In this document: positions 1-64,000 of the stretch, piece by piece
How positions within the stretch are numbered: position 1 is the first letter of the stretch
Layout: the number at the start of each line of letters is the position of its first letter
Assembly (NCBI RefSeq): GCF_039904985.1
Contig: NZ_CP157005.1
Span: 3,801,501 to 3,865,500, forward strand
DNA length: 64,000 nt
From: Methylomonas sp. AM2-LC
GTDB taxonomy: Bacteria > Pseudomonadota > Gammaproteobacteria > Methylococcales > Methylomonadaceae
Direction: 5' to 3'
The notes under the pieces: model-generated
The model's database searches: none
What the model saw: only the letters and a program-made list of their open reading frames with translations
What the model was told of the DNA's origin: nothing
Program-made: the position numbers and the translations under genes

Positions 1-73
1 GCAAGGTTGGGTAAGGTTGACCTAATACGCGTGCCAACGATACGACGGGTTCATCAACGCTCTCAGCAGACAA
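1..73 (-). CDS. scpA: segregation and condensation protein A, N-terminal start only (partial)
   Basis: Only the first 24 codons are in the window; the gene runs off the left edge. Reading leftward from a TTG at 71-73 gives a peptide beginning MSAESVDEP and then ARVLGQPY, which resembles the start of gammaproteobacterial ScpA, the kleisin of the Smc-ScpAB chromosome condensation complex. The putative start lies one base after the stop of the site-2 protease gene, and protease-scpA-scpB is a known gene order. No in-frame ATG is present, so the TTG start is inferred. The call rests on a short match plus context. Confidence 0.5.
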   Translation of the reverse strand, partial: MSAESVDEPVVSLARVLGQPYPTL

Positions 74-74
74 A

Positions 75-728
75 TTACATTCCAGCTAAACTAAAAAACA
101 GTTGCGACAAATTAAACAACGGATAGGCCAAAATGCTATTCAAGACATTGGTAGCCAACAATACCAGTAAAATTATAAAACCATACTTTTCCAGCCGATT
201 GAATTGCCAAGCCCAATAATGAGGTAATAAACCCGATAAGATTCGACTACCATCAAGCGGTGGTATGGGCAATAAATTCAGCAGCGCCAAAATTAAATTA
301 ATGTGGATACCCGCCGAGCCCATATAGATTAACGGCATGGAAACAAATTCGTATTCATGATACATCATTCCTATTCTGGCCAACAAAGCCCAAAATACCG
401 CCATTAGCAGATTGGATAGAGGTCCCGCCAGTGCCACCACCATCATAGCTTTGCGAGGATCTTTAAAGTTACGCGCATCAACCGGCACGGGTTTTGCCCA
501 ACCGAATATGAAACCCGTAAAAGTTATGAGCATTAAACCAGGTAGTATGATGGTACCAAATATATCGACATGTTTGAACGGATTCAGTGTTAAGCGACCT
601 TGTAAAAAAGCGGTTTTATCGCCAAATTGTTTGGCAACCCAACCGTGAGCCACTTCATGAACTGTAATCGCAAACACCACTGGCAACAACCAGACCACAA
701 TACGCTGCACCAACGATAAATCTTCCAT
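75..728 (-). CDS. site-2 protease family (M50) membrane metalloprotease
   Basis: Polytopic membrane protein of the short M50 family, which cleaves or processes membrane-embedded substrates. The zinc motif HEVAH is at residues 24-28 (counted from the chosen ATG), inside the first hydrophobic segment, and the second metal-ligand motif is the PPLDGSR loop near residue 165. About five to six hydrophobic helices are visible and there is no PDZ domain, as in the minimal bacterial subgroup. I start at the ATG at 728; upstream in-frame codons run back into the neighbouring gene. The gap to the YciO-type gene is only 4 bp, so the two are probably cotranscribed, followed by scpA. The physiological substrate is unknown. 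Confidence 0.88.
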   Translation of the reverse strand: MEDLSLVQRIVVWLLPVVFAITVHEVAHGWVAKQFGDKTAFLQGRLTLNPFKHVDIFGTIILPGLMLITFTGFIFGWAKPVPVDARNFKDPRKAMMVVALAGPLSNLLMAVFWALLARIGMMYHEYEFVSMPLIYMGSAGIHINLILALLNLLPIPPLDGSRILSGLLPHYWAWQFNRLEKYGFIILLVLLATNVLNSILAYPLFNLSQLFFSLAGM

Positions 729-732
729 CCGC

Positions 733-1353
733 TTACTCCAACATCGGTGCAATACCGATGCCTTGTCTGACAATTTCAAAAATATTATTGGTACACGCAA
801 TAACAGTAGTGGGTTGGTATTCGACAATACCACCATCGATTATTAAATCCAGCTCGTGTTCCAGTTTTTCGCGGATGTCATAAGGATCCATCATTGCTTC
901 TTCTTCGCCGGGTAAAATTAGAGTGGAACTCAGCATGGGTTCGCCTAATTCTTCCACCAATGCTTGTGCAATGCGGTGATCCGGTATGCGTACCCCGATG
1001 GTTTTCTTTTTCGGATGCTGCAAACGCCGAGGCACTTCTCGGGTGGCATCCAATAAAAAAGTAAAGGGCCCTGGAGTCAATTTTTTAATCAGTCGATGGG
1101 CATCATTACCCATTTTGGTAAACGTCGAAACCTGAGATAAATCGGTACACAACAGGGTAAAATTATGATCGTCTTCCAGACGACGGATACGCCGAATAAT
1201 GTCCATGGCCTGTTTATCACCCACTTGTGCGCCCAAAGCATAGGAAGCATCTGTAGGATAGGCAATGACACCACCACGCCGAATAATATCCACCGCTTGC
1301 TGGATTAAGCGCGGCTGTGGATTTTTAGGATGAATTTCTGAAAAAACGGCCAT
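733..1353 (-). CDS. yciO: YciO/Sua5-type threonylcarbamoyl-AMP synthase-like protein
   Basis: At 206 residues this has the length of YciO, the shorter paralogue of TsaC/Sua5. The Sua5/YciO fold signatures are visible: AYPTDASYALG near residue 31, the LTPGPFTFLL strand near residue 92, the GVRIPDH segment and the SST motif near residue 142. TsaC/Sua5 make threonylcarbamoyl-AMP for the t6A37 modification of tRNA; YciO-type proteins are weaker or unproven in that reaction. A genuine t6A partner, tsaB, is present elsewhere in the window at 10.3-11.0 kb. The gene heads the protease-scpA run on the minus strand. Confidence 0.88.
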   Translation of the reverse strand: MAVFSEIHPKNPQPRLIQQAVDIIRRGGVIAYPTDASYALGAQVGDKQAMDIIRRIRRLEDDHNFTLLCTDLSQVSTFTKMGNDAHRLIKKLTPGPFTFLLDATREVPRRLQHPKKKTIGVRIPDHRIAQALVEELGEPMLSSTLILPGEEEAMMDPYDIREKLEHELDLIIDGGIVEYQPTTVIACTNNIFEIVRQGIGIAPMLE

Positions 1354-1405
1354 CGTGAAAAGTACTGCTTAAATAGTGCGCATTGTACACTGATATAGGA
1401 CAGGA

Positions 1406-1426
1406 AAATATCGATAGTCGATATTT
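1406..1426. promoter_or_regulatory. perfect inverted repeat, possible operator
   Basis: AAATATCGA, then TAG, then TCGATATTT: nine perfectly paired bases around a 3-bp centre, in the 158-bp gap just upstream of the yciO start. The length and symmetry suit a dimeric repressor site controlling the yciO-protease-scpA transcript. No regulator can be named from sequence. Confidence 0.35.
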
Positions 1427-1511
1427 GACAACTAAACTACTAAAACTCATGCTTTCAATACTACCTAAAACCTCGAAATGAACAGGTTGAAGAACGTGAA
1501 CACGCATGAGT

Positions 1512-2003
1512 TTACTGAATTTTAACCATTATTTTTTGATATAAATACCCCAAAAACCATAAAACAATAGCTCCAGCGAAGGTTGGAAACACTATAAATT
1601 GCCAGTCTGGATGTGTTAAAAAAATAATCACCGCATTTGAACCTGCTGGTGGATGAACGCTTCGAGTGATCAGCATCATAACCAAAGCCGTACTCACAGC
1701 AAGCGCCATGCACCACCAATGAGGACCAACAAAGTTAAGAAACAGTAAACCTATGGTAGAACACAATAAGTGTCCAACAAATAAGTTGCGGGGTTGAGAA
1801 AAGGCGGCCTCTGGAAAACCAAATAATAATACGCAAGATGCACCAAAAGAGCCTAATATCCAGGGGTGGCCCGAAATTTCACTTAATATGGCAATTGCAC
1901 TTATTGCTAAACACGAAGCTAACCAAACGCTGATAATTTTGGTAATTGAAGGTCTTGGTGGTTGGGCTGTTACGCTATTTTTGGTTTTATTTCTAAGCGT
2001 CAT
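1512..2003 (-). CDS. HPP-family integral membrane protein
   Basis: Small membrane protein with four to five hydrophobic segments and the family hallmark HPPAGSNA near residue 117. HPP proteins are linked to nitrite transport in some phototrophs, but the function in most bacteria is unknown. The ATG at 2003 is chosen because a GGAAGGA ribosome-binding site sits 8 bases upstream; an in-frame ATG at 2030 has no such signal. It follows formate dehydrogenase on the same strand with an 80-bp gap. An inverted repeat (AAACTCATGC at 1443-1452 and GCATGAGTTT at 1504-1513) brackets the gene end and may form a long-loop terminator. Confidence 0.85.
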   Translation of the reverse strand: MTLRNKTKNSVTAQPPRPSITKIISVWLASCLAISAIAILSEISGHPWILGSFGASCVLLFGFPEAAFSQPRNLFVGHLLCSTIGLLFLNFVGPHWWCMALAVSTALVMMLITRSVHPPAGSNAVIIFLTHPDWQFIVFPTFAGAIVLWFLGYLYQKIMVKIQ

Positions 2004-2082
2004 AAATACTGTCCTTCCATCCAAGTCCATTCAAAGGATACCGGTGTTAACACTGGCAACCCAATTTATCAAACGCCTGCTA

Positions 2083-3285
2083 TCAATCTTTTTTAAATTT
2101 GGCCGCTTCTTCAGAGCCGCCAGTTGCGTTGCCTTTGCTATAGGAATGTGCACCCACACCTGCTAACTGGCCACCTTGCACAACCAGGTATTCATCACGA
2201 ATAGGACGTCCTTCAAAATAGCATTCCAGAATTTCGCGAGTACCTGCTGCATAACGTGTTTGCGCGGACAAACTGGTACCGGAAATATGCGGTGTCATAC
2301 CATGATTTGGCATAGTACGCCAAGGATGGTCATTGGGTGCAGGTTGCGGGAACCACACATCACCGGCATAACCTGCCAATTGCCCACTTTCCAAAGCATT
2401 AACAATCGCATCGCGGTCACACAGTTTGCCACGCGCAGTATTAATCAGATAGGCACCACGTTTGAAGTTCTGCAACGATTGTTCGTTAATCATGTGCTCA
2501 GTTTCTGGATGCAATGGACAGTTCAAGGTCACCACATCACACACTTTAGTTAAACTTTCCAGACTGGAGTGATAGGTAAGATTTAGTTCTTGTTCTACAG
2601 CTTCTGGCAAACGATGGCGATCCAAATAGTGTAATTTCACATCAAACGGTTTAAGCAGGCGCAGTACTCGCAAGCCAATACGACCGGCAGCTACAGTCCC
2701 CACATTCATCGCCTCCAGATCGTATGACCTGGCCACGCAATCGGCAATATTCCAGCCACCTTTGATCACCCAGTTGTAAGAGGGGATGTAATTGCGTACC
2801 AAAGCCAAAGTCATCATAACCACATGTTCGGCAACGCTATTACTGTTGCAGTAGGTCACTTCTGCAACAGTAATACCACGATCAATGGCAGCCTGTAAAT
2901 CGGTATGGTCGGAACCAATCCCTGCAGTAACAATCATTTTCAGATTTTTGGCTTTAGCAATACGTTCGGCCGTCATGTAAGCGGGCCAAAATGGCTGCGA
3001 AATGACGATTTCAGCATCATGCAGTTCACGGTCCAGAACGCTATCATCACCGTCTTTACTGGAAGTCACAACCAGTTCATGACCGTTTGCCTCCAGATAT
3101 TTACGCAAACCTAGTTCGCCCGAAACACTACCCAGCAATGCACCCGGTTTAAAATCGATTGCTTTCGGAGTAGGCAATGTTTGACCGTCAGGATAGCATG
3201 CAGGTTGCGGTAGATCATCACGTGCATAAGACGTTGGATAGCCATCAATAGGATCGTCATAAAGTACACAAACAATTTTAGCCAT
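2083..3285 (-). CDS. fdh: NAD-dependent formate dehydrogenase (metal-free)
   Basis: Oxidises formate to CO2 with NAD+, the last step of C1 dissimilation and an NADH source. At 400 residues it is nearly identical in length and motifs to the methylotroph enzyme of Pseudomonas sp. 101. Visible are the opening VLYDDPIDGYP, the substrate-pocket region ISQPFWPAY and TAGIGSDH, the asparagine of TYCNSNSVAEH, the nucleotide-binding loop AAGRIG followed by the NAD-selecting aspartate of YLDRHR, the catalytic arginine in NTARGKLCDRD and the catalytic histidine in MTPHISGTS. The C-terminus GNATGGSEEAAKFKK is family-typical. It belongs to the D-2-hydroxyacid dehydrogenase superfamily and needs no molybdenum or tungsten. 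A LysR gene lies 130 bp upstream on the same strand. Confidence 0.97.
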   Translation of the reverse strand: MAKIVCVLYDDPIDGYPTSYARDDLPQPACYPDGQTLPTPKAIDFKPGALLGSVSGELGLRKYLEANGHELVVTSSKDGDDSVLDRELHDAEIVISQPFWPAYMTAERIAKAKNLKMIVTAGIGSDHTDLQAAIDRGITVAEVTYCNSNSVAEHVVMMTLALVRNYIPSYNWVIKGGWNIADCVARSYDLEAMNVGTVAAGRIGLRVLRLLKPFDVKLHYLDRHRLPEAVEQELNLTYHSSLESLTKVCDVVTLNCPLHPETEHMINEQSLQNFKRGAYLINTARGKLCDRDAIVNALESGQLAGYAGDVWFPQPAPNDHPWRTMPNHGMTPHISGTSLSAQTRYAAGTREILECYFEGRPIRDEYLVVQGGQLAGVGAHSYSKGNATGGSEEAAKFKKD

Positions 3286-3415
3286 TTTACTTTTACCTCG
3301 TTGTTGATTGGATAACTGGACACAGTCTCAAATACACCATGTCTGATTGCTCCCGGCCGGGTAATAGCATTGTTGCTTTAAAGCTTATTTGCGTCTAATC
3401 GTTTCTAAATATAGC

Positions 3416-4333
3416 TTAATAACTCCCAGTTATTAATGAATCAAATCTATGTTGTAAATCCAGATTTTGCGCAATATTCCAAGCGGCATCCTGTATCGGT
3501 GACAGCAAATCCTGACGACGTACAATCAAACCTACTTCTCTTGATAACTCAGGTATTAAGGGTAGAACAGTTACTTCTTGATTTAACCCAAACTGACACA
3601 GCATACTATGTGGTACCACACTGTAGAGCCCAGCACTACGCACATGGGCGTATAAAGCAAACAATGAGTCTGTCTCCAGCATAACTTTAGGCGTAGCGTT
3701 AGCCTCGCGAAATGCGGCGTCAATCAGCCGACGGTTTTGCATATTTTGGGTCAACAAACACAAAGGAAAGTCGGCAACATCGCCCCAGCTTAAATGATTT
3801 TTAACCACTTTCAGAGCTGGATTACTGGCCAGAAGCACGTATCGCTCCCGGTATAAGGGTAAAACATTGAAACCTTTTAACCTGGGATCATCCAGATAAG
3901 TTAAGCCCAAATCCAACTCAAAACTATCAAGCTGACGCATTATTTCTTCGGCAGATAGGGAAACCAATTTGATGGCTATACCTGGATATTGCGTCTGACA
4001 GGGTGCCGTTAATAGTGGAGTCACAGGCAGAGTGGTGGGTATGGCCCCTATACGTAACACACCCGTCAGTTGCTGACTATATTGCACTGCGGCCTGGCGC
4101 ATCCCTTCCCAGTTTTGCGCCAAAATACGTGCCCATTGTAAAACCCTCTCACCTTCTTCGGTAAAGCCCTGAAAGCGTTGCCCTCGTTTAATAAGAGTTA
4201 TGCCCAGCTCTTCTTCAAAATGTTGAATAGCTGTTGATAGTGCGGGTTGAGAAACATGACTTATTTCAGCTGCTCGACCGAAATGTTCAGTTTTTGCCAG
4301 TGCCAATAGATAATGTATTTGACGAATGTACAT
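3416..4333 (-). CDS. LysR-family transcriptional regulator, likely controls formate dehydrogenase
   Basis: At 305 residues it is full length for LysR regulators. The N-terminal winged helix-turn-helix shows the usual pattern LLALAKTEHFGRAAE then SQPALSTAIQHFEEELG (residues 9-44); the rest is the periplasmic-binding-like effector domain. The general look is that of LysR proteins found beside formate dehydrogenase operons, but I cannot fix the ligand. It is transcribed toward fdh with a 130-bp gap that contains the palindrome CCCGGCCGGG (3352-3361). Most LysR regulators are divergent from their targets, so codirectional placement is slightly unusual and cotranscription is possible. Confidence 0.9.
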   Translation of the reverse strand: MYIRQIHYLLALAKTEHFGRAAEISHVSQPALSTAIQHFEEELGITLIKRGQRFQGFTEEGERVLQWARILAQNWEGMRQAAVQYSQQLTGVLRIGAIPTTLPVTPLLTAPCQTQYPGIAIKLVSLSAEEIMRQLDSFELDLGLTYLDDPRLKGFNVLPLYRERYVLLASNPALKVVKNHLSWGDVADFPLCLLTQNMQNRRLIDAAFREANATPKVMLETDSLFALYAHVRSAGLYSVVPHSMLCQFGLNQEVTVLPLIPELSREVGLIVRRQDLLSPIQDAAWNIAQNLDLQHRFDSLITGSY

Positions 4334-4467
4334 ACAGTTTGAAAACCAGGCAGTGGAGCGTTTGGACAGAAGAGTCGCCAGTATTGACTATAGACCAGCA
4401 CGAATAGCCATCTCAGAACACAACCTTGGCAAAATTAGATATGCGATGTTTTAGGCGGATAGGGTTA

Positions 4468-5643
4468 TCAATTAACCATCAGTCTTTCCGCAATTGTATC
4501 GTTATTTCCCAAATAATAGTAACCGTCGCCATGATTGACTACTCTTTGAAATGGCAAAGCATCAAGCTCATTGATATAAACTATGGCATGTGTTTTTATC
4601 AGGCAATAGATATCATCACCCTCTAGTAGAGCCATTTCTTGACAGGCACCCGGTGTAATTTCAGCCAACAATGTACCACCGCAATCAATTTGTGCGATTA
4701 TACTTTCACCACAGGGAATGAGAGTGCAAATACGGCCCTTTACCTGGTTTTGTATGGAAATACCATTGATATAACTGCGTGATAATGCAATGTCGTTAGC
4801 ACGGATTGAGACTTGGGTTTGACTACCAATAGCCAGATGTGGACGTAAAGGCATCGTTAATGGCAAGCCAAAACTATCGGCAATGCTGTATCCAGCTGAT
4901 TGAGAATGCTGACGTATTGTGACTGTTAAGATATTATCAATCTGGCGAATACCAAGATAGCGCAAAATACCGGGTTGTTTGGCAACATCCCTTAGGCTAC
5001 CTGTTTGTAGTATTTGCCCTTGCTCCAACACAATTAACCGATCAGTTAACTCCAGAATCTCACTGAGTGACTGACTGGCATATAACACAGGCAAACCAAA
5101 TTCTTCCTGTAAGCGTTTCAGTATCGGCAGTAATTGTGCACGATAGCCATTTCCAATTGCAGCAAAAGTATCGTCTAACAACAACAATTTTGGTGATTTA
5201 AGTAGCGATCTGGCCAGTGCGACGCGCTGACGTTCGCCAGCTGACAGCATATTGATGGTGTAATCCAGAATCGAACCCAATTCCAACAATCCAATCAAAT
5301 AGTCTAATTTAAACAATCGGCGTTGCTTAAATGTGCGCTTGTAAACATAACTGAGATTCTCACGAACGGTTTCAGCTAAATAAGCAGAGTCGATTTGCAA
5401 AACTGCTCCAATTGGCCTTTGCTCACGCGGCATAACAATGCCTTTACCACTATCGAATAAAATTTTACCATCCAAAATGATATGACCACTCTGTGGCTGT
5501 ATCGTCCCTGCAATTAAATTTAGAATGGTACTTTTACCTGCTCCCGATTTTCCGTATAAACCAACACTGGTATCGTTTAGTGAAATTTGCGTAGTCAAAT
5601 CAAAATGTCCGCGACGTAGTTTGACATTCATTTCCAACAACAT
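4468..5643 (-). CDS. ModC-like ABC ATPase with degenerate catalytic motifs and a TOBE/Mop tail
   Basis: Resembles ModC, the ATPase of molybdate importers, over 391 residues: ABC domain (about 1-225) then a molybdate-binding TOBE/Mop region (about 285-355). Walker A GKSGAGKS (31-38) and the Q-loop glutamine (83) are intact, but the signature is LSAGE rather than LSGGE (133-137), the Walker B glutamate is aspartate (LLLLDD, 153-158), the switch histidine is glutamine (ASQ, 189-191) and the D-loop reads FAAIG with its aspartate lost. The nearby ModC at 8.5-9.6 kb has all these residues. No permease gene adjoins it. It is divergent from modE. A regulatory or sensing role is inferred; slow ATPase activity remains possible. 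Confidence 0.8.
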   Translation of the reverse strand: MLLEMNVKLRRGHFDLTTQISLNDTSVGLYGKSGAGKSTILNLIAGTIQPQSGHIILDGKILFDSGKGIVMPREQRPIGAVLQIDSAYLAETVRENLSYVYKRTFKQRRLFKLDYLIGLLELGSILDYTINMLSAGERQRVALARSLLKSPKLLLLDDTFAAIGNGYRAQLLPILKRLQEEFGLPVLYASQSLSEILELTDRLIVLEQGQILQTGSLRDVAKQPGILRYLGIRQIDNILTVTIRQHSQSAGYSIADSFGLPLTMPLRPHLAIGSQTQVSIRANDIALSRSYINGISIQNQVKGRICTLIPCGESIIAQIDCGGTLLAEITPGACQEMALLEGDDIYCLIKTHAIVYINELDALPFQRVVNHGDGYYYLGNNDTIAERLMVN

Positions 5644-5795
5644 TTTACCCCCAACACCTAGATCACAGAAAGTTACACCTAACAGCGAGTTACGGTGACA
5701 TCAAGTCAAAAATGTGTTGGGTCGCATGGATTCGCCAAACCGATTCCAAAACATTTTTTATGCTGTTTAATTTTTTGTTATTATAACGCAAACTT

Positions 5796-5819
5796 CGATA
5801 TATACAATAGAATACTACG
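5796..5819. promoter_or_regulatory. candidate ModE-binding operator
   Basis: Half-site CGATATAT, an 8-bp spacer, then ATACTACG. The Escherichia coli ModE consensus is CGTTATAT, 8 bp, ATATAACG, so spacing is identical and 13 of 16 half-site positions agree. It lies 79 bp upstream of the modE ATG, between modE and the divergent ModC-like gene, so it could serve both. A weaker half-site (TATAACG, 5782-5788) precedes it. Confidence 0.5.
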
Positions 5820-5897
5820 CAATAAACTTGAGCTATTTTAATAGAGGCACATAGAGGGGAGATTTTTTGAGCTTACAAAAGCTTTTAAACTAACGAC

Positions 5898-6719
5898 ATG
5901 TTAAATAAAGTAAATGTCTATAAAAATCCAGACTGGATAAAGGCCGAAATTACCTTAGCTGAGACTTTCGACCATCGAATGATTTCACTACTCAGAGCAA
6001 TCAATCACAGTGGCTCAATTAGTCAAGCAGCAAAACAGATAGAACTTAGCTATAGATGTGCTTGGCTATTGGTCGAAAAAGCCAATACTTTTTCGTCACA
6101 ACAGCTGATTAATTGTTCTAAAGGTGGAAAAAACGGTGGCGGCGCTTGCCTAACCAGTTCTGGAAAGGCGCTGTTAGCCTTGTTTAGCCGACTGGAAGAA
6201 CAACATAGCTTATATTTACAACGAGTTAATCAATGTTTAAATGGTGATGCTTTTGCACAATCTCTGTTAGAACCGTTGAACATCAACACCAGAAGTTATA
6301 ATAAACTATTTGCTAAAGTGATTCACTTACAACCTAACCTAGAAGATACGGACATTATTGTGCAATTATACGGGGGCGAACGAGTTGTTGCTTCTTTGAG
6401 CTTGGACGAATTTGAACCCTTAAACTTAAGTATTGGCAAAACAGTTTTACTATTGATTGGCAACGAAGATATTGATATCGCAAATGCGTTTGACACGAGT
6501 CAGTTTTCAACACGTAATTCTCTGCATAGTTCTATAGTTGGCCTGAAACTACTGGCAGGAGCTTATGAAGTAGTATTGCGTGTGATTGGCGGCGATACCC
6601 TGCGTACCATAGTAACGGCAGATAGCGTGGAAAACTTGAAGCTTAAACCCGGCATATCAATTCGCGCTTTATTTAAAAGTTGTGATGTAATACTTGCAGT
6701 TAAAGATGATGGTCGCTAA
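5898..6719 (+). CDS. modE: ModE-type molybdate-dependent transcriptional regulator
   Basis: Molybdate-responsive repressor/activator. At 273 residues (E. coli ModE has 262) it has an N-terminal LysR-type winged helix with MISLLRAINHSGSISQAAK (28-46) followed by the expected recognition segment, the GGKNGGGACLT wing (76-86), then two Mop (TOBE) domains around 125-195 and 200-270. The pattern TRNSLHSSIVGLK matches the molybdate-site strand of Mop domains. It is divergent from the degenerate ModC-like gene and 4 kb from modBC. The ribosome-binding site before the ATG is weak. No nearby permease supply gene modA is seen. Confidence 0.9.
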   Translation: MLNKVNVYKNPDWIKAEITLAETFDHRMISLLRAINHSGSISQAAKQIELSYRCAWLLVEKANTFSSQQLINCSKGGKNGGGACLTSSGKALLALFSRLEEQHSLYLQRVNQCLNGDAFAQSLLEPLNINTRSYNKLFAKVIHLQPNLEDTDIIVQLYGGERVVASLSLDEFEPLNLSIGKTVLLLIGNEDIDIANAFDTSQFSTRNSLHSSIVGLKLLAGAYEVVLRVIGGDTLRTIVTADSVENLKLKPGISIRALFKSCDVILAVKDDGR

Positions 6720-6844
6720 ACGGTATGCATGGATAGTAATCAATAGCCTCGCAACTTGAGAGAGTGTATTTATCAGGCTCTAGGCAACACTGAATAAAAG
6801 TTGTTTGACTGTGAAAAACTTAAGATTTATACCCAAAAGCATTT

Positions 6845-8098
6845 TTAACAAGTTTTGAGTCTAAAAAATCTAATTAAAAGCAAATCTCTTAAAAACAGCA
6901 ATAAGAAAACAGGATTTGTTGCTAAATATCGCCTAACTAAACGGGTTTCGTTCATCAAGCGGTAAGCCCATTCAAGACCATAACTCTGCATCCAGCGTGG
7001 AGCACGTTTAAGGTGTCCAGAATGAAAGTTAAATGCGGCTCCAACACCCAGTTGCACAGGTACATTTATACGATGCAAATGGGTCGCTATCCATTTTTCT
7101 TGTTTTGGCGCACCTAACCCAACCCATAAAAAATCGGGATTAGCGGCATTGATTATATCAACTAGTTGTTGATCTTCTTCTTCGGTTAAGGCTCTGAACG
7201 GCGGCGAATGCCAACCTACTATTGCAACACCCGGATAACGTTGTTGCATTGCGTCCACTAAATCGTTCAATATAGGCCCAGTACCACCCAGAAAAAAATG
7301 TGTCCAATTTTTGTTGCGTCCTTCGTCCAGACATTTCAACATCAAATCCGGCCCACACAAACGGCTTGCAGTAGAATCACCCTGTACTAGTTTGGCGTAC
7401 CAAACTAACGGTAAACCATCCATAGCATTGAAAGATTTATGGTTAATATTCAGTAATTCTTTATCTTCCAGAGTGCTGACCACCGTATGCACATTAGCAA
7501 AACAAACCTGATGTGAAACTTTTGAAATAATCCACTGCTGAAATAGATTAAGTGCTTGATCATAATTCAGATTAGAAAACTTTATACCCAGAACATTGGT
7601 AGATGAACCAGGTTGTATCCAAATTGATCTTTGTGTCAAACGAGCAATCAGTAACATACCCGTTAATGCAGCACTGAATAGAAATATCGGTGAAGGCAAA
7701 GGCACAGGTGTAATGTCTAAAGCAGAAGCACTTGTAGTGTTATTTGCAGCAATCTGGCTAAATGATTGCGCATTGACCGAATAGATAAAATCTTCACAGG
7801 CAACATTAGATACGTTGAGTGCATCGGCTACACAAGGTTTGGCAGAAAAATTTGTATTCTGATTATTTATTGTATAAGAACTAAACAATAGTTCAGCACC
7901 GCTTTCTACAGACTTTACATTAACCAAACCCACAGATGTTTCGAAATAATAACTACCCTGTTGCCGTGTGGACTGATCTACAGACAAGCCCAAGTTTATG
8001 ACATGACGGATGTCCGCATAACCTGGTATTAGAAAAAAAAGAGAGGAGAACAATAATAAAAACTTTAAGTCTTTGTAAAAATATGTATTTTTTCTCAC
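6845..8098 (-). CDS. fusion: exported PEP-CTERM-like segment + WecG/TagA/CpsF glycosyltransferase
   Basis: 417 residues in one uninterrupted frame. Residues 10-28 form a signal peptide; 30-130 are an unassigned, probably periplasmic segment with two cysteines; 132-135 read VPLP, followed by a hydrophobic stretch (136-151) and basic ARLTQR. That is the layout of VPLP/PEP-CTERM exosortase sorting tails, which normally end a protein. Here a full WecG/TagA/CpsF domain follows (about 166-410: VLGIKFSNL, NVHTVV, AMDGLPLVW, SRLCGPDLM, LGGTGPILN, GAPKQEKWIA). This family adds N-acetylmannosaminyl or related sugars to undecaprenyl-linked intermediates. The predicted topology puts the transferase in the cytoplasm, which is where it works. 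Start is GTG with an AAGGGGGG ribosome-binding site. Ends convergently with modE. Confidence 0.85.
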   Translation of the reverse strand: MRKNTYFYKDLKFLLLFSSLFFLIPGYADIRHVINLGLSVDQSTRQQGSYYFETSVGLVNVKSVESGAELLFSSYTINNQNTNFSAKPCVADALNVSNVACEDFIYSVNAQSFSQIAANNTTSASALDITPVPLPSPIFLFSAALTGMLLIARLTQRSIWIQPGSSTNVLGIKFSNLNYDQALNLFQQWIISKVSHQVCFANVHTVVSTLEDKELLNINHKSFNAMDGLPLVWYAKLVQGDSTASRLCGPDLMLKCLDEGRNKNWTHFFLGGTGPILNDLVDAMQQRYPGVAIVGWHSPPFRALTEEEDQQLVDIINAANPDFLWVGLGAPKQEKWIATHLHRINVPVQLGVGAAFNFHSGHLKRAPRWMQSYGLEWAYRLMNETRLVRRYLATNPVFLLLFLRDLLLIRFFRLKTC

Positions 8099-8314
8099 TT
8101 ACCCCCCCTTATTTTTATATAGTTATCAACATCATTGCATGTTTAGATACTGTTACATTTAGGTTATTAAATTACCTGAGCAACAATCTTTACCCTGCCA
8201 TACATTAATTCGTTATGATTATTAAAACATATCGACTATAAAAGTCAACGCACAATTGGCAACCAGAATGTATTTTTCTGTTTATGACGCGCATCAAACA
8301 TTGCGTATCTTGGT

Positions 8315-8330
8315 TGTGATTATAATCACA
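8315..8330. promoter_or_regulatory. perfect CRP/Vfr-type palindrome in a 379-bp gene-free gap
   Basis: TGTGATTATAATCACA is a perfect 16-bp palindrome that fits the CRP consensus TGTGA-N6-TCACA exactly. It sits about 217 bp upstream of the glycosyltransferase-fusion start (minus strand) in the 8099-8477 gap; modC ends on the other side, so the fusion gene is the only promoter candidate. The rest of the gap is AT-rich and I see no gene in it. Confidence 0.5.
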
Positions 8331-8477
8331 TTATATGAAGATTTCATTACACAGCGTTTTTCAGGAGAAATTTTTAACAGATTCCACTCAATTTTAAAAA
8401 ATGCTAAATAGCTGACAGTTGAGCATTTGATACCGAGTCATCTGGCAAAAGAAAGCAATGATTTGAATATAAATACC

Positions 8478-9593
8478 TTACTCTATGAGCGCAACCGATT
8501 TCACCTGCACCCAAAACTCTTTCCCAACAACAACCTGTAAATCAGCTGCGGCACGCTTAGTTAGTCGGGAGATCAAAATGCTATCACCTATCTGAATACG
8601 CAGCAATGCCAAACCAGGATGTTCATCATTTGCCATGGATTCTATGCGTCCTCGCAAAATATTCTGAATACTGCTTGGTCCAGGATGCTCTTGCGCCAAG
8701 CTAACATCTCTTGCCAACACTCGCACTCGAACTTTGCTGCCGATGGCTAGTCCATGATCTCTTATCCATAAACTGCCACCGGGAAAATCAATTTTAGCCA
8801 AACACCATTGTGTGTCGATCATGGCAATTCGAGCCGCCAGAATAGCCCCAACATCTTCACCCAAACGCAAGGGTAAATCCAGCCGCGCCAATGTTTCCAG
8901 CAAAGGACCGCTTGCTAATATTCTACCCGCCTCCAGAACCAGCAGATGATCCGCTAGACGAGCCACTTCATCCGGCGAATGACTAACATACAATATAGGA
9001 ATATGCAGTTCATTATGTAATTGCTCCAGATAAGGCAAAACTTCCTGCTTTCGCTTAATATCCAAAGACGCCAAAGGTTCATCCATCAATAAAATACGTG
9101 GATTGACAGCCAATGCACGTGCAATTCCCACGCGTTGCCGCTCACCGCCGGAAAGCCGATCCGGCTTACGATCCAGCAAATGACCAATACCCAACAGCTC
9201 GACAGCTTGCTCCAATCCGACCTGATGCTGCCCAGTAATGCGTTTTATGCCATAGCGCAAGTTTCCCAGTACGGTCAGGTGCTGAAACAGACTGGCTTCT
9301 TGAAAGACATAGCCCAACTGACGTTTATGGGTCGGTATCCAAATATCCTCATCCTGCCAAACTTCCCCATTGATCGACAAAAAACCTTGCGTAGCCTGTT
9401 CCAACCCAGCAATACAACGTAGCAAGCTGGTTTTTCCTGAACCGGAACTACCAAACAAGGCAGTGATGCCATGACCGGGAATTGAAATATCAATATCTAG
9501 ATTGAAGCCAGTCCAATTTAGTTGAAAGCGGGCTTTGATATCATGACTGTTTAGTCCACTTTCTGCTTCGAGCGCCATATCTGAAGTACCCAT
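8478..9593 (-). CDS. modC: molybdate ABC transporter ATP-binding protein ModC
   Basis: Energises molybdate uptake together with ModB. At 371 residues it has all canonical ABC motifs: Walker A GSSGSGKT (48-55), Q-loop Q98, signature LSGGE (147-151), Walker B LLMDE (168-172), D-loop LASLD, switch His205 in VSHS. The C-terminal TOBE/Mop molybdate domain follows (about 300-365). The first 43 bases overlap modB, so the genes are translationally linked; an in-frame ATG at 9578 is an alternative start and neither has a strong ribosome-binding site. It is the functional counterpart of the degenerate copy at 4.5-5.6 kb. Confidence 0.95.
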   Translation of the reverse strand: MGTSDMALEAESGLNSHDIKARFQLNWTGFNLDIDISIPGHGITALFGSSGSGKTSLLRCIAGLEQATQGFLSINGEVWQDEDIWIPTHKRQLGYVFQEASLFQHLTVLGNLRYGIKRITGQHQVGLEQAVELLGIGHLLDRKPDRLSGGERQRVGIARALAVNPRILLMDEPLASLDIKRKQEVLPYLEQLHNELHIPILYVSHSPDEVARLADHLLVLEAGRILASGPLLETLARLDLPLRLGEDVGAILAARIAMIDTQWCLAKIDFPGGSLWIRDHGLAIGSKVRVRVLARDVSLAQEHPGPSSIQNILRGRIESMANDEHPGLALLRIQIGDSILISRLTKRAAADLQVVVGKEFWVQVKSVALIE

Positions 9594-10228
9594 AACATCA
9601 GGAAAGAAAAAATTAACAACACGGCAGACAATTGGTGTGCTTGCGTATATTCCAAAGCCTCAACATGATTATAGATTTGTATGGATGCAACACGAGTAAC
9701 CCCTGGAATATTACCCCCCAACATCAGCACCACACCGAATTCGCCAACGGTGTGAGCAAAAGTTAACACACCTGCAGTAAAGAAACCCGGTAGCGTTAAG
9801 GGTACTACAACGCTAAAAAAGGCATCTAGTGGTGAAGCGCGTAATGTGGCGGCAACTTCTAAAGGCCTGTTACCAATAGACTCGAAGGCATTCTGCAAAG
9901 GTTGCACCATGAACGGCAAAGAATAAACCACTGATGCAATAACCAACCCGCCAAAACTGAAAGGTAACATAGTCATTCCAAAAGTTTTGGTGAGATACCC
10001 AATAGGGCCATTGGGACCCATTGCCAACAACAGATAAAAACCCAATACGGAAGGAGGCAACACTAACGGTAAAGATACCAATGCGCCAATCGGACCTTTC
10101 CATCCTGTTTGGGTACGGGATAACCACCAAGCGATAGGTGTGCCAATAACAAGCAAAATCAGCGTAACTAAACTTGCCAACTGGATAGTCAGCCAAATGG
10201 CCTCCAAATCGTTATCAGTCAATATCAT
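9551..10228 (-). CDS. modB: molybdate ABC transporter permease ModB
   Basis: Inner-membrane permease with about five to six helices. It opens MILTDNDLEAIWLTIQLAS, the usual ModB start, and contains the EAA-type cytoplasmic loop EVAATLRASPLDAF (about residues 128-141) that docks the ATPase. The ATG at 10228 is chosen for its AAGGAA ribosome-binding site 8 bases upstream; an ATG at 10258 would add ten atypical residues. The gene overlaps modC downstream. The periplasmic binding protein ModA, normally encoded just upstream, is absent: tsaB is there instead, 67 bp away on the same strand. Confidence 0.95.
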   Translation of the reverse strand: MILTDNDLEAIWLTIQLASLVTLILLVIGTPIAWWLSRTQTGWKGPIGALVSLPLVLPPSVLGFYLLLAMGPNGPIGYLTKTFGMTMLPFSFGGLVIASVVYSLPFMVQPLQNAFESIGNRPLEVAATLRASPLDAFFSVVVPLTLPGFFTAGVLTFAHTVGEFGVVLMLGGNIPGVTRVASIQIYNHVEALEYTQAHQLSAVLLIFSFLMLWVLQIWRSKQKVD

Positions 10229-10295
10229 GGCTATTATTTCCTTATCGTAGAAGCTCAAAATAAGCGATCAGCAAGGTATTGCACAACTATACAGT

Positions 10296-10991
10296 TTAAA
10301 TAGCCGACCTTTCAGCTTGGGTTTTAGCCACCTTATCGCGTAAATAAACCGGCAATGCCTGTTCTACATCGACAGCCTGGCCATTAGCAAAGCCATAGGC
10401 GCCCAATTGCGCTACTGCAGCAGCATGTGGATGGACTAGTGCATCGATACCTAACAAGCGCTCGCCAATATTTTGTTGCAGTATATCCGCATAGACACCC
10501 CAACCCGACCCGACGCCAAAACCAGAACGATCTGGAAAAATAATATCTGTAGCCAGAGTGACCGCTTCTTCACCAGTTAACTCGGCTAAACCCAGTGCAT
10601 TTCTTTGAAAAACACCCCAAAAAATTTCGCCCATCCGTGCATCCATGGCTGTAAAAGCCAATTCGATTTTAGGTTGTTGATTAAAGAAATATTGTGCAAT
10701 TGCCGCCAGAGTGGAAACAGGTACTATAGGCAAATCGGCACCCAAGGCGATACCCTGTGCCACACCCGTTGCTATGCGTACACCAGTAAATGAGCCAGGG
10801 CCACGACTCAAGGCAATAGCCTGTAATTGCTGAGGCTTTAATTGCGCATCCGCCAGCAATTCGTCAACCATAGGTAATATCAGGCGTGTATGTGCTTTGG
10901 GGGTAAGCGCAAATTTTTCTTGTATGTCGCCATCGATAAATAAAGCTGCTGAACAAGCATCAGTGGAGGTTTCCAAGGCTAGAATTTTCAA
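10296..10991 (-). CDS. tsaB: tRNA t6A biosynthesis protein TsaB
   Basis: Non-catalytic partner of TsaD in making N6-threonylcarbamoyladenosine at tRNA position 37. At 231 residues it is full length. It shows the ASKHA-fold start ILALETSTDACSAAL, the HTRLILPMVDELL helix and the family signature SRGPGSFTGVRIATG (about residues 62-76). The first four bases overlap the stop of the upstream helicase gene (10988-10991), so translation is coupled; modB and modC follow on the same strand. Confidence 0.95.
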   Translation of the reverse strand: MKILALETSTDACSAALFIDGDIQEKFALTPKAHTRLILPMVDELLADAQLKPQQLQAIALSRGPGSFTGVRIATGVAQGIALGADLPIVPVSTLAAIAQYFFNQQPKIELAFTAMDARMGEIFWGVFQRNALGLAELTGEEAVTLATDIIFPDRSGFGVGSGWGVYADILQQNIGERLLGIDALVHPHAAAVAQLGAYGFANGQAVDVEQALPVYLRDKVAKTQAERSAI

Positions 10992-12910
10992 GTACCTTCC
11001 TCTTCGGTAAAAAACTGCTGTACGTCTTCTATTAAGCGACTGCGTTGCATGGCCGGTACACTATCCAAAAACAGCTGTCCATAGGTACGTTTTAGCAAGC
11101 GCGGATCACACACCATCAAAACTCCTCTATCATTGACATCGCGAATTAATCTACCGACCCCCTGCCTTAACATAATAATAGCGGTGGGTAGTTGATGCTC
11201 GAAAAAAGGGTTGCGACCTTGTTTTTCCATGGCACTTAAGCGTGCTTTCAATACCGGATCGCCTGGAGAAGCGAACGGTAATTTATCAATAATCACACAA
11301 GACAAGGTATCACCCCTAACATCCACTCCCTCCCAAAAACTGGCAGTCGCTAGCAGTACGGCATGTCCTAGTTCCTTAAATTGTTCCAGTAATACGCCCT
11401 TGGAACGAGTACCCTGTACCAGCAACGGATATTTGATCTTACCTTCCAGTAATTGTGCAGCACGTTGTAAGGCTTTGTGACTAGTAAACAGAAAAAACGC
11501 ACGACCCTGGCTGGCTTCTAGTACCGGTATGACAAAATCCATTATTTTATCGGTAAACTCTGGATCGCTGGGTTGAGGCAAACCTTTGGGGTGATAAAAC
11601 AACGACTGCTGTTGATAATTAAAAGGACTATCCCAGCTTTGACTGAGTGCGCCACTTAAACCCAAATTTTTGGAAAAATGGCTAAAACTATTTGCCACAC
11701 TGAGGGTCGCAGAGGTAAAAATCCAGGTAGCTTTGTGGCGCTGCATAAAGCCACGAAACTCTTTGGCAATATCTAATGGTGTACGACTTAAGGTAAAAGA
11801 CTTACTATAGGTTTCGTACCATTTAATCCATTGTCCATCCTGATCTTTGATTAGAGTTTCCAACTGCGCATCCAACGCTTCGCAACGATTAAAACAGGAT
11901 TCCAAGCCTTTACTGCGAATGGAAGCTCGCTCCAGTTGCTCGTTAAGACGCGCCAATTGTTTTTGCAGAGACTCCAACGCACCAGAAATCTTGGGATTGG
12001 TTTCGATGTCTTGCCATTCGCCGCGCCTTAACTCCAAACCAAACGCCAGACGTAAATCTTTTACTTCCAGCTGCAAGTCTTCGCAAGCAGAACGCAAGTC
12101 TGGCATATCTTTGGCATCGGTAAAATATTCAGCCAAAGAGTCATCAGCTAACTCAACCAATTGTTTACCACTCAGCGTTACACCTAAAAAATTAGAGGCA
12201 ATATCTGCCAACTGATGCGCTTCATCAATGATTACCACCTCAGCATCCGGCAATAACTCACCAAAGCCAGTTTCACGAATCGACCAGTCTGCGCAGAGTA
12301 AGTGATGATTAACCACCACAATGTCGGCTTCTTGAGCCTGTTTGCGCGCTTTAGTTAAAAAACAGTCGGCATAATCTGGACAATTTTGCCCCAGACAGTT
12401 ATCGGCAGTAGACGTTGCATGAAACCAGATGGGATCACCATCGTTCACATCCGCAACCTCAGAAACATCACCGGCTTTAGTGCGTTGTGACCAAGTTTTG
12501 ATTTGCGCAAGTGCAGCAGCATCAGCCTGACTGTAACCAAATGCAGCATGCATGGCTTGGTCTAAACGGTAAGTACAAAGATAATTTGCCCGACCTTTTA
12601 ATAAACTGGCTTTAAAAGGTGTTTTACTCAAGGCTTTACGAATTAACGGCAGATCTTTGTTGAATAATTGATCCTGCAAATTTTTAGTGCCGGTTGAGAC
12701 AATAACTTTTTTACGCGACAAAATAGCTGGAACAAGATAGGCAAAAGTTTTACCCGTACCTGTACCCGCTTCTGCGATTAGATTTTGTTGACTATCAATA
12801 GCAAAAGCAATTTTTTCTGCCATTTCAATTTGAGCGGCACGAGGGATATAGCCATTTACAATTTCGGCTAGAGAGCCATCGCAGCCAAAAAACTCAGCTA
12901 AATTACTCAC
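10988..12910 (-). CDS. yoaA: DinG/YoaA-family iron-sulphur ATP-dependent DNA helicase
   Basis: XPD-like 5'-3' helicase, 640 residues, the length of YoaA. Walker A AGTGTGKT (48-55), Walker B/DEAH IIDEAH (227-232) and the C-terminal helicase motif QGVGRLIRD with conserved arginines are present. Four cysteines that would hold the 4Fe-4S cluster are C112, C172, C177 and C183. YoaA acts in DNA repair and replication-fork tolerance, with the polymerase III chi subunit in E. coli. Its stop overlaps the tsaB start. YoaA is favoured over DinG because of length and the tsaB neighbour; this choice is inference. Confidence 0.9.
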   Translation of the reverse strand: MSNLAEFFGCDGSLAEIVNGYIPRAAQIEMAEKIAFAIDSQQNLIAEAGTGTGKTFAYLVPAILSRKKVIVSTGTKNLQDQLFNKDLPLIRKALSKTPFKASLLKGRANYLCTYRLDQAMHAAFGYSQADAAALAQIKTWSQRTKAGDVSEVADVNDGDPIWFHATSTADNCLGQNCPDYADCFLTKARKQAQEADIVVVNHHLLCADWSIRETGFGELLPDAEVVIIDEAHQLADIASNFLGVTLSGKQLVELADDSLAEYFTDAKDMPDLRSACEDLQLEVKDLRLAFGLELRRGEWQDIETNPKISGALESLQKQLARLNEQLERASIRSKGLESCFNRCEALDAQLETLIKDQDGQWIKWYETYSKSFTLSRTPLDIAKEFRGFMQRHKATWIFTSATLSVANSFSHFSKNLGLSGALSQSWDSPFNYQQQSLFYHPKGLPQPSDPEFTDKIMDFVIPVLEASQGRAFFLFTSHKALQRAAQLLEGKIKYPLLVQGTRSKGVLLEQFKELGHAVLLATASFWEGVDVRGDTLSCVIIDKLPFASPGDPVLKARLSAMEKQGRNPFFEHQLPTAIIMLRQGVGRLIRDVNDRGVLMVCDPRLLKRTYGQLFLDSVPAMQRSRLIEDVQQFFTEEEGT

Positions 12911-12949
12911 TGCATTGCTTACAGATAAACAGAAAAAAACCTAAAAGCA

Positions 12950-13753
12950 TCAGTGTCCAAAAAAGCTTTCTGCTTTGGCTAATGCTTCTTTGGCTGCTTC
13001 ATAATGATGTTGCCTTTGACGTGCATCGGCAATTAATAACCAACTTTTTCGTTTGAGATCAAGATTGCTACCCGACAGCAAAGCTGCTTTACCCGCTAAC
13101 TCTTCGGCAAGTTGAGGTTTCGATTGCTTAAGCCTGAGTTGCGCTAGTTTATAAGTCAGTGTCGGGTTACGTGGATCTATGCGTAATGCCCGCTCCATTC
13201 CGACTACCGCACCATCAAGATCACCCGAATTTCGAATTCGATCTGCATCGGTTACCAATGCCACAATAGCTGGAGAGCTGCCTGCAGGCATACTGGCATC
13301 TTCCAAAACAACGGGCGTGGGAGAAGATGTGGGTGGCGTTACCAAATTGGGTAAAGCGTTTAATTGCGGATTAATAACGGGTGGTACCACTAATTCTGGA
13401 GCACTGCTTCCAGACGGTTGAACTGGAGGAACAATCTGAGGTATTGAGGGTACAGCAGGCACCTGTGGAACTGTGGGTACGGGAACATCAACAGGCGCGT
13501 TTAGCAAAGGCTCTGCACGTATCGCGGGTGCAGTTGGCTCTACTTTAAAATTACCTAATCCATTATCTATAGGGAAAGTTTGCGGCCCCTGAGGAATTTT
13601 TTTAACCTGTGGTTGCAAAGGTTGTTGCGCCGGAGATTTCTTTTTTATTTGCGGCTGAGGCTTGGCTGTCGGCGGTACTACCCCATCGGGATAGGTGGTA
13701 CAACCAACCATTAAGGACACAGCCAAAAAAGCCATTATGGTTTTAACATTCAT
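12950..13753 (-). CDS. proline-rich TPR lipoprotein
   Basis: 267 residues. A lipoprotein signal peptide ends in LMVGC with the lipidated cysteine at 18. Residues 25-165 are rich in proline and glutamine, probably an extended linker, and residues about 165-265 form tetratricopeptide-like helices (SGDLDGAVVGMERALRIDPRNP is the clearest repeat consensus, described here in part). This is the layout of outer-membrane lipoproteins that scaffold envelope complexes. The gene sits 10 bp after the upstream coiled-coil gene on the same strand, so the two form a pair. Function unknown. Confidence 0.8.
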   Translation of the reverse strand: MNVKTIMAFLAVSLMVGCTTYPDGVVPPTAKPQPQIKKKSPAQQPLQPQVKKIPQGPQTFPIDNGLGNFKVEPTAPAIRAEPLLNAPVDVPVPTVPQVPAVPSIPQIVPPVQPSGSSAPELVVPPVINPQLNALPNLVTPPTSSPTPVVLEDASMPAGSSPAIVALVTDADRIRNSGDLDGAVVGMERALRIDPRNPTLTYKLAQLRLKQSKPQLAEELAGKAALLSGSNLDLKRKSWLLIADARQRQHHYEAAKEALAKAESFFGH

Positions 13754-13763
13754 TTACAACACT

Positions 13764-14309
13764 CTAAAAAAATTCAATATCATCATTTTTTTCGACAACA
13801 GCTTTGGTCTCGGCTTCAGCCAAAGCCAATGCTTCTTGCATGCTTTTACCCTGTAAAATGGCATCAAACATTATTTTTTCTGATTCCATTGTGTAATGGC
13901 TACGAATTTCTGTTTGAAAATTATGCCATTCTTGCGGATTGTAGAGACGTTGAGGGTTATCTATGATACCCGATAAACCTTGTAAACCTGTAGACACATG
14001 ACTGAGACATTGCTGTAAGCGATCATAGAACTGAAAAGCCACTAGAGATGAATTGATTTTTTGTTGTGTGGATTCACAATAAGCCAAAGCGCTACTTCGC
14101 ACTTCTGACGGAGCATCTTCTAACAGAATTTTATGAATGGCATTCATGTCTGCTACCATGCAGGCAAAGGAATCTGTTAAAACATTGACAGACTCATCGC
14201 TCAACTTCATAGTGTTTTCCATCTGAACAACAGACACAGCCAGCAACTTTATTGTTTCTCTGACTTGGCTCCAATCCAAATCAGGCAGAGCTGATACTGA
14301 AGAATTCAT
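13764..14309 (-). CDS. conserved helical protein with a CheZ-like motif
   Basis: 181 residues, almost all predicted helix, no signal peptide. Residues about 90-105 read AFQFYDRLQQCLSHV: a D-x3-Q pair on a helix, reminiscent of the catalytic Asp/Gln of CheZ (QDFQDLTGQ), and the C-terminus is an acidic-aromatic tail DDIEFF preceded by a variable stretch, like the CheY-docking tail of CheZ. I do not recognise the family with certainty. It is upstream of, and probably cotranscribed with, the TPR lipoprotein gene. A phosphatase role is a hypothesis only. Confidence 0.65.
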   Translation of the reverse strand: MNSSVSALPDLDWSQVRETIKLLAVSVVQMENTMKLSDESVNVLTDSFACMVADMNAIHKILLEDAPSEVRSSALAYCESTQQKINSSLVAFQFYDRLQQCLSHVSTGLQGLSGIIDNPQRLYNPQEWHNFQTEIRSHYTMESEKIMFDAILQGKSMQEALALAEAETKAVVEKNDDIEFF

Positions 14310-14868
14310 AACGTTATATACCCAAATAATTTAAAAAATCAAGGCCGGAATCGCGTAAAAAACAGAACAGTTGAACTTGCGCTGCATAAACTTTTTTAAC
14401 TTCTAGCCTTTAAACAATCACCCCATTCTAGTGCAATTGACATTTTAATACAATCTTACGCCCCCTCCAGCAGCCTTAAGGATTTTTATTGCTCAGCACT
14501 GCTAAAATCGAAGCTAAATAATGACACGTGTGTTTAAGGAAAATACCTGCAAACACCTACGCTAAAATGATGTTATTGAACAACTAGGCGCTCTTGTTGG
14601 CGAAACAATACTCAGCATAAGTCTATACAAAATATTTCACGTGTCTTAACAAGAATAGCTATAATATAAGCTCTGCTATACCTGATAGTAACTTAGTAGC
14701 TAATTTTAGGTCAGATCGTTTAGAATGCGCTCGATTTTTTGATTGCTCATCAATAGTTATTTGACCATAAAGCTTATAAGTAGTAACTATTGTGCAGCGC
14801 GTTACCGGGTTGAAAAATAGCTACTCAATCCATATTTGTTTTTCTCAAGACCTATACGAGGCCTATTA
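14310..14868. other. 559-bp gene-free divergent promoter region
   Basis: Separates the CheZ-motif gene (minus) from the sigma-54 activator gene (plus). It is AT-rich, with no convincing open frame. TTGAT-N5-ATCAA at 14739-14753 resembles an FNR site, but the centre is one base too long. No RNA gene or terminator is evident. Confidence 0.5.
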
Positions 14869-15828
14869 ATGGATTATTTCGATTTAATCATCGGTCAATC
14901 GCCAGCTTTGGAATCATTAATACGTAGTGCGCGTATGGTTGCGGCAACCGATGTGACAATTTTAATCCGTGGAGAAACCGGTACCGGAAAAGAAGTGCTG
15001 GCTACTGCCATTCAGAAATCAAGCCCTAGAGCGAATAAACCTTTCATTACCCTAAACTGTGCGGCGTTACCCGAAGGTTTGGTTGAATCTGAATTATTTG
15101 GTCACCGTAAAGGTGCTTTTACTGGAGCCGTAAGTAATAAAGAAGGATTATTCCAATCTGCAAATGGTGGCACCCTGTTTCTGGATGAAATAAACTCTTT
15201 ACCCTTAGCAGTACAAGGCAAGTTATTACGTTTTATGGAATCTGGTGAGTGTCTGGCTGTTGGTGAAACAAAACCAGAACATGTTGATGTGCGTATCATC
15301 GCAGCAACCAACGCCGATTTAAGCATAGAAATTCTGAATGGTAATTTTCGACAGGACTTATATTTTCGATTAAACGTGATTCCTCTGGAATTACCTTCAT
15401 TGGAACAACGTAGCGAAGATATTGAAGCCTTATGCAAACATTTCTTTAAAAATTACGCAGATACCCATCAACTGCCTAGTTGCGTTTTTAGTCGGCAATC
15501 CATTAAAGTTTTACGCGATTATAGCTGGCCTGGAAACATTCGGGAATTACGTAATCTTTGCGAACGCTTAAGCATTTTATTGGCTGGAAAAATCATAGAA
15601 CCCGAAAACCTGCCGCGAGAATTTGTAAGGAATATTGAAACACCAACAACAGATAATTCCATTGTTCTACCCAAGGATGGTGTACAACTGGATAATCTGG
15701 AAGCTGATTTAATCTATCAAGCCTTAGCCAGAACACAAGGTAACCGAAGCAAATCTGCACGTTTGCTGGGCATATCCAGAGACGCCCTGCTCTACCGTAT
15801 TCAAAAGCACGGTTTATCTACCCACTAA
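14869..15828 (+). CDS. sigma-54-dependent activator without a sensor domain
   Basis: 319 residues: AAA+ domain from about 5 to 240 and a Fis-type helix-turn-helix at about 285-315. Walker A GETGTGKE, the sigma-54-contact loop GAFTGA, Walker B GGTLFLDE, and the arginine-rich ends RQDLYFRLNV and WPGNIRELRN are all intact, so it should remodel sigma-54 polymerase. No receiver, GAF or PAS domain precedes the AAA+ domain, as in PspF, so activity is probably controlled by a separate protein. The ATG at 14869 follows a GAGG site; the upstream TTG at 14836 is less likely. Its targets are not identifiable here; the downstream convergent neighbour is a degenerate EAL gene. Confidence 0.92.
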   Translation: MDYFDLIIGQSPALESLIRSARMVAATDVTILIRGETGTGKEVLATAIQKSSPRANKPFITLNCAALPEGLVESELFGHRKGAFTGAVSNKEGLFQSANGGTLFLDEINSLPLAVQGKLLRFMESGECLAVGETKPEHVDVRIIAATNADLSIEILNGNFRQDLYFRLNVIPLELPSLEQRSEDIEALCKHFFKNYADTHQLPSCVFSRQSIKVLRDYSWPGNIRELRNLCERLSILLAGKIIEPENLPREFVRNIETPTTDNSIVLPKDGVQLDNLEADLIYQALARTQGNRSKSARLLGISRDALLYRIQKHGLSTH

Positions 15829-15854
15829 ATGTCTTTACAGACAAATAGGCTATT

Positions 15855-16739
15855 CTAAGCCACTGTCCTAACTGCTTCATAGCCGGAGTCCACAGACGGT
15901 TTAGAGTTAGGCGGCAATGTTTGTTCAAAATAAGCACCCTGTACCAGCGCAAAATTGGCTATTCTGCCCAAACCTGCCGTCTTTTTATCTTCGACATTGA
16001 ACAAAATACTTTGTGCCGTGATGGAATCTACCAAAGTACTGAGTTGTTGTAACTTTTCCAGTAAATGGCTATCGCGAATTCGATCCAGATTTTGCGCCGA
16101 TAATCCTACAAAGTCTGGCGCAGCTCTATAAATGAGTTCCATTGATGATTTTTCTAAGCCTTGATAGTCAAATTTCAACATCAAACGGTAACCACGTCGC
16201 TGGTAATTACTTAAACCTTTCAATAGCGTTTGGTAAACTCTGGCATAGGCATTATTGACTGTCAGCGCGATAGCCACATTCTCGGTTTGCAAACCACATT
16301 TTATGATCACCTCCTCAAAGTAAGCACCATGATCTTCCTTTACACCCAAGATATGCCGGGGATCAACATCCAACACTAACATTTCATCTAAATGGGATTG
16401 TGGTAAATAGTTAAGCATATGTACAGCACGAGATAAACGATCAAAATTCACAATAGATTCGGTATGACTGATTTGATCTGGCACAATAACTGATAACTCT
16501 TCCTGCAGGGCATATTGACCGCAAGGTATTTGATTGGCCGATACCGACAACTGCGCAGCATGTCCGATAATATGTGAGGTACTTAAGGTTTTTCGTATTG
16601 GCGAAAGCACACTTCCAATTTTTACCGGACCAAACAAACCATAAACACTATTATTCTCCAGAATAAAAGGGCGAAACTGGGCATGATGTTCCTGCTCAAG
16701 ACGGTCATTAAAATATTCGACTAATTGTTGCAAAGGCAT
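15855..16739 (-). CDS. degenerate EAL-domain protein
   Basis: 294 residues from the preferred ATG at 16739 (an ATG at 16793 would add 18 residues without a ribosome-binding site). The fold pattern of EAL phosphodiesterases is recognisable: an N-terminal FRPFILEN strand, a central run LDVDPRHILG, IALTVNNAY, then RGYRLMLKFDYQG and DFVGLSAQNLD. The metal-binding E-x-L, the second glutamate and the DDFG loop are not visible, so cyclic-di-GMP hydrolysis is unlikely. Such proteins often act as protein-binding or c-di-GMP receptor modules. It ends 26 bp from the convergent sigma-54 activator gene. The candidate small RNA lies just upstream. Confidence 0.7.
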   Translation of the reverse strand: MPLQQLVEYFNDRLEQEHHAQFRPFILENNSVYGLFGPVKIGSVLSPIRKTLSTSHIIGHAAQLSVSANQIPCGQYALQEELSVIVPDQISHTESIVNFDRLSRAVHMLNYLPQSHLDEMLVLDVDPRHILGVKEDHGAYFEEVIIKCGLQTENVAIALTVNNAYARVYQTLLKGLSNYQRRGYRLMLKFDYQGLEKSSMELIYRAAPDFVGLSAQNLDRIRDSHLLEKLQQLSTLVDSITAQSILFNVEDKKTAGLGRIANFALVQGAYFEQTLPPNSKPSVDSGYEAVRTVA

Positions 16740-16811
16740 AAGACTTTTCCGTGTAAGATAAATTTCGACCTCAGTGACTGCTGATCGAAACAAAAACTTT
16801 AAAGCAGTGAA

Positions 16812-16839
16812 TTAAAAAAAGGGCGGGATTGATCCCGCC
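16812..16839 (-). terminator. intrinsic terminator (GGCGGGA stem, T7)
   Basis: GGCGGGAT (16822-16829) pairs with ATCCCGCC (16832-16839); the minus strand then has seven T residues (16820-16814). It lies upstream of, not after, a protein gene, so it must end a non-coding or leader transcript. Confidence 0.75.
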
Positions 16840-16930
16840 ACAAATACGTCCATGTCAGCAAGGAGGAGCTTTAGCAATTTCCAAAATTCACCAACTAACA
16901 ACCGGGGGGTTGGTTGTTGGATGTCATATT
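16812..16930 (-). ncRNA. candidate small RNA with anti-Shine-Dalgarno stretch
   Basis: Read on the minus strand: a 5' hairpin (16891-16920, arms CCAACAACCAACC and GGTTGTTAGTTGG, 11 of 13 paired, C4 loop), an unpaired linker carrying CTCCTCCTTG (16859-16868, complementary to ribosome-binding sites), then an intrinsic terminator with a T7 run. That is the architecture of Hfq-class small RNAs. The 5' end is not defined. It could alternatively be an attenuated leader of the EAL-like gene, whose start is 73 bp beyond the terminator. A similar element occurs at 58.2 kb. Confidence 0.4.
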
Positions 16931-17201
16931 AATGTCATTAAAGCAATAAATAAAACGATATGTTTAGAATTTTATATCTGATAAATAGATAACATATACG
17001 GCTTAAAGGTTACAAAGCGGTTACCGTAATGGACGGCCCTCAGGAAAAAAATTAGCTGTAGCCGAACAGCACACACAGTGCTAACAAGAAGGGTATTATT
17101 TAGGATATGCCAAAGAAGTATCGCGATTGAGAGAACTCACGACAATGGCACACCCCATAAAAGCTAAGAGTTAAACTGAGTAGTTAAAATACCCGCACTA
17201 C

Positions 17202-17235
17202 ACACCCTGCCAACTCAAGTGAGTTGGCAGGGTGT
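17202..17235 (-). terminator. long perfect hairpin after fabV
   Basis: Sixteen perfectly paired bases (ACACCCTGCCAACTCA with its complement) around a 2-base centre, 11 bp past the fabV stop. There is no strong T run on either strand, but stem strength and position make it the likely fabV transcript end. Confidence 0.6.
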
Positions 17236-17245
17236 AAATTAAGTT

Positions 17246-18442
17246 TTAGAATGATATTGTTACACTGGGACTGATATCTTCATCATAATCAATACCTTCG
17301 ACACCAAAGCCAAATAATTTTAAGAAATCAGCGTTGTAGGCATTGAAATCCGTTAACTCTAACAGCGTTTCTTCGGTTACCTGCGTCCAAATAGCTTCTA
17401 CGCGTGCCTGAACTTTAGTGTCGAGTTCTTTTTCATCAACCCGATAACGATTGGCACTGTCAATCCGCGGCGTATTGCTATACAAGCACTCGCTATACAG
17501 ACGTTGAATCTGCTCAATGCAATGCTCATTTGTGCCATCTTCTTTCATGATTTTAATCAGAATTGACAGATATAAGGGCATTAAAGGAATGGCTGAACTG
17601 GCCTGTGTCACCAAGGCTTTTAATACAGCAACATTGGCTTGACCTTTTAAATTTTGTAATTTGCTGGCAATAACTCTGGCCGCGCGATCCAAATCTTCTT
17701 TGGCTTTACCAATAGTTGCCTGACCATAGATAGGCCAGGTTAATTTGTCGCCTAAATAGGTATAGGCGACTGTTTTTACACCGTCAGCTAATACATCGGA
17801 GGCTTTTAAAGCGTCTATCCACAACTCCCAGTCTTCACCCCCCATAACCTTGACTGTATCGGCAATTTCTTCCTCAGTGGCAGGCAATAAGGTAATTTCA
17901 TTCAACTTCAGTTTATCGGTATTTAGATTTTTTGAGGTATATGCCTCACCAATGGGTTTAAGCACCGAAGAATAGACTTTACCCGTCATAGGATCGGTAC
18001 GGCGAGGCGAAGCCAAACTGTAGACTATCAAATCGATTTTACCCAGATCAGCTTTAATTTTTTCAATCACCTGATTTTTTATGTCAGTGGAAAATGCATC
18101 ACCATTCAGGGTATGTGCATATAATTCTGCTTGCGCAGCTGCTTCATGAAAAGCAACGGTATTGTAATAACCAGCTGAGGCGGTTTTTTCTGAAGGTGGC
18201 TGTTCAAAGCAAACACCCAAGGTTTTGGAACCATAGCCAAATGCCGCGCTTATTCTGGATGCCAAGCCGTATCCTGTGGAACAACCTATTACCAATACGT
18301 TTTTAGGCAGAGTATTATTGGCAGCTTCTTCCTGTTTTAACGTTGCTTTAATATAAGCGATTTGCTCGTTTACATTGGCTTTGCAACCAACAGGATGGGC
18401 ATTTGTGCAAATAAAGCCGCGAACTTTTGGCTTAATAATCAT
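17246..18442 (-). CDS. fabV: trans-2-enoyl-ACP reductase FabV
   Basis: NADH-dependent enoyl-ACP reductase that completes each elongation round of fatty-acid synthesis and is intrinsically resistant to triclosan. At 398 residues it is full length. It begins MIIKPKVRGFICTNAHPVG, typical of FabV, has the nucleotide-binding stretch VLVIGCSTGYGLASRI (residues about 49-64) and the Y-x8-K catalytic pair in the segment LTWPIY followed by GQATIGKAK. Monocistronic: upstream gap about 500 bp, downstream hairpin terminator. No fabI is visible in the window. Confidence 0.96.
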   Translation of the reverse strand: MIIKPKVRGFICTNAHPVGCKANVNEQIAYIKATLKQEEAANNTLPKNVLVIGCSTGYGLASRISAAFGYGSKTLGVCFEQPPSEKTASAGYYNTVAFHEAAAQAELYAHTLNGDAFSTDIKNQVIEKIKADLGKIDLIVYSLASPRRTDPMTGKVYSSVLKPIGEAYTSKNLNTDKLKLNEITLLPATEEEIADTVKVMGGEDWELWIDALKASDVLADGVKTVAYTYLGDKLTWPIYGQATIGKAKEDLDRAARVIASKLQNLKGQANVAVLKALVTQASSAIPLMPLYLSILIKIMKEDGTNEHCIEQIQRLYSECLYSNTPRIDSANRYRVDEKELDTKVQARVEAIWTQVTEETLLELTDFNAYNADFLKLFGFGVEGIDYDEDISPSVTISF

Positions 18443-18674
18443 AGATTAACCTTATATAGAATGTGATCGAAAGCGTTTGATTATGCAATCAAACCGAATG
18501 TTCAAATCCTATTATACACCAATGAAATAAATCGAATTTTGGCTAAATTGCTGTTAAGTATTTCTGAAAAAACGCTATGTCTGATGAGTCTGTATTATGC
18601 TGGAAGAGATTACTAAAAATTTACTGCAATCATTACCCCTAGCGTTTGCAATAATTTAGTGCATCACTGAACAC

Positions 18675-18719
18675 CCTGCTATTGAGAACGCCGTATCGGA
18701 TGCTCAATACAATAGCAGG
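18675..18719 (-). terminator. hairpin after the exported-protein gene, in a 302-bp gap
   Basis: CCTGCTATTG (18675-18684) pairs with CAATAGCAGG (18710-18719); an alternative inner pairing TATTGAG/CTCAATA overlaps it. It lies 25 bp past the stop of the exported-protein gene. The rest of the 18443-18744 gap holds the fabV promoter region and no visible gene. Confidence 0.5.
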
Positions 18720-18744
18720 TCGATACTTGCTAAATGACTAAGGT

Positions 18745-19233
18745 TTATGGCAATGTCAGCGTATCGGATTCTAACCAGTTTATGGTCAGGTCTAAAATGC
18801 CAGTACTCACATAATTACCGCTTGCATTTGCACCTTTTATCCAGCTGTATTGGCTGGATGCCGCAGAAACGCTACCTTGAAAATTACCACTGGAATAATC
18901 ATGCGCGCCTTCCAGGGTAATATTTCTTGGTGCCGAGCCTTTCAGTTGAGCATCATCCAAAAACACAGTAATGGTTTCGGCAGCCGCGTTAAGCACCGCG
19001 CCACCTTTAGTAGTTACTCTATTAGTGGCTTGATAATAACCAACTTGCGTTGTACCTTGAAATACTTGTCCAGCATCATATTGCCATAAGCCAGCCGCAT
19101 CATTCACATTTTGTAGCGTATTTCTTTTGAGTACTAGAGTAGTTGAACCCGCCATGGACTCCATACTCCATAACAGCGGAACCAAAACTGCCATAGTCAG
19201 AAAGCCTTTTTTAATTTGATTATTTAAGTTCAT
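18745..19233 (-). CDS. exported beta-rich protein of unknown function
   Basis: 162 residues from the ATG at 19233, chosen for a GGAG site 7 bases upstream (an ATG at 19266 would place 11 residues before the signal peptide). Residues 1-28 are a signal peptide ending SMAGS. The mature part alternates short beta-strands rich in T, N and G (for example TLEGAHDYSSGNFQGSVSAA) and contains no cysteine. The pattern faintly recalls dirigent or allene-oxide-cyclase-like barrels, but I cannot support that as an assignment. It stands alone between fabV and a gene-poor stretch. Confidence 0.7.
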   Translation of the reverse strand: MNLNNQIKKGFLTMAVLVPLLWSMESMAGSTTLVLKRNTLQNVNDAAGLWQYDAGQVFQGTTQVGYYQATNRVTTKGGAVLNAAAETITVFLDDAQLKGSAPRNITLEGAHDYSSGNFQGSVSAASSQYSWIKGANASGNYVSTGILDLTINWLESDTLTLP

Positions 19234-19953
19234 TATATATCTCCAAAAAGTGAACAAATTTGTCATTATTGTTTATAGGTGGTTTGATAGTTACGTAGCT
19301 ATTAAATATTCTTCGACATATTTAATTGAGAGACGTAACAATCACTTCCATACTGATTGATAAAGCGTGGCGAAAAAAATGGAACAGCCTTGAAAAAGTT
19401 ATAAGGTCTGTTAATTTTTAACGCATAATTAATATAAATTAATAACAAATCGAATACCGTTAACTATCCAACGATCAAACTGTGTTATTAATCACTTGTT
19501 TTTGAGAGAGTTACAGAGGGCTTAGGGCGCATTAAATGCGCGTAGAGATTAATGAGCATTGGTTTTTATCGTTCAATAGAAAAAAGAGTCGTGTTGAATT
19601 AATACCGGTATAGAGCCAAAGGAATGCCTAATGCACAACATTAATTCTATTTACGGATTCAAATGAAACATTTTTGATGATAGAATCAGGTGAAACAGAA
19701 AAAAAGCTTATCAGTGTCGTTAGAGACCGAAAGAAAAATATCTGGGCTCCTGATAACTGGGTTAATTATCCCAATCAAAATAGTTGTGTATCTCAAAACG
19801 GGTTTGTTGCCGGCTATGTATCATTGATGGACTACATATTTTCTGTTCGCCATCTACGGCTATTTCAAGGCAATCTTATATCAAATTGCTGGCTGCTACG
19901 ATACGTTGCTTATGAAAGTGTCCGGTATTACTTGATCATAACGAGGAACCGAA
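19234..19953. other. 720-bp gene-free stretch
   Basis: AT-rich, with no open frame I would support. It contains a short palindrome GCGCATTAAATGCGC at 19527-19541 (7-1-7). The only longer frame (19674-20027) overlaps the lipase gene and has no protein-like features. The spacing and the pglX-like remnant on the other side of the lipase gene suggest a past integration or deletion region. Confidence 0.5.
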
Positions 19954-21138
19954 ATGAAATATCGATTTTTACCTTTACTCATTACACTGTTGTTAGGTTT
20001 ATTTGCATCTGTTGCGAACGCGGATGACAAATTAGAAGTATCAACAGCTTACCGGATGGCCGAAGCTGCGAAGTGTAGTTATTACACTGAAGGATTTTTG
20101 AAAACAGAGATGAGTGTCATCAAGTGTCTTCAAAATGCTACAAATTCGCAAGAACTTTCAAGAGTAACCGACAAGGATATTTATAGCTGGACTGAGGATA
20201 AGGACGGTTACATCCTTGTCAGCACTCAAAACGAAGTCATACTTGCCATGCGCGGCACCTTACCGCCGATACCCCATGATGGAGCGGATTTCATAACCAT
20301 CAAGGATTGGCTAAACGACTTTTCTGCCTTGCCGGATAATGATGGTTTCCATCGCGGATTCATCCAGTCTTGGAATCACATCAAGACGAATTTAGAACAA
20401 GAAAAGGCCAAATCGTTTTTGGAGAATGCTTTTAAGGAAAACACCAATAAAAAATTCATGGTGACCGGACATAGTAAGGCTGGAGCTTTGGCAATCATTG
20501 CAGCGATTAAGATGTCCAAAAGTCAAGGATGGACCATGCGGGAACCTGATGGAGTTTATTCCTTCGAGGGCGCACGACCTCTTACGGCAAAAGGCGCAAA
20601 ACCTTATGTAGGGAAACTTTCAAAGTTATATCGTATAGAGTACAAAAACGATATTGTTCCCTTGGTGCCACCCGGAGCTTGGTTGAAAAGCAAAGAAAAT
20701 AAAATCCCACCCATTTTAGCCAACGTCTTTTCTGGCGTTAAGGATGATGCTTATGATTCCTTGGGACTGGGAACGTTATATTATATCGATAATGATAATA
20801 ATATAACTATCGTCAAAGATGAGCATGCGATTCTCGCTTCTCGTATTCAAAATATTGCAAGCGTCTATACTAACGCTTTATCTCCAACTGAAGCATTCAG
20901 AGCTGTGGTTGCCAAACAGTTACCAATGTGTTTACCAGTGGAGAATAATCATACCGCCCATATCGACTATCTTCAGCTCAAAGTCGAAGGCAAAGATCTA
21001 GATTCGGGCGCTTTCGTTGCATCCAGTTGGGACAAATATTGTAATCTGGATACGCTTTCCGGAGCTGTGGTAAAAGATGCCATGCAAAAACTAGGCGATT
21101 TGTGCGTTGGTCCTTGCGATTTTCTTCGCAATTTCTAG
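19954..21138 (+). CDS. secreted lipase-like (class 3) alpha/beta hydrolase
   Basis: 394 residues with a signal peptide (1-23, ending SVANA). The nucleophile elbow GHSKAGA (172-178, Ser174) fits the class-3 lipase fold, and the remaining triad candidates are Asp233 in KNDIVPLVPP and His291 in DEHAI. An oxyanion-type AMRGT stretch (98-102) precedes a DWLNDF segment typical of the family. The C-terminal 70 residues carry cysteines (CNLD, LCVGPC) that may form disulphides. The substrate is not known. Composition is plainer and AT-richer than its neighbours and it is flanked by gene-poor DNA, so lateral transfer is plausible. Confidence 0.75.
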   Translation: MKYRFLPLLITLLLGLFASVANADDKLEVSTAYRMAEAAKCSYYTEGFLKTEMSVIKCLQNATNSQELSRVTDKDIYSWTEDKDGYILVSTQNEVILAMRGTLPPIPHDGADFITIKDWLNDFSALPDNDGFHRGFIQSWNHIKTNLEQEKAKSFLENAFKENTNKKFMVTGHSKAGALAIIAAIKMSKSQGWTMREPDGVYSFEGARPLTAKGAKPYVGKLSKLYRIEYKNDIVPLVPPGAWLKSKENKIPPILANVFSGVKDDAYDSLGLGTLYYIDNDNNITIVKDEHAILASRIQNIASVYTNALSPTEAFRAVVAKQLPMCLPVENNHTAHIDYLQLKVEGKDLDSGAFVASSWDKYCNLDTLSGAVVKDAMQKLGDLCVGPCDFLRNF

Positions 21139-21250
21139 CCAGAGCGGCTTTTTTTGAGCTACATTGCCAATTGCATTCCCTTCACAGCATTGTCAACAAT
21201 ATTTACCCAGTAGCACAGGGCCGGATTTTACACCTAAAGGATTACCCTCT

Positions 21251-21355
21251 ATGAACAAAGCCAACCTGAAAAGCTAAGCTTCGCAAGTACGTAAAGATTT
21301 TATTGCCGCCATTACGGCAAATAATAGGCGCAAGTATTGCCGACATCAAATCTTC
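21251..21355 (+). pseudogene. decayed start of a PglX-like (BREX) methyltransferase gene
   Basis: After an AAAGGA site, ATG at 21251 reads MNKANLKS, stop, then ASQVRKDFIAAITA; a +1 shift then gives IIGASIADIKSS. Taken together these resemble the opening of BREX-type PglX methyltransferases (NLK-x-YAPQAR-x-DFIAA-x-TARA, then a LGIS-x-x-DIK-like run). The frame is broken by an in-frame TAA at 21275 and a frameshift near 21320, and nothing else of the 1,100-1,200-residue protein follows. I read it as a remnant; the match is from memory of the family and short. Confidence 0.4.
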
Positions 21356-21426
21356 ACGAACGTATTCTCGGAGTCTTCAGCCACAACCCCTGCAAGAAAA
21401 GCCCGGTAGCTAACTATTACGTTAAT

Positions 21427-22923
21427 TTAACGCAACCGCCCCGCATCCCCTACCGCTACTGTCGGCAACTGCCAACTCCCCCCCAAACTTTTATATACCG
21501 CTATCAAATTTAAAGCAGTTTGTGCTTTGGCAACCATTAGCTGATTGCGACTAGCGTTGTAGGTTCGCTCTGCATCCAGCACATCCAGATAGGAGGTTAG
21601 TCCTTGTTGGTAACGTTCATCGGCAATAGTAAAGACATGCTGGTCTGCCGCAACGGCTTTGTCCTGAGCCTGAAAATATTTCTCCTGTTCAGTATAGGCT
21701 GTGTAACTGCGCTCTACATCGGCAAGCGCACTGAGTATACTTTTCTGATAGTTTGCCAACACTTCTTGTTGTTTGGCGTCTGCGGCATCCAGATTGGCTG
21801 CCAAAACGCCATAACTTAAAATAGGCCATAACACACTCGCCCCCATTCCCCACGACTTGCTACTAACATTCAGTAAATTACCGGCATTGGTATTAAATAA
21901 GCCAATAAAACCGGATAGAGACACATCGGGGAAAAATTTGGCTACCGCAACACCTTGTTGCGCAGTGGCAGATGCCAGCTTGCGTTCGGCAATGCGTATA
22001 TCCGGACGCTTGGCGATAACTTTTGCGGGTGCCTCCAGTATTAGCTGCTTATCGCTCATCGGCACCGCTATTGGTGTAGCCGTACTATTCAGCAAGGCTT
22101 GGGTCGCCCCTGGTTTTTCTCCCAACAACACATCCATGCCATAATTTGTTTGCGCCAGCAAATTACTGAAATAAGCAATTTGTGCGCGATCATGTTCCTG
22201 CTGACTTTCTGCGCGTGTGGTGTCAATGCCTGGTGCCTCCCCTATTTTTACACGTTCTTGCATCAGCGCAGTAGTTTTCTGATCGGCCGCGTAAGTAGAT
22301 TGGGCAATGTCTAATTGTGCTTGATATAGACGGATATCAATATAGTTACGCGCCACCTCAGCCAGTGTGCTAATTAAAATATCTTCATGCGAAATGGCAG
22401 AGGCTTCCAACTCTGCTTGCGCAGACTCTAACTGGCGACGATGCCCACCAAATAAATCCAGCTCCCAACTGGCATCAAAACCGGTTTTAAAAATATTGAA
22501 CGGCTGTTTTACCAGTGTAGATATAGCCGTAGGTCCGCCACCACCACTGGGGAAACCCAATTGATTTGCCTGACGATTAGCGCTGCCCATTAAGTCACCC
22601 GTGGGTAGTAGCGCAGCAAAAGCAGAAGCACGGGCGGCACGCTCTTCGCTAATGCGTGTTTCGGCTATTTTAAGATCTGGATTACTGTGCAGGGCTTTTT
22701 CTATTAGCTGGTCCAACAGGGCATCATTAAAACTGTGCCACCAGTTTACTTCTAAATTGGCCTTTGTCGCTTGTGGGTTGTCTGCTGATAGCCATTGTTC
22801 AGGTACATTGGCTTTGGGCGGTTGATAATCTGGCCCAACCATACATCCATCCAGCATTAGCACCAGTAGAATTAGTAACGGGAGTCGAACTCCAGACAAG
22901 TTATTAGCATTGTTAGTCATCAC
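21427..22923 (-). CDS. outer-membrane efflux lipoprotein, NodT/OprM family
   Basis: Outer-membrane channel of a tripartite efflux pump, 498 residues. Lipobox LMLDGC with the lipidated cysteine at 27, then the family opening MVGPDYQPP. Two long helical-repeat halves typical of TolC-like proteins follow (first near SEERAARASAFAALLPTGDL, second near AERKLASATAQQGVAVAKFFPD). The gene ends the tetR-emrA-emrB-nodT operon; its start is 6 bp after emrB. It probably completes the EmrAB-type pump so that drugs are exported across both membranes. Confidence 0.93.
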   Translation of the reverse strand: MMTNNANNLSGVRLPLLILLVLMLDGCMVGPDYQPPKANVPEQWLSADNPQATKANLEVNWWHSFNDALLDQLIEKALHSNPDLKIAETRISEERAARASAFAALLPTGDLMGSANRQANQLGFPSGGGGPTAISTLVKQPFNIFKTGFDASWELDLFGGHRRQLESAQAELEASAISHEDILISTLAEVARNYIDIRLYQAQLDIAQSTYAADQKTTALMQERVKIGEAPGIDTTRAESQQEHDRAQIAYFSNLLAQTNYGMDVLLGEKPGATQALLNSTATPIAVPMSDKQLILEAPAKVIAKRPDIRIAERKLASATAQQGVAVAKFFPDVSLSGFIGLFNTNAGNLLNVSSKSWGMGASVLWPILSYGVLAANLDAADAKQQEVLANYQKSILSALADVERSYTAYTEQEKYFQAQDKAVAADQHVFTIADERYQQGLTSYLDVLDAERTYNASRNQLMVAKAQTALNLIAVYKSLGGSWQLPTVAVGDAGRLR

Positions 22924-22929
22924 TCTCTC

Positions 22930-24504
22930 CTAATGTGCAGGTGTACTGTCTTGAGATAAGGGCTTGCCAGAACGTTGCCTGGGCATTAGAAAGGCCAGTA
23001 AGGCCAAAATCAGTGTAATTGTAGACAGCAAACGGAAAGCATCGCTATACGCCAGTATGGCTGATTGGCTTAATAACTCTTGATATAATTTGTTCATAGC
23101 TGATAAACCGGCCTGTAAGCGACTACTACCCATAGCCATAATATTCGCCGTGTAGTGTGCCAGCAGAGTTTGATAGGCGGGTTGCGTAGGTATGAAATGT
23201 TCAGTCAGGATATTTTGATGAATTTGTTCATGTCTGGACACATAACTGGACAAAATTGAGATACCCACACTGCCACCCAAATTACGCAGTAAAGCATACA
23301 GAGCCGAGGCTTTATTGCCTTTTTCGGGGGAAATATCAGAAAATGCCATGGTGCTACTGGGAATGAACAAAAATGGCAAGCCAATCACTTGCACAACGCG
23401 CATCAGCACAAAGTGGTTATAATCGCTCTGTGGGGTAACAAAACTGGTTAACCACATGCCTATGCTCACCGCCAGCATACCAAAAGCAATCAAATAGCGG
23501 GCCTGAAACTTATTCACCAATTTACCCACTAACGGCATCAAAAACACCAATACCAAACCACCCGGTGACAAAACCAGCCCGGCCAGTGTTGCATCGTAAC
23601 CATATTGGGATTGCACCATGAGTGGTAATAAAGCACTTGAGCCATACAGAGTAAAGCCGATAAAAAACACCATTAAACTAGCCATACCGAAACTGCGATT
23701 GGCCAGCAATCGAATATCAATTATCGGATCCTTTTGCCGTAACAACCAGGCAACTGCAGCAGACAGCGAAATAATGCTGATTGCGGTAAAGGCCTGGATA
23801 AAATGACTGTCGAACCAATCTTCTTCCTGACCTTTATCCATAACTATCTGTAAGGCACCCAAGCCAAGTACCACCAGACTAAGCCCAATGTAATCAATTG
23901 AAATAAGTCCAGTGGCTTTGGCATGTGGTGGGTCTTGCACCAAACGTTTAACTAGTATAAAAGCCAGAATACCGACCGGAACATTCATAAAAAAAATCCA
24001 GCGCCAATTAAAACTATCCGTAATAAACCCACCTAAGGTGGGCCCCAATATCGGCGCAACGATCATGGTTAAACCCGTAATACCAAACGCTGTACCGCGT
24101 TTTTCGGGCGGAAACGCATCCATAACAATGGACATTTGTATCGGTTGCAAGCCACCACCCGCCAGACCTTGTAATAATCGAAACACGATGATCATACCCA
24201 TCGAAGTGGATACACCGCATGCAAAAGAGGTGAGGGTAAAACCAACAATGCTCAGCATAAAATAATTCTTACGGCCTAAAACACCCGCCAGCCAGCCTGA
24301 CAAAGGTAGTACTATGCCATTTGCGACCAGATAAGAGGTCAATACCCAAGTACTTTCATCCTGACTGGCTGCGAACGAACCACCTATATGTGATAAAGCC
24401 ACATTGACGATAGTAGTATCGAGTACTTCCATAAAAGCGGCAAGACTCACCACCACGGCAATCAGGTAAGGATTGGGAACAGGCTTATTAGTAGGCAGTG
24501 TCAT
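22930..24504 (-). CDS. emrB: EmrB/QacA-type MFS multidrug exporter
   Basis: 524 residues with about 14 transmembrane helices, the DHA2 family. Motifs: AAFMEVLDTTIVNVALSHIG in helix 1, the motif-A loop GWLAGVLGRKN, the motif-C region VAPILGPTLGGFI and the conserved NWRWIFFMNVPVG. It works as the inner-membrane proton-drug antiporter with EmrA and the outer-membrane channel. The genes are 5-6 bp apart (emrA stop 24510, nodT start 22923), a tight operon. Confidence 0.94.
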   Translation of the reverse strand: MTLPTNKPVPNPYLIAVVVSLAAFMEVLDTTIVNVALSHIGGSFAASQDESTWVLTSYLVANGIVLPLSGWLAGVLGRKNYFMLSIVGFTLTSFACGVSTSMGMIIVFRLLQGLAGGGLQPIQMSIVMDAFPPEKRGTAFGITGLTMIVAPILGPTLGGFITDSFNWRWIFFMNVPVGILAFILVKRLVQDPPHAKATGLISIDYIGLSLVVLGLGALQIVMDKGQEEDWFDSHFIQAFTAISIISLSAAVAWLLRQKDPIIDIRLLANRSFGMASLMVFFIGFTLYGSSALLPLMVQSQYGYDATLAGLVLSPGGLVLVFLMPLVGKLVNKFQARYLIAFGMLAVSIGMWLTSFVTPQSDYNHFVLMRVVQVIGLPFLFIPSSTMAFSDISPEKGNKASALYALLRNLGGSVGISILSSYVSRHEQIHQNILTEHFIPTQPAYQTLLAHYTANIMAMGSSRLQAGLSAMNKLYQELLSQSAILAYSDAFRLLSTITLILALLAFLMPRQRSGKPLSQDSTPAH

Positions 24505-24509
24505 AAATT

Positions 24510-25550
24510 CTAGTGAGTGCTGGTATCGACTGTAGGTTCAACTGACATGCCTGGCCCCAAGGCCAACTCAGCATCAGGCAAGTCATCAAACACAATTTTT
24601 ACGGGCACACGCTGAACTATTTTCACAAAATTGCCCGTTGCATTCTGTGGTGGAAAAGCCGAAAAAAAGGCTCCGCTACCGGCCTGAATGCTATCAACCC
24701 TGCCCTGAAAATGATTATTTGGATAGGCGTCCACCTTAATTTCCACAGATTGCCCCGCATGCATATGCTCTAACTGTGTTTCTTTGAAGTTGGCAATAAC
24801 CCAAAGTTCTGTGCTAACCAAGTTGCTTAACTGCTGGCCAGGCTGTACGTAATTTCCGCGTTCTACGCCACGATTGGTGATTCGGCCATCCATAGGTGCA
24901 GTGAGCCGGGTATTGCTTAAATCGTTTTCGGCCTGGGCTAAATCGGCTTGTGCTTGTTTATATTGTGCATTTAATTGATTACTTGTGGCTTTGGCTGCAG
25001 CCATGGTTTTTGGTGCAATATCTGCGCTACGCAGTTTAGCCTGCGCCTCATAATAGGCTGATTTTGCAGAAGTCTCGGCGGCAATAGCCTGATCCAGCTG
25101 CCCTTGGCTTCGTGCTTCGTTACTTAATTGCTGCATACGGTTAAGATCTTTTACAGCTTTGTCCCATAACGCTTTAGTAGAATCAACTTGTGCTTGTGCA
25201 GCATCACGATTGGAAGGCGCGGAAATATTAGTGGATTCCATATTATTTTGTGAAGCCAATGCGGCTGCCCGCGCAGCTTCAAAAGTCGCTCTGGCCTTAT
25301 CTCGGCGGATAATATAATCAGTGTCGTCTATTTCCAGCAACACATCACCCGCTTTGACTAACTGGTTATCATTAACATACAAGGCTTTAACATAACCGGA
25401 AACTTTAGGACTCAGTGTGACGGTACGTCCGCCAATAGTAGCATCATCGGTAGATTGTTCTGCGCGATGCAAGTATTCATAAACCCCACCCGCTATTCCT
25501 AAAATAATCAGTACACTGATCAATACCAGTTTAGACGCATTTGTTTTCAT
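24510..25550 (-). CDS. emrA: EmrA/HlyD-type membrane fusion protein
   Basis: 346 residues: one N-terminal membrane anchor (about 8-27), a lipoyl-like half (VSGYVKALYVNDNQLVKAGDVLLEIDD), a long coiled coil (about 85-215) and the returning lipoyl/beta-barrel half (TAPMDGRITNRGVERGNYVQPG). It bridges EmrB and the outer-membrane lipoprotein. Its start overlaps the tetR stop by 4 bp (25547-25550), coupling pump and regulator synthesis. Confidence 0.94.
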   Translation of the reverse strand: MKTNASKLVLISVLIILGIAGGVYEYLHRAEQSTDDATIGGRTVTLSPKVSGYVKALYVNDNQLVKAGDVLLEIDDTDYIIRRDKARATFEAARAAALASQNNMESTNISAPSNRDAAQAQVDSTKALWDKAVKDLNRMQQLSNEARSQGQLDQAIAAETSAKSAYYEAQAKLRSADIAPKTMAAAKATSNQLNAQYKQAQADLAQAENDLSNTRLTAPMDGRITNRGVERGNYVQPGQQLSNLVSTELWVIANFKETQLEHMHAGQSVEIKVDAYPNNHFQGRVDSIQAGSGAFFSAFPPQNATGNFVKIVQRVPVKIVFDDLPDAELALGPGMSVEPTVDTSTH

Positions 25551-26215
25551 ACTAAACCTGCTACATTCTTTGTTTGATAACCCGCCAAAAACAGCCTTAC
25601 ACAGGCCTGTACATGCGTATCCAGTTCTTGAGTAGTCAGTTTTTCTGTCAGGGACAACATGGTTTTAACATGTAGCTCACCCTTCAGCAGGCTAAAAAAT
25701 TGCTCAGTCGCCAATGGAATATCTGCCACTTGCAGCTGGCCCTGATGCGCCCAATCCTTTAATAGCTCACCAAACGCGGCTTTAACGCGCTGAGGGGCTG
25801 CTTCATAAAATATTTTAACTATGTCGGGATGATGCGTGGCTTCAGCATGCAAAATACGTAGCAAACGAATAGAGTCAGAATCGAACACCAAAGTGACCAA
25901 CATATTCCCTAACTGTAACAAGCCCTCTGCAACTGGCAGTTTCGCGTATTGATTAAAAGTTGCGGGTGCCAATTGACGATCACAACGTTGCTGAATACTT
26001 TCTTTAAATAAATCAGCTTTATTGGCAAAGTGACTATAGATGGTCAATTTCGAGACATCTGCCGATTTTGCAACCGCGGCCATACTGGTTAGCTCATAAC
26101 CTTTTTCTACAAAATGTATTGCCGCCGCCACTAATATCTGCTCTCGTTTTTCATTACTTTTAGGCCGACCGGATCTAGAACGGGCTTTTTCGGGAACAAG
26201 GTCTTTTACACTCAT
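25547..26215 (-). CDS. TetR-family regulator of the efflux operon
   Basis: 222 residues. The N-terminal helix-turn-helix is clear: EQILVAAAIHFVEKGYELTSMAAVAKSADVSK pattern with TIYSHFANKADLF (residues about 24-68), then an all-helical ligand-binding domain. It heads the efflux operon and overlaps emrA by 4 bp, so it is most likely an autorepressor relieved by the pumped drug. A 25-bp imperfect palindrome lies 15 bp upstream. Divergent from pgk. Confidence 0.93.
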   Translation of the reverse strand: MSVKDLVPEKARSRSGRPKSNEKREQILVAAAIHFVEKGYELTSMAAVAKSADVSKLTIYSHFANKADLFKESIQQRCDRQLAPATFNQYAKLPVAEGLLQLGNMLVTLVFDSDSIRLLRILHAEATHHPDIVKIFYEAAPQRVKAAFGELLKDWAHQGQLQVADIPLATEQFFSLLKGELHVKTMLSLTEKLTTQELDTHVQACVRLFLAGYQTKNVAGLV

Positions 26216-26229
26216 ATACTATACCGTCT

Positions 26230-26254
26230 GGTTCAATATTTAAATTACTGTACC
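26230..26254. promoter_or_regulatory. candidate TetR operator
   Basis: Imperfect 25-bp palindrome running from GGTTCAATATTT to its partner ending TACTGTACC (9 of 12 arm pairs). It sits 15 bp before the tetR start, where a repressor would block the efflux operon promoter. Assignment is by symmetry and position. Confidence 0.45.
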
Positions 26255-26420
26255 ACGCAGTTTAATAAATGCAAGAACAATTTGATAATGACTCATCCTA
26301 TGGGTAAGCTACTCAGCTTTAAAAGTCAAAATTGCCAGCAATTTAGCGCCTTTAAAATACAGAGAGATTGCTGACTAATTTTCAAAGCATACTAATCAAC
26401 TCAGCAAGGAAAATACCCCT

Positions 26421-26426
26421 TATAAT
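26421..26426 (+). promoter_or_regulatory. pgk promoter -10 element
   Basis: Perfect TATAAT 30 bp before the pgk ATG, followed by an AGGAG ribosome-binding site at 26446-26450. No good -35 hexamer is seen at the expected spacing, so activation or an extended -10 mechanism is possible. Confidence 0.5.
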
Positions 26427-26455
26427 GAGCGCACTTTTCAATCACAGGAGAATTT

Positions 26456-27628
26456 ATGTCTATTAAAAGAATGGTCGATCTGGATTTAGCGGGCAAACGC
26501 GTATTAATTCGTCAAGATTTAAACGTTCCGGTTAAAGATGGCAAAGTGACCAGCGATTTACGCATTCAGGCCAGTGTACCCACTGTAGAAGCGGCTTTAG
26601 CCGGTGGCGCTGCTGTGATTTTAATGTCACATTTAGGTCGCCCTACCGAAGGTGAGTACGATGCCGATTCCAGTTTGCAACCCGTTGCTGAACGGTATAC
26701 CCAATTACTGGGTCAACCTGTGCGCTTGGTAAAAGACTGGCTGGATGGCGTTGATGTAAAACGCGGCGAAGTCGTATTATGCGAAAACGTGCGATTCAAT
26801 AAAGGTGAGAAGAAAAACAGCCCCGAATTAGGCAAAAAAATGGCTGCTTTATGTGATATTTTCGTCATGGATGCCTTTGGTACTGCACACCGGGCTGAAG
26901 CATCTACGCACAGCGTTGCTGAGCATGCTGCTATTGCCTGTGCCGGCCCATTACTTGCTGCTGAACTGGATGCGTTAGGCAAAGCGTTGGAACATCCACA
27001 ACACCCACTGGTTGCAGTGGTGGGTGGTTCTAAAGTGTCTACCAAACTGACTGTATTAGAGTCATTGTCCAGCAAAGTTGATCAATTGATAGTCGGTGGC
27101 GGCATTGCCAATACCTTTATTGCTGCTGCGGGTTATCCGGTGGGTAAATCGCTGTATGAAGCTGATTTATTGCCTGAAGCCAAGCGTCTGATTGCAGCCG
27201 CCAAACAACGTGGTGCCGACATTCCCATTCCAGTGGATGTGGTCTGTGCAAAAGAATTTTCAGAATCCGCTGTAGCAACCATCAAAAATGTTGCCGATGT
27301 GTCTGACGATGATTTGATACTGGATATTGGTCCACAAACCTCTAAAATCTACGCCGACATTCTGGCAACAGCCGGTACTATTGTCTGGAATGGCCCAGTT
27401 GGCGTGTTTGAAATCGACCAGTTTGGTGAAGGTACTAAAGCAATCTCTCTGGCAATTGCCAACAGTCCAGCATTTTCAATTGCTGGCGGTGGCGACACAC
27501 TAGCTGCTATCGATAAATATAATATTTCCGATAAAGTATCTTACACCTCTACGGGTGGCGGTGCATTTCTTGAGTTTCTTGAAGGAAAAGAATTACCGGC
27601 TGTGGCGGTTTTGCAATCACGCGCATAA
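26456..27628 (+). CDS. pgk: phosphoglycerate kinase
   Basis: Interconverts 1,3-bisphosphoglycerate + ADP and 3-phosphoglycerate + ATP in glycolysis/gluconeogenesis; methanotrophs also need it for C3 metabolism of assimilated carbon. At 390 residues it is full length. Motifs: [14 protein letters not shown] (14-27), SHLGRPTEG substrate site, [25 protein letters not shown] and the ATP-site [11 protein letters not shown] and AGGGDTLAA. Preceded by a clear ribosome-binding site. It stands alone here rather than in a gap-pgk-fba cluster. Confidence 0.97.
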
Positions 27629-27693
27629 ACTATCGAGTTTCACTGTTGATAGATTTGAGCGCATTAACTGTTCTAACTTAGCAGTTTATCTTC

Positions 27694-27726
27694 ATCGGGT
27701 GCATACGTTATCGTCTTGCGCCCGAT
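27694..27726. terminator. hairpin between convergent pgk and chemoreceptor genes
   Basis: ATCGGGTGC pairs with GCGCCCGAT (one G-U type pair), 15-base loop, between the two gene ends. Probably a bidirectional terminator, though no long T run follows. Confidence 0.4.
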
Positions 27727-27772
27727 CATTTATGCCTTATTTAACAAATCTAGTGAAAAAACAACGATAAAA

Positions 27773-29413
27773 CTATAATGCTACTTTAAATTTACTCACT
27801 ACTTGTTTCAGGTCACTCGCCAGCTCAACTAATACTTTTGCCGCCAAACTGGTATTGTGAGCATTAATGGAATCAGAATGTACCACAGAGGATATTTTAC
27901 TCATGCTGTTACTGATTTCTTGAGTGGTTGCGGTTTGTTGTTCTGCAGCTGTGGCAATCTGGTGAGTTTGAGAGTTCAATATATCAATTTGTTCTACGAT
28001 GGCTTTAAGAGCTTGATCAGACCTCGCCGCCTCATTTGAACTTCGCTCAACCTCACGACTGCCCTCCTCCATCACTTTGACAGCCATATTTGTTTCAGCT
28101 TGAATCGCGGTGATCATATGACTAATTTCCTGTGTAGCTATACTCGTGCGCCCAGCCAAAGCTCGCACCTCATCAGCTACCACAGCAAAACCTCTACCTT
28201 GCTCTCCGGCACGGGCTGCTTCAATAGCTGCATTAAGTGCCAATAAGTTGGTTTGACTGGCAATATTTTCTATCGTCCCCACTATTTGACCTATTTGATT
28301 GGAACGCACACCCAGTTCACGCACGGTATTTGCAGCTGTAGTCACATGCGTTGCAATCGACTGCATAGATGCTATTGCATCCTGCACCACAGTAGAACCC
28401 TCATCGACAGACTGACTGGCTTTTTGAGCACTGATTGCAGCATAAGCACAGTTTTTGGCAATTTCGTTAGAGGTGGCAGCCATTTCTTCGTCTGCACTGG
28501 CAACGGCATTCGTTTGATCTGCTACTGCCTTTGCTCCTTCCGCTAACTGTAATGACGTTTGCAACATTTCCTCCGCTGAGACAGCAACTCTTTGCGCATT
28601 TCTTACCGTCACAATAATAATATCATGAAATTTTTGAGTAAAATCATTAAAGTGTAGGCAGATTTCTCCTAATTCATCCTGGCTGGCATGCTGAATACGA
28701 TGCGTCAAATCGCCGTTCGCTATGATTTTAATAGCATCAATAATTTTGCCAACTGGAGCAGTTATGCTATGTGTAAACCAAATTGTCATCAATGAGATTA
28801 ACCCAATGACAATTACTGAAAACCATACGATAAGCGATTGAGTTTGCTTACGAACCGATTGAATGTGGCTTTTATTGTCTATCATCAACTCTTTAACATT
28901 TTCCACCAGTTTATTAGTCGATTCATCCGCAGTATGTATGGCTTTTTTAAAGGGTATTAATGCCTTGTTTGCTTGTTGAGTGGTCGTTAAAGTTCCAGAC
29001 TGTATCTCACTCACAACAGATTCAACACCAATAAAATAATTTTGTAGATTCTGGCTAATTTCATTGGTCAAGTATTCTTGTTCAGGCGTTTTAACCCGTT
29101 TACTCAACTCTTCGAGTCTTGACTTGGCTTGTTGTTGAGCGTTACGCCATTTTGTAAGGTAGCTTGTTTGTTCCGCAGAATCATCAATATTGATAAACAT
29201 ATCTTTTTCGAAGCGGCGTAATTGTAAAAAGTTGATTTCGGCTTGATAAGCTAGCTCCATAATGCCTTCATCTTCTAAAATAATAGACTCAGCTGCTTTA
29301 GAAATAGTGGTTAGGCCGTAATAACCCATAAAACTGACAAAAATCAGAAACAGCACCGAAATACCAAATCCCCCACCCAGCCTTACACCTACTTTGAAAT
29401 CATCCAATCTCAT
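27773..29413 (-). CDS. methyl-accepting chemotaxis protein
   Basis: Transmembrane chemoreceptor, about 546 residues. Two membrane helices (near 10-32 and 192-214) flank a periplasmic four-helix ligand domain of the kind that begins with a helix carrying ...[15 protein letters not shown] ([16 protein letters not shown]) follows, then the long signalling coiled coil with the CheA/CheW-contact hairpin [21 protein letters not shown]. There is no C-terminal CheR-binding pentapeptide. The ATG at 29413 has a GGAG site; longer starts at 29446 and 29434 are possible. Ligand unknown; other che genes are not in the window. Confidence 0.93.
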
Positions 29414-29525
29414 TACTTTCTCCAAATTTGACATCACCACCTGCATTGACGGTAATTTAATTACAAAATTTAAGTAACTTTATTTACCCGATTGGCAAAC
29501 AACTCAATTGAGTTCTGTACTTGGC

Positions 29526-30647
29526 TCATTCACTTTTTGCAACTAGTTCAGTCGGTAAACACACTGCACAGCCTACATGTACCAGATCACCAATATGCTG
29601 ATGGCGGATGGGACGGTACATACCGTCTTCATGATTCATCTCTGTATAAAGCTGGTTTTCCCGATCAATCACTTCCCGTTCATGCTCAAAAGGATATAAG
29701 GTTTGCAACATCCCACCACCCTCGATAAAGTGCTGACTTTCCAACAGCATTAATTTGGCATGCAATAACTCGTGTAACAAGGCATCGGCAGGCGCAATGG
29801 AGCAAGCCGGGTTAGCATTGCAGTTAGCATCATTTAGCAGCCTTTCTGCACCTATACGGGTATCGAAATACACAGTAACGCTGTTTACCTGATTTTCTGT
29901 ACCCCAGGCTTGCGTCTGCCAGTTGTTCGCCTTGAATTTAAGTATTACTTTTTTTTCTTGAAACTGCTCCAGCAATTGAATCACTGCCGGGTATTCAGCA
30001 TAGTAATGAGCAATTTCTGTTAAATCTTGGTCAATATAGGTGGGATCATTGGCTTCTGCTTGATAACTGCCTATGAGAAAGTTTTTGATTACGCGCTCGG
30101 CCTGTGGATCAGATTGCATGGTCATTTTGTCTTTTTCATAAACTTCCAGCACCTGTTGTGCGGTGGGTAATGCAGCATGCCGTAAACTAATTACGGCTTT
30201 ACCATCACTACCTATCGCATTAACTAATTGCATGGATGAATTAGTACTACTTGAATAAGCAGCAACCATGGTGTGCGTAACCAATTCATCAGCAGTCACC
30301 AGTCTGGAAGTCGCCAACAGATTCATGCAAAAAGTCAGTACGATGAGCTTTTTGTTCCGTCTGTCATAGCCACCATGATCTATCTGTTGACTACGTCGAC
30401 TTTCCTTGAGATATATCTGATATTGTGCAGCAATTGCATGTAGCTCTGCATAGGCGTGCGGCGCAATGACACTTAAATTTTGTTGACAAACCAGTGCAGC
30501 CCGACCTTCAATTACACAAGGATGCAGGTAATTTTGTTTGGGATAAGCAGCATACCAAGCACTAAGAGCATTGCTCAGTTCTGATATACCAGAAACTGGG
30601 ATTTCAACACTTTGATAAATTTCTTGGATGCGCAATATTTCTGTCAT
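29526..30647 (-). CDS. putative zinc metalloprotease, M91-like
   Basis: 373 residues. The C-terminal third holds HELLH (292-296) followed by GGGMLQTLYPFEHEREVIDREN and an arginine-rich end YRPIRH, an arrangement like the M91 (NleD) effector proteases, where HExxH is followed by an E-N downstream. The rest is helical with no clear domain; a hydrophobic stretch lies at 101-118 and there is no N-terminal signal peptide. Two cysteines (276, 282) immediately precede the zinc motif. No secretion genes adjoin it. The protease call is from the motif; whether it is active and exported is unknown. Confidence 0.6.
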   Translation of the reverse strand: MTEILRIQEIYQSVEIPVSGISELSNALSAWYAAYPKQNYLHPCVIEGRAALVCQQNLSVIAPHAYAELHAIAAQYQIYLKESRRSQQIDHGGYDRRNKKLIVLTFCMNLLATSRLVTADELVTHTMVAAYSSSTNSSMQLVNAIGSDGKAVISLRHAALPTAQQVLEVYEKDKMTMQSDPQAERVIKNFLIGSYQAEANDPTYIDQDLTEIAHYYAEYPAVIQLLEQFQEKKVILKFKANNWQTQAWGTENQVNSVTVYFDTRIGAERLLNDANCNANPACSIAPADALLHELLHAKLMLLESQHFIEGGGMLQTLYPFEHEREVIDRENQLYTEMNHEDGMYRPIRHQHIGDLVHVGCAVCLPTELVAKSE

Positions 30648-30867
30648 ATTGGTTACTCTCAGTTGATCTTTTCAGTAACAAGATTGCTTTCAAGCTTAGC
30701 TCTAATACAAAAGACTGTTATGTTGTTGGTATTCTGCCAATCTTGCTTGGCTTGATCACTCGTTGCCTGTGATTGGTGTAAATTAACCAGCAACGGATAA
30801 ACTCTAATCTAATTGACTAGATAAATTGAATAAGTGAATACAATAATACTTATCAATATAAAAAACT

Positions 30868-30880
30868 TTGATTTAATCAA
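30868..30880. promoter_or_regulatory. short palindrome upstream of trhP
   Basis: TTGATTTAATCAA (TTGAT and ATCAA with a 3-bp centre) 62 bp before the trhP start. The arms match FNR half-sites, but the spacing is one base shorter than canonical FNR sites, so regulator identity is uncertain. Confidence 0.3.
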
Positions 30881-30942
30881 CAAAATGGCTATATATCTTT
30901 AGTGTTAAAATATCGCTTATTGCAGATACTTACTAAATTGAC

Positions 30943-32298
30943 ATGAAAAAAGTCGAACTTCTTTCGCCTGCTGGTACCCTACGTAATATGCGTTATGCGT
31001 TTGCTTTTGGTGCGGATGCGGTGTACGCAGGACAGCCACGTTACAGTTTACGTGTGCGTAACAATGATTTTTTAGCCGATAATTTGGCGAAAGGCATTGC
31101 CGAAGCCCACCAACTGGGTAAAAAGTTTTTTCTGGCTGCCAACGTTATACCCCACAATGCCAAAATCAAAACTTTTATCAAGGATTTAACCCCTATTATC
31201 GCCATGGGGCCGGATGCACTGATTATGGCTGATCCTGGCCTGATTATGCTTACTCGTGAGCAGTGGCCTGACATGCCCATTCATTTGTCTGTGCAAGCAA
31301 ATACCGTCAATTATGCCAGCGTTAAATTCTGGCAAAAAATGGGGGTAGAACGCATTATTTTATCCCGAGAATTATCTCTGGATGAAATAGCGGAAATTCG
31401 TCAGCAATGTCCAGACATGGAGCTGGAAGTTTTTGTGCATGGCGCTTTATGTATTGCTTATTCAGGGCGCTGCCTGTTGTCGGGATATTTTAATCATCGC
31501 GATCCTAATCAGGGAACCTGTACCAATTCCTGTCGTTGGAAATACGATACCGTTCCTGCTGAGGTCAATGCAGAGGGTGATTATGTACCGGCTCAGCAGT
31601 CGGTGCTATCCATGAACGACATTAATGAAGTGGCTAACACCGCCAGTTGCGGTGGCGCTGAACGTCACCCCTTAGCGGATAACATTTACTTTTTGGAAGA
31701 AGAAGGCCGGAAAGGCGAATTGTTGCCCATTATGGAAGACGAAAACGGCACCTATATTATGAACTCCAAGGATTTGCGCGCTATTGAGCATATCCAGCGC
31801 CTGGTGGAAATTGGTGTGGACAGTTTAAAAATAGAAGGTCGTACCAAATCCCATTTTTATGTGGCACGCACTGCGCAATCTTATCGACAGGCCATTGATG
31901 ATGCTTTAGCAGGTCGGCCTTTTCAACCAGAGCTACTGGGCATTTTAGATAATCTGGCAAATCGCGGTTATACCGATGGTTTTTATCAGCGCCATCACAC
32001 CCAGGAACATCAAAATTATCTTACCGGTTACTCTAAAAGCCACCAACAACAATTTTGTGGTGAAATTACTCACATAGATACTGACACTGGATTGGCTGAA
32101 ATTAGCGTTAAAAACAAATTTGCAGTGGGTGATAAACTGGAATTAATTTTACCCAGCGGCAATCAGGACATTGTGGTAGAACAAATGCAGGATAAATGGG
32201 GCAATGCCATGCAGGAAGCGCCAGGGGGCGGCTATGAAGTACGCGTGCCATTGCCTACCACTGACTGTAAATACGGTTTATTAGCGCGATACTTTTAA
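30943..32298 (+). CDS. trhP: tRNA 5-hydroxyuridine synthesis protein TrhP (U32 family)
   Basis: Also called YegQ. It hydroxylates U34 of certain tRNAs as the first step toward cmo5U/mcmo5U, from prephenate. 451 residues. It starts KKVELLSPAGTLRNMRYAFAFGADAVYAG and carries the U32 signature VFVHGALCIAYSGRCLLS with further cysteines TCTNSC nearby, which bind the iron-sulphur cluster. Previously annotated as a peptidase. A GGGGCTT hairpin follows the stop. Confidence 0.93.
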   Translation: MKKVELLSPAGTLRNMRYAFAFGADAVYAGQPRYSLRVRNNDFLADNLAKGIAEAHQLGKKFFLAANVIPHNAKIKTFIKDLTPIIAMGPDALIMADPGLIMLTREQWPDMPIHLSVQANTVNYASVKFWQKMGVERIILSRELSLDEIAEIRQQCPDMELEVFVHGALCIAYSGRCLLSGYFNHRDPNQGTCTNSCRWKYDTVPAEVNAEGDYVPAQQSVLSMNDINEVANTASCGGAERHPLADNIYFLEEEGRKGELLPIMEDENGTYIMNSKDLRAIEHIQRLVEIGVDSLKIEGRTKSHFYVARTAQSYRQAIDDALAGRPFQPELLGILDNLANRGYTDGFYQRHHTQEHQNYLTGYSKSHQQQFCGEITHIDTDTGLAEISVKNKFAVGDKLELILPSGNQDIVVEQMQDKWGNAMQEAPGGGYEVRVPLPTTDCKYGLLARYF

Positions 32299-32327
32299 AT
32301 CTTAGTCACTTAAAACAGTACGCAAAA

Positions 32328-32349
32328 GGGGCTTACGACAGGAAGCCCC
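32328..32349 (+). terminator. hairpin after trhP
   Basis: GGGGCTT (32328-32334) pairs with AAGCCCC (32343-32349), 30 bp past the stop. A T run follows only on the minus strand, so efficiency on the plus strand is uncertain. Confidence 0.45.
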
Positions 32350-32528
32350 ATAATATTAAAGCCAAGAATAATGACAGAAAATATTGGCGAAGCTGTCAAT
32401 TATCAGATGATGCTATTTTCGACAAGCCAACCATGAACAGTTAAACTACAGAGCCATAGAAGCCACTGCCGTTGTAAGCAGGACAAAACACGATTTTTTG
32501 AGGTTTCAAAACTTATCAGGAGACAGGC

Positions 32529-33014
32529 ATGTCATTTACCACCGCCAATCTGTGTAATCAGTTTGCTACGCAGGCCAATTTCCAAATTGCCGAATCAATA
32601 TTCACTTTATTTGGCAAAAATCGGCGTTTTTGTGGCAAAATTTCAACACTAAAAGTGTTTGAAGATAATAGCTTGGTAAAAACCACGCTGTCACAAGATG
32701 GCAAAGACCGAGTACTGGTTATTGATGGTGGGGGTTCGCGGCGTTGCGCCTTACTTGGCGAAAAACTTGCCAGTTTGGCACTGGCAAATGCCTGGGAGGG
32801 CATAGTCATTTACGGGTGTATTCGTGACGCCGAGCTGCTTGCAGAACTACCTATCGGCATTATGGCTTTAAACACTCACCCCATGCCCAGCCGCAAACAT
32901 GGGCAAGGAAATACGGACGTTGTGGTAACCTTTGCCGGGGTTAATTTTAAAAAAGATCATTATTTATACGCTGATAGTGACGGAATTATCGTCGCCGAAG
33001 CAAAATTAGATTAA
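32529..33014 (+). CDS. rraA: RraA-family protein
   Basis: 161 residues, full length for RraA. The family binds RNase E to inhibit it in enterics; many homologues are 4-hydroxy-4-methyl-2-oxoglutarate/4-carboxy-4-hydroxy-2-oxoadipate aldolases. It contains the conserved DGGGSRRCALLGEKLASLA run and YGCIRDAELL with the Arg-Asp pair of the aldolase site. The ATG follows AGGAG at 32518-32522. It is 37 bp upstream of ispH and probably cotranscribed. Which of the two activities applies cannot be told from sequence. Confidence 0.88.
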   Translation: MSFTTANLCNQFATQANFQIAESIFTLFGKNRRFCGKISTLKVFEDNSLVKTTLSQDGKDRVLVIDGGGSRRCALLGEKLASLALANAWEGIVIYGCIRDAELLAELPIGIMALNTHPMPSRKHGQGNTDVVVTFAGVNFKKDHYLYADSDGIIVAEAKLD

Positions 33015-33051
33015 AATGCTCACATCATAACCAAGTAAAACAGTCAAGATT

Positions 33052-34008
33052 ATGCATATAGTACTCGCCAACCCCCGTGGATTCTGTGCCGGTGTAGACC
33101 GGGCCATTGAAATTGTTGATCAAGCACTGGATACTTTCGGCGCACCGATTTATGTACGACATGAAGTTGTACACAATCGCACAGTGGTCGATGGCTTAAA
33201 AGATAAAGGTGCTATTTTTATTGAAGACCTAACCGATGTACCCATTGGTTCTTATCTGATTTTTAGTGCGCACGGCGTCTCTAAACAGGTACAAAAAGAA
33301 GCCGAACAACGTAAACTGACGGTTTTCGATGCCACCTGCCCTTTGGTAACTAAAGTACACATGCAGGTTGCCAAACATGCCAAACAGGATAGAGAAGTCA
33401 TACTAATCGGTCACGCCGGTCACCCAGAAGTTGAAGGCACCATGGGGCAGTATGATAAATGCACGCAAAATGGCAACATTTATCTGGTTGAAACCCCGGA
33501 AGATGTTAAAAACCTGATAGTCAATAACCCCGACAATCTGGCCTATGTTACGCAAACCACCTTATCTATGACTGATACCAAAATCATGGTAGATGCCTTG
33601 CGCGCCCAGTTTCCATCCATCAAAGAACAAAAGAAAGACGACATTTGCTACGCCACGCAAAACCGTCAGGATGCGGTACACGATTTGGCAGGCATTGCCG
33701 ATCTCATTCTGGTGGTTGGCTCACCCAATAGCTCAAATTCAAATCGTTTACGCGAAATTGCCGAACAATTGGGTAAACCTGCTTATTTGATTGATACCTT
33801 TAAAGATCTGGATAGACAATGGATAGAAGGTGTTGGCGTGGTGGGAGTCAGTGCTGGGGCTTCTGCACCGGAAATTCTGGTTCAGGAAGTCATCAACCAA
33901 CTGAAAGAATGGGGCGGCTCTAACACCACCATTACCGAAAACACCGGTATTGAAGAAAAAGTGGTGTTTTCTATCCCTAAAGAATTGAAAAAACACGTTA
34001 CCGCTTAA
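33052..34008 (+). CDS. ispH: 4-hydroxy-3-methylbut-2-enyl diphosphate reductase IspH
   Basis: Last enzyme of the MEP isoprenoid pathway, making IPP and DMAPP. At 318 residues it is standard size. The three cluster cysteines are present: C12 in [13 protein letters not shown]96 in [12 protein letters not shown]197 in [19 protein letters not shown] and the [13 protein letters not shown] motif are intact. Transcribed with the RraA-like gene just upstream. Confidence 0.97.
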
Positions 34009-34109
34009 AATTTTGGCAGAATTTTCTGTATTGACAAAAAAACGATAACTGCAATTCAGCATCACTTTTTTAGTTTATACCAATGGGCTGTCGGATGTGC
34101 TGAACAAAG

Positions 34110-34209
34110 TGAGGCGCATTTGTCGTGTTTTTTGCGCCTCATTGCTGACATTGAATAAGCTTGACCCGTTGGCTGACTAGAAAATCTAAACCAGCCAACG
34201 GCAGCAATG
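34110..34209. other. nested inverted repeats in the ispH-ilvE gap
   Basis: Two adjacent structures. Hairpin A: TGAGGCGCA (34110-34118) with TGCGCCTCA (34133-34141). Structure B: outer CATTGCTG (34140-34147) with CAGCAATG (34202-34209), inner CCGTTGGCTG (34166-34175) with CAGCCAACGG (34192-34201), contiguous on the right arm and separated by an 18-base bulge on the left. All arms are perfect. Hairpin A may terminate ispH; B may be a regulatory RNA element or an old repetitive element. The remainder of the 394-bp gap appears empty. Confidence 0.55.
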
Positions 34210-34402
34210 ACATGACGAAAAATCATTGAAAACACTATCCAATACTGCAAAACACAGTTCAAACTTAACATTCTCTAAGTATTTACAACATTTATTCAAC
34301 ACTGCGTTTAATGCAAGCGCTGGTTTATAGTACAATTTTAAGCATGGCGGCTGGAAACCACTAGCCCAACGACAAATATCAAAGATAAACAGACAGGTTC
34401 AT

Positions 34403-35332
34403 ATGATGAAAACAATGGATGACAGAGATGGTTGGATATGGCTGGATGGAAAATGGGTTGAATGGCGAGAAGCAAAAGTCCATGTTTTAACACATACTTT
34501 ACATTACGGCGCAGGTGTATTTGAAGGATTACGCGCCTATCAAGGTACACAAGGTACCGCCATTTTTAAATTGCAGGAGCATACTGATCGCTTGTTCCGT
34601 TCTGCGCATATCATGAATATGAAAATGCCTTATAGCAAAGCAGAAATTAATCAGGCTCACCGTGACGCGGTGGCTAAAAACAATCTGGATAGTGCCTATA
34701 TTCGCAGCATGTGCTTCTTCGGCTCTGAAGGTATGGGTTTGCGTGCCGATAATCTAAAAGTGCATATCATGATAGCCGCCTGGACTTGGGGTGCCTATCT
34801 GGGTGCAGAGAATATGGAAAAAGGTATTCGTATCCGCACCTCGTCTTATACGCGTAACCATGTTAACAGTACCATGTGCAAAGCCAAAGCCAATGGTAAC
34901 TACATCAACTCTATTCTGGCTTTACAAGAAGCACTGGCAACGGGTTACGATGAAGCCTTATTGTTGGATCACGAGGGATATGCCGCAGAAGGCAGTGGTG
35001 AAAATCTGTTTATTGTGCGGAATGGCAAACTTTACACCCCAGAAACTACTTCTGCGTTGGAAGGTATTACGCGTGAAACCTTGATCACCATTGCTCGTGA
35101 ACAAGGCTATGAAGTGATTGAAAAACGCATTACCCGCGACGAAGTTTATATTGCTGATGAAGCCTTCTTTACGGGTTCAGCCGCTGAGGTCACACCTATC
35201 CGTGAATACGATGGTCGTGCAATTGGTAGCGGCAGCCGTGGCCCTATTACCGAAAAACTACAAGCCTTATACTTTGACTATGTAAACGGACGTCGTGACG
35301 ATCATCGGGAATGGTTAAGTCTCGTTCGTTAA
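34403..35332 (+). CDS. ilvE: branched-chain amino acid aminotransferase
   Basis: PLP-dependent aminotransferase for Val, Leu and Ile. 309 residues. It opens with the fold-IV pattern RDGWIWLDGKWVEW and THTLHYGAGVFEGLRAY; the PLP lysine lies in CKAKANGNYINS and the phosphate-binding loop in ALEGITRETL and GSAAEVTPI. An internal ATG three codons downstream could also serve. The stop is followed one base later by the waaF GTG start, coupling it to LPS genes. Confidence 0.94.
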   Translation: MMKTMDDRDGWIWLDGKWVEWREAKVHVLTHTLHYGAGVFEGLRAYQGTQGTAIFKLQEHTDRLFRSAHIMNMKMPYSKAEINQAHRDAVAKNNLDSAYIRSMCFFGSEGMGLRADNLKVHIMIAAWTWGAYLGAENMEKGIRIRTSSYTRNHVNSTMCKAKANGNYINSILALQEALATGYDEALLLDHEGYAAEGSGENLFIVRNGKLYTPETTSALEGITRETLITIAREQGYEVIEKRITRDEVYIADEAFFTGSAAEVTPIREYDGRAIGSGSRGPITEKLQALYFDYVNGRRDDHREWLSLVR

Positions 35333-35333
35333 A

Positions 35334-36344
35334 GTGAAAGATGAACCGTTAAAAATCCTGATCATCGGCCCATCATGGGTCGGTGATATGGTGATGGCGC
35401 AAAGCCTGTTTATCGTACTGAAGCAGCAACACCCACATAGCCAGATCGACGTATTAGCTCCGCCCTGGTCATTGCCGCTATTGCAACGCATGCCAGAAGT
35501 ACATCAAGCCTTAGGTTTGCCGCTGGGTCATGGTCAATTTGGTTTATTGACGCGCTTTAAAATCGGTCGAAAATTAAAACACCACGGTTATGATCAGGCC
35601 ATTGTATTACCCAATTCATGGAAATCGGCCCTGATTCCCTTTTTTGCTGGAATTCCACGCCGCACGGGTTATCTGGGAGAATTGCGCAGGGGTCTGTTAA
35701 ATGATTTGCATAGTTTGGAGAAAACACGTCTAACTATGACGGTACAGCGCTTTGTAGCCTTGGCTTTTGCAAAATCTGCACTATCGGCACCCACCTACCC
35801 TTATCCGCAACTAACTACAAGTCTGGAATTACAAACTTTAGTCTCTGCTAAGTTTGGTTTAGCTGACAAACCATTACTCGCACTCTGCCCCGGTGCAGAA
35901 TACGGCCCTGCCAAACGCTGGCCGGTGGCACACTTCGCGGAAGTGGCTCGGCAAAAACAAAGTGAAGGTTGGCAAATAGGTTTATTTGGCTCCGAAAAAG
36001 ATCGTGCTGTTTGCACAGAAATTAACTCTTTGAGTGGCGATAGTTGTCACAATTTTGCGGGTAAAACCCAGTTGCATGAAGCCTTGGATTTATTGTCAAT
36101 AGCTACGGTAGTGGTGAGTAATGATTCCGGTTTAATGCATATTGCAGCAGCTGTGGACACAAAACTAATTGCCATTTATGGCTCTTCCGACCCTGGCTTT
36201 ACACCACCGCTACATAGCAAAGCCACTATTTTGCAACTGCATTTGCCCTGCTCGCCCTGTTTTAAACGTGTGTGTCCTTTGCAGCATACGCATTGTTTAA
36301 CAGAACTGAGCCCCGCAACTGTACTCGCGGCAATCGAAGCCTAA
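35334..36344 (+). CDS. waaF: ADP-heptose:LPS heptosyltransferase II
   Basis: Glycosyltransferase family 9; adds the second heptose of the inner LPS core on the cytoplasmic face. 336 residues. It shows the opening IIGPSWVGDMVMAQSLF, the GAEYGPAKRWPVAHFAEVA nucleotide-binding stretch and SNDSGLMHIAAAVDTKLIAIYGSSDPGFTPP. GTG start at 35334, one base after the ilvE stop. Followed by waaC after 9 bp. Confidence 0.95.
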   Translation: MKDEPLKILIIGPSWVGDMVMAQSLFIVLKQQHPHSQIDVLAPPWSLPLLQRMPEVHQALGLPLGHGQFGLLTRFKIGRKLKHHGYDQAIVLPNSWKSALIPFFAGIPRRTGYLGELRRGLLNDLHSLEKTRLTMTVQRFVALAFAKSALSAPTYPYPQLTTSLELQTLVSAKFGLADKPLLALCPGAEYGPAKRWPVAHFAEVARQKQSEGWQIGLFGSEKDRAVCTEINSLSGDSCHNFAGKTQLHEALDLLSIATVVVSNDSGLMHIAAAVDTKLIAIYGSSDPGFTPPLHSKATILQLHLPCSPCFKRVCPLQHTHCLTELSPATVLAAIEA

Positions 36345-36353
36345 ACAAAACCC

Positions 36354-37343
36354 ATGAAAATTGCCATCGTCAAACTCTCGGCTTTGGGCGATATTGTACA
36401 TGCCATGGTCGCTTTACAATTTATTAAAGCGGCTTACCCTGACGCACAAATTGACTGGGTAGTTGAACAGGGGTTTGCCGGGGTATTGGCTGATAATCCT
36501 GACATTAACCAAATTTTGACAGTCAATTTAAAAGCCGTTAAAACAAATAAACGCAGACTTTTATCTGAGATAGCCAACATTCAAGCGTATTCCGCACAGC
36601 ATTATGATTGGGTAATTGATGCACAAGGTTTAATTAAATCGGCGCTGGTGGCACGTTTATTATCTAAACAATGCGTAGGCTTTGATAAACACTCTATCCG
36701 TGAAAGTCTGGCTGCCAGATTTTACAAAGACACAGTAGCCTGTGCCTATGATGCCAATACCATAGACCGCAATGTGGCCGTGCTAACCCGTCCGTTGGGT
36801 CTGAACATCAGTAGCGCTCAAATTTTAGAAAAACGAACATTTTTGTATTTTCAGCCATCGCAACTGAATTTGCCAGGTTATGGACAAACCGGCTTACCTA
36901 GCGTCTTACTGGTAACGGGCTCTACTTGGCCAAGTCGCAACTACCCCAAAGAAAATTATCTTAAAGTGGTGCAAGGCTTAAATGCTAACTGTCTATTACT
37001 TTGGGGAAATAGCCAGGAGCATGAGTCCGCAAAATGGATTGCAGAGCGCAGTAACGCAAAAGTGCTGCCACGTATGACTCTTAATGATCTAAAAGCACAG
37101 ATTGCCAGCGCTGATCTGATTATTGGCAATGATACCGGCCCAACACATATGGCTTGGGGTCTTAATCGCCCATCCATCACCCTGTTTGGCCCCACACCTA
37201 TTAGCCGGGTTTATCAGACAGACATTAATAAAGTATTGAAATCACCCTCGGTAGTTAATCCCTATAAACTGGATAAAAACGATTTTTCGATAGCTGAAAT
37301 TGCTGAAACTGAAATCATACGTTTAGCCGAAGAACTGTTATAA
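36354..37343 (+). CDS. waaC: ADP-heptose:LPS heptosyltransferase I
   Basis: Adds the first heptose to Kdo of lipid A-Kdo2. 329 residues, GT9 family. It starts KIAIVKLSALGDIVHAMVAL, with DAQGLIKSALVARLL and the C-terminal IGNDTGPTHMAWGLNRPSITLFGPTP. Third gene of ilvE-waaF-waaC; followed by 323 bp without a gene. Confidence 0.95.
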   Translation: MKIAIVKLSALGDIVHAMVALQFIKAAYPDAQIDWVVEQGFAGVLADNPDINQILTVNLKAVKTNKRRLLSEIANIQAYSAQHYDWVIDAQGLIKSALVARLLSKQCVGFDKHSIRESLAARFYKDTVACAYDANTIDRNVAVLTRPLGLNISSAQILEKRTFLYFQPSQLNLPGYGQTGLPSVLLVTGSTWPSRNYPKENYLKVVQGLNANCLLLWGNSQEHESAKWIAERSNAKVLPRMTLNDLKAQIASADLIIGNDTGPTHMAWGLNRPSITLFGPTPISRVYQTDINKVLKSPSVVNPYKLDKNDFSIAEIAETEIIRLAEELL

Positions 37344-37666
37344 AGTAAGCTTCCAAGAAACTTTTTTGTTTGGCGCGATTCTGATTGAGGTTGATTATCA
37401 GTCCACTCAACGTAAAGCCAAGTGTTAATCGTATGAGCCTACATAAAAAGGTGCACCAATCTCGACAAATGCACTTCACTTCGTTTAGCCCTTCCTACAG
37501 CCCAGCTTACTCAAGTAGATAGTTAGAATTTGTAGGGTTATTCTCCGCTTTCATCTAACGGAAATAATTAGTGTATATTATCTACATACAGAACAGAAAA
37601 AATTATCAATGTAATTCCACCTATATGTATTGAACGGACTTTCCATAGTTTATTTATGAGAACACG
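37344..37666. other. 323-bp gap before the sedolisin gene
   Basis: No gene, clear terminator or operator seen. It presumably holds the sedolisin promoter; AGAACACG before the ATG is a weak ribosome-binding region. Confidence 0.4.
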
Positions 37667-40249
37667 ATGAACTCAATTAAATATTTAAGCAACAATACCG
37701 CATTACTCCGTTACGTCGTATTAGTCGTGCTGACCTTGCAGACTGGCTCTATTTTCGCGCAAGACAGCGACGCTCTTGACAAAATACAACCGCATACGCG
37801 CATAGTTAAACACATTGATGAAACGGACCGTATCACACTAAAGGGAAACCGTGTTTCGCAACTGGACAATAGTGTTGATACCGGGCGGATAGACGATAAT
37901 CTGCGTCTGAACCGGATGATACTTAATTTAAAATCCTCTCCAGCACAACAGGCAGCATTGGATGCATTTACCCAGGCCCAGCAAACCCCCGGCTCACCTG
38001 ACTACCATCATTGGCTAACGCCAGCAGAATTTGCCAGCCATTTTGGTGTTGCAGAGCAAGATATCAGCGCTATTAAAAATTTCCTGACCAGCAGGGGTTT
38101 CCAAATAGACGAAGTGGCCGCCGGTGGGCGTAGCATCCAGTTCAGCGGGACCAGTGCGCAAGTCCGAAATGCTTTCCACACCGAAATGCATCAATATATT
38201 TGGCAAGGAGAACAACATATTGCCAACGCGAGTAACCCACAAATCCCTGCTGCCTTGGCGAATGTGGTTGACGGCTTGGTTAATCTGCACGATTTCCGTA
38301 GCCATGCACGCAAGCAACAGGCTCAAACTAATGCAGCAACACCTCTGGCTAAACCAATATCAGCAAACCAAACCCAGCAATCTGAAATTTTACCCGTTTC
38401 AGAAATAGTAATTGGCACCACTAATTACCTGACTCCGGCAGATTATGGCGTGATTTATGATGTTAACCCACTATATACCTCGGCGATAAATGGCAGCGGC
38501 GTTAAAATTGCGGTTTTGGGCCGCAGCAATATTTTAAACAGTGATATTACCAGTTTTCAAAGCTTTAGCGGCTTAACGGCCAATCCGCCACAAACCATCA
38601 TCACTAATACCGATCCAGGTATAGTCAGTGGCGACCAAACCGAATCCACTCTGGATGTAGAATGGGCGGGAGGTATTGCACCAGGCGCTACGGTGATATT
38701 CATCACCTCGTCCTCTACCGTAATAGGTGACGGTATTGCCTACTCTGCCAGTTATGCGGTTAATTCTAACGTGGGAGATATTATCAGCTTAAGCTACGGT
38801 GCTTGCGAACAATACATGGCGCAAGCCGAAACCAATGCTTGGAGTAATCTATGGCAACAGGCACAAAGTCAGGGACAAACAGTGCTGGTGTCTTCTGGAG
38901 ACAGTGGCGCTGCAGGTTGCGATGCATCCAATAGCAGCACTGCTGTCAGTAGCACAGGCGTTAACGGGCTGTGCAGTTCGCAATTCAGCACCTGCGTGGG
39001 CGGTACAGAATTTAAAGATACCAGTAACCCCTCCAGCTATTGGCTGACAAGTAACCGTAGTGGTAGCACCGCAAATGCCTTAAGTTATATTCCTGAATCG
39101 GTGTGGAATGAAAGTGCTTCGGTATCAGGTGGTAGTGGCTTATATGCTTCCGGTGGTGGTAAAAGTATCTACTTCTCAAAACCCGCCTGGCAAGTGTCAC
39201 CGGGCGTTCCCGCAGATGGCCAGCGTGATGTACCTGATATTTCCCTGGCGGCTGCCAAGCATGACGGTTATATCATTAACTTGAATGGCAATCAGTGGTC
39301 TGTCGGTGGCACCTCAGCGGCTACGCCTTCATTTGCAGGCATACTCGCTTTATTGGAACAATATAATGGCGGACGGCAAGGTAATATCAATGCAAACCTG
39401 TATGGACTTTACCAACTACAGGCCAAGAGTGGAAATAAATATTTCCACCCAACCCTATCAGGTAACAACTCTGTGCCAGGTCAAGCTGGCTTTTCCGCAA
39501 CGGGAGCGGGTTATAATTTGGCAACCGGCTTAGGCTCGGTTGATGCTAATGTGCTGGTTAAACAATGGCACAATGTCAATCCTGTCAGTTCCAGTGTTGC
39601 TTTGACTAGTTCTGCGTCTAATTTTGTCAGCGGTAATCCGATCACAGTCACCGCAACAGTTAGCGGTGCTTACCCAACAGGTAGCGTACAATTTAAGAAT
39701 AACGGTGTGGCACTGGGCACCCCTATCACTATAAATAACAATGTAGCCAGCCTAACTACCAGCGCCTTAACCACACCGGGACTTACCCCGATTACGGCAG
39801 TCTATTCTGGGGATGGAAATAACTTATCCAGCTCTTCAGCAGCACTAAACGAAACGGTCATGGCAATTGCCACCATCACTGTGACGGTTTCCGCTCCTAC
39901 CATAACAGCAGGGCAAAATATCACGCTAACAGCAACAGTGACTGGAGATACGCCCACAGGTACTGTACAGTTTTATAGCAATGCTGTAAAACTGGGGTCG
40001 CCAGTTAGCTTAGTCAATGGCGTTGCGGTACTCACCACAAATGCACTCACCACAACTGGATTGGATAATATTACCGCCACCTATTCCGGTGATAGCTTAA
40101 ATACCGGCAATACATCGATTGCTGTTAGTGAAACTGTATTGGCGGCTAAAGCGCAAAGCGTACCTGCATTGGCTGTTTGGCAGGAAATACTATTGGGATT
40201 ATTGCTGTTTACTACGCTACTGAGGGTGCAAAGAGTTAGGGCTGGCTAG
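37667..40249 (+). CDS. secreted sedolisin (S53) protease with Ig-like repeats and a sorting-type tail
   Basis: 860 residues. Signal peptide (about 12-31), an activation propeptide (about 48-205), the S53 catalytic domain (about 250-625), two tandem Ig-like repeats (about 638-728 and 735-822; both carry PTG(S/T)VQF and YSGD motifs) and a C-terminal tail. Catalytic residues are visible: Glu326 and Asp330 in TESTLDVEWAGG, oxyanion Asp412 in SSGDSGA, Ser550 in GGTSAATP. The tail VPALAVWQEILLG, hydrophobic run, then RVQRVRAG resembles IPTL/PEP-CTERM sorting signals. Acid endopeptidase secreted to the envelope or outside. A perfect hairpin overlaps the stop codon. Confidence 0.9.
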   Translation: MNSIKYLSNNTALLRYVVLVVLTLQTGSIFAQDSDALDKIQPHTRIVKHIDETDRITLKGNRVSQLDNSVDTGRIDDNLRLNRMILNLKSSPAQQAALDAFTQAQQTPGSPDYHHWLTPAEFASHFGVAEQDISAIKNFLTSRGFQIDEVAAGGRSIQFSGTSAQVRNAFHTEMHQYIWQGEQHIANASNPQIPAALANVVDGLVNLHDFRSHARKQQAQTNAATPLAKPISANQTQQSEILPVSEIVIGTTNYLTPADYGVIYDVNPLYTSAINGSGVKIAVLGRSNILNSDITSFQSFSGLTANPPQTIITNTDPGIVSGDQTESTLDVEWAGGIAPGATVIFITSSSTVIGDGIAYSASYAVNSNVGDIISLSYGACEQYMAQAETNAWSNLWQQAQSQGQTVLVSSGDSGAAGCDASNSSTAVSSTGVNGLCSSQFSTCVGGTEFKDTSNPSSYWLTSNRSGSTANALSYIPESVWNESASVSGGSGLYASGGGKSIYFSKPAWQVSPGVPADGQRDVPDISLAAAKHDGYIINLNGNQWSVGGTSAATPSFAGILALLEQYNGGRQGNINANLYGLYQLQAKSGNKYFHPTLSGNNSVPGQAGFSATGAGYNLATGLGSVDANVLVKQWHNVNPVSSSVALTSSASNFVSGNPITVTATVSGAYPTGSVQFKNNGVALGTPITINNNVASLTTSALTTPGLTPITAVYSGDGNNLSSSSAALNETVMAIATITVTVSAPTITAGQNITLTATVTGDTPTGTVQFYSNAVKLGSPVSLVNGVAVLTTNALTTTGLDNITATYSGDSLNTGNTSIAVSETVLAAKAQSVPALAVWQEILLGLLLFTTLLRVQRVRAG

Positions 40250-40296
40250 GGAGTTTAATTCAGCTACAGGGTTGTCAATACTCTTTTAAACTCCCT
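40248..40296 (+). terminator. terminator hairpin overlapping the sedolisin stop
   Basis: AGGGAGTTTAA (40248-40258) pairs perfectly with TTAAACTCCCT (40286-40296) and starts inside the stop codon. The following 340 bp up to the TssBC gene have no gene that I can support. Confidence 0.65.
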
Positions 40297-40636
40297 TTAA
40301 ATTCTGAGAAGTTGCTAACAATACCTTGAGTGGATCGCTGTGTTGCTTCGCCCTCCCAAATACCTACGAATAAAGTAAGGGATGGCGTTCACTGCATGGT
40401 ACGAAATCTGATTATTAGTCAATAGCAAAAAAATGAATTCAGAGCAGATTTGGCGTAATTCTGGTGGAAAGTTTATCGAATATCTTGTGGGTCTTCTATA
40501 ATCTGGCCGATAACGAACATCGAAAAACGCCTATATTGTAAGCAATTTGTAGATTGAATATGCGACACATCTTCTAGTTAATCCTAAAAATTATGAAATG
40601 ATCAAGTACACTCTTTATTGATACTCTAAGACACTA

Positions 40637-41998
40637 CTAAACTAAATACGTAACCGGCATTAAACGCACGCCTTTGCGCTGCGTAAAACCAATTACCGGA
40701 GTAAAGCCATTTGCCAGCAATGCATTTGCCTGCATTTCGGTTAACACTGTTTCTGTTCCGGCTTGCAAGCGCTGTTCGCCATCTTGTGGATAGCTAAAAG
40801 CAGGGATATCCTGAAAATATGCCGCATCATTATTTGCCTGACCACCACTGGTTCGAACCAGCAGACGCGCGCATAAAAAAGCCGGATTTGCCCAGAGTAG
40901 CTCTTGAGTATTTGGAACCACTCCGGCTTCCTCCAGTACAAAAGATTCAACAGGCTCACGCTTTGCGCCATAGGGCATACGAATTAAATAGCGTGGATAA
41001 GCTAATACCACCTGTTCTGCGTCTATTTCTTGTAGCAATTTAGGCCAGACTTGCTGACTTTCGGAGGTAAATAAGGCACTTGCAGCTGCGGCAATAAAAG
41101 TAGCCTGACAACTGGCTGCAAGACCACTTAAAAACTTTAATAAGCCCAGATCTTCAGTTTGTACCGAAAAATAATAATCGCTGATCAATAAAACATCTTG
41201 TTCTGTATCACCCGATTGCATATGCTCAAACAATTTTTGCGTAAATGCATGTCCTCCCTGAGCAAGTTCTTCACTTAATTCAGCCTGACTAATATCGACC
41301 AGGAAGAAATTTTGCTCATCACTGTTTTCTTCATTGATCAGCGCACAACTGGCCAGCCAGAGTGCTTCCAGCTTCTGGAAGTTACTGTCATGCAAAATGC
41401 TGCGTATAAATTCGCTGCATAACCCGTCTACACCAGCCACCAAAACCGCCTGATTTGGATTTGCCAGTGGTTGCACATGCGGAGCAACTATCTGTTTGAG
41501 TAACTGATCAACTGTACTGGTAGGTGTAACCGTTTTTTCGGGGGCTTTTCCTAATAGACGCTCTAACATGTCGTCCTGACTTTCGGTTTCCTGTTGTATT
41601 GGAGTTGTAATAGGCTGGGGATTTAATTCGCCCAGACTGAGGGCTTGAATTTTTGCCGCAGCTTCAGCAACTGTATTGGGATTAAGCAATTGTTTCTTTA
41701 AGCTTTGTAGGTCGGCCAATACCGGCAGTTTTGTCAACCAGTGATCAGGATGAAAATCGTCCAACGATTCGAAAAATAAGCTTACGCCGTTTTTGATTTG
41801 CACACTGGGTTTGATTTTAGCCAGTATTTGCTCAAAGTTATCAACATTGATACGAGTAATCTGCCGTTGCTGCCAAGCAGTATCTGTATTACCAGAAAAA
41901 TTTCCCAACAGGTAAATGCTATAGCCATTTGTACTAACGGATTTTTTACCGGTACGCTGGGAATTGAAATCCATTGAAAAATCGATTCTGCCTGACAT
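40637..41998 (-). CDS. orphan TssB-TssC fused contractile-sheath protein
   Basis: 453 residues. The N-terminal part (about 25-120) matches TssB: YLLGNFSG, then NVDNFEQILAKIKPSV and SLFFESLDDFHPDHWLTKLP. After a Q/T/P-rich linker (121-182), residues about 185-453 match TssC: SILHDSNFQKLEALW, LISDYYF, FIAAAASALF, YPRYLIRMPYGAKREPVESF, LLWANPAFLCARLL and the C-terminal NGFTPVIGF. In type VI systems these are two separate proteins forming the sheath. TssC is normally about 490 residues, so this C-part is shortened. No other type VI gene (tssA, E-M, hcp, vgrG, clpV) is in the window. Stand-alone on the minus strand, 105 bp from the next gene. Function unknown. Confidence 0.8.
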   Translation of the reverse strand: MSGRIDFSMDFNSQRTGKKSVSTNGYSIYLLGNFSGNTDTAWQQRQITRINVDNFEQILAKIKPSVQIKNGVSLFFESLDDFHPDHWLTKLPVLADLQSLKKQLLNPNTVAEAAAKIQALSLGELNPQPITTPIQQETESQDDMLERLLGKAPEKTVTPTSTVDQLLKQIVAPHVQPLANPNQAVLVAGVDGLCSEFIRSILHDSNFQKLEALWLASCALINEENSDEQNFFLVDISQAELSEELAQGGHAFTQKLFEHMQSGDTEQDVLLISDYYFSVQTEDLGLLKFLSGLAASCQATFIAAAASALFTSESQQVWPKLLQEIDAEQVVLAYPRYLIRMPYGAKREPVESFVLEEAGVVPNTQELLWANPAFLCARLLVRTSGGQANNDAAYFQDIPAFSYPQDGEQRLQAGTETVLTEMQANALLANGFTPVIGFTQRKGVRLMPVTYLV

Positions 41999-42103
41999 GC
42001 TGACCTCTTTGCATAGGAATTTGTATCTTTAGACTCTAACAGACTCTGATCTAAGCAACAAGTAACGATGCAGTAACTGTAAGCTCTGCACGCACATCAC
42101 TGT

Positions 42104-42574
42104 TTAGATGCATTGGGAATTTGACTCTACGTTTTTGTATTTATTCATTTTTTCTATCATCATATTACATACCACCCACGACTCGTTTTCGGTCATCCCC
42201 CAATACAATATAATGCCGTTTAAATTTTCGCCAGGCTGCTTAATATGTAGGTAATGGGTACGCGATGGTTGTTGATCCAACATGTCTTGATACTTATCAT
42301 CGACATTTGTTTTGCATTCATACTTATTATTTTCATAACAGATTTTCTCATTACTACACACTGCATCAATCTGTCTGTATACTAAATCACGCATTTCCAG
42401 ACAGTCTTCCATCCCAATGCGTTGCCCAATAGTCACTAGCTGAATTTCGCGTCCAGGAACTTGAAAAGTAAAACGTGATTCGCCGTAGACTATGGGTTTA
42501 ATCTGTTGAGTCAGATCAAGATAAATGTAACTACCTAGCACGATAACGATGACAAAGAGGTAAAGTTTATTCAT
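42104..42574 (-). CDS. small membrane-anchored protein of unknown function
   Basis: 156 residues. One N-terminal hydrophobic helix (about 4-18) without a clear cleavage site, then a soluble, probably periplasmic domain with six cysteines concentrated in CLEMRDLVYRQIDAVC and an ENNKYECK stretch, suggesting disulphides. No recognised family. It sits between the TssBC-like and TetR genes on the same strand. Confidence 0.6.
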   Translation of the reverse strand: MNKLYLFVIVIVLGSYIYLDLTQQIKPIVYGESRFTFQVPGREIQLVTIGQRIGMEDCLEMRDLVYRQIDAVCSNEKICYENNKYECKTNVDDKYQDMLDQQPSRTHYLHIKQPGENLNGIILYWGMTENESWVVCNMMIEKMNKYKNVESNSQCI

Positions 42575-42778
42575 GATTTTCTTTTGTTAACCACTGCAAT
42601 GAGTTGACCTTACTTGCATTATAGCCAAACTCAATCGGGCAAGTCTAATGCTAGTAAACCCAATTCTTAGAGCATCTCGGAAAAACCTAACACCGGTCAT
42701 TCAACAAAAATAGAATTGATTGCAATCGATTATTGATTCCACAGTAGACGTTGACTTATTACCTAACAAACTCAACGT

Positions 42779-43399
42779 TCAAGTGTTTGGTAGTTTAGCC
42801 AACTGCTGTTTCCAACCCTGCACAAAAGATTCAACTAACAGACGAACAGCTATGGCGCTACTTGCAATACCTGCCTGACCTAAATTGCCATTTAACGCCA
42901 ATAAGCAAACCCCATGCACACCACACAACAGAGTTCTAGCCGCCTGAGCTTGCTGCTCAAAACTGCTATTCGGGTTTAATTGCTTAAATACCGCTTCTAC
43001 AGGTACAAACAGAGACTCAACTTTTTCTCGATACCAGCTTGGGATTTCGTCCTTAACAGGTGAATCGGTATTAAAAATGATGCTCCAACGATTAAAGTTT
43101 TCGGTAGCAAATTGATGGTAATTTTCGGCCATCACTAAAATTTTCTGTTCCATGCTCAATTCAGCAGAGACATTGTGTAATTGAGCAGTTATTTCTTCTA
43201 AGGTACTAGCTTTGATATGCATGACTAACTCTTGCATATTCGCAAAAACCATATAAACACTTCCCACTGTATAACCCACATCCAGGGCAATTTTTCGTAC
43301 AGTTAAGGCATGAATGCCCTGCTCATTAACAATGTTCCTAGCAGTATCGAGTATCATTTCCTGAATCTGCTCTAAACTATGATCACCTCTTCTGGCCAT
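42779..43399 (-). CDS. TetR/AcrR-family transcriptional regulator
   Basis: 206 residues. N-terminal helix-turn-helix: EQIQEMILDTARNIVNEQG, LTVRKIALDVGYTVGSVYMVFANMQELVMH (residues about 8-65), then a WHG-type helical ligand domain. Divergent from a Nudix gene, 64 bp apart, which is the likeliest target. Ligand unknown. Confidence 0.9.
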   Translation of the reverse strand: MARRGDHSLEQIQEMILDTARNIVNEQGIHALTVRKIALDVGYTVGSVYMVFANMQELVMHIKASTLEEITAQLHNVSAELSMEQKILVMAENYHQFATENFNRWSIIFNTDSPVKDEIPSWYREKVESLFVPVEAVFKQLNPNSSFEQQAQAARTLLCGVHGVCLLALNGNLGQAGIASSAIAVRLLVESFVQGWKQQLAKLPNT

Positions 43400-43463
43400 A
43401 TTTCCCTCTTAGCGTTGTAAAAAAGCTACCATACCTGTTTTTTTCAAGTGGAACGTAAATAGT

Positions 43464-43973
43464 ATGCATAATGAATATCTCGTTGTTGTTGACCTAAATG
43501 ATCAGGTTATAGGGCTGCGCCCACGCCACGAAATACATACCTTAGGTCTATTACACAGAGCTGTGCATATTTTAGTCTTTAATCAGCAAGGACATTTGTT
43601 TTTACAAAAGCGTTCCATGCTAAAGGACTTAAATAAAGGATTATGGGATAGCTCTGCCGCAGGCCATGTTGATAATAACGAAAGCTACGATGCTAGTGCC
43701 CAGCGTGAATTATACGAAGAATTAGGCATTAAAGCAGCTCTTAAACCATTATTTAAGCTTGAAGCTAGTGTTGATCTAGGTATGGAGTTTATTCAGGTAT
43801 ATCAGTGCCAACATAATGGCCCGTTTAATCTGGCGGCCGATGAAATTGATGAAGGAACTTGGTTGCCATTAACAGAAATAAATAACCGGGTAATGGCCGA
43901 TGATACGACATTAACACTGACTTTTAAAATTATCTGGAAAACTTATCAGCCATACTTGCTTGCTGCTAATTAG
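43464..43973 (+). CDS. Nudix hydrolase (YfcD-like)
   Basis: 169 residues. The Nudix box is complete: GHVDNNESYDASAQRELYEELGI, fitting GX5EX7REUXEEXGU. The flanking layout (NDQVIGLRPRHEIHTLGLLHRAVHILVF) is that of the YfcD/isopentenyl-isomerase-like subgroup, which hydrolyses nucleotide or other diphosphates; the substrate is not predictable. Divergent from a TetR regulator. Confidence 0.9.
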   Translation: MHNEYLVVVDLNDQVIGLRPRHEIHTLGLLHRAVHILVFNQQGHLFLQKRSMLKDLNKGLWDSSAAGHVDNNESYDASAQRELYEELGIKAALKPLFKLEASVDLGMEFIQVYQCQHNGPFNLAADEIDEGTWLPLTEINNRVMADDTTLTLTFKIIWKTYQPYLLAAN

Positions 43974-44137
43974 CGATAAATTAATACAACAGAAATCACT
44001 CCAAGTATTTATTGACTATTTATCTTATAATAACCATTCGATCGCTGCGTCAATTTAGGTGACGTTATTTTTGATCCTATGCACCTTAGTATCGAAAACC
44101 ACACAATTTGTTCTAATCAATAAAATAAACTTGTCTT

Positions 44138-44632
44138 ATGAAAATTAAAATAAATAAAATCATAACGTTAACTTGTGTAGCTACAGTTTCTATACTGACT
44201 GGTTGCGCAGCCGGCGGCGGTTATGCGAATAATAATATGGCAGGAGTCGCCGCGCAAAGCGTTCTAGGCGGCAACCCTCTTACCGCGATGGAAAACAATC
44301 TGGCCAATTCATTGACACAAAATCTGGCGAGTAGCGTTCTTAATGGTCAAATTGGCTCGCAAGTGACATCAGCTGATCAAAACTTTCGCGTTCAGCAATT
44401 GGGTAGCCTGATTCAATCTGGCAATATTTCCCAGTCGCAACAATGGGTTAACCCACAAACGGGCAGTGCTATGGCAATTAACCCTGTCGGCCAAACTTCG
44501 ATGAACCCACAAACTCGGCAAGTGTGCCAAAATTTGCAAGAAGTAGTAACTATGCCTAATGGTCAATCACTCACCGAAAGCCGTTTGGCCTGCCAAAATC
44601 CACAAACCGGTCAATGGAGTTTGGTTCAATAA
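44138..44632 (+). CDS. small lipoprotein of unknown function
   Basis: 164 residues. Lipobox SILTGC with the lipidated cysteine at 23, followed by a glycine- and asparagine-rich stretch. The C-terminal 40 residues have MPNGQSLTESRLACQNPQTGQW, a pattern of paired cysteines and NG turns seen in the surface-antigen/17-kDa-type lipoproteins. A perfect hairpin (44651-44678) follows. Confidence 0.75.
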   Translation: MKIKINKIITLTCVATVSILTGCAAGGGYANNNMAGVAAQSVLGGNPLTAMENNLANSLTQNLASSVLNGQIGSQVTSADQNFRVQQLGSLIQSGNISQSQQWVNPQTGSAMAINPVGQTSMNPQTRQVCQNLQEVVTMPNGQSLTESRLACQNPQTGQWSLVQ

Positions 44633-44650
44633 GCTTTAGCAAGCGTTTGT

Positions 44651-44678
44651 GACGCATTAGATGGTAACCTAATGCGTC
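44651..44678 (+). terminator. hairpin after the lipoprotein gene
   Basis: GACGCATTAG pairs perfectly with CTAATGCGTC across an 8-base loop, 18 bp beyond the stop. No T run follows. Confidence 0.55.
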
Positions 44679-44779
44679 CACCGAATTTAGTTTCCCGTTG
44701 TACCTCTACTCAATTGATTTTTGGTATTAGCGTTATCAGCACAATTTATTTCGGTCACCGATTCAACTAAGCTACAGTC

Positions 44780-46177
44780 TTATTTACCAGGATTAACCGG
44801 TAATTGCATGTGTTGCTCCTGATGTTCAAAATTACGCGAATTATGCGGAAAAGGTTGTGGCTGAATGACTGGTTCCGAGCTTTGGTTACCCTGCATTTGC
44901 ATCGATTCATGCTGATGATGATTTAAAACTTCAGGACTAACAGTGGATGGAACACGCGACTCCTGCTGTTCTACATTCGCTTGCGGAAACGCATGTTGTT
45001 GAGGCTGTATAGAATGCTCATGGTGTTGAGTGGCCTGCATTTGCAATTTTTCCTGCTCCTGAATACGTCGAAACACCTCCGAACTAGCTGGCGATTGTAA
45101 TTGCTGATCATGCGATTCAACTGGGTGTTGATTAGCTGGAAATTGCTTAGCCTCTAAAGAATGTTCATGTTCTTGTTCCTGTCTATACCAGCGTTCCTGT
45201 CTTTCATTATGTTCAGATTGCTCTGCATTAGGTAAATAACCAGCGGGTGGCATTCTTTCGTTTCTTTCATCCCTATCAGGATCAGCATTATTTCTAATAG
45301 CTCCCCCTCTATGACCCGCAACAATATATTGTTTTTGATTGTAATATACTTGTTGCTGAAAATTGTTTAATACATAAAATCCTGGATAAGAATAACCACC
45401 CGACCAAAATGGATAGGGAACCCAAGAATAATAGTTATTATATTGATCAGGTGGCTGATAATAGGTAATTACTGGTGGCCCTTGATTTTGATAGTACCCT
45501 GCCAAAGTCTCAGGATCTACTGTAGGTTTTGCCTGGGGCAGAGATGTTGTTGGCGGTGGCAATACGGGAGTACTGGTCGGTATAACTGGAGCTATGCTGG
45601 GCGTCACAGAAGACTGACTTATAATTTTAGCTTGCGCTCTTAAAGTCGGCGGAATAGAGTTATAGTCATCCGTAAACATTTTACTGCCCTTACTATCAAT
45701 GTAGGTATAGATGGTATGGATTTGTGGAGACGCTGTAACAGTTTGCGGGCTGGGGCTGATACCAATATCTAAGCCTAACTTTACTTTAAGCTCACCCACC
45801 TGTTTTAGCGCCTGACTCTTAGCTAAGGGAATTTTGCCTTGCTCAGCCGCTATGCCAATAGTCGTGTCCAACTCACCCAAAACCGCAGGGGTAATCGGAT
45901 AATCTGAAATCCAGCCGTTTTTGGGTGCAATGCCGAGTTTAATCAAAATCGCTTCAGCCTGTGCATCATTAGTGGTGGCATTTTGCTGTAAAACCGGCAG
46001 TAATTGTATAGCGTACACCCCCTCAGGTACCAAAGCTTGGGCAACGGGTGCCGATTTTAGTGCTGGTGCCGGTAAATTTTGGGGTGCATTTACCGAAGTT
46101 TGTGCCATCACATTGCCTGTAAAACAGCACCCAACAGCAATAACACGTGAAAAATAGCTAAGATAAGAAATAGGCAT
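44780..46177 (-). CDS. exported low-complexity protein, tandem paralogue 1
   Basis: 465 residues, N-terminal signal peptide ending MAQTS. The shared core is QALVPEGVYAIQLL, then WISDYPITPAVLGELD (about 93-108) and a DUF4124-like motif IYTYIDSKGSKMFTDDYNSIPP (given here in outline) near 155-177. A proline-rich linker and a Y-rich region (YQNQGPPVITYY) follow. The last 170 residues are strongly Q/H/E-rich (EQEHEH, QHHEHS, QEQHMQ). Paralogous to the next gene upstream; the two differ almost only in linkers and tails. Function unknown; metal binding by the histidine-rich tail is possible. Confidence 0.75.
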   Translation of the reverse strand: MPISYLSYFSRVIAVGCCFTGNVMAQTSVNAPQNLPAPALKSAPVAQALVPEGVYAIQLLPVLQQNATTNDAQAEAILIKLGIAPKNGWISDYPITPAVLGELDTTIGIAAEQGKIPLAKSQALKQVGELKVKLGLDIGISPSPQTVTASPQIHTIYTYIDSKGSKMFTDDYNSIPPTLRAQAKIISQSSVTPSIAPVIPTSTPVLPPPTTSLPQAKPTVDPETLAGYYQNQGPPVITYYQPPDQYNNYYSWVPYPFWSGGYSYPGFYVLNNFQQQVYYNQKQYIVAGHRGGAIRNNADPDRDERNERMPPAGYLPNAEQSEHNERQERWYRQEQEHEHSLEAKQFPANQHPVESHDQQLQSPASSEVFRRIQEQEKLQMQATQHHEHSIQPQQHAFPQANVEQQESRVPSTVSPEVLNHHQHESMQMQGNQSSEPVIQPQPFPHNSRNFEHQEQHMQLPVNPGK

Positions 46178-46409
46178 TACTCAGTTTTCCTAAGAATAAC
46201 AGCATTAAAAAACTTTAAAACTCTATACTGCTACCTGATTACCCATAAAAAAATAAGGGCGGTCAGAAATTCTGACTTTGCTACTAGAATACAGTAAATC
46301 GTTTTAGACTAAATTAAAAATACCCACGCATATGGTCGTTTCTCAGCCTACTTAAAGCGTATGTTCAACGCTAGATGCCATGAACATTTGCTTTTGTAAG
46401 TATACCGAT

Positions 46410-47693
46410 CTAGTGATGACCACCTCTACCGCCCCCCATATGCCCAGCACCAGCGGCGAAACCTCCACCACCAGCAAATCCGCCACCGCCATTAAAGCCG
46501 TGATGAAATCCCCCACCGAAATCCTGATGGTTAATAAATTCATGTTGTTGAAAAACTGGGGCAGGCATTTCGTAATGCGGCACTTGTTGTACGAAATGTC
46601 CCTGATGCACAGGCACCTGTGCGACATAACCCGGCTGATTATACGGAGCGTTCTCTAGAGTATTTCGTACCGCACGGTTATTTGTAAAAATATTCGCATT
46701 AACCGATGGCTGAAATGGCCTATGACCTTGGAATACAGGCGGCGCCATAGGCCGGCCTAGCTGATTAGACATGATGGCTCTTGCCCCCAACACAGCATTA
46801 CCCGCAGGATACCAATTGCCATTAGCTCCCTGTAGACTAGAGAAATGATGAGCAGGCCCGGCATGGCGACTAACGACATAAGAGTGTCGGCCATAATTCA
46901 CTTGCTGATAAAAATTATTTAGCATGAAATACCCAGAAAAATAACTTCCCCCAATCCAAAATGGATAAGCTACCCAGGAATAAAGATAATAATATTCTGC
47001 TGGCGGCGCATAATAGGTCAATATAGGTGGCCCCTGATCCTGATAATAGTTATTTAAAACATTTGGATCGATAGCGGGTTGACTATACGGTGATTGAGGT
47101 GCATTAACAGGTACAGAATTAGGGTTAGCGGTGTACTGACTGACTATCGTCGCTTGACTCTGATACTGTGAAGGAATGGTATTAAAATCATCAGTATAAA
47201 ATTTACTGCCGTTACTATCAGTATAGGCATAAATGCTATGTGTAATCGGTTCTGAATTCTGATTAACGGTAGGAACAGGCTTTGTACTTTCTTTAATATT
47301 AAGGCCCAATGTAGCTTTCAGCTCATTAACCTGTTTGACTGCTTGTTCTTTACTAAGAGCTATTTTCCCTTGCTGAATTGCCAGCTCAATATCACTATCC
47401 AACTCACCCAACACCATGGGTGTAACCGGGTATTCAGAAATCCAGCCGCTTTTAGGTTGAATGCCCAATTGACTAAGAGTTGCTTCAGCCTGAACATCGT
47501 CCTGTGTAGTGCCTAGGTGCAAAGCATCAAGAAGTTGGACGGCATAAACCGCCTCAGGCACCAAAATTTGCGCCACTTGCATTTGACTTTCGGGAAGACT
47601 CGCATTAGGAATCGTTGCGGCATAGCAATGGCTAAAAAAGCCAAGCATACCGATTAAATAAACACGTAAACGTAAAAAGCCGAAGATAGACAT
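46410..47693 (-). CDS. exported low-complexity protein, tandem paralogue 2
   Basis: 427 residues with a signal peptide (about 8-26). The same core order as its neighbour: LVPEAVYAVQLL, WISEYPVTPMVLGELDS, a DUF4124-like IYAYTDSNGSKFYTDDFN motif, a Y-rich DQGPPILTYY region. The tail is instead glycine- and histidine-rich, ending FAGGGGFAAGAGHMGG and GRGGHH. Separated from paralogue 1 by 232 bp that include a perfect GTCAGAA-A-TTCTGAC repeat (46262-46276). The pair arose by duplication; the variable tails suggest different partners or metal/surface interaction. Confidence 0.75.
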   Translation of the reverse strand: MSIFGFLRLRVYLIGMLGFFSHCYAATIPNASLPESQMQVAQILVPEAVYAVQLLDALHLGTTQDDVQAEATLSQLGIQPKSGWISEYPVTPMVLGELDSDIELAIQQGKIALSKEQAVKQVNELKATLGLNIKESTKPVPTVNQNSEPITHSIYAYTDSNGSKFYTDDFNTIPSQYQSQATIVSQYTANPNSVPVNAPQSPYSQPAIDPNVLNNYYQDQGPPILTYYAPPAEYYYLYSWVAYPFWIGGSYFSGYFMLNNFYQQVNYGRHSYVVSRHAGPAHHFSSLQGANGNWYPAGNAVLGARAIMSNQLGRPMAPPVFQGHRPFQPSVNANIFTNNRAVRNTLENAPYNQPGYVAQVPVHQGHFVQQVPHYEMPAPVFQQHEFINHQDFGGGFHHGFNGGGGFAGGGGFAAGAGHMGGGRGGHH

Positions 47694-47850
47694 CGCAAAC
47701 CTTCCTTTTTTATGGCTACCACTTAAGACAGAAGCTCAACCATTGATTCTGAGCCATTCAATCAAACTCAGAAAAACTTTGTTGGGAAACATCTAAACTG
47801 CGCATGGCACTAAAGGCACACACCACGAACGGTTTATTCCTGATTCACCA

Positions 47851-47876
47851 AGCACCGCTTAATCTTAAGCGGTGCT
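47851..47876 (-). terminator. hairpin after fnr
   Basis: AGCACCGCTTAA pairs perfectly with TTAAGCGGTGCT around TC, 45 bp past the fnr stop. No T run on the minus strand. Confidence 0.55.
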
Positions 47877-47921
47877 GTCTTTAATGTGTATTAGCCTTTT
47901 TATTAAAACTTTATTCGAATA

Positions 47922-48668
47922 CTATTCCTCTACCTGTAACAGTTTCTTCAACGCAGATTGATCAGTAATGGTAATAAAGCGGTTTTGTACCAAAATTAAT
48001 TGCTCATCCTGAAATTTTTTCAGCAAGCGGCTTACCGTTTCCAAAGCCAACCCCAAATGATTACCAATTTCCTGCCGGGTTAAGGATAACTTGAACTCAG
48101 AAGCAGAAAAACCACGTCGTTTCAAACGCTCTGACAAACTAATTAAAAAGTAGGCCAGACGTTCTTCAGCGGGTCTTTTGCTCAGTATCAACTGATTTTT
48201 ATCTTCGGTCATTTTTTCGCCAGTATGTCGAAAAATTTCACGAGTTAGACTGGGTACATTCTGAAATAGTTCATTCATACTTTCAGCCGGTAATACACAA
48301 AAACTGGTGGTTTCCAGTGCTATAGCGGCACAGGAGTGCTTTTCCTCGGCCAAACCATCAAAACCTAATAGTTCACCAGGTAATAAAATATTCAGGATAT
48401 GTTCATTACCATGCTGATCGTTGGCAACTAATTTGGCACTACCGGATTTAATAGCCAGCAAACCTTTGAAATTATCCCCTTCGTGATAGATAAACTCACC
48501 TCGTTGTAATACTTTCCGAGCCTTGATCACTTCACTGATATCATTGATTTCAGTCTGAGACAATCCCCTAGGCAAACAAATATTATCCAAACTACAATTA
48601 TTACAATTTACCTGATTATTTTTTACTGGCTGTTTTATAAGATAAACGGAAGCAGGGTTGCGCAACAT
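47922..48668 (-). CDS. fnr: FNR-type oxygen-responsive transcription factor
   Basis: Crp/Fnr-family regulator, 248 residues. Cysteines C22, C25, C31 (NCNNCSLDNIC) and C124 (TSFCVLP) match the four 4Fe-4S ligands of E. coli FNR, so it should sense O2. The effector beta-roll is followed by the dimer helix and the HTH segment TRQEIGNHLGLALETVSRLL, with the E-x-x-S-R that reads TTGAT half-sites. It lies 1 bp after the fbp stop in the same direction, so fbp and fnr are one transcript. Which genes it controls here is not shown. Confidence 0.93.
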   Translation of the reverse strand: MLRNPASVYLIKQPVKNNQVNCNNCSLDNICLPRGLSQTEINDISEVIKARKVLQRGEFIYHEGDNFKGLLAIKSGSAKLVANDQHGNEHILNILLPGELLGFDGLAEEKHSCAAIALETTSFCVLPAESMNELFQNVPSLTREIFRHTGEKMTEDKNQLILSKRPAEERLAYFLISLSERLKRRGFSASEFKLSLTRQEIGNHLGLALETVSRLLKKFQDEQLILVQNRFITITDQSALKKLLQVEE

Positions 48669-48669
48669 A

Positions 48670-49689
48670 TCAATTTCCAGCTGAATCGTGCTGACGATGA
48701 TAACTAATTACGCGTTCCACTTCATTTTTAGATCCAAAGATAAAAGGCACTCGTTGATGAATATTTTTAGGTTTAATATCCAGTATCGATTCGCGGCCGG
48801 TGGTACAGACACCTCCCGCCTGCTCTATAATAAAAGCCATTGGATTTGCTTCATACATTAGCCTTAATTTGCCTGGCCTGGAAGGATCGCGTAAATCGTA
48901 AGGATAAAGAAAAACACCACCCCGATTTAGAATACGATAAACATCAGCAACTAATGAGGCAACCCAACGCATATTGAAATTTTTACCGCGTGGCCCATCC
49001 TCACCGGCCACACATTCATCAATATATTGTTTTACAGGTGCTTCCCAAAAACGTTGATTGGACATATTGATAGCAAATTCAGTATTGTCTTCAGGAATTT
49101 TCATATTGCAATGCGTCAGGATAAACTCACCTATATCCTGATCCAAAGTAAAACCGTTGACTCCATTACCCGTGGTTAACACCAGCATGGTAGATGGGCC
49201 ATACAGAACAAAGCCCGCGCAAACCTGCTCGTTACCTTTACGTAAAAAATCCTCTGTTTCTGGAGCAACCCCTTCCCTGCCACGCAAAATGGAAAAGATG
49301 GTTCCAACAGTCAGATTAATATCAATATTTGAAGAGCCATCCAACGGATCAAACAAAACCAGATATTTGCCTTTTGGGTATTGTTTCGGAATTTGAATAG
49401 GGTCATCAATTTCTTCAGATGCCATGCCACCGACATGCCCACTCCAATCCAGGGCTTTAACCATAATTTCGTGGGTAATAATGTCCAGTTTTTTTTGCAC
49501 TTCGCCCTGAACATTTTCAGTTTCAGCACTACCTAATACACCGATTAATGCACCACGGTTTACCCGATGCGATATTTGTTTACAAGCGGTAACCAGATTA
49601 TTGAGCAACAGGGTAAAAGTACCTGAAGCATCTGGCAGACCACGTTGTTGTTCAATAATAAACTGGGTAAGGGTTACTTGCTCAGACAT
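48670..49689 (-). CDS. fbp: class I fructose-1,6-bisphosphatase
   Basis: Dephosphorylates fructose-1,6-bisphosphate in gluconeogenesis and, in methanotrophs, in the ribulose monophosphate-linked carbon cycle. 339 residues. Metal sites [19 protein letters not shown] are intact with LFDPLDG (residues about 113-119), and the sugar-binding region [30 protein letters not shown] is present. Cotranscribed with fnr. 38 bp downstream of the start of the FliK-like gene. Confidence 0.96.
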
Positions 49690-49727
49690 GCGATATTTCT
49701 CCGTGAGAATAGCTTTTGATAATGCAT

Positions 49728-51554
49728 TCAGACTTTTTCGTTTAACAGATTAGCGAGTGATTTAATTGATACATCTTGTTTAGCAGGTTTTCCTTGATGT
49801 GCTTCCATAAAACCGGTTTTTAATCCTTTCTGCTCTAATTGTTGTTGCAAATAGTTGAGGTGGGAATTGATCTTTTCCACAATCTCTGGAGCATGACTCC
49901 AAAAACGGGTATTGATGACGCCATCGTAACAGGAAATGTTGCAATATATTGTACCAAGTTCAGGCGGAGTTATGGTAATGCTGACTGCCCAATTTTTTTG
50001 TTTAGCTGGCTCATCACCGTTATTACTCCGCTGTTTATCCTGTTGGATTTCGATGTGTAAACTATGAGCTGTATGTTGATAAAAATAAGGCAATTCCAGT
50101 GACCAAGCTTGTTTGGGACTATCCTCGACAACGTTTATAGCATTAAACTGATCCAGAGTAATTTTTGCCAGACCGGCATTGGTTTTTTGTAATAACTCGT
50201 TGAGTAAATTATGCGTATCCAGCGTGAGAGTATCAACCGAAAGCTGAAGGTTGAGTGCTTGTGAAAATTTAAGCAGATTAGCCTTAAGATCCGCCGTTAA
50301 GTTGCTATTATTACTAGAAGCCAATAAATTCGCGAGTTTACTTTCCAGAAACAACCCAGACTGCCTGATACTGTCATGCAGTTTTTCGGGCTGTTGCAGT
50401 TGAGATTGCTCAGGAATATGTGCCAATATTTGCTCAGCCAATTGTGTTAAAGCTTCCGCAACACTGGGGTTAAGTTTTAGGATAGCGAGTGTTTGTCCTA
50501 AAAAAGTTAACAATTCTGTTGGAGAATTTTGGATAGGCAATAAATTTTTTAAGAGTGTGTTAACTTTTTCTGGGCTAAGTCCTTCCTGGTTTTCTGGCAA
50601 AGAAATGGCAAATACCGGCAATTTTCCGGCTGATAACAGTTGCAAATCAATTTGAGTTCCGGGTTTGAGCAGATTAGCTAAGGTATTATTTGCATGAGTA
50701 ACACCATCCCCGATTAATTTCAATTGCCGACTATCAAGCGTTACGCGTAGATCTGTGGGTTTAGCCAATCCGTCCACCGTCTGTTGTCCATTAATTTGCA
50801 AGGTAATCTGGTTACCCGCCCGAGTCACGACCATGGCAGATAATTTTTGATCAGCAACCAAGCCATTCATGCCCTGAAGACTAACAGGAACTTCTAATAA
50901 TTTAACGGGCTGGGTATTAGATTGTTGTGCTGTAGAAGTATTACCCACCGGAGTAAGCAAATTAAACTCTGGCTGCGGCTGCAATTTAACCACCTGCAAC
51001 TGTAAAGTTTGCCCAGGTTGCATCGTTAAATTAGGCGGAAGTTGCACCTGTATGCCTTTTCCGCCATTCAAGTTCAAGGTTGCCATAGTACCTGACCCCG
51101 AAGTATTGAGGACGGTGGCATCTATGATCTGATTAAGCTGCAATCCCGATTGATTAAGAGCTTGTGTACCTTGACTAGTGGTAAGCAAACTTTCAGACAG
51201 ACTTTGTACTGACGGCGGAATCACATTGGTAAGGGTTAACGTAACTGCATCTGTTTGAGAGAGCGATAGTTGAGAAGCGGAGCCAGAGCCACTAGCCAAA
51301 ATAGTAAATTCTGGAAGAGGTGACAATTTGACCACTTGTAATTGTAACGACTGACCGACTTGCAGGTTAACGGCTTGTTGCGACTGCACTTGCAAAGTAT
51401 TACCTGCAACACTTAAACTAAAACTATTCAGTGCTAGCTGAGTTTCCACCACTTGCGCATTAAAGACTTGATTAACTTGCAATCCAAGGGAATTGCTGGC
51501 CGCAGTCAAGCCGGTAGACAACTGGTTAAGATTTAGCTGTAAGCTAATATCCAT
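49728..51554 (-). CDS. fliK: FliK-like flagellar hook-length control protein
   Basis: 608 residues. The N-terminal half has three degenerate repeats (about 20-85, 140-205, 225-310), each with LQVNQ/LQLNQ, then LQVQ-rich strands and QLQVVKL(S/Q)P(L/Q)PEF. The C-terminal Flg_hook domain (about 480-590) has [19 protein letters not shown] and [17 protein letters not shown]. FliK sets hook length by measuring during export. It is separated from any other flagellar gene here and precedes fbp on the same strand, so it may have another transcript. A shorter-than-usual repeat set makes this moderately sure. Confidence 0.7.
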
Positions 51555-51752
51555 GCCTTAACTCTTATGAATGCAAAAAAAATTACTGACGCTAAGGAAA
51601 GTAATGCCAAATAGTTAAAGGTGTAAAAACAATCCGCTCAAAACTAAAAAAACACCCTTATGTATCACTTTAACAGTCAATTTGGTTCTTACAAAATTTG
51701 CAGTTCCAGCTCGGGACCATCCGCCCAAAATAGTAAAGCGACGATCTGAAAG

Positions 51753-51792
51753 CAATCGGCGCAAATTGACGGAAACCTCCCCTAGCCGATTG
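51753..51792. other. inverted repeat in the 316-bp gap between rlmN-like and fliK-like genes
   Basis: CAATCGGC (51753-51760) and GCCGATTG (51785-51792), perfect, 24-base loop. The rest of the 51555-51870 gap shows no gene. Confidence 0.35.
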
Positions 51793-51870
51793 AAAACAAC
51801 AATTTTTTCATCGCAGCGTAGGGATTAGTGCATTATATTTTGCGCAGAAAACAAACAGATGACTTGCTAT

Positions 51871-52989
51871 TTAATTTTTTGAATTGAGTTGTCCGCATGC
51901 AGCCAATACATCATCGCCTTTAGTACCTCTTATTAAAGTCGGGATTTTAAAAGTATCTAAAATTTCTTTAAACTTTTCAATTTTATCCCAATCTGGACTG
52001 TTGTAATGTGATCCTGGGAATGCGTTAAAAGGTATTAAGTTGATATAAGCACTTTTACCAGCCAATATCGTGCCCAATTTTTCAGCATCTTCTGCTGTAT
52101 CATTAAAATCTTTTATCAGAATATATTCATACGTAATAAATTGTTTTTTATTTAAAGGTATCTTGTCAATATATGCCAACACTTCATCTAGCGGGTATTT
52201 TTTATTAATGGGAATAAGTTCATTTCTCTTCTCTTCAAAAGGAGAATGAAGAGATAACGCAAGGTTTACGCTAGGCGTTTCCAAGCTCCATCTTTTCAGT
52301 CCTGGAATATACCCAGCCGTAGAAATAGTTATTTTTTGAACACCAATAGAAGTACCGTGTTTTGATAAAAATATTTCGCATGCTTTTTTAACGGCATCAA
52401 AATTATGTAAAGGTTCGCCTTGTCCCATAAAAACAATATTTAAAATCCTCTCTTCCCCCGGCCTATTGGTTGCCAACCAACGCCACGCTTGTAGAAATTG
52501 GCCCACTATTTCACTTGTGGTCAAATTTCTTTTAAGCCCTTGTTTTCCGGTAAAACAAAAAGAGCAATTCATGGCACAGCCAACCTGCGATGAAAGGCAA
52601 ATTGAATATTTATTATTAAACGGAATAAGAACGGTTTCTACTTTATGACTGTCATTAAGTTTAAAAAGAAACTTAACTGTTCGATCTTTTTTTGACTCAT
52701 AAACTGTATCGATTTCGGGCAGAGAAAAGTCGAAATTATTTTGAAAAAAGGCCAACGCACATTTAGCAATATTTTCAACACATTGAGCAATTTCTTTTTT
52801 CTTATAATGCCAATTAAATAGAATTGCCGCAGCTGAATGGTTTAAATTATTCTGATTTAAAACCGCTTCTAAATCAGAATAATTTAAGTCATAAAAAGAT
52901 TGTTTCAAAAATTTTCTCCATGTTATATCAGTATTTTCCAATACCAATGGATTTGAAATAGGGGAAGCTGCGATTAAAAAAACGGACAT
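51871..52989 (-). CDS. RlmN/Cfr-family radical SAM RNA methyltransferase, AT-rich
   Basis: 372 residues, usual length of RlmN (2-methyladenosine at 23S A2503 and tRNA A37). The cluster motif is CAMNCSFC (138-145: C138, C142, C145), and both catalytic cysteines are visible: C131 in YSICLSSQVG and C365 in LAACGQL. GQGEPLHNFD and SLHSPFEEKRNELIP also fit RlmN. It is clearly more AT-rich and lysine-rich than neighbouring genes and unlike the usual gammaproteobacterial rlmN neighbourhood, so I suspect a second, acquired copy; Cfr-type or other methylation cannot be excluded. Confidence 0.85.
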   Translation of the reverse strand: MSVFLIAASPISNPLVLENTDITWRKFLKQSFYDLNYSDLEAVLNQNNLNHSAAAILFNWHYKKKEIAQCVENIAKCALAFFQNNFDFSLPEIDTVYESKKDRTVKFLFKLNDSHKVETVLIPFNNKYSICLSSQVGCAMNCSFCFTGKQGLKRNLTTSEIVGQFLQAWRWLATNRPGEERILNIVFMGQGEPLHNFDAVKKACEIFLSKHGTSIGVQKITISTAGYIPGLKRWSLETPSVNLALSLHSPFEEKRNELIPINKKYPLDEVLAYIDKIPLNKKQFITYEYILIKDFNDTAEDAEKLGTILAGKSAYINLIPFNAFPGSHYNSPDWDKIEKFKEILDTFKIPTLIRGTKGDDVLAACGQLNSKN

Positions 52990-53119
52990 CTAACCCTGTG
53001 TGCCATTGGCTGATCAAGTTCAAATGCTTTGCTAAATGTTTACACCTATGAGTCATTCTGCAATACATTTCTGTGCATAGCTTTTAGCACTAAGCCAGTG
53101 CAGCCCAATAGTCAGATCG

Positions 53120-53140
53120 ATCCGTTCTCCCCGAACGGAT
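53120..53140. other. stem-loop between divergent rlmN-like and HDOD genes
   Basis: ATCCGTTC (53120-53127) and GAACGGAT (53133-53140) around TCCCC. On the minus-strand RNA the loop reads GGGGA, which contains a GGA triplet of the sort CsrA/RsmA binds, 131 bases before the rlmN-like start. Speculative. Confidence 0.25.
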
Positions 53141-53288
53141 TAAGCGAGGCGGCACATAATGACTTTTTTTTAATCAGCTTATGCAAAAAACTTTAAAACC
53201 CCTGAAAAAAAACTCACTATTAAACCAAGCAATTTCTAATTTACTACTACAATACAAGTTTAAATGCTGGTAACCCAATTTCCAAACA

Positions 53289-54728
53289 ATGATTTCTACT
53301 GATTTAACTAAACAGCCAAAATCTATTGAAGAATGGACGGAAACACTTCTCGCCCAGGAGTTACCCATTTTCTCTAACACCGCACAAAAGATTTATAGAT
53401 CGCTTAACGATACTAAAAAAGGCGCGTTAGACCTTGCTGCCATCATCATGCAAGACCCTAATTTGACAGCTAAATTGCTAAAAATTGGCAATAGTAGCTA
53501 CTACAACCCGTCCAGGCAGAAAATGAGCACAGTCACTCGCGCCATCATACTGTTGGGAGCCGAGTGTATACGCGAATTAACTATCGCCTGTTCGTTTATT
53601 GAGTCGATACTTAATTCAAGCAATAAGTTACGCGCGAATCAAGAAATTGCCCAAGCTATACATGCAGCTGTACAAGCCAGAGAATTTGCTATAGCCATGC
53701 ATGACGAACTACCCGAAGAAGTTTTTGTTGCCGCCCTACTGCATAATATTGCGCACATTGCTTTCTGGTGCTCTAACCACCCACAAACCGAGCAAATTAA
53801 TTATCTGCTAGAAACCCGAAAAATTTCAGTACAGGATGCTGAAAAACAAATACTGGGTTTTAGCCTGCGTGAGTTGAGCAAAAAACTTTGTAAATCCTGG
53901 CATCTAGGCGGTTTGATTGAAGAAAGCATCTGTAGACCTGAATCAACACATCCTCGTATTAAACTGGTACTGATGGGTAGCGAGATTAGCGCTGCCCTTA
54001 AATTAGGCTGGGAATCCACCGCAATGCAAAATTGCCTGCACAAACTTGAAAAATTAACCGGCGACACACCAGAGGCTATTATTGTTAAAATCAAAAACAA
54101 TACGCAGTCGGCCATAAAAGTTGCGAAGCAATTTGGTGCAGAGGATGCTTCAAAATTTATCTCCAGCGAAGTTTTAGAGCTAGCAGAAGATGAAATAGAT
54201 ACGCATGAATTTGATAAAAAACAAATTCAGTTTCAAGTATTACAGGATATTAGTAACCATATCAGTGGACAAATCAATCTTAACCAGCTGTTCGAAATGG
54301 TTTTAGAAGGCATACACCGTGGCATAGAAATGGACAGAACCTTGTTTGTCTTACTTAGCCCAGACAAACAAACACTGAATGAAAAATTGGCTCTGGGTTG
54401 GATAAAACAAAATAGGTCAGAAAAAATTCTGATTCAGAATCAGGAAACTGAAGGCAATTTGTTTTTCTACGCACTTCACCAGCAAGAGGGGCTGTGGATT
54501 GAACACAACCATTACCAGCATTTGTATACCAAGCAAATTATCAATATTTTTGGTAAAAACGATAGCTTTATATTTCCGGTTCATATCGATCACAAAGCAA
54601 TTGGGCTAATTTACTGTGATCGTTCCATTAACAAAGCTCCTCTCACCCAAAGCGATTTTACGACAGCTAAACATTTTGCCAGACAGGTGAATATTGGCTT
54701 GACGTTATATCACATCAAAAAGCATTAA
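53289..54728 (+). CDS. HDOD-GAF signalling protein
   Basis: 479 residues. HDOD domain (about 20-215: LPIFSNTAQKIYRSLND, MQDPNLTAKLLKIGNSSYYN, IILLGAECIREL, FVAALLHNIAHI), a helical linker, then a GAF domain (about 315-475: LNQLFEMVLEGIHRGIEMDRTLFVLLSPD, FPVHIDHKAIGLIYCDRS). HDOD proteins act in chemotaxis, motility and stress switching; GAF domains bind small ligands. It is convergent with thiE, 19 bp apart. Ligand and partners unknown. Confidence 0.85.
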   Translation: MISTDLTKQPKSIEEWTETLLAQELPIFSNTAQKIYRSLNDTKKGALDLAAIIMQDPNLTAKLLKIGNSSYYNPSRQKMSTVTRAIILLGAECIRELTIACSFIESILNSSNKLRANQEIAQAIHAAVQAREFAIAMHDELPEEVFVAALLHNIAHIAFWCSNHPQTEQINYLLETRKISVQDAEKQILGFSLRELSKKLCKSWHLGGLIEESICRPESTHPRIKLVLMGSEISAALKLGWESTAMQNCLHKLEKLTGDTPEAIIVKIKNNTQSAIKVAKQFGAEDASKFISSEVLELAEDEIDTHEFDKKQIQFQVLQDISNHISGQINLNQLFEMVLEGIHRGIEMDRTLFVLLSPDKQTLNEKLALGWIKQNRSEKILIQNQETEGNLFFYALHQQEGLWIEHNHYQHLYTKQIINIFGKNDSFIFPVHIDHKAIGLIYCDRSINKAPLTQSDFTTAKHFARQVNIGLTLYHIKKH

Positions 54729-54747
54729 TGATCACTCATCATGCCAA

Positions 54748-55368
54748 TTATGTTGCAAACATCTGTTGAAACTCTTTCGCTGCGATTTCCGGATCTTGCT
54801 TATCAAACACACCACCAATCACCGCCAGTAAATCGGCACCTGCTGCCAGCAAACCCCCTGCATTTTCTGGCAGGATACCGCCAATGGCGACAATGGGAAT
54901 GTATAGGGTTTGTTTTGCCTTTTGCAGTGTTTCAATTTGCGCCGGAGCTGCCAAAGGTTTGGAATTGGAAGGGAAAAAGCGACCAAAGGCCACGTAATCA
55001 GCACCCAGGGCTTGCATAGACAAGGCGCGCTCGACATCGTTATAACAAGAAATACCAATAATGGCATTGGGTCCCAGCTTGGTGCGGGCAATGGCTATGT
55101 CGCCATCGTCTCTACCCAGATGCACGCCATCTGCACCCACCTGCAGCGCCAGCTCGATATCGTCGTTAATTAACAAAGGCACTTGATAGGCATGACAAAG
55201 CTTGAGCAATAAACTGGCTAGTGTATTTTTATTCGTTGACTCTTTATCCCTGTATTGTAAAACCACTGCCCCACCCTTTAAAACCGCTTCTACTTCTAAC
55301 AAAATCTGCTGAATAGATTTATCGGCGGTTTGGGTAATGGCATATAAACCTTGTTGTGGAAACTTCAT
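54748..55368 (-). CDS. thiE: thiamine-phosphate synthase
   Basis: Joins HMP-PP and thiazole phosphate to thiamine phosphate. About 206 residues. The ATG at 55368 is chosen because it overlaps the thiD TGA as ATGA (55365-55368); an upstream TTG at 55380 is less likely. Motifs: VVLQYRDKEST, LLINDDIELALQVGADGVHLGRDD and the C-terminal ADLLAVIGGVF. It is the last gene of ligA-like - thiD - thiE. Confidence 0.94.
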   Translation of the reverse strand: MKFPQQGLYAITQTADKSIQQILLEVEAVLKGGAVVLQYRDKESTNKNTLASLLLKLCHAYQVPLLINDDIELALQVGADGVHLGRDDGDIAIARTKLGPNAIIGISCYNDVERALSMQALGADYVAFGRFFPSNSKPLAAPAQIETLQKAKQTLYIPIVAIGGILPENAGGLLAAGADLLAVIGGVFDKQDPEIAAKEFQQMFAT

Positions 55369-56153
55369 GCATCCACCCAAAACAAGCGTTGTGGATTATA
55401 TTGCCCCTGACCGGGTCGATAGGCATTTTGCAAAGATTGCCAAGTGTAATCCTGAGCTTCATGAATGGCGGTAAAGGCATCCAAACCTTGTGCCATTATG
55501 GCGGCAATGGCACTAGCCAGCGTACAACCTGAACCGTGATAACTGTGGGGTAAGCGTTCCCAGTTAAAAATCTGTGACAGACCCTCAGGCATAGTCAACT
55601 GGTTATGTACAATGTCAGAAGTTTCGTGCGTACCGGTAATTAACACATATGTAGCGCCCAGCTCTTGTAATCTAAGCCCACACGCAGCCAGCTCATCCAG
55701 TTGAGCCAGTTGTCTGGCTTCCAGGCTATTAGGCGTTAGCACCTGTGTATAAGGCAATAATAAATCGATCATTGCTGTTTGCAAGTCTTGGCTTGCCAAT
55801 GGAGTCCCGCCCCCGGCTGCCAATATAGGATCAAGAATGACAGGTATCTGTGGATAGGCCTGTAATACTTCGTGAATCACATAAGCAGTTTCAACATGTC
55901 CGATTAAACCAATTTTAATAGCTGCAATAGGTAAATCGGCTAACAGGGTCTGTACCTGCTGACGAATATCATCCGGCCGTTGAGGGATGATGCGTTTAAC
56001 ATTACGACTATCTTGTTCGGTTAAGGCTGTAATCACGCTACAGCAATGTCCTTGCAAACTAATAATGGTCTCAATGTCAGCTTGTATACCGGCCCCCCCA
56101 CTGGGGTCGTGTCCGGAAAAACACAATACATTGGCACGCTGTTGTTTGTTCAA
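55365..56153 (-). CDS. thiD: HMP/HMP-P kinase ThiD
   Basis: Phosphorylates hydroxymethylpyrimidine twice for thiamine synthesis. 262 residues. It starts VLCFSGHDPSGGAGIQADIETI, typical of ThiD, and has LTPNSLEARQLA and the anion hole/active region HSYHGSGCTLASAIAA. Overlaps thiE by the ATGA and the ligase gene by 4 bp (56150-56153), so all three are translated from one message. No TPP riboswitch is seen upstream of the ligase gene. Confidence 0.95.
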   Translation of the reverse strand: MNKQQRANVLCFSGHDPSGGAGIQADIETIISLQGHCCSVITALTEQDSRNVKRIIPQRPDDIRQQVQTLLADLPIAAIKIGLIGHVETAYVIHEVLQAYPQIPVILDPILAAGGGTPLASQDLQTAMIDLLLPYTQVLTPNSLEARQLAQLDELAACGLRLQELGATYVLITGTHETSDIVHNQLTMPEGLSQIFNWERLPHSYHGSGCTLASAIAAIMAQGLDAFTAIHEAQDYTWQSLQNAYRPGQGQYNPQRLFWVDA

Positions 56154-58108
56154 TGGCTAATCTCACTTGACAGAAGTTGCAAAAAATCTTGTTCAGAAAT
56201 TATCTGTACGCCTTTTTCAGTAGCCGCTTGCAATTTGTTTGCACCGACATTTTCCCCGATTACCAGATAATCTGTTTTGGCTGACACCGAGCTCCCCACT
56301 TTGGCACCACATGCTTTAGCCTGCTTGGTCAACTCATCGCGTGTACCCGATTGCAGGGTACCGGTAAACACCAGAGTTTTACCCGCTAATACATGCGCGT
56401 TTTCTATGCGCAGGTTTTGCGTACTTTGCAGAGTAAAACCTAAAGCCATTAAGCTATCAAATAACGGTTTAATAGCGGCAAAACCTTCAGTTATGACAGC
56501 GGCCGTTTTTTCCGCAAAGCCTTCCAGACGAATAATATCCGCTTCGTTCAGACTAAAAATATCAGTTAAAGCATAATGACTCAGCAGTTTTTCACAATTC
56601 CCCAGCCCCATACGGAACACGCCAAATGCAGCCAGAAAGCGCCAGTCTTCAACGGACTCACTACGACTACGCACTAATTGCTCGACAAGATTGGACGATT
56701 GCTTGGGCCCAAAACCCATGCTTTCAAACTGTTCGGCGGTAAGTTGATAAATCTCATCAACACGACGAATACCGTATTCGTAAAGCTTTTTTATGGTTGC
56801 TGCACCAAAACCATCGTTGTTTTTCAAAATTCGAAAAAAGTGTTCCATAGTATTGCTGATTTGTGCCGGACAACTCAGGGTATTAGGACATAACAGATAA
56901 TCACTATCCCAGACTAATTCGTGCGCACAACTTGGGCAATGATTGGGTATTTGCGGTTCTGCCGGACGAAGTACTGCTTCAATTTTTGGAATCACTTCGC
57001 CGGAACGGGCTAAACGAATAAGTGCGCCAGGTCCTATCCCCTTATCCAATACCATTCGGTAATGATGAGCCGTAGCTCTGGATAACAATGCACCGCTTAG
57101 TCTGACAGGTTCAAGCTCTGCAACTGGCGTAATACGGCCCGAGCGTGAAGTTTGCGGGGTAATAGCAAAGACGACTACTTCAGCGGTATCCAGATTTTTC
57201 TTGTACGCCAATTGCCAGCGATGATGATGACGGGTAGCGCCCATATAGGCTTTAATTTCTGCATCGACAATTTCCAGCACCACGCCATCAATATCGTAAT
57301 CAAAATCCGCCCAATCGTTAATATCTATACTTTCATACACCTGCAACAATGTCTGTTTATCGCCCTCCCAGCTGGGTAAGGAGGCAAAAGGATAAAAAAT
57401 GGCGGCCTGTTCTGTAATCGCTAATTGTGCATGTGTATCCAGATCTTTTTCCTTGATAACACTGGCTACAAAATTACGCGGATTATCAAAACTGTCTGCC
57501 AAATGTTGATTGAAATAGCTGCGTTTGACTACAATTTCACCTGGGCCTGCAATACGTTGCTGTTGATTAGCCAACTGCAATCCACGCGCAAAGACTCTAC
57601 TGATATCAGTACCCTTACGACCATCACCCCGAGTATAGAATCTCTGCGTATCATCATAGGCAGCAAAGCCATCAAGCTTAGGCGTAATCCTATACCTTAT
57701 CTCATCTGCTGATTTATTTAGCTCAATTGCTGCTTTTTCAATACGCTCTATCCAGCGTTCTACCTCATCACGACTATACGCTTTTTCTGTGGATAACATC
57801 CTTTGCGGCAAATCAACCGTTTTTCCGGCAATCAGTGGCTCAGGCTCCACAGAAAATAAATATTCATGTTCGGGATTACGTCGTTTTAATTCTGCCAAAT
57901 ACACGCCATCATAATCAGCATCGCTAATAATAGGCTCACCACCCCGATACAAGGCATTGACTATCTGTAAAAACTTCACTAATTCTGCATCGGAATAAGC
58001 ACTCAACAGCTGTTGACTATCGATAAGTGAATAAAAACGCTCAGTACTAAGCTGATCAAAAGTTAGATTCGCTTGCTGAATGAGTTGGTGCTGACTGGCT
58101 GTAAGCAT
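56150..58108 (-). CDS. divergent NAD-dependent DNA ligase
   Basis: 652 residues with all LigA domains: N-terminal Ia region (about 40-115), adenylation domain with the lysine in PKLDG (K144) and TRGDG (159-163), OB fold, a four-cysteine zinc finger (CPSCAHELVWDSDYLLCPNTLSC), helix-hairpin-helix (FAAFGVFRMGLGNCEK) and a C-terminal BRCT (LAGKTLVFTGTLQSG). The Ia region lacks the classical LigA wording (SPTxxVGG and similar) and reads YRGGEPIISDADYDGVYL, and the lysine context differs from ELKLDG. It is probably a paralogue of the housekeeping ligase, which is not in the window. Coupled to thiD. The reason for a ligase-thiamine operon is unclear. Confidence 0.85.
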   Translation of the reverse strand: MLTASQHQLIQQANLTFDQLSTERFYSLIDSQQLLSAYSDAELVKFLQIVNALYRGGEPIISDADYDGVYLAELKRRNPEHEYLFSVEPEPLIAGKTVDLPQRMLSTEKAYSRDEVERWIERIEKAAIELNKSADEIRYRITPKLDGFAAYDDTQRFYTRGDGRKGTDISRVFARGLQLANQQQRIAGPGEIVVKRSYFNQHLADSFDNPRNFVASVIKEKDLDTHAQLAITEQAAIFYPFASLPSWEGDKQTLLQVYESIDINDWADFDYDIDGVVLEIVDAEIKAYMGATRHHHRWQLAYKKNLDTAEVVVFAITPQTSRSGRITPVAELEPVRLSGALLSRATAHHYRMVLDKGIGPGALIRLARSGEVIPKIEAVLRPAEPQIPNHCPSCAHELVWDSDYLLCPNTLSCPAQISNTMEHFFRILKNNDGFGAATIKKLYEYGIRRVDEIYQLTAEQFESMGFGPKQSSNLVEQLVRSRSESVEDWRFLAAFGVFRMGLGNCEKLLSHYALTDIFSLNEADIIRLEGFAEKTAAVITEGFAAIKPLFDSLMALGFTLQSTQNLRIENAHVLAGKTLVFTGTLQSGTRDELTKQAKACGAKVGSSVSAKTDYLVIGENVGANKLQAATEKGVQIISEQDFLQLLSSEISH

Positions 58109-58161
58109 GATTAGACAATTTGCTGATAACAGTTGATTATAATGGCACGCCAGCCAAAATC

Positions 58162-58194
58162 AAAAAAAAGGCGGGAGAGTACAACTGTCCCGCC
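58162..58194 (-). terminator. intrinsic terminator (GGCGGGA stem, T8)
   Basis: GGCGGGA (58170-58176) pairs with TCCCGCC (58188-58194), followed on the minus strand by T8 (58169-58162). Lies upstream of the ligase gene, so it ends a non-coding or leader transcript. The remaining 58195-58667 gap has no gene I can support. Confidence 0.7.
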
Positions 58195-58260
58195 AAGCAA
58201 ATATCTTTCAAGAGGATTATGTCAATGGTAGGAATGCAATGACATGGTGTTTATTCTAGA
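58162..58260 (-). ncRNA. candidate small RNA similar to the one at 16.8 kb
   Basis: On the minus strand: a 5' hairpin with ATGTCA (58219-58224) and TGACAT (58240-58245) arms, a single-stranded AATCCTCTTGAAAG, then TATTTGCTTGGCGGGA and a terminator hairpin with eight T residues. The wording around the terminator (TATTTG, then GGCGGGA...TCCCGCC, T run) repeats that of the 16.8-kb element. Alternatively an attenuated leader of the ligase gene, 54 bp downstream. Confidence 0.35.
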
Positions 58261-58667
58261 ATGCTCCAGCAATTTAATATTGATACATATCAACATTTAT
58301 AAAGTTAATTTCACTTTTTTCGCATCCAAGTTAACTCTTTGTTAAAAAGAAAAAGTAACCAGCGTGCATTATTTTTACAAACCTTACAGCATTTTCCACT
58401 CATCTGATCACAAAAAATGATACATTGTAGTTTAAATTTAGTGCCTCCAACTATTGAATCATGTATGCAATGCTTTAACCTAGAATTGGCTGCTATCCAT
58501 ACCCTCAAGTATGTAGGCGCCTAAACCTGTAGGTGACAAGTGTTAGCCCGTTAGTTAATTGATTCAAAAGGCTTTAGTTCGCTGACGAAGTGATCAACTG
58601 CCGATATGGGTTTAAGGTTGTAATGTAGCAAAAGCCGTAAGTGCTGCAAATTTTATGGGTGGGACTA

Positions 58668-59915
58668 ATGAATAGGCATACATTTCTGATATATGCTGTG
58701 TTTTGGTTAGCAATAATCTCGACGATTTATTACCAACAAACACTGGAAATAAAAAGTTCGTCGCAAGATTTAATAGCCAAACAAACCGATATGCTGGTCA
58801 ATCATCTTATCAAACTTCAGCAAGAGGTTGACCAGTATGGGATGCTGTACGCGCTGGTTAATGAACAGGGACAACCTAATGCCTTAATGCCAATTCCTGA
58901 AAGTGATTTGCAAACCACCAACGGACAGATTCTAACTAGGGTAGTACCCGTTTGTCTCAGCCATAAACTTAGCAGTGTTAACGCAGAAACCTCTCACATA
59001 CAATATCATTTGGTTAGCCTTAACCCATTAGATAGTAACCAAAAGCCCGATGACTGGGAATCCGCCACTCTGCTTGATTTTGAAAAGGGCGAAACCAATA
59101 AAAAAACTATTTCAAACAAAGAAGGTACCTCTTATTTCCGCTACATGTTGGCTTTACCCGTCGATGTCAGTTGCATAAAATGCCACACCCAACAAAACCT
59201 AAACGATAAAACGCCTATAATTGCGCTCAGCATGTCCATGCCTAGTTCCGATTTAGACGCATCTATTGCCACACACTTAAAAAAACAGCAATTGTTCTAC
59301 TTTATCATTACTGTTTTTGGTTTAGTGGTTATATTAATATCTTTGCTAAACCATCAAAAATTAAATCGTCGTCTGGTTAAAGCCAAACAACATTTAAAGT
59401 TAGCGTATATGGATGTCTTAACCCAACTTCCTAATCGCCGTTATTATGATTATTTTGTTAAGCGCGAATGGAAGCGTGCCGTGCGCCAAAGTTATCCGTT
59501 GTCCTTGATCATGGTCGATATTGATTATTTTAAGAATTACAATGACCACTTTGGTCATATTCAAGGCGATCATTGTTTACAAGAGGTTGCTAAAACATTG
59601 CGCCACTATTTTAGACGTGCTGGGGATTTGATTGCTCGTTATGGTGGAGAAGAATTTTGTGTGGTAGCAGCTTGTGATGCCGATCAGGCCAAACTATTAG
59701 CAGAAACGCTACGCATTGCTGTAGAAAGTTTGCAACTACCGCATCCAGGCTCTAAGGTGTCCGCATTCGTATCCATTAGTCTTGGCACTGCCACGGTCAT
59801 ACCTAACGAAAAGATGTCTTACGAAGACTTGTTACAACAAGCAGATCAATGTTTGTATCTTGCCAAACAAAATGGCAGAAATAGGGTAGAAACTTTTAAA
59901 ATGGAAGCAAACTAA
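58668..59915 (+). CDS. haem-c-type sensor diguanylate cyclase (DUF3365-GGDEF)
   Basis: About 415 residues from the ATG at 58668 (after a GGTGGGA site; a GTG at 58641 is less likely). N-terminal membrane helix, a periplasmic DUF3365/Tll0287-like domain (about 25-190) containing CIKCH (residues about 169-173), a covalent-haem motif, a second helix (about 205-230) and a GGDEF domain (about 260-410): catalytic GGEEF, with the inhibitory-site R-x-x-D (RAGD) five residues before. It should make c-di-GMP in response to a redox, gas or light-type haem signal. Convergent with the cysteine-synthase-like gene. EAL-type counterparts in the window are degenerate only. Confidence 0.92.
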   Translation: MNRHTFLIYAVFWLAIISTIYYQQTLEIKSSSQDLIAKQTDMLVNHLIKLQQEVDQYGMLYALVNEQGQPNALMPIPESDLQTTNGQILTRVVPVCLSHKLSSVNAETSHIQYHLVSLNPLDSNQKPDDWESATLLDFEKGETNKKTISNKEGTSYFRYMLALPVDVSCIKCHTQQNLNDKTPIIALSMSMPSSDLDASIATHLKKQQLFYFIITVFGLVVILISLLNHQKLNRRLVKAKQHLKLAYMDVLTQLPNRRYYDYFVKREWKRAVRQSYPLSLIMVDIDYFKNYNDHFGHIQGDHCLQEVAKTLRHYFRRAGDLIARYGGEEFCVVAACDADQAKLLAETLRIAVESLQLPHPGSKVSAFVSISLGTATVIPNEKMSYEDLLQQADQCLYLAKQNGRNRVETFKMEAN

Positions 59916-59921
59916 CCCTGC

Positions 59922-60824
59922 TTACCTATCTCTTTCACCGTTATCGTCTATTAGGGTAACCAAAGTTTTTCCTTTACCCAGCTGACTGGCAACCTGAAGT
60001 GCTGCACACACATTTGCAGCAGATGACATACCAGCAATGATACCTTCCTCACGAATCAGACGTTCACGCATACCAGCAGCTTCCTCACTACTGACCTGCT
60101 CTACGCCGTCTAGTAAATCAATATCCAGATTTTTGGGAATAAATCCCAAGCCTATACCATAAATACTGTGCGGGGTATGTGATCCACCCGAAAGCACAGG
60201 AGATTCAACAGGTTCAACTGCGAATACTTTAAAGTTCGGGTTACGATTTTTCATAACATCTGCAACACCCGTCAGAGTACCCCCGGTAGCCACACCGCAG
60301 ACAAAAGCATCTACATTACCATTGGTTGCCGACCATATTTCCTGTGCAGTAGTTTGCCGATGGATTTCAGGATTAGCCGGATTTTCAAATTGTTGCAGCA
60401 TCAAGGCACCGGAAATTTCACAGACAATAGCTCTGGCTTTGTCTATTGCGCCTTGCTGTCCATCAATTTCGGGTGTCAGCACTACTTCTGCACCATAGCG
60501 TTTCAGTAATTGCTGCCAATAGACTGTGGTGTTTTCTGGCATGGTCAAAATACATTGATAACCTCGAGCAGAAGCGACCATTGCCAAAGCAACACCGGCA
60601 TTTCCGGCAGTAGGTTCGACAATAGTACCCCCCGCTTTTAATAAACCGGCTTTCTCTGCTGACTGGATCATGGCTAAGGCAATTCGATCCTTGCCAGAGC
60701 CGCCCGGATTTCTGGATTCGAGTTTTACCAGAACCGTAGCGGCGTTTTCGGGCAAAATACGCTGGAGTTTAACTAATGGTGTATTTCCAATTAATTGTGT
60801 AATGAAACTTGCACTAGCCATCAC
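59922..60824 (-). CDS. cysteine-synthase-like PLP enzyme with variant substrate loop
   Basis: 300 residues, OASS/CysK-CysM family, fold II PLP. It shows LIGNTPLVKL at the start, the PLP lysine in GGSGKDRIA (K45) and the phosphate loop GVATGGTLTG. The substrate loop, normally TSGNTG, reads TAGNAG (72-77), and the C-terminus stops at NGERDR, about 20 residues short of most CysK. The sequence lies 10 bp after mucD and may be the last gene of the envelope-stress operon. It may use a substrate other than O-acetylserine, or be a weak or specialised sulfhydrylase. Confidence 0.8.
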   Translation of the reverse strand: MMASASFITQLIGNTPLVKLQRILPENAATVLVKLESRNPGGSGKDRIALAMIQSAEKAGLLKAGGTIVEPTAGNAGVALAMVASARGYQCILTMPENTTVYWQQLLKRYGAEVVLTPEIDGQQGAIDKARAIVCEISGALMLQQFENPANPEIHRQTTAQEIWSATNGNVDAFVCGVATGGTLTGVADVMKNRNPNFKVFAVEPVESPVLSGGSHTPHSIYGIGLGFIPKNLDIDLLDGVEQVSSEEAAGMRERLIREEGIIAGMSSAANVCAALQVASQLGKGKTLVTLIDDNGERDR

Positions 60825-60834
60825 TACTCCCAGT

Positions 60835-62241
60835 TTATTTATCTAACTTAAATGCCAAAAATATAGGATTACCGTTACGTTGCACCAATACTGCTATGGA
60901 TTTACCAGTAGGCAGCTTAGTAAGAATTTTATTGAATTCGTTACTATCACGAATCACATTATTTTGAATTCTTAAAATAATATCGCCAGGTTGTATACCA
61001 ATATCCTGAGCAATACCTTTTCCGACTCTTTGCACAAATACGCCATTTTTTTCAATTTGTAGCTCTTGACGTTGCTCAGCATTTAAATCGGTAACCACTA
61101 GACCCAGACGATTTGCATGAATTTCTTCTGCGTTTGGATCACTTTTTTGTGCAACTTGCTGAGAAGGCAACAAACCTATTTTGACTGAAAGTTCCTGTTT
61201 TTCACCTTGGCGAATAATTTTCAACTTGGCAGGCTCATCAATCGGTGTTACCCCTACACGTGGCGGCAGTTCACCTGATGTTTCTACGATTTGACCATTA
61301 AATTCGACAATAATATCGCCAATTTGCAAACCCGCTTTTTCAGCTGGTCCACCTGGAACAATTTTGGCCACCAACGCACCATGCGGACGATCCATGCCAA
61401 ACGATTCTGCTAATTGACGGGTAACATCCTGAATCTGCACACCTAACCAACCGCGTGAAACTTTGCCTTTGCTTTTAAGCTGATCTACCACATTCATTGC
61501 TAAATCAATGGGTATAGCAAAGGATAAGCCCATATAGCCTCCAGAACGGCTATAAATTTGCGAGTTTATACCAACAACTTTACCTTGCATATTGAATAAA
61601 GGCCCCCCGGAATTTCCAGGATTTATCGCTACATCAGTTTGAATAAAAGGAACGTAATTACCATCGGGTAAACTACGACCTTTGGCGCTGACTATACCCG
61701 CCGTAACTGACTGATCGAAGCCAAAAGGTGTACCAATTGCCAATACCCATTCGCCCACTTGCAACTGGTCTGGAGAACCTATTTCCACTACGGGTAAATC
61801 TTTAGCTTCCACTTTTAGTAGGGCAACATCAGAACTCTCGTCAGAACCAATCAATTTTGCTATTAGCTCACGTCTGTCTTTGAGCTTAACAACAATTTCA
61901 CTGGCATTATTCACCACATGATTATTGGTCAACACATAACCGTCTTTGGAAATAATGAAACCAGAGCCCAAAGAATTAGTTTCTTTAGGAGCCATACCCC
62001 GACCCGGACCTTGAAAATAATGCCGGAAAAACTCTTCCATTTCTGGTGGAATATCTTGAGGTAACTGCTGCTGATCGCCAGAATCGGCAGCTTGAGTCTC
62101 AGTATTTTTTTGTATAGTGCTAATATTAACCACTGCATTACCATTATTTTTTACCATTTCGGTAAAGTCCGGCAATTGCGCATAACTCAGGTTGCTTAAC
62201 AACAAATATACGCAAGCTCCGTAAAACAGCTTTTTAAGCAT
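60835..62241 (-). CDS. mucD: periplasmic serine protease DegP/MucD
   Basis: HtrA-family protease-chaperone that degrades misfolded envelope proteins. About 468 residues from the ATG at 62241 (AGGA site at 7 bases; an ATG at 62256 is an alternative). Signal peptide ends YAQ; the triad is His108 (NNHVV), Asp138 (SSDVALLKVE) and Ser211 (NPGNSGGPLF); two PDZ domains follow (about 250-345 and 370-460). Part of rpoE-rseA-rseB-mucD. Confidence 0.95.
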   Translation of the reverse strand: MLKKLFYGACVYLLLSNLSYAQLPDFTEMVKNNGNAVVNISTIQKNTETQAADSGDQQQLPQDIPPEMEEFFRHYFQGPGRGMAPKETNSLGSGFIISKDGYVLTNNHVVNNASEIVVKLKDRRELIAKLIGSDESSDVALLKVEAKDLPVVEIGSPDQLQVGEWVLAIGTPFGFDQSVTAGIVSAKGRSLPDGNYVPFIQTDVAINPGNSGGPLFNMQGKVVGINSQIYSRSGGYMGLSFAIPIDLAMNVVDQLKSKGKVSRGWLGVQIQDVTRQLAESFGMDRPHGALVAKIVPGGPAEKAGLQIGDIIVEFNGQIVETSGELPPRVGVTPIDEPAKLKIIRQGEKQELSVKIGLLPSQQVAQKSDPNAEEIHANRLGLVVTDLNAEQRQELQIEKNGVFVQRVGKGIAQDIGIQPGDIILRIQNNVIRDSNEFNKILTKLPTGKSIAVLVQRNGNPIFLAFKLDK

Positions 62242-62286
62242 GAAATCCTCTCTCAAAATTTGATAATATTTAAAATTGACTATCTA

Positions 62287-63384
62287 TTAACGTAATGTAA
62301 TGCCAGTTGCGATAAATTCAACCGTCTGGGCAGGTACTTCACCTAAAACGGTGATTTGGTAGGTATCTAATACTTTGCTATAGGAATTGACGGAACCCAA
62401 ACTGTGTAGTCCCTCTACACCCTGCGCTTCTTTAGGCTCCATATAGATAGATACCGAAGAAAAGCCATCGCTAATGAGTAAATGTTCAACCGCTTTTTGA
62501 GCTTGCTGCATTGAATTACGAATGAAAAATAAGGTTTTAAAACCCGCAGGCCAATTTTTTAATACAAACGGCGCATTTTCATAAGGCTCTGCCTGACTGG
62601 CATGTAAATGCTTAACCTGTAGTGTCGTTTCGTTAGTTTCAACAACAGGATTGGGGTCATTAATACCTTCCACTTTTAGATCGGTAAACACTAGCTGCTC
62701 AAGTATCATACCGTTAAGATCGTAAACTTCGACTTTCAAGGGCAAAAAATACTGGCTTTCTATCCAAACTTTGCGGCTATAACGCAATTGGTCTTTGGGT
62801 TGAATGGTAATAATTTCGGCAGGTAGCATGGCAATTGATTCCTTTCCTTGTTTTGCCAAACTGTAAAGTGCATCAATTTGGCTACTGTCTTCTGGCAAAT
62901 TGATAATGAAAGAGCTATCTACTGGATGATGATTGATGACTTTTTGACTGGTTTCCTTAAAAAGACAACTGACTTCGCTGGCTTTACGTGTAACTTCCCG
63001 CAACGGTGAATTCAATGAAGATAAGCGTTCCTGCTCAACACCTTCCACCACACTGTGTTTATATCGCATGGTATCGAGTTGTCCATTTTTCATCAGTACC
63101 ACAGTACCCTGATAATTTAATGATTTAAGCGCATGTTTCATATTCTCAAATAACTGAGGAGCACTTAGCAATTTATCCTCGGCATGAGCAACTGAAACAA
63201 ACAAAATTGCAGTGATCAAAAATACAAAAACATATCTGATAGCCTGAGAAACTTTGTACATTTTGGATGCCAAATCAGATACTTGATAATTTAGTCTGCG
63301 TTGCAAACTTGTTCCAAAAGGATAGGAAGTCTGTGCGCACATGATTACTTGTAAACCAGTTGAACTGCAGATTAACTCACTCAT
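62287..63384 (-). CDS. rseB: sigma-E regulatory protein RseB/MucB
   Basis: Periplasmic protein that shields anti-sigma factor RseA from cleavage. The long frame begins at an ATG overlapping the rseA stop (ATGA at 63381-63384); the signal peptide (MYKVSQAIRYVFVFLI..VAHA) starts only at codon 42 (ATG at 63261), giving about 324 residues, the usual family size. I favour 63261 as the mature protein start, but the coupled ATG is the only one with clear translational linkage. Contains the expected LLKSLNYQGTVVL and VWIESQYFLPLKVEVYD stretches. Confidence 0.85.
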   Translation of the reverse strand: MSELICSSTGLQVIMCAQTSYPFGTSLQRRLNYQVSDLASKMYKVSQAIRYVFVFLITAILFVSVAHAEDKLLSAPQLFENMKHALKSLNYQGTVVLMKNGQLDTMRYKHSVVEGVEQERLSSLNSPLREVTRKASEVSCLFKETSQKVINHHPVDSSFIINLPEDSSQIDALYSLAKQGKESIAMLPAEIITIQPKDQLRYSRKVWIESQYFLPLKVEVYDLNGMILEQLVFTDLKVEGINDPNPVVETNETTLQVKHLHASQAEPYENAPFVLKNWPAGFKTLFFIRNSMQQAQKAVEHLLISDGFSSVSIYMEPKEAQGVEGLHSLGSVNSYSKVLDTYQITVLGEVPAQTVEFIATGITLR

Positions 63385-63902
63385 TGCTCTTGATAACCCA
63401 CCACTCGGGCATAAGGTTGGGTGCGGTAAACATCGCTACTGTATACGGCATTGTCATGAGCTTGCAGATAATCGTTAAAATGCGGATTAAGTGGCACCAG
63501 TGTATTGGGCTGCTGCATATTGATGGCCATTGCAGGCTGTAAAGTATAAGGATTTTTTTGAGTATCGACTTTATACGCCACCCACACCACAGCCAAAGTA
63601 ATGGAAGCGGCCAGTGCTAATCCAGCTTTCTGCCAATTGAAGCTGATAAGGCTCGATTTTTTGCGTGGCAGCATAAAAGTGGGCTCGTAACTGATCTGTT
63701 GATGAATTTTGTCTGCAAAATGCTTATCAAGCACATAACAGCTGTCGTTTTTTAAAACTTGACTAATCAACTGATAGCGTTGCAATCGCTGCTTTAAAGC
63801 ATCATCCTGCCCCAAAGTTCGCAATAGCGATAAAGCCTTATCACTCTGTAGCTCATCATCGATGAGTAATGAAATTTTTTCGTTTACTTGTTCTTGCATC
63901 AA
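63381..63902 (-). CDS. rseA: sigma-E anti-sigma factor RseA/MucA
   Basis: 173 residues. Cytoplasmic N-terminal helices that bind RpoE (EKISLLIDDELQSDKALSLL), one membrane helix (about 92-110), and a short periplasmic tail. It is degraded by DegS and RseP on envelope stress. Overlaps rseB by ATGA. The rpoE gene is immediately upstream (its stop is 17 bp away). Confidence 0.93.
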   Translation of the reverse strand: MMQEQVNEKISLLIDDELQSDKALSLLRTLGQDDALKQRLQRYQLISQVLKNDSCYVLDKHFADKIHQQISYEPTFMLPRKKSSLISFNWQKAGLALAASITLAVVWVAYKVDTQKNPYTLQPAMAINMQQPNTLVPLNPHFNDYLQAHDNAVYSSDVYRTQPYARVVGYQEQ

Positions 63903-63918
63903 AACACCTTATGTTCTG

Positions 63919-64000
63919 TTAATTCAGCAATGGCTGCAATTTTTCATCAATAGCTTCTCGAGCGCGAAAAATTCTAGATCGCACTGTGCCAATGGGGCAA
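63919..64000 (-). CDS. rpoE: RNA polymerase sigma factor RpoE/AlgU, C-terminal end only (partial)
   Basis: The last 26 codons, cut by the right edge. They read CPIGTVRSRIFRAREAIDEKLQPLLN and stop (given in outline), matching the region-4 helix of RpoE, with the conserved GTVRSR-x-FRARE. Heads the rpoE-rseA-rseB-mucD operon; ECF sigma factor for envelope stress. Confidence 0.93.
   Translation of the reverse strand, partial: CPIGTVRSRIFRAREAIDEKLQPLLN

Follow-up and report, generated by a model that had tools for sequence, protein, structure and literature searches.

Why does the gene for a formate dehydrogenase (FDH) that needs no metal lie among genes for the sensing and uptake of molybdate? 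The question is raised by a 64,000-nucleotide stretch of the genome of Methylomonas sp. AM2-LC (the window), in which a metal-free fdh stands beside a LysR gene, a ModC-like gene (modC*) and a divergent modE, with the genes and strands as the original prediction had described them. The features are:

1512..2030, minus strand: gene for an HPP-family membrane protein (PF04982), behind fdh
2083..3285, minus strand: fdh, metal-free NAD-dependent formate dehydrogenase of 400 aa (NF005750, nearest PDB structures, active-site motifs)
3416..4333, minus strand: lysR, LysR-family regulator, the usual fdh neighbour in Methylococcales (Pfam HTH_1 and LysR_substrate)
4468..5643, minus strand: modC*, ModC paralogue with a degenerate ATPase domain and a retained TOBE/Mop domain (motifs, TIGR02142 score)
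5796..5819, no strand: weak palindrome resembling a ModE box, 152 bp upstream of modC* and 78 bp upstream of modE (PWM 12.0)
5898..6719, plus strand: modE-like gene encoding a divergent molybdate-responsive regulator, altered at the first Mop site and retaining the second Mop motif
8211..8234, no strand: another weak palindrome resembling a ModE box, located between modC and wecG (PWM 12.7)
8478..9593, minus strand: modC, canonical molybdate transporter ATPase (TIGR02142, 422.5 bits against a cut-off of 285.05; motifs intact)
9551..10258, minus strand: modB, molybdate transporter permease (TIGR02141, 232.6 bits against a cut-off of 182.6)

In a profile search the fdh product scored 704.5 bits against NF005750 (cut-off 329), and the nearest structures in a PDB comparison include 2gsd and 2nac, which we take to be the enzymes of Moraxella C2 and Pseudomonas 101. 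It carries the motifs TYCNS, NTARGKL, TPHISG and YLDRHR, which presumably supply the active-site Asn, Arg and His and the NAD-selecting Asp. The window enzyme is thus of the same family as the NAD-dependent FDHs of Pseudomonas sp. 101 and Moraxella C2, full length and with the same active-site motifs; unlike that type, its gene is placed in a molybdate-regulon neighbourhood, and a ModE box precedes the linked lysR in some relatives. For Pseudomonas sp. 101, an effect of molybdenum on the metal-free FDH has reportedly been noted in the older literature. A Mo-FDH was expected besides the metal-free enzyme, and the genome does have fdsGBA (an alpha subunit with FdsB- and FdsG-like ORFs), with a 2-mismatch ModE box 120 bp upstream. 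Among 30 genomes of the genus a box before fdsG was found in the window's own genome only (next best PWM 6.6), and general ModE control of fds in Methylomonas was rejected on this count.

Across the Methylococcales, LysR was found in 33 of the 42 genomes with fdh, within 500 bp of 23 of the 46 fdh copies and within 10 kb of 31. The usual partner of fdh in this order is therefore LysR, not ModC*. The pair of HPP and fdh also recurs, with HPP behind fdh at loci L057, L061, L081, L086, L090 and L091. A mod gene lay within about 10 kb of 14/46 fdh copies, one of which (in G035) is counted on a short ModE-like ORF; none was found within about 10 kb of 32/46, some of them on short contigs. The longest-ORF caller used lost some true genes, the fdh ORF being absent at 2 of the 46 fdh loci, and for this reason the upstream box test described below took in 29 of 39 LysR matches.

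The window ModE aligned over residues 24-267 with 1o7l, which we take to be E. coli ModE (E 6e-18), yet its N-terminal DNA-binding domain scored under the cut-off of TIGR00637 (83.1 against 98.5 bits); hence we refer to the protein as ModE-like. Its Mop domain scored 69.4 bits against TIGR00638 (cut-off 55). The molybdate-binding residues of ModE lie in the Mop motifs, and, in contrast to E. coli-type ModE, most of the 38 ModE proteins compared have an altered first motif and retain the second. Canonical modBC are indeed nearby, with the modC motifs intact; the distance from modC* to the start of modC is 2.8 kb, and not the 4 kb that had been stated.

E. coli half-sites spaced by 10 bp did not rise above shuffles in nearly all modE intergenic regions, after which the box pattern was taken directly from those regions. 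The resulting PWM derives from 20 distinct boxes in modE intergenics and is therefore circular for these loci; no lysR promoter was used in training, and some training loci belong to genomes that were later scanned. The layout of the boxes agrees with the published ModE consensus ATCGCTATATA-N6-TATATAACGAT, as given in passages of PMC2700814. With the E. coli-type regulon our system would share a ModE-like regulator and the operator layout CGNTATNTA-N6-TANATAACG; unlike there, the target is linked to a Mo-independent enzyme. The ModE-like operator that had been proposed for the window corresponds to a box-like palindrome at 5796. It is a weak one, since it scores 12.0 and family sites of the matrix 26-36; it departs from the wider pattern at 4 positions and from the narrower one at 6. 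It ranked second in the 64 kb after the palindrome at 8211 (12.7), and a PWM of at least 12 was reached in 3 of 20 mononucleotide-shuffled windows. Because the predicted operator is weak, control at the window locus itself is less certain.

Boxes with a PWM of at least 15 were found within 300 bp before the fdh-linked LysR in 4/29 cases, as compared with 4/357 control ORFs (Fisher p 0.0015); at loci without mod genes the same test gave 3/20 against 3/283 (p 0.004). The four boxes are those of genomes G175, G224, G277 and G282. Three of them, from genera g20, g26 and g27, precede the start of lysR by 13-17 bp, and that of G175 precedes it by 211 bp. Whole-genome scans returned 36 matches in 14 genomes, with 0-5 per genome, about as many as a reversed-pattern control (31), so that only the position of the matches is informative. 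Three precede an adjacent lysR-fdh (G175, G277 and G282). The match in G224 precedes lysR, with fdh 2.9 kb further on, beyond an opposite-strand ORF; that in G222 precedes modC*-lysR, with fdh 4.4 kb from modC*, also beyond an opposite-strand ORF. The genome scan found no box at the lysR-fdh of G161, G165 or G189. The upstream regions of 25/29 LysR genes scored below PWM 5, and a rank test across the 29 was not significant (p 0.13). Also not significant was an operon-walk test, with 6/45 fdh at a PWM of at least 10 against 29/378 control ORFs (p 0.15); it misses G107, G147, G129, G222 and G224 because it stops at gaps of more than 300 bp.

The weak window box, the operon-wide result, the lysR-fdh units without a box (the majority) and the many fdh copies with no mod gene found nearby, some on short contigs, would all fit an explanation by position only. 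The lysR-fdh unit would then have been inserted several times in convenient mod loci and be controlled by LysR alone, for example in response to formate, with no role for molybdenum in the window species. However, the boxes 13-17 bp before lysR occur in three genera at loci without mod genes, and are among just 2-4 matches in their whole genomes. Moreover, the lysR-fdh of G175 is adjoined by a separate ModE copy, which groups with the window ModE, on long branches. We consider insertion without control by molybdenum possible but doubtful, and lean, if only slightly, towards the view that lysR-fdh has been joined to the molybdate regulon and is repressed by ModE-molybdate, ModC* being a separate companion of mop and the mod operons. 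The formate cassette would then sit within the molybdate regulon, molybdate-loaded ModE would repress lysR-fdh, and a shortage of molybdenum would induce the metal-free FDH as a replacement for FdsGBA. A minority of the Methylococcales genomes do have the fdh-linked lysR behind a predicted ModE box or at the end of a box-headed run of mod or modC* genes. The proposed link between molybdenum and the metal-free FDH is partly supported by these sequences, through gene position and the lysR boxes, although most genomes are without a box. ModE-type proteins exert Mo-dependent control over the alternative, Mo-free nitrogenase. The fdh switch would resemble it in that a Mo-free isoenzyme is held back while molybdenum is present, and would differ in that the enzyme is a formate dehydrogenase, with a LysR gene between.

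What, then, is ModC*? The window copy scored 267.5 bits against TIGR02142, below the cut-off of 285.05. Walker A (GKSGAGKS) and the Q-loop Gln are intact, and the four alterations that had been claimed were all seen: the signature is LSAGE as opposed to the LSGGQ type of ModC, Walker B is LLLLDD (Glu to Asp), the D-loop is AAIG where ModC has ASLD, and the switch His is a Gln (ASQS as opposed to VSHS). The ModC* group was set partly by the absence of an intact Walker B/D-loop motif, so that its motif tallies lean on that definition: among 56 copies the Walker A Lys was retained in all, the D-loop Asp was a Gly in 54, the switch His was a Gln in 46 and the Walker B Glu was kept in 37, the signature being changed only mildly. 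The closest relative of the window protein (P0002, 86% identical) also retains the Walker B Glu, and loss of this residue was rejected as a family trait. The LF of the LFxH loop behind the Q-loop was found in none of the 56, the window copy included, as opposed to 33/33 canonical ModC and 11/11 related intact ModC; this loop presumably meets the permease in ModBC and MalK structures. ModC* thus differs from the ModC of ModABC (3d31, 2onk) in the D-loop, the switch His, the signature and the permease-side loop, each of them altered or lost. A metal site was considered for the invariant Cys residues of the TOBE domain and then discarded, since one of them also occurs in the ModC of 3d31 and one in related intact ModC.

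The degree to which catalytic motifs are lost varies between copies, and some genomes have fragments only (G096, G109, G113 and G265, for example), as would be expected of a decaying pseudogene carried in mod operons. Nevertheless, the tree recovers the same groups as the motif definition, with the 56 distinct full-length ModC* monophyletic (support 1.0) and mostly bearing the same replacements. Furthermore, the window protein has a good predicted structure with the ModC fold (a first AlphaFold2 model from 17 sequences was poor, 59.7, and was set aside), and mean identity in the ATPase domain is 70% over pairs of middling divergence. Decay is thus a very improbable explanation. Identity in the ATPase and C-terminal parts was 0.703 and 0.667 for 57 ModC*-like proteins against 0.712 and 0.612 for 34 canonical ones, a modest shift only, between groups picked by motif.

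ModC* could instead be a working subunit of the transporter, forming with canonical ModC an asymmetric ATPase pair on ModB in which it is the degenerate partner. It retains the ATP-binding residues, frequently shares a gene run with modABC, and would have a permease to share, ModB scoring over the cut-off in 36 of 37 genomes from this genus. The uniform loss of the LFxH loop argues against this, as does the finding of canonical ModB in only 25/56 ModC* loci, examined over at most about 20 kb and in some cases much less. No permease gene of its own was seen at the ModC* loci, save canonical modB with its own modC. We regard a role in transport as unlikely. A secreted ALTPW family showed no match to ModA when the two were compared by hhalign.

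ModC* forms an order-wide clade, lies directly behind mop in 37/56 cases and is often part of mod operons. The original prediction saw in it a molybdate-binding regulator of FDH, acting on LysR or fdh through its Mop domain, and put forward its co-occurrence with fdh across the Methylococcales as a check. The TOBE domain is kept, and in 8 of the 19 genomes with both ModC* and fdh, from seven genera, LysR follows directly behind ModC* (60-302 bp). However, fdh is absent from 43/62 genomes with ModC*, and ModC* from 23/42 genomes with fdh, the 62 including the fragments of G113 and G188 and excluding the short fragments of G096, G109 and G265 and the roughly 40% relatives. With only 19/42 fdh genomes having ModC*, general co-occurrence does not hold, ModC* was rejected as a marker of FDH loci, and a part for it in FDH control is most unlikely. 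A function as regulator or carrier that binds molybdate is still plausible, because the TOBE/Mop domain is kept and features of a transport motor are lost. ModC* would descend from ModC and still have a molybdate-type TOBE domain and the residues that bind nucleotide in Walker A, the Q-loop and Walker B (Asp), whereas the D-loop, the presumed permease-contacting loop and, in most copies, the switch His are gone. Judging from these motifs, it probably serves as a regulator or carrier that binds nucleotide and molybdate, perhaps in concert with the neighbouring Mop, and does not drive transport; plausibly, any such role concerns the mod system in general, not FDH control.

More tentatively, the Methylococcales may have a Mo-responsive switch of FDH isoenzymes that was set up on several occasions by bringing lysR-fdh under ModE control. 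In addition, they may have a family of pseudo-transporter ATPases derived from ModC, apparently not yet described, that senses molybdate with Mop and feeds back on the mod regulon, and on fdh too where it has joined the operon. Among the matches listed in a search of the open-access literature, titles and abstract openings mentioned neither a link of molybdenum or ModE to the metal-free FDH nor a report of a degenerate ModC. Why methanotrophs keep several formate dehydrogenases is an open question according to passages of PMC8527097, and PMC11519548 reports upregulation of the metal-free FDH in two methanotrophs at atmospheric methane, in passages that name no regulator. A ModE box before an fdh-linked lysR makes dependence on molybdenum concretely and cheaply testable. 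If our reading is true, the last step of methane oxidation would be tied to molybdenum supply, and the metal-free FDH would be a backup for molybdenum exhaustion in a methane-oxidising bacterium. ModC*, for its part, would be one more conserved ATPase that has departed from transport.

The 5.39-Mb genome containing the window carries on the minus strand modB-modC, wecG and then, past the plus-strand modE, the run modC*-lysR-fdh, whose genes are separated by 134 and 130 bp; modC* codes for a ModC paralogue with degenerate ATPase motifs. Motifs and scores show the canonical modC and modB to be intact, and the product of fdh is a metal-free NAD enzyme, as judged by profile score, nearest structures and active-site motifs. 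The wecG ORF (6845-8098), for a WecG/TagA-type glycosyltransferase, occupies the place of mop in related operons and has a weak ModE box (8211) upstream; its in-frame N-terminal part ends, by reading, in a PEP-CTERM-like sequence (VPLPSPIFLF). A gene for an HPP-family membrane protein lies immediately 3' of fdh in seven loci (window 1512-2030; L057, L061, L081, L086, L090 and L091). The family transports small anions, and this member may carry formate or nitrite.

A Mo-type FDH is also encoded in this genome: its alpha subunit scores 933 bits against a cut-off of 666, and the neighbours can be read as FdsB, FdsG and FdhD from size, order and sequence start. A ModE box with two mismatches lies 120 bp upstream of fdsG; among 30 genomes of the genus, such a box occurs in this one alone.

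The partner of fdh is LysR, which is present in 33 of the 42 genomes with fdh, within 500 bp of 23 of the 46 fdh copies and within 10 kb of 31. A putatively MsrA-like (by reading), membrane-anchored protein is often encoded 3' of lysR in fdh loci (L057, L060, L071, L077, L078). The lysR-fdh unit has joined mod loci repeatedly. LysR follows ModC* by 60-302 bp in eight genomes of seven genera (G000, G107, G160, G129, G147, G222, G083, G085); fdh is on a different contig in G083 and 36 kb away in G085. G106 has an fdh remnant behind ModC*, Methyloglobulus has a LysR remnant close to it, and in G082, G083, G084 and G175 modE or a porin-mod run adjoins fdh or the lysR belonging to it. Altogether, 14/46 fdh copies lie no farther than about 10 kb from a mod gene, where chance would give fewer than one by a rough, uncomputed estimate assuming two mod loci per genome.

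The palindrome CGTTATKTA-N6-TAMATAACG, derived from the same sequences, was matched at 15-18 of 18 positions in all 22 modE-divergent intergenics of related loci; its layout is that of the ModE consensus printed in PMC2700814. With a matrix built from 20 of these boxes, scores of at least 15 were found before lysR in 4/29 cases (G175, G277, G282, G224) versus 4/357 control ORFs, and in whole-genome scans each of the four boxes is one of 2-4 matches in its genome at no more than two mismatches. The matrix scan found no strong box before the other 25 LysR genes, an operon-walk test and a rank test for boxes before fdh or LysR were both not significant, and in whole-genome scans the total of box sites was close to the control. 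G107 and G147 have a box at the head of a gene run with modC*-lysR-fdh as its last members.

Boxes located 13-17 bp upstream of lysR are consistent with repression. We infer that ModE loaded with molybdate would repress lysR-fdh, so that the metal-free FDH would come in under Mo shortage; LysR may add a formate signal. The original prediction of a Mo-supply switch between the two FDHs gave the regulatory part to ModC*; here Mop and ModC* would be accessory members of the mod system. Alternatively, lysR-fdh may merely be placed in mod loci and be controlled by LysR alone. While fdh is directly 3' of lysR in G175, G277 and G282, it is farther away in the other two of the five cases with a box: 2.9 kb beyond lysR in G224 and, in G222, where the box is 14 bp upstream of modC*-lysR, 4.4 kb from modC*, each time with an opposite-strand ORF between (G224 has a further box 13 bp upstream of modC*). 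These two cases slightly lower the probability of repression by ModE-molybdate, which we put just above even, and raise that of placement with LysR control alone, which we regard as less likely. The parts of PMC3347622 and PMC5023235 available to us contain nothing on Mo control of the metal-free FDH.

ModE boxes also lie beside a secreted-looking 'ALTPW' family (about 560-590 aa, no Pfam match), ShlB-type two-partner-secretion transporters and MauG/CCP-like proteins, at loci L216:6643 (G000:C1:1996642), L238, L239, L240 and L241; in L239 the neighbours include two SBP_bac_11 (ModA-like) proteins and a TPS-domain protein. The ALTPW family is also found 3' of mop-modC* in L063/L136 (one genome) and in the degenerate-ModC loci L152 and L155. 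One ALTPW-type site is the best box match of the window genome, its family member being 25-29% identical to the others. These neighbours possibly form a ModE-controlled surface or secreted molybdenum system. ModC relatives with other motif losses, mostly from other Methylococcales, occur in L147, L148, L152, L155 and L074; those of L147 and L148 additionally lack the Q-loop Gln.

The boxes at window 5796 (12.0) and 8211 (12.7) are the top two of the 64 kb, and are weak against family sites (26-36). The DNA-binding helix of the window ModE reads LSYRCAW, where 33 of 37 other aligned rows read LSYKGAW; its second Mop motif is kept and its first changed. Its closest grouping, through long branches, is with the additional ModE that is linked to fdh in G175, a genome with three ModE matches, one by mop-modC* and one by lysR-fdh (L039, L080). 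The best box of the window genome (one mismatch) lies outside the window. Given the weak boxes, the diverged ModE and the best box elsewhere, a Mo switch of the metal-free FDH is possible for the window, and likely in part of the order.
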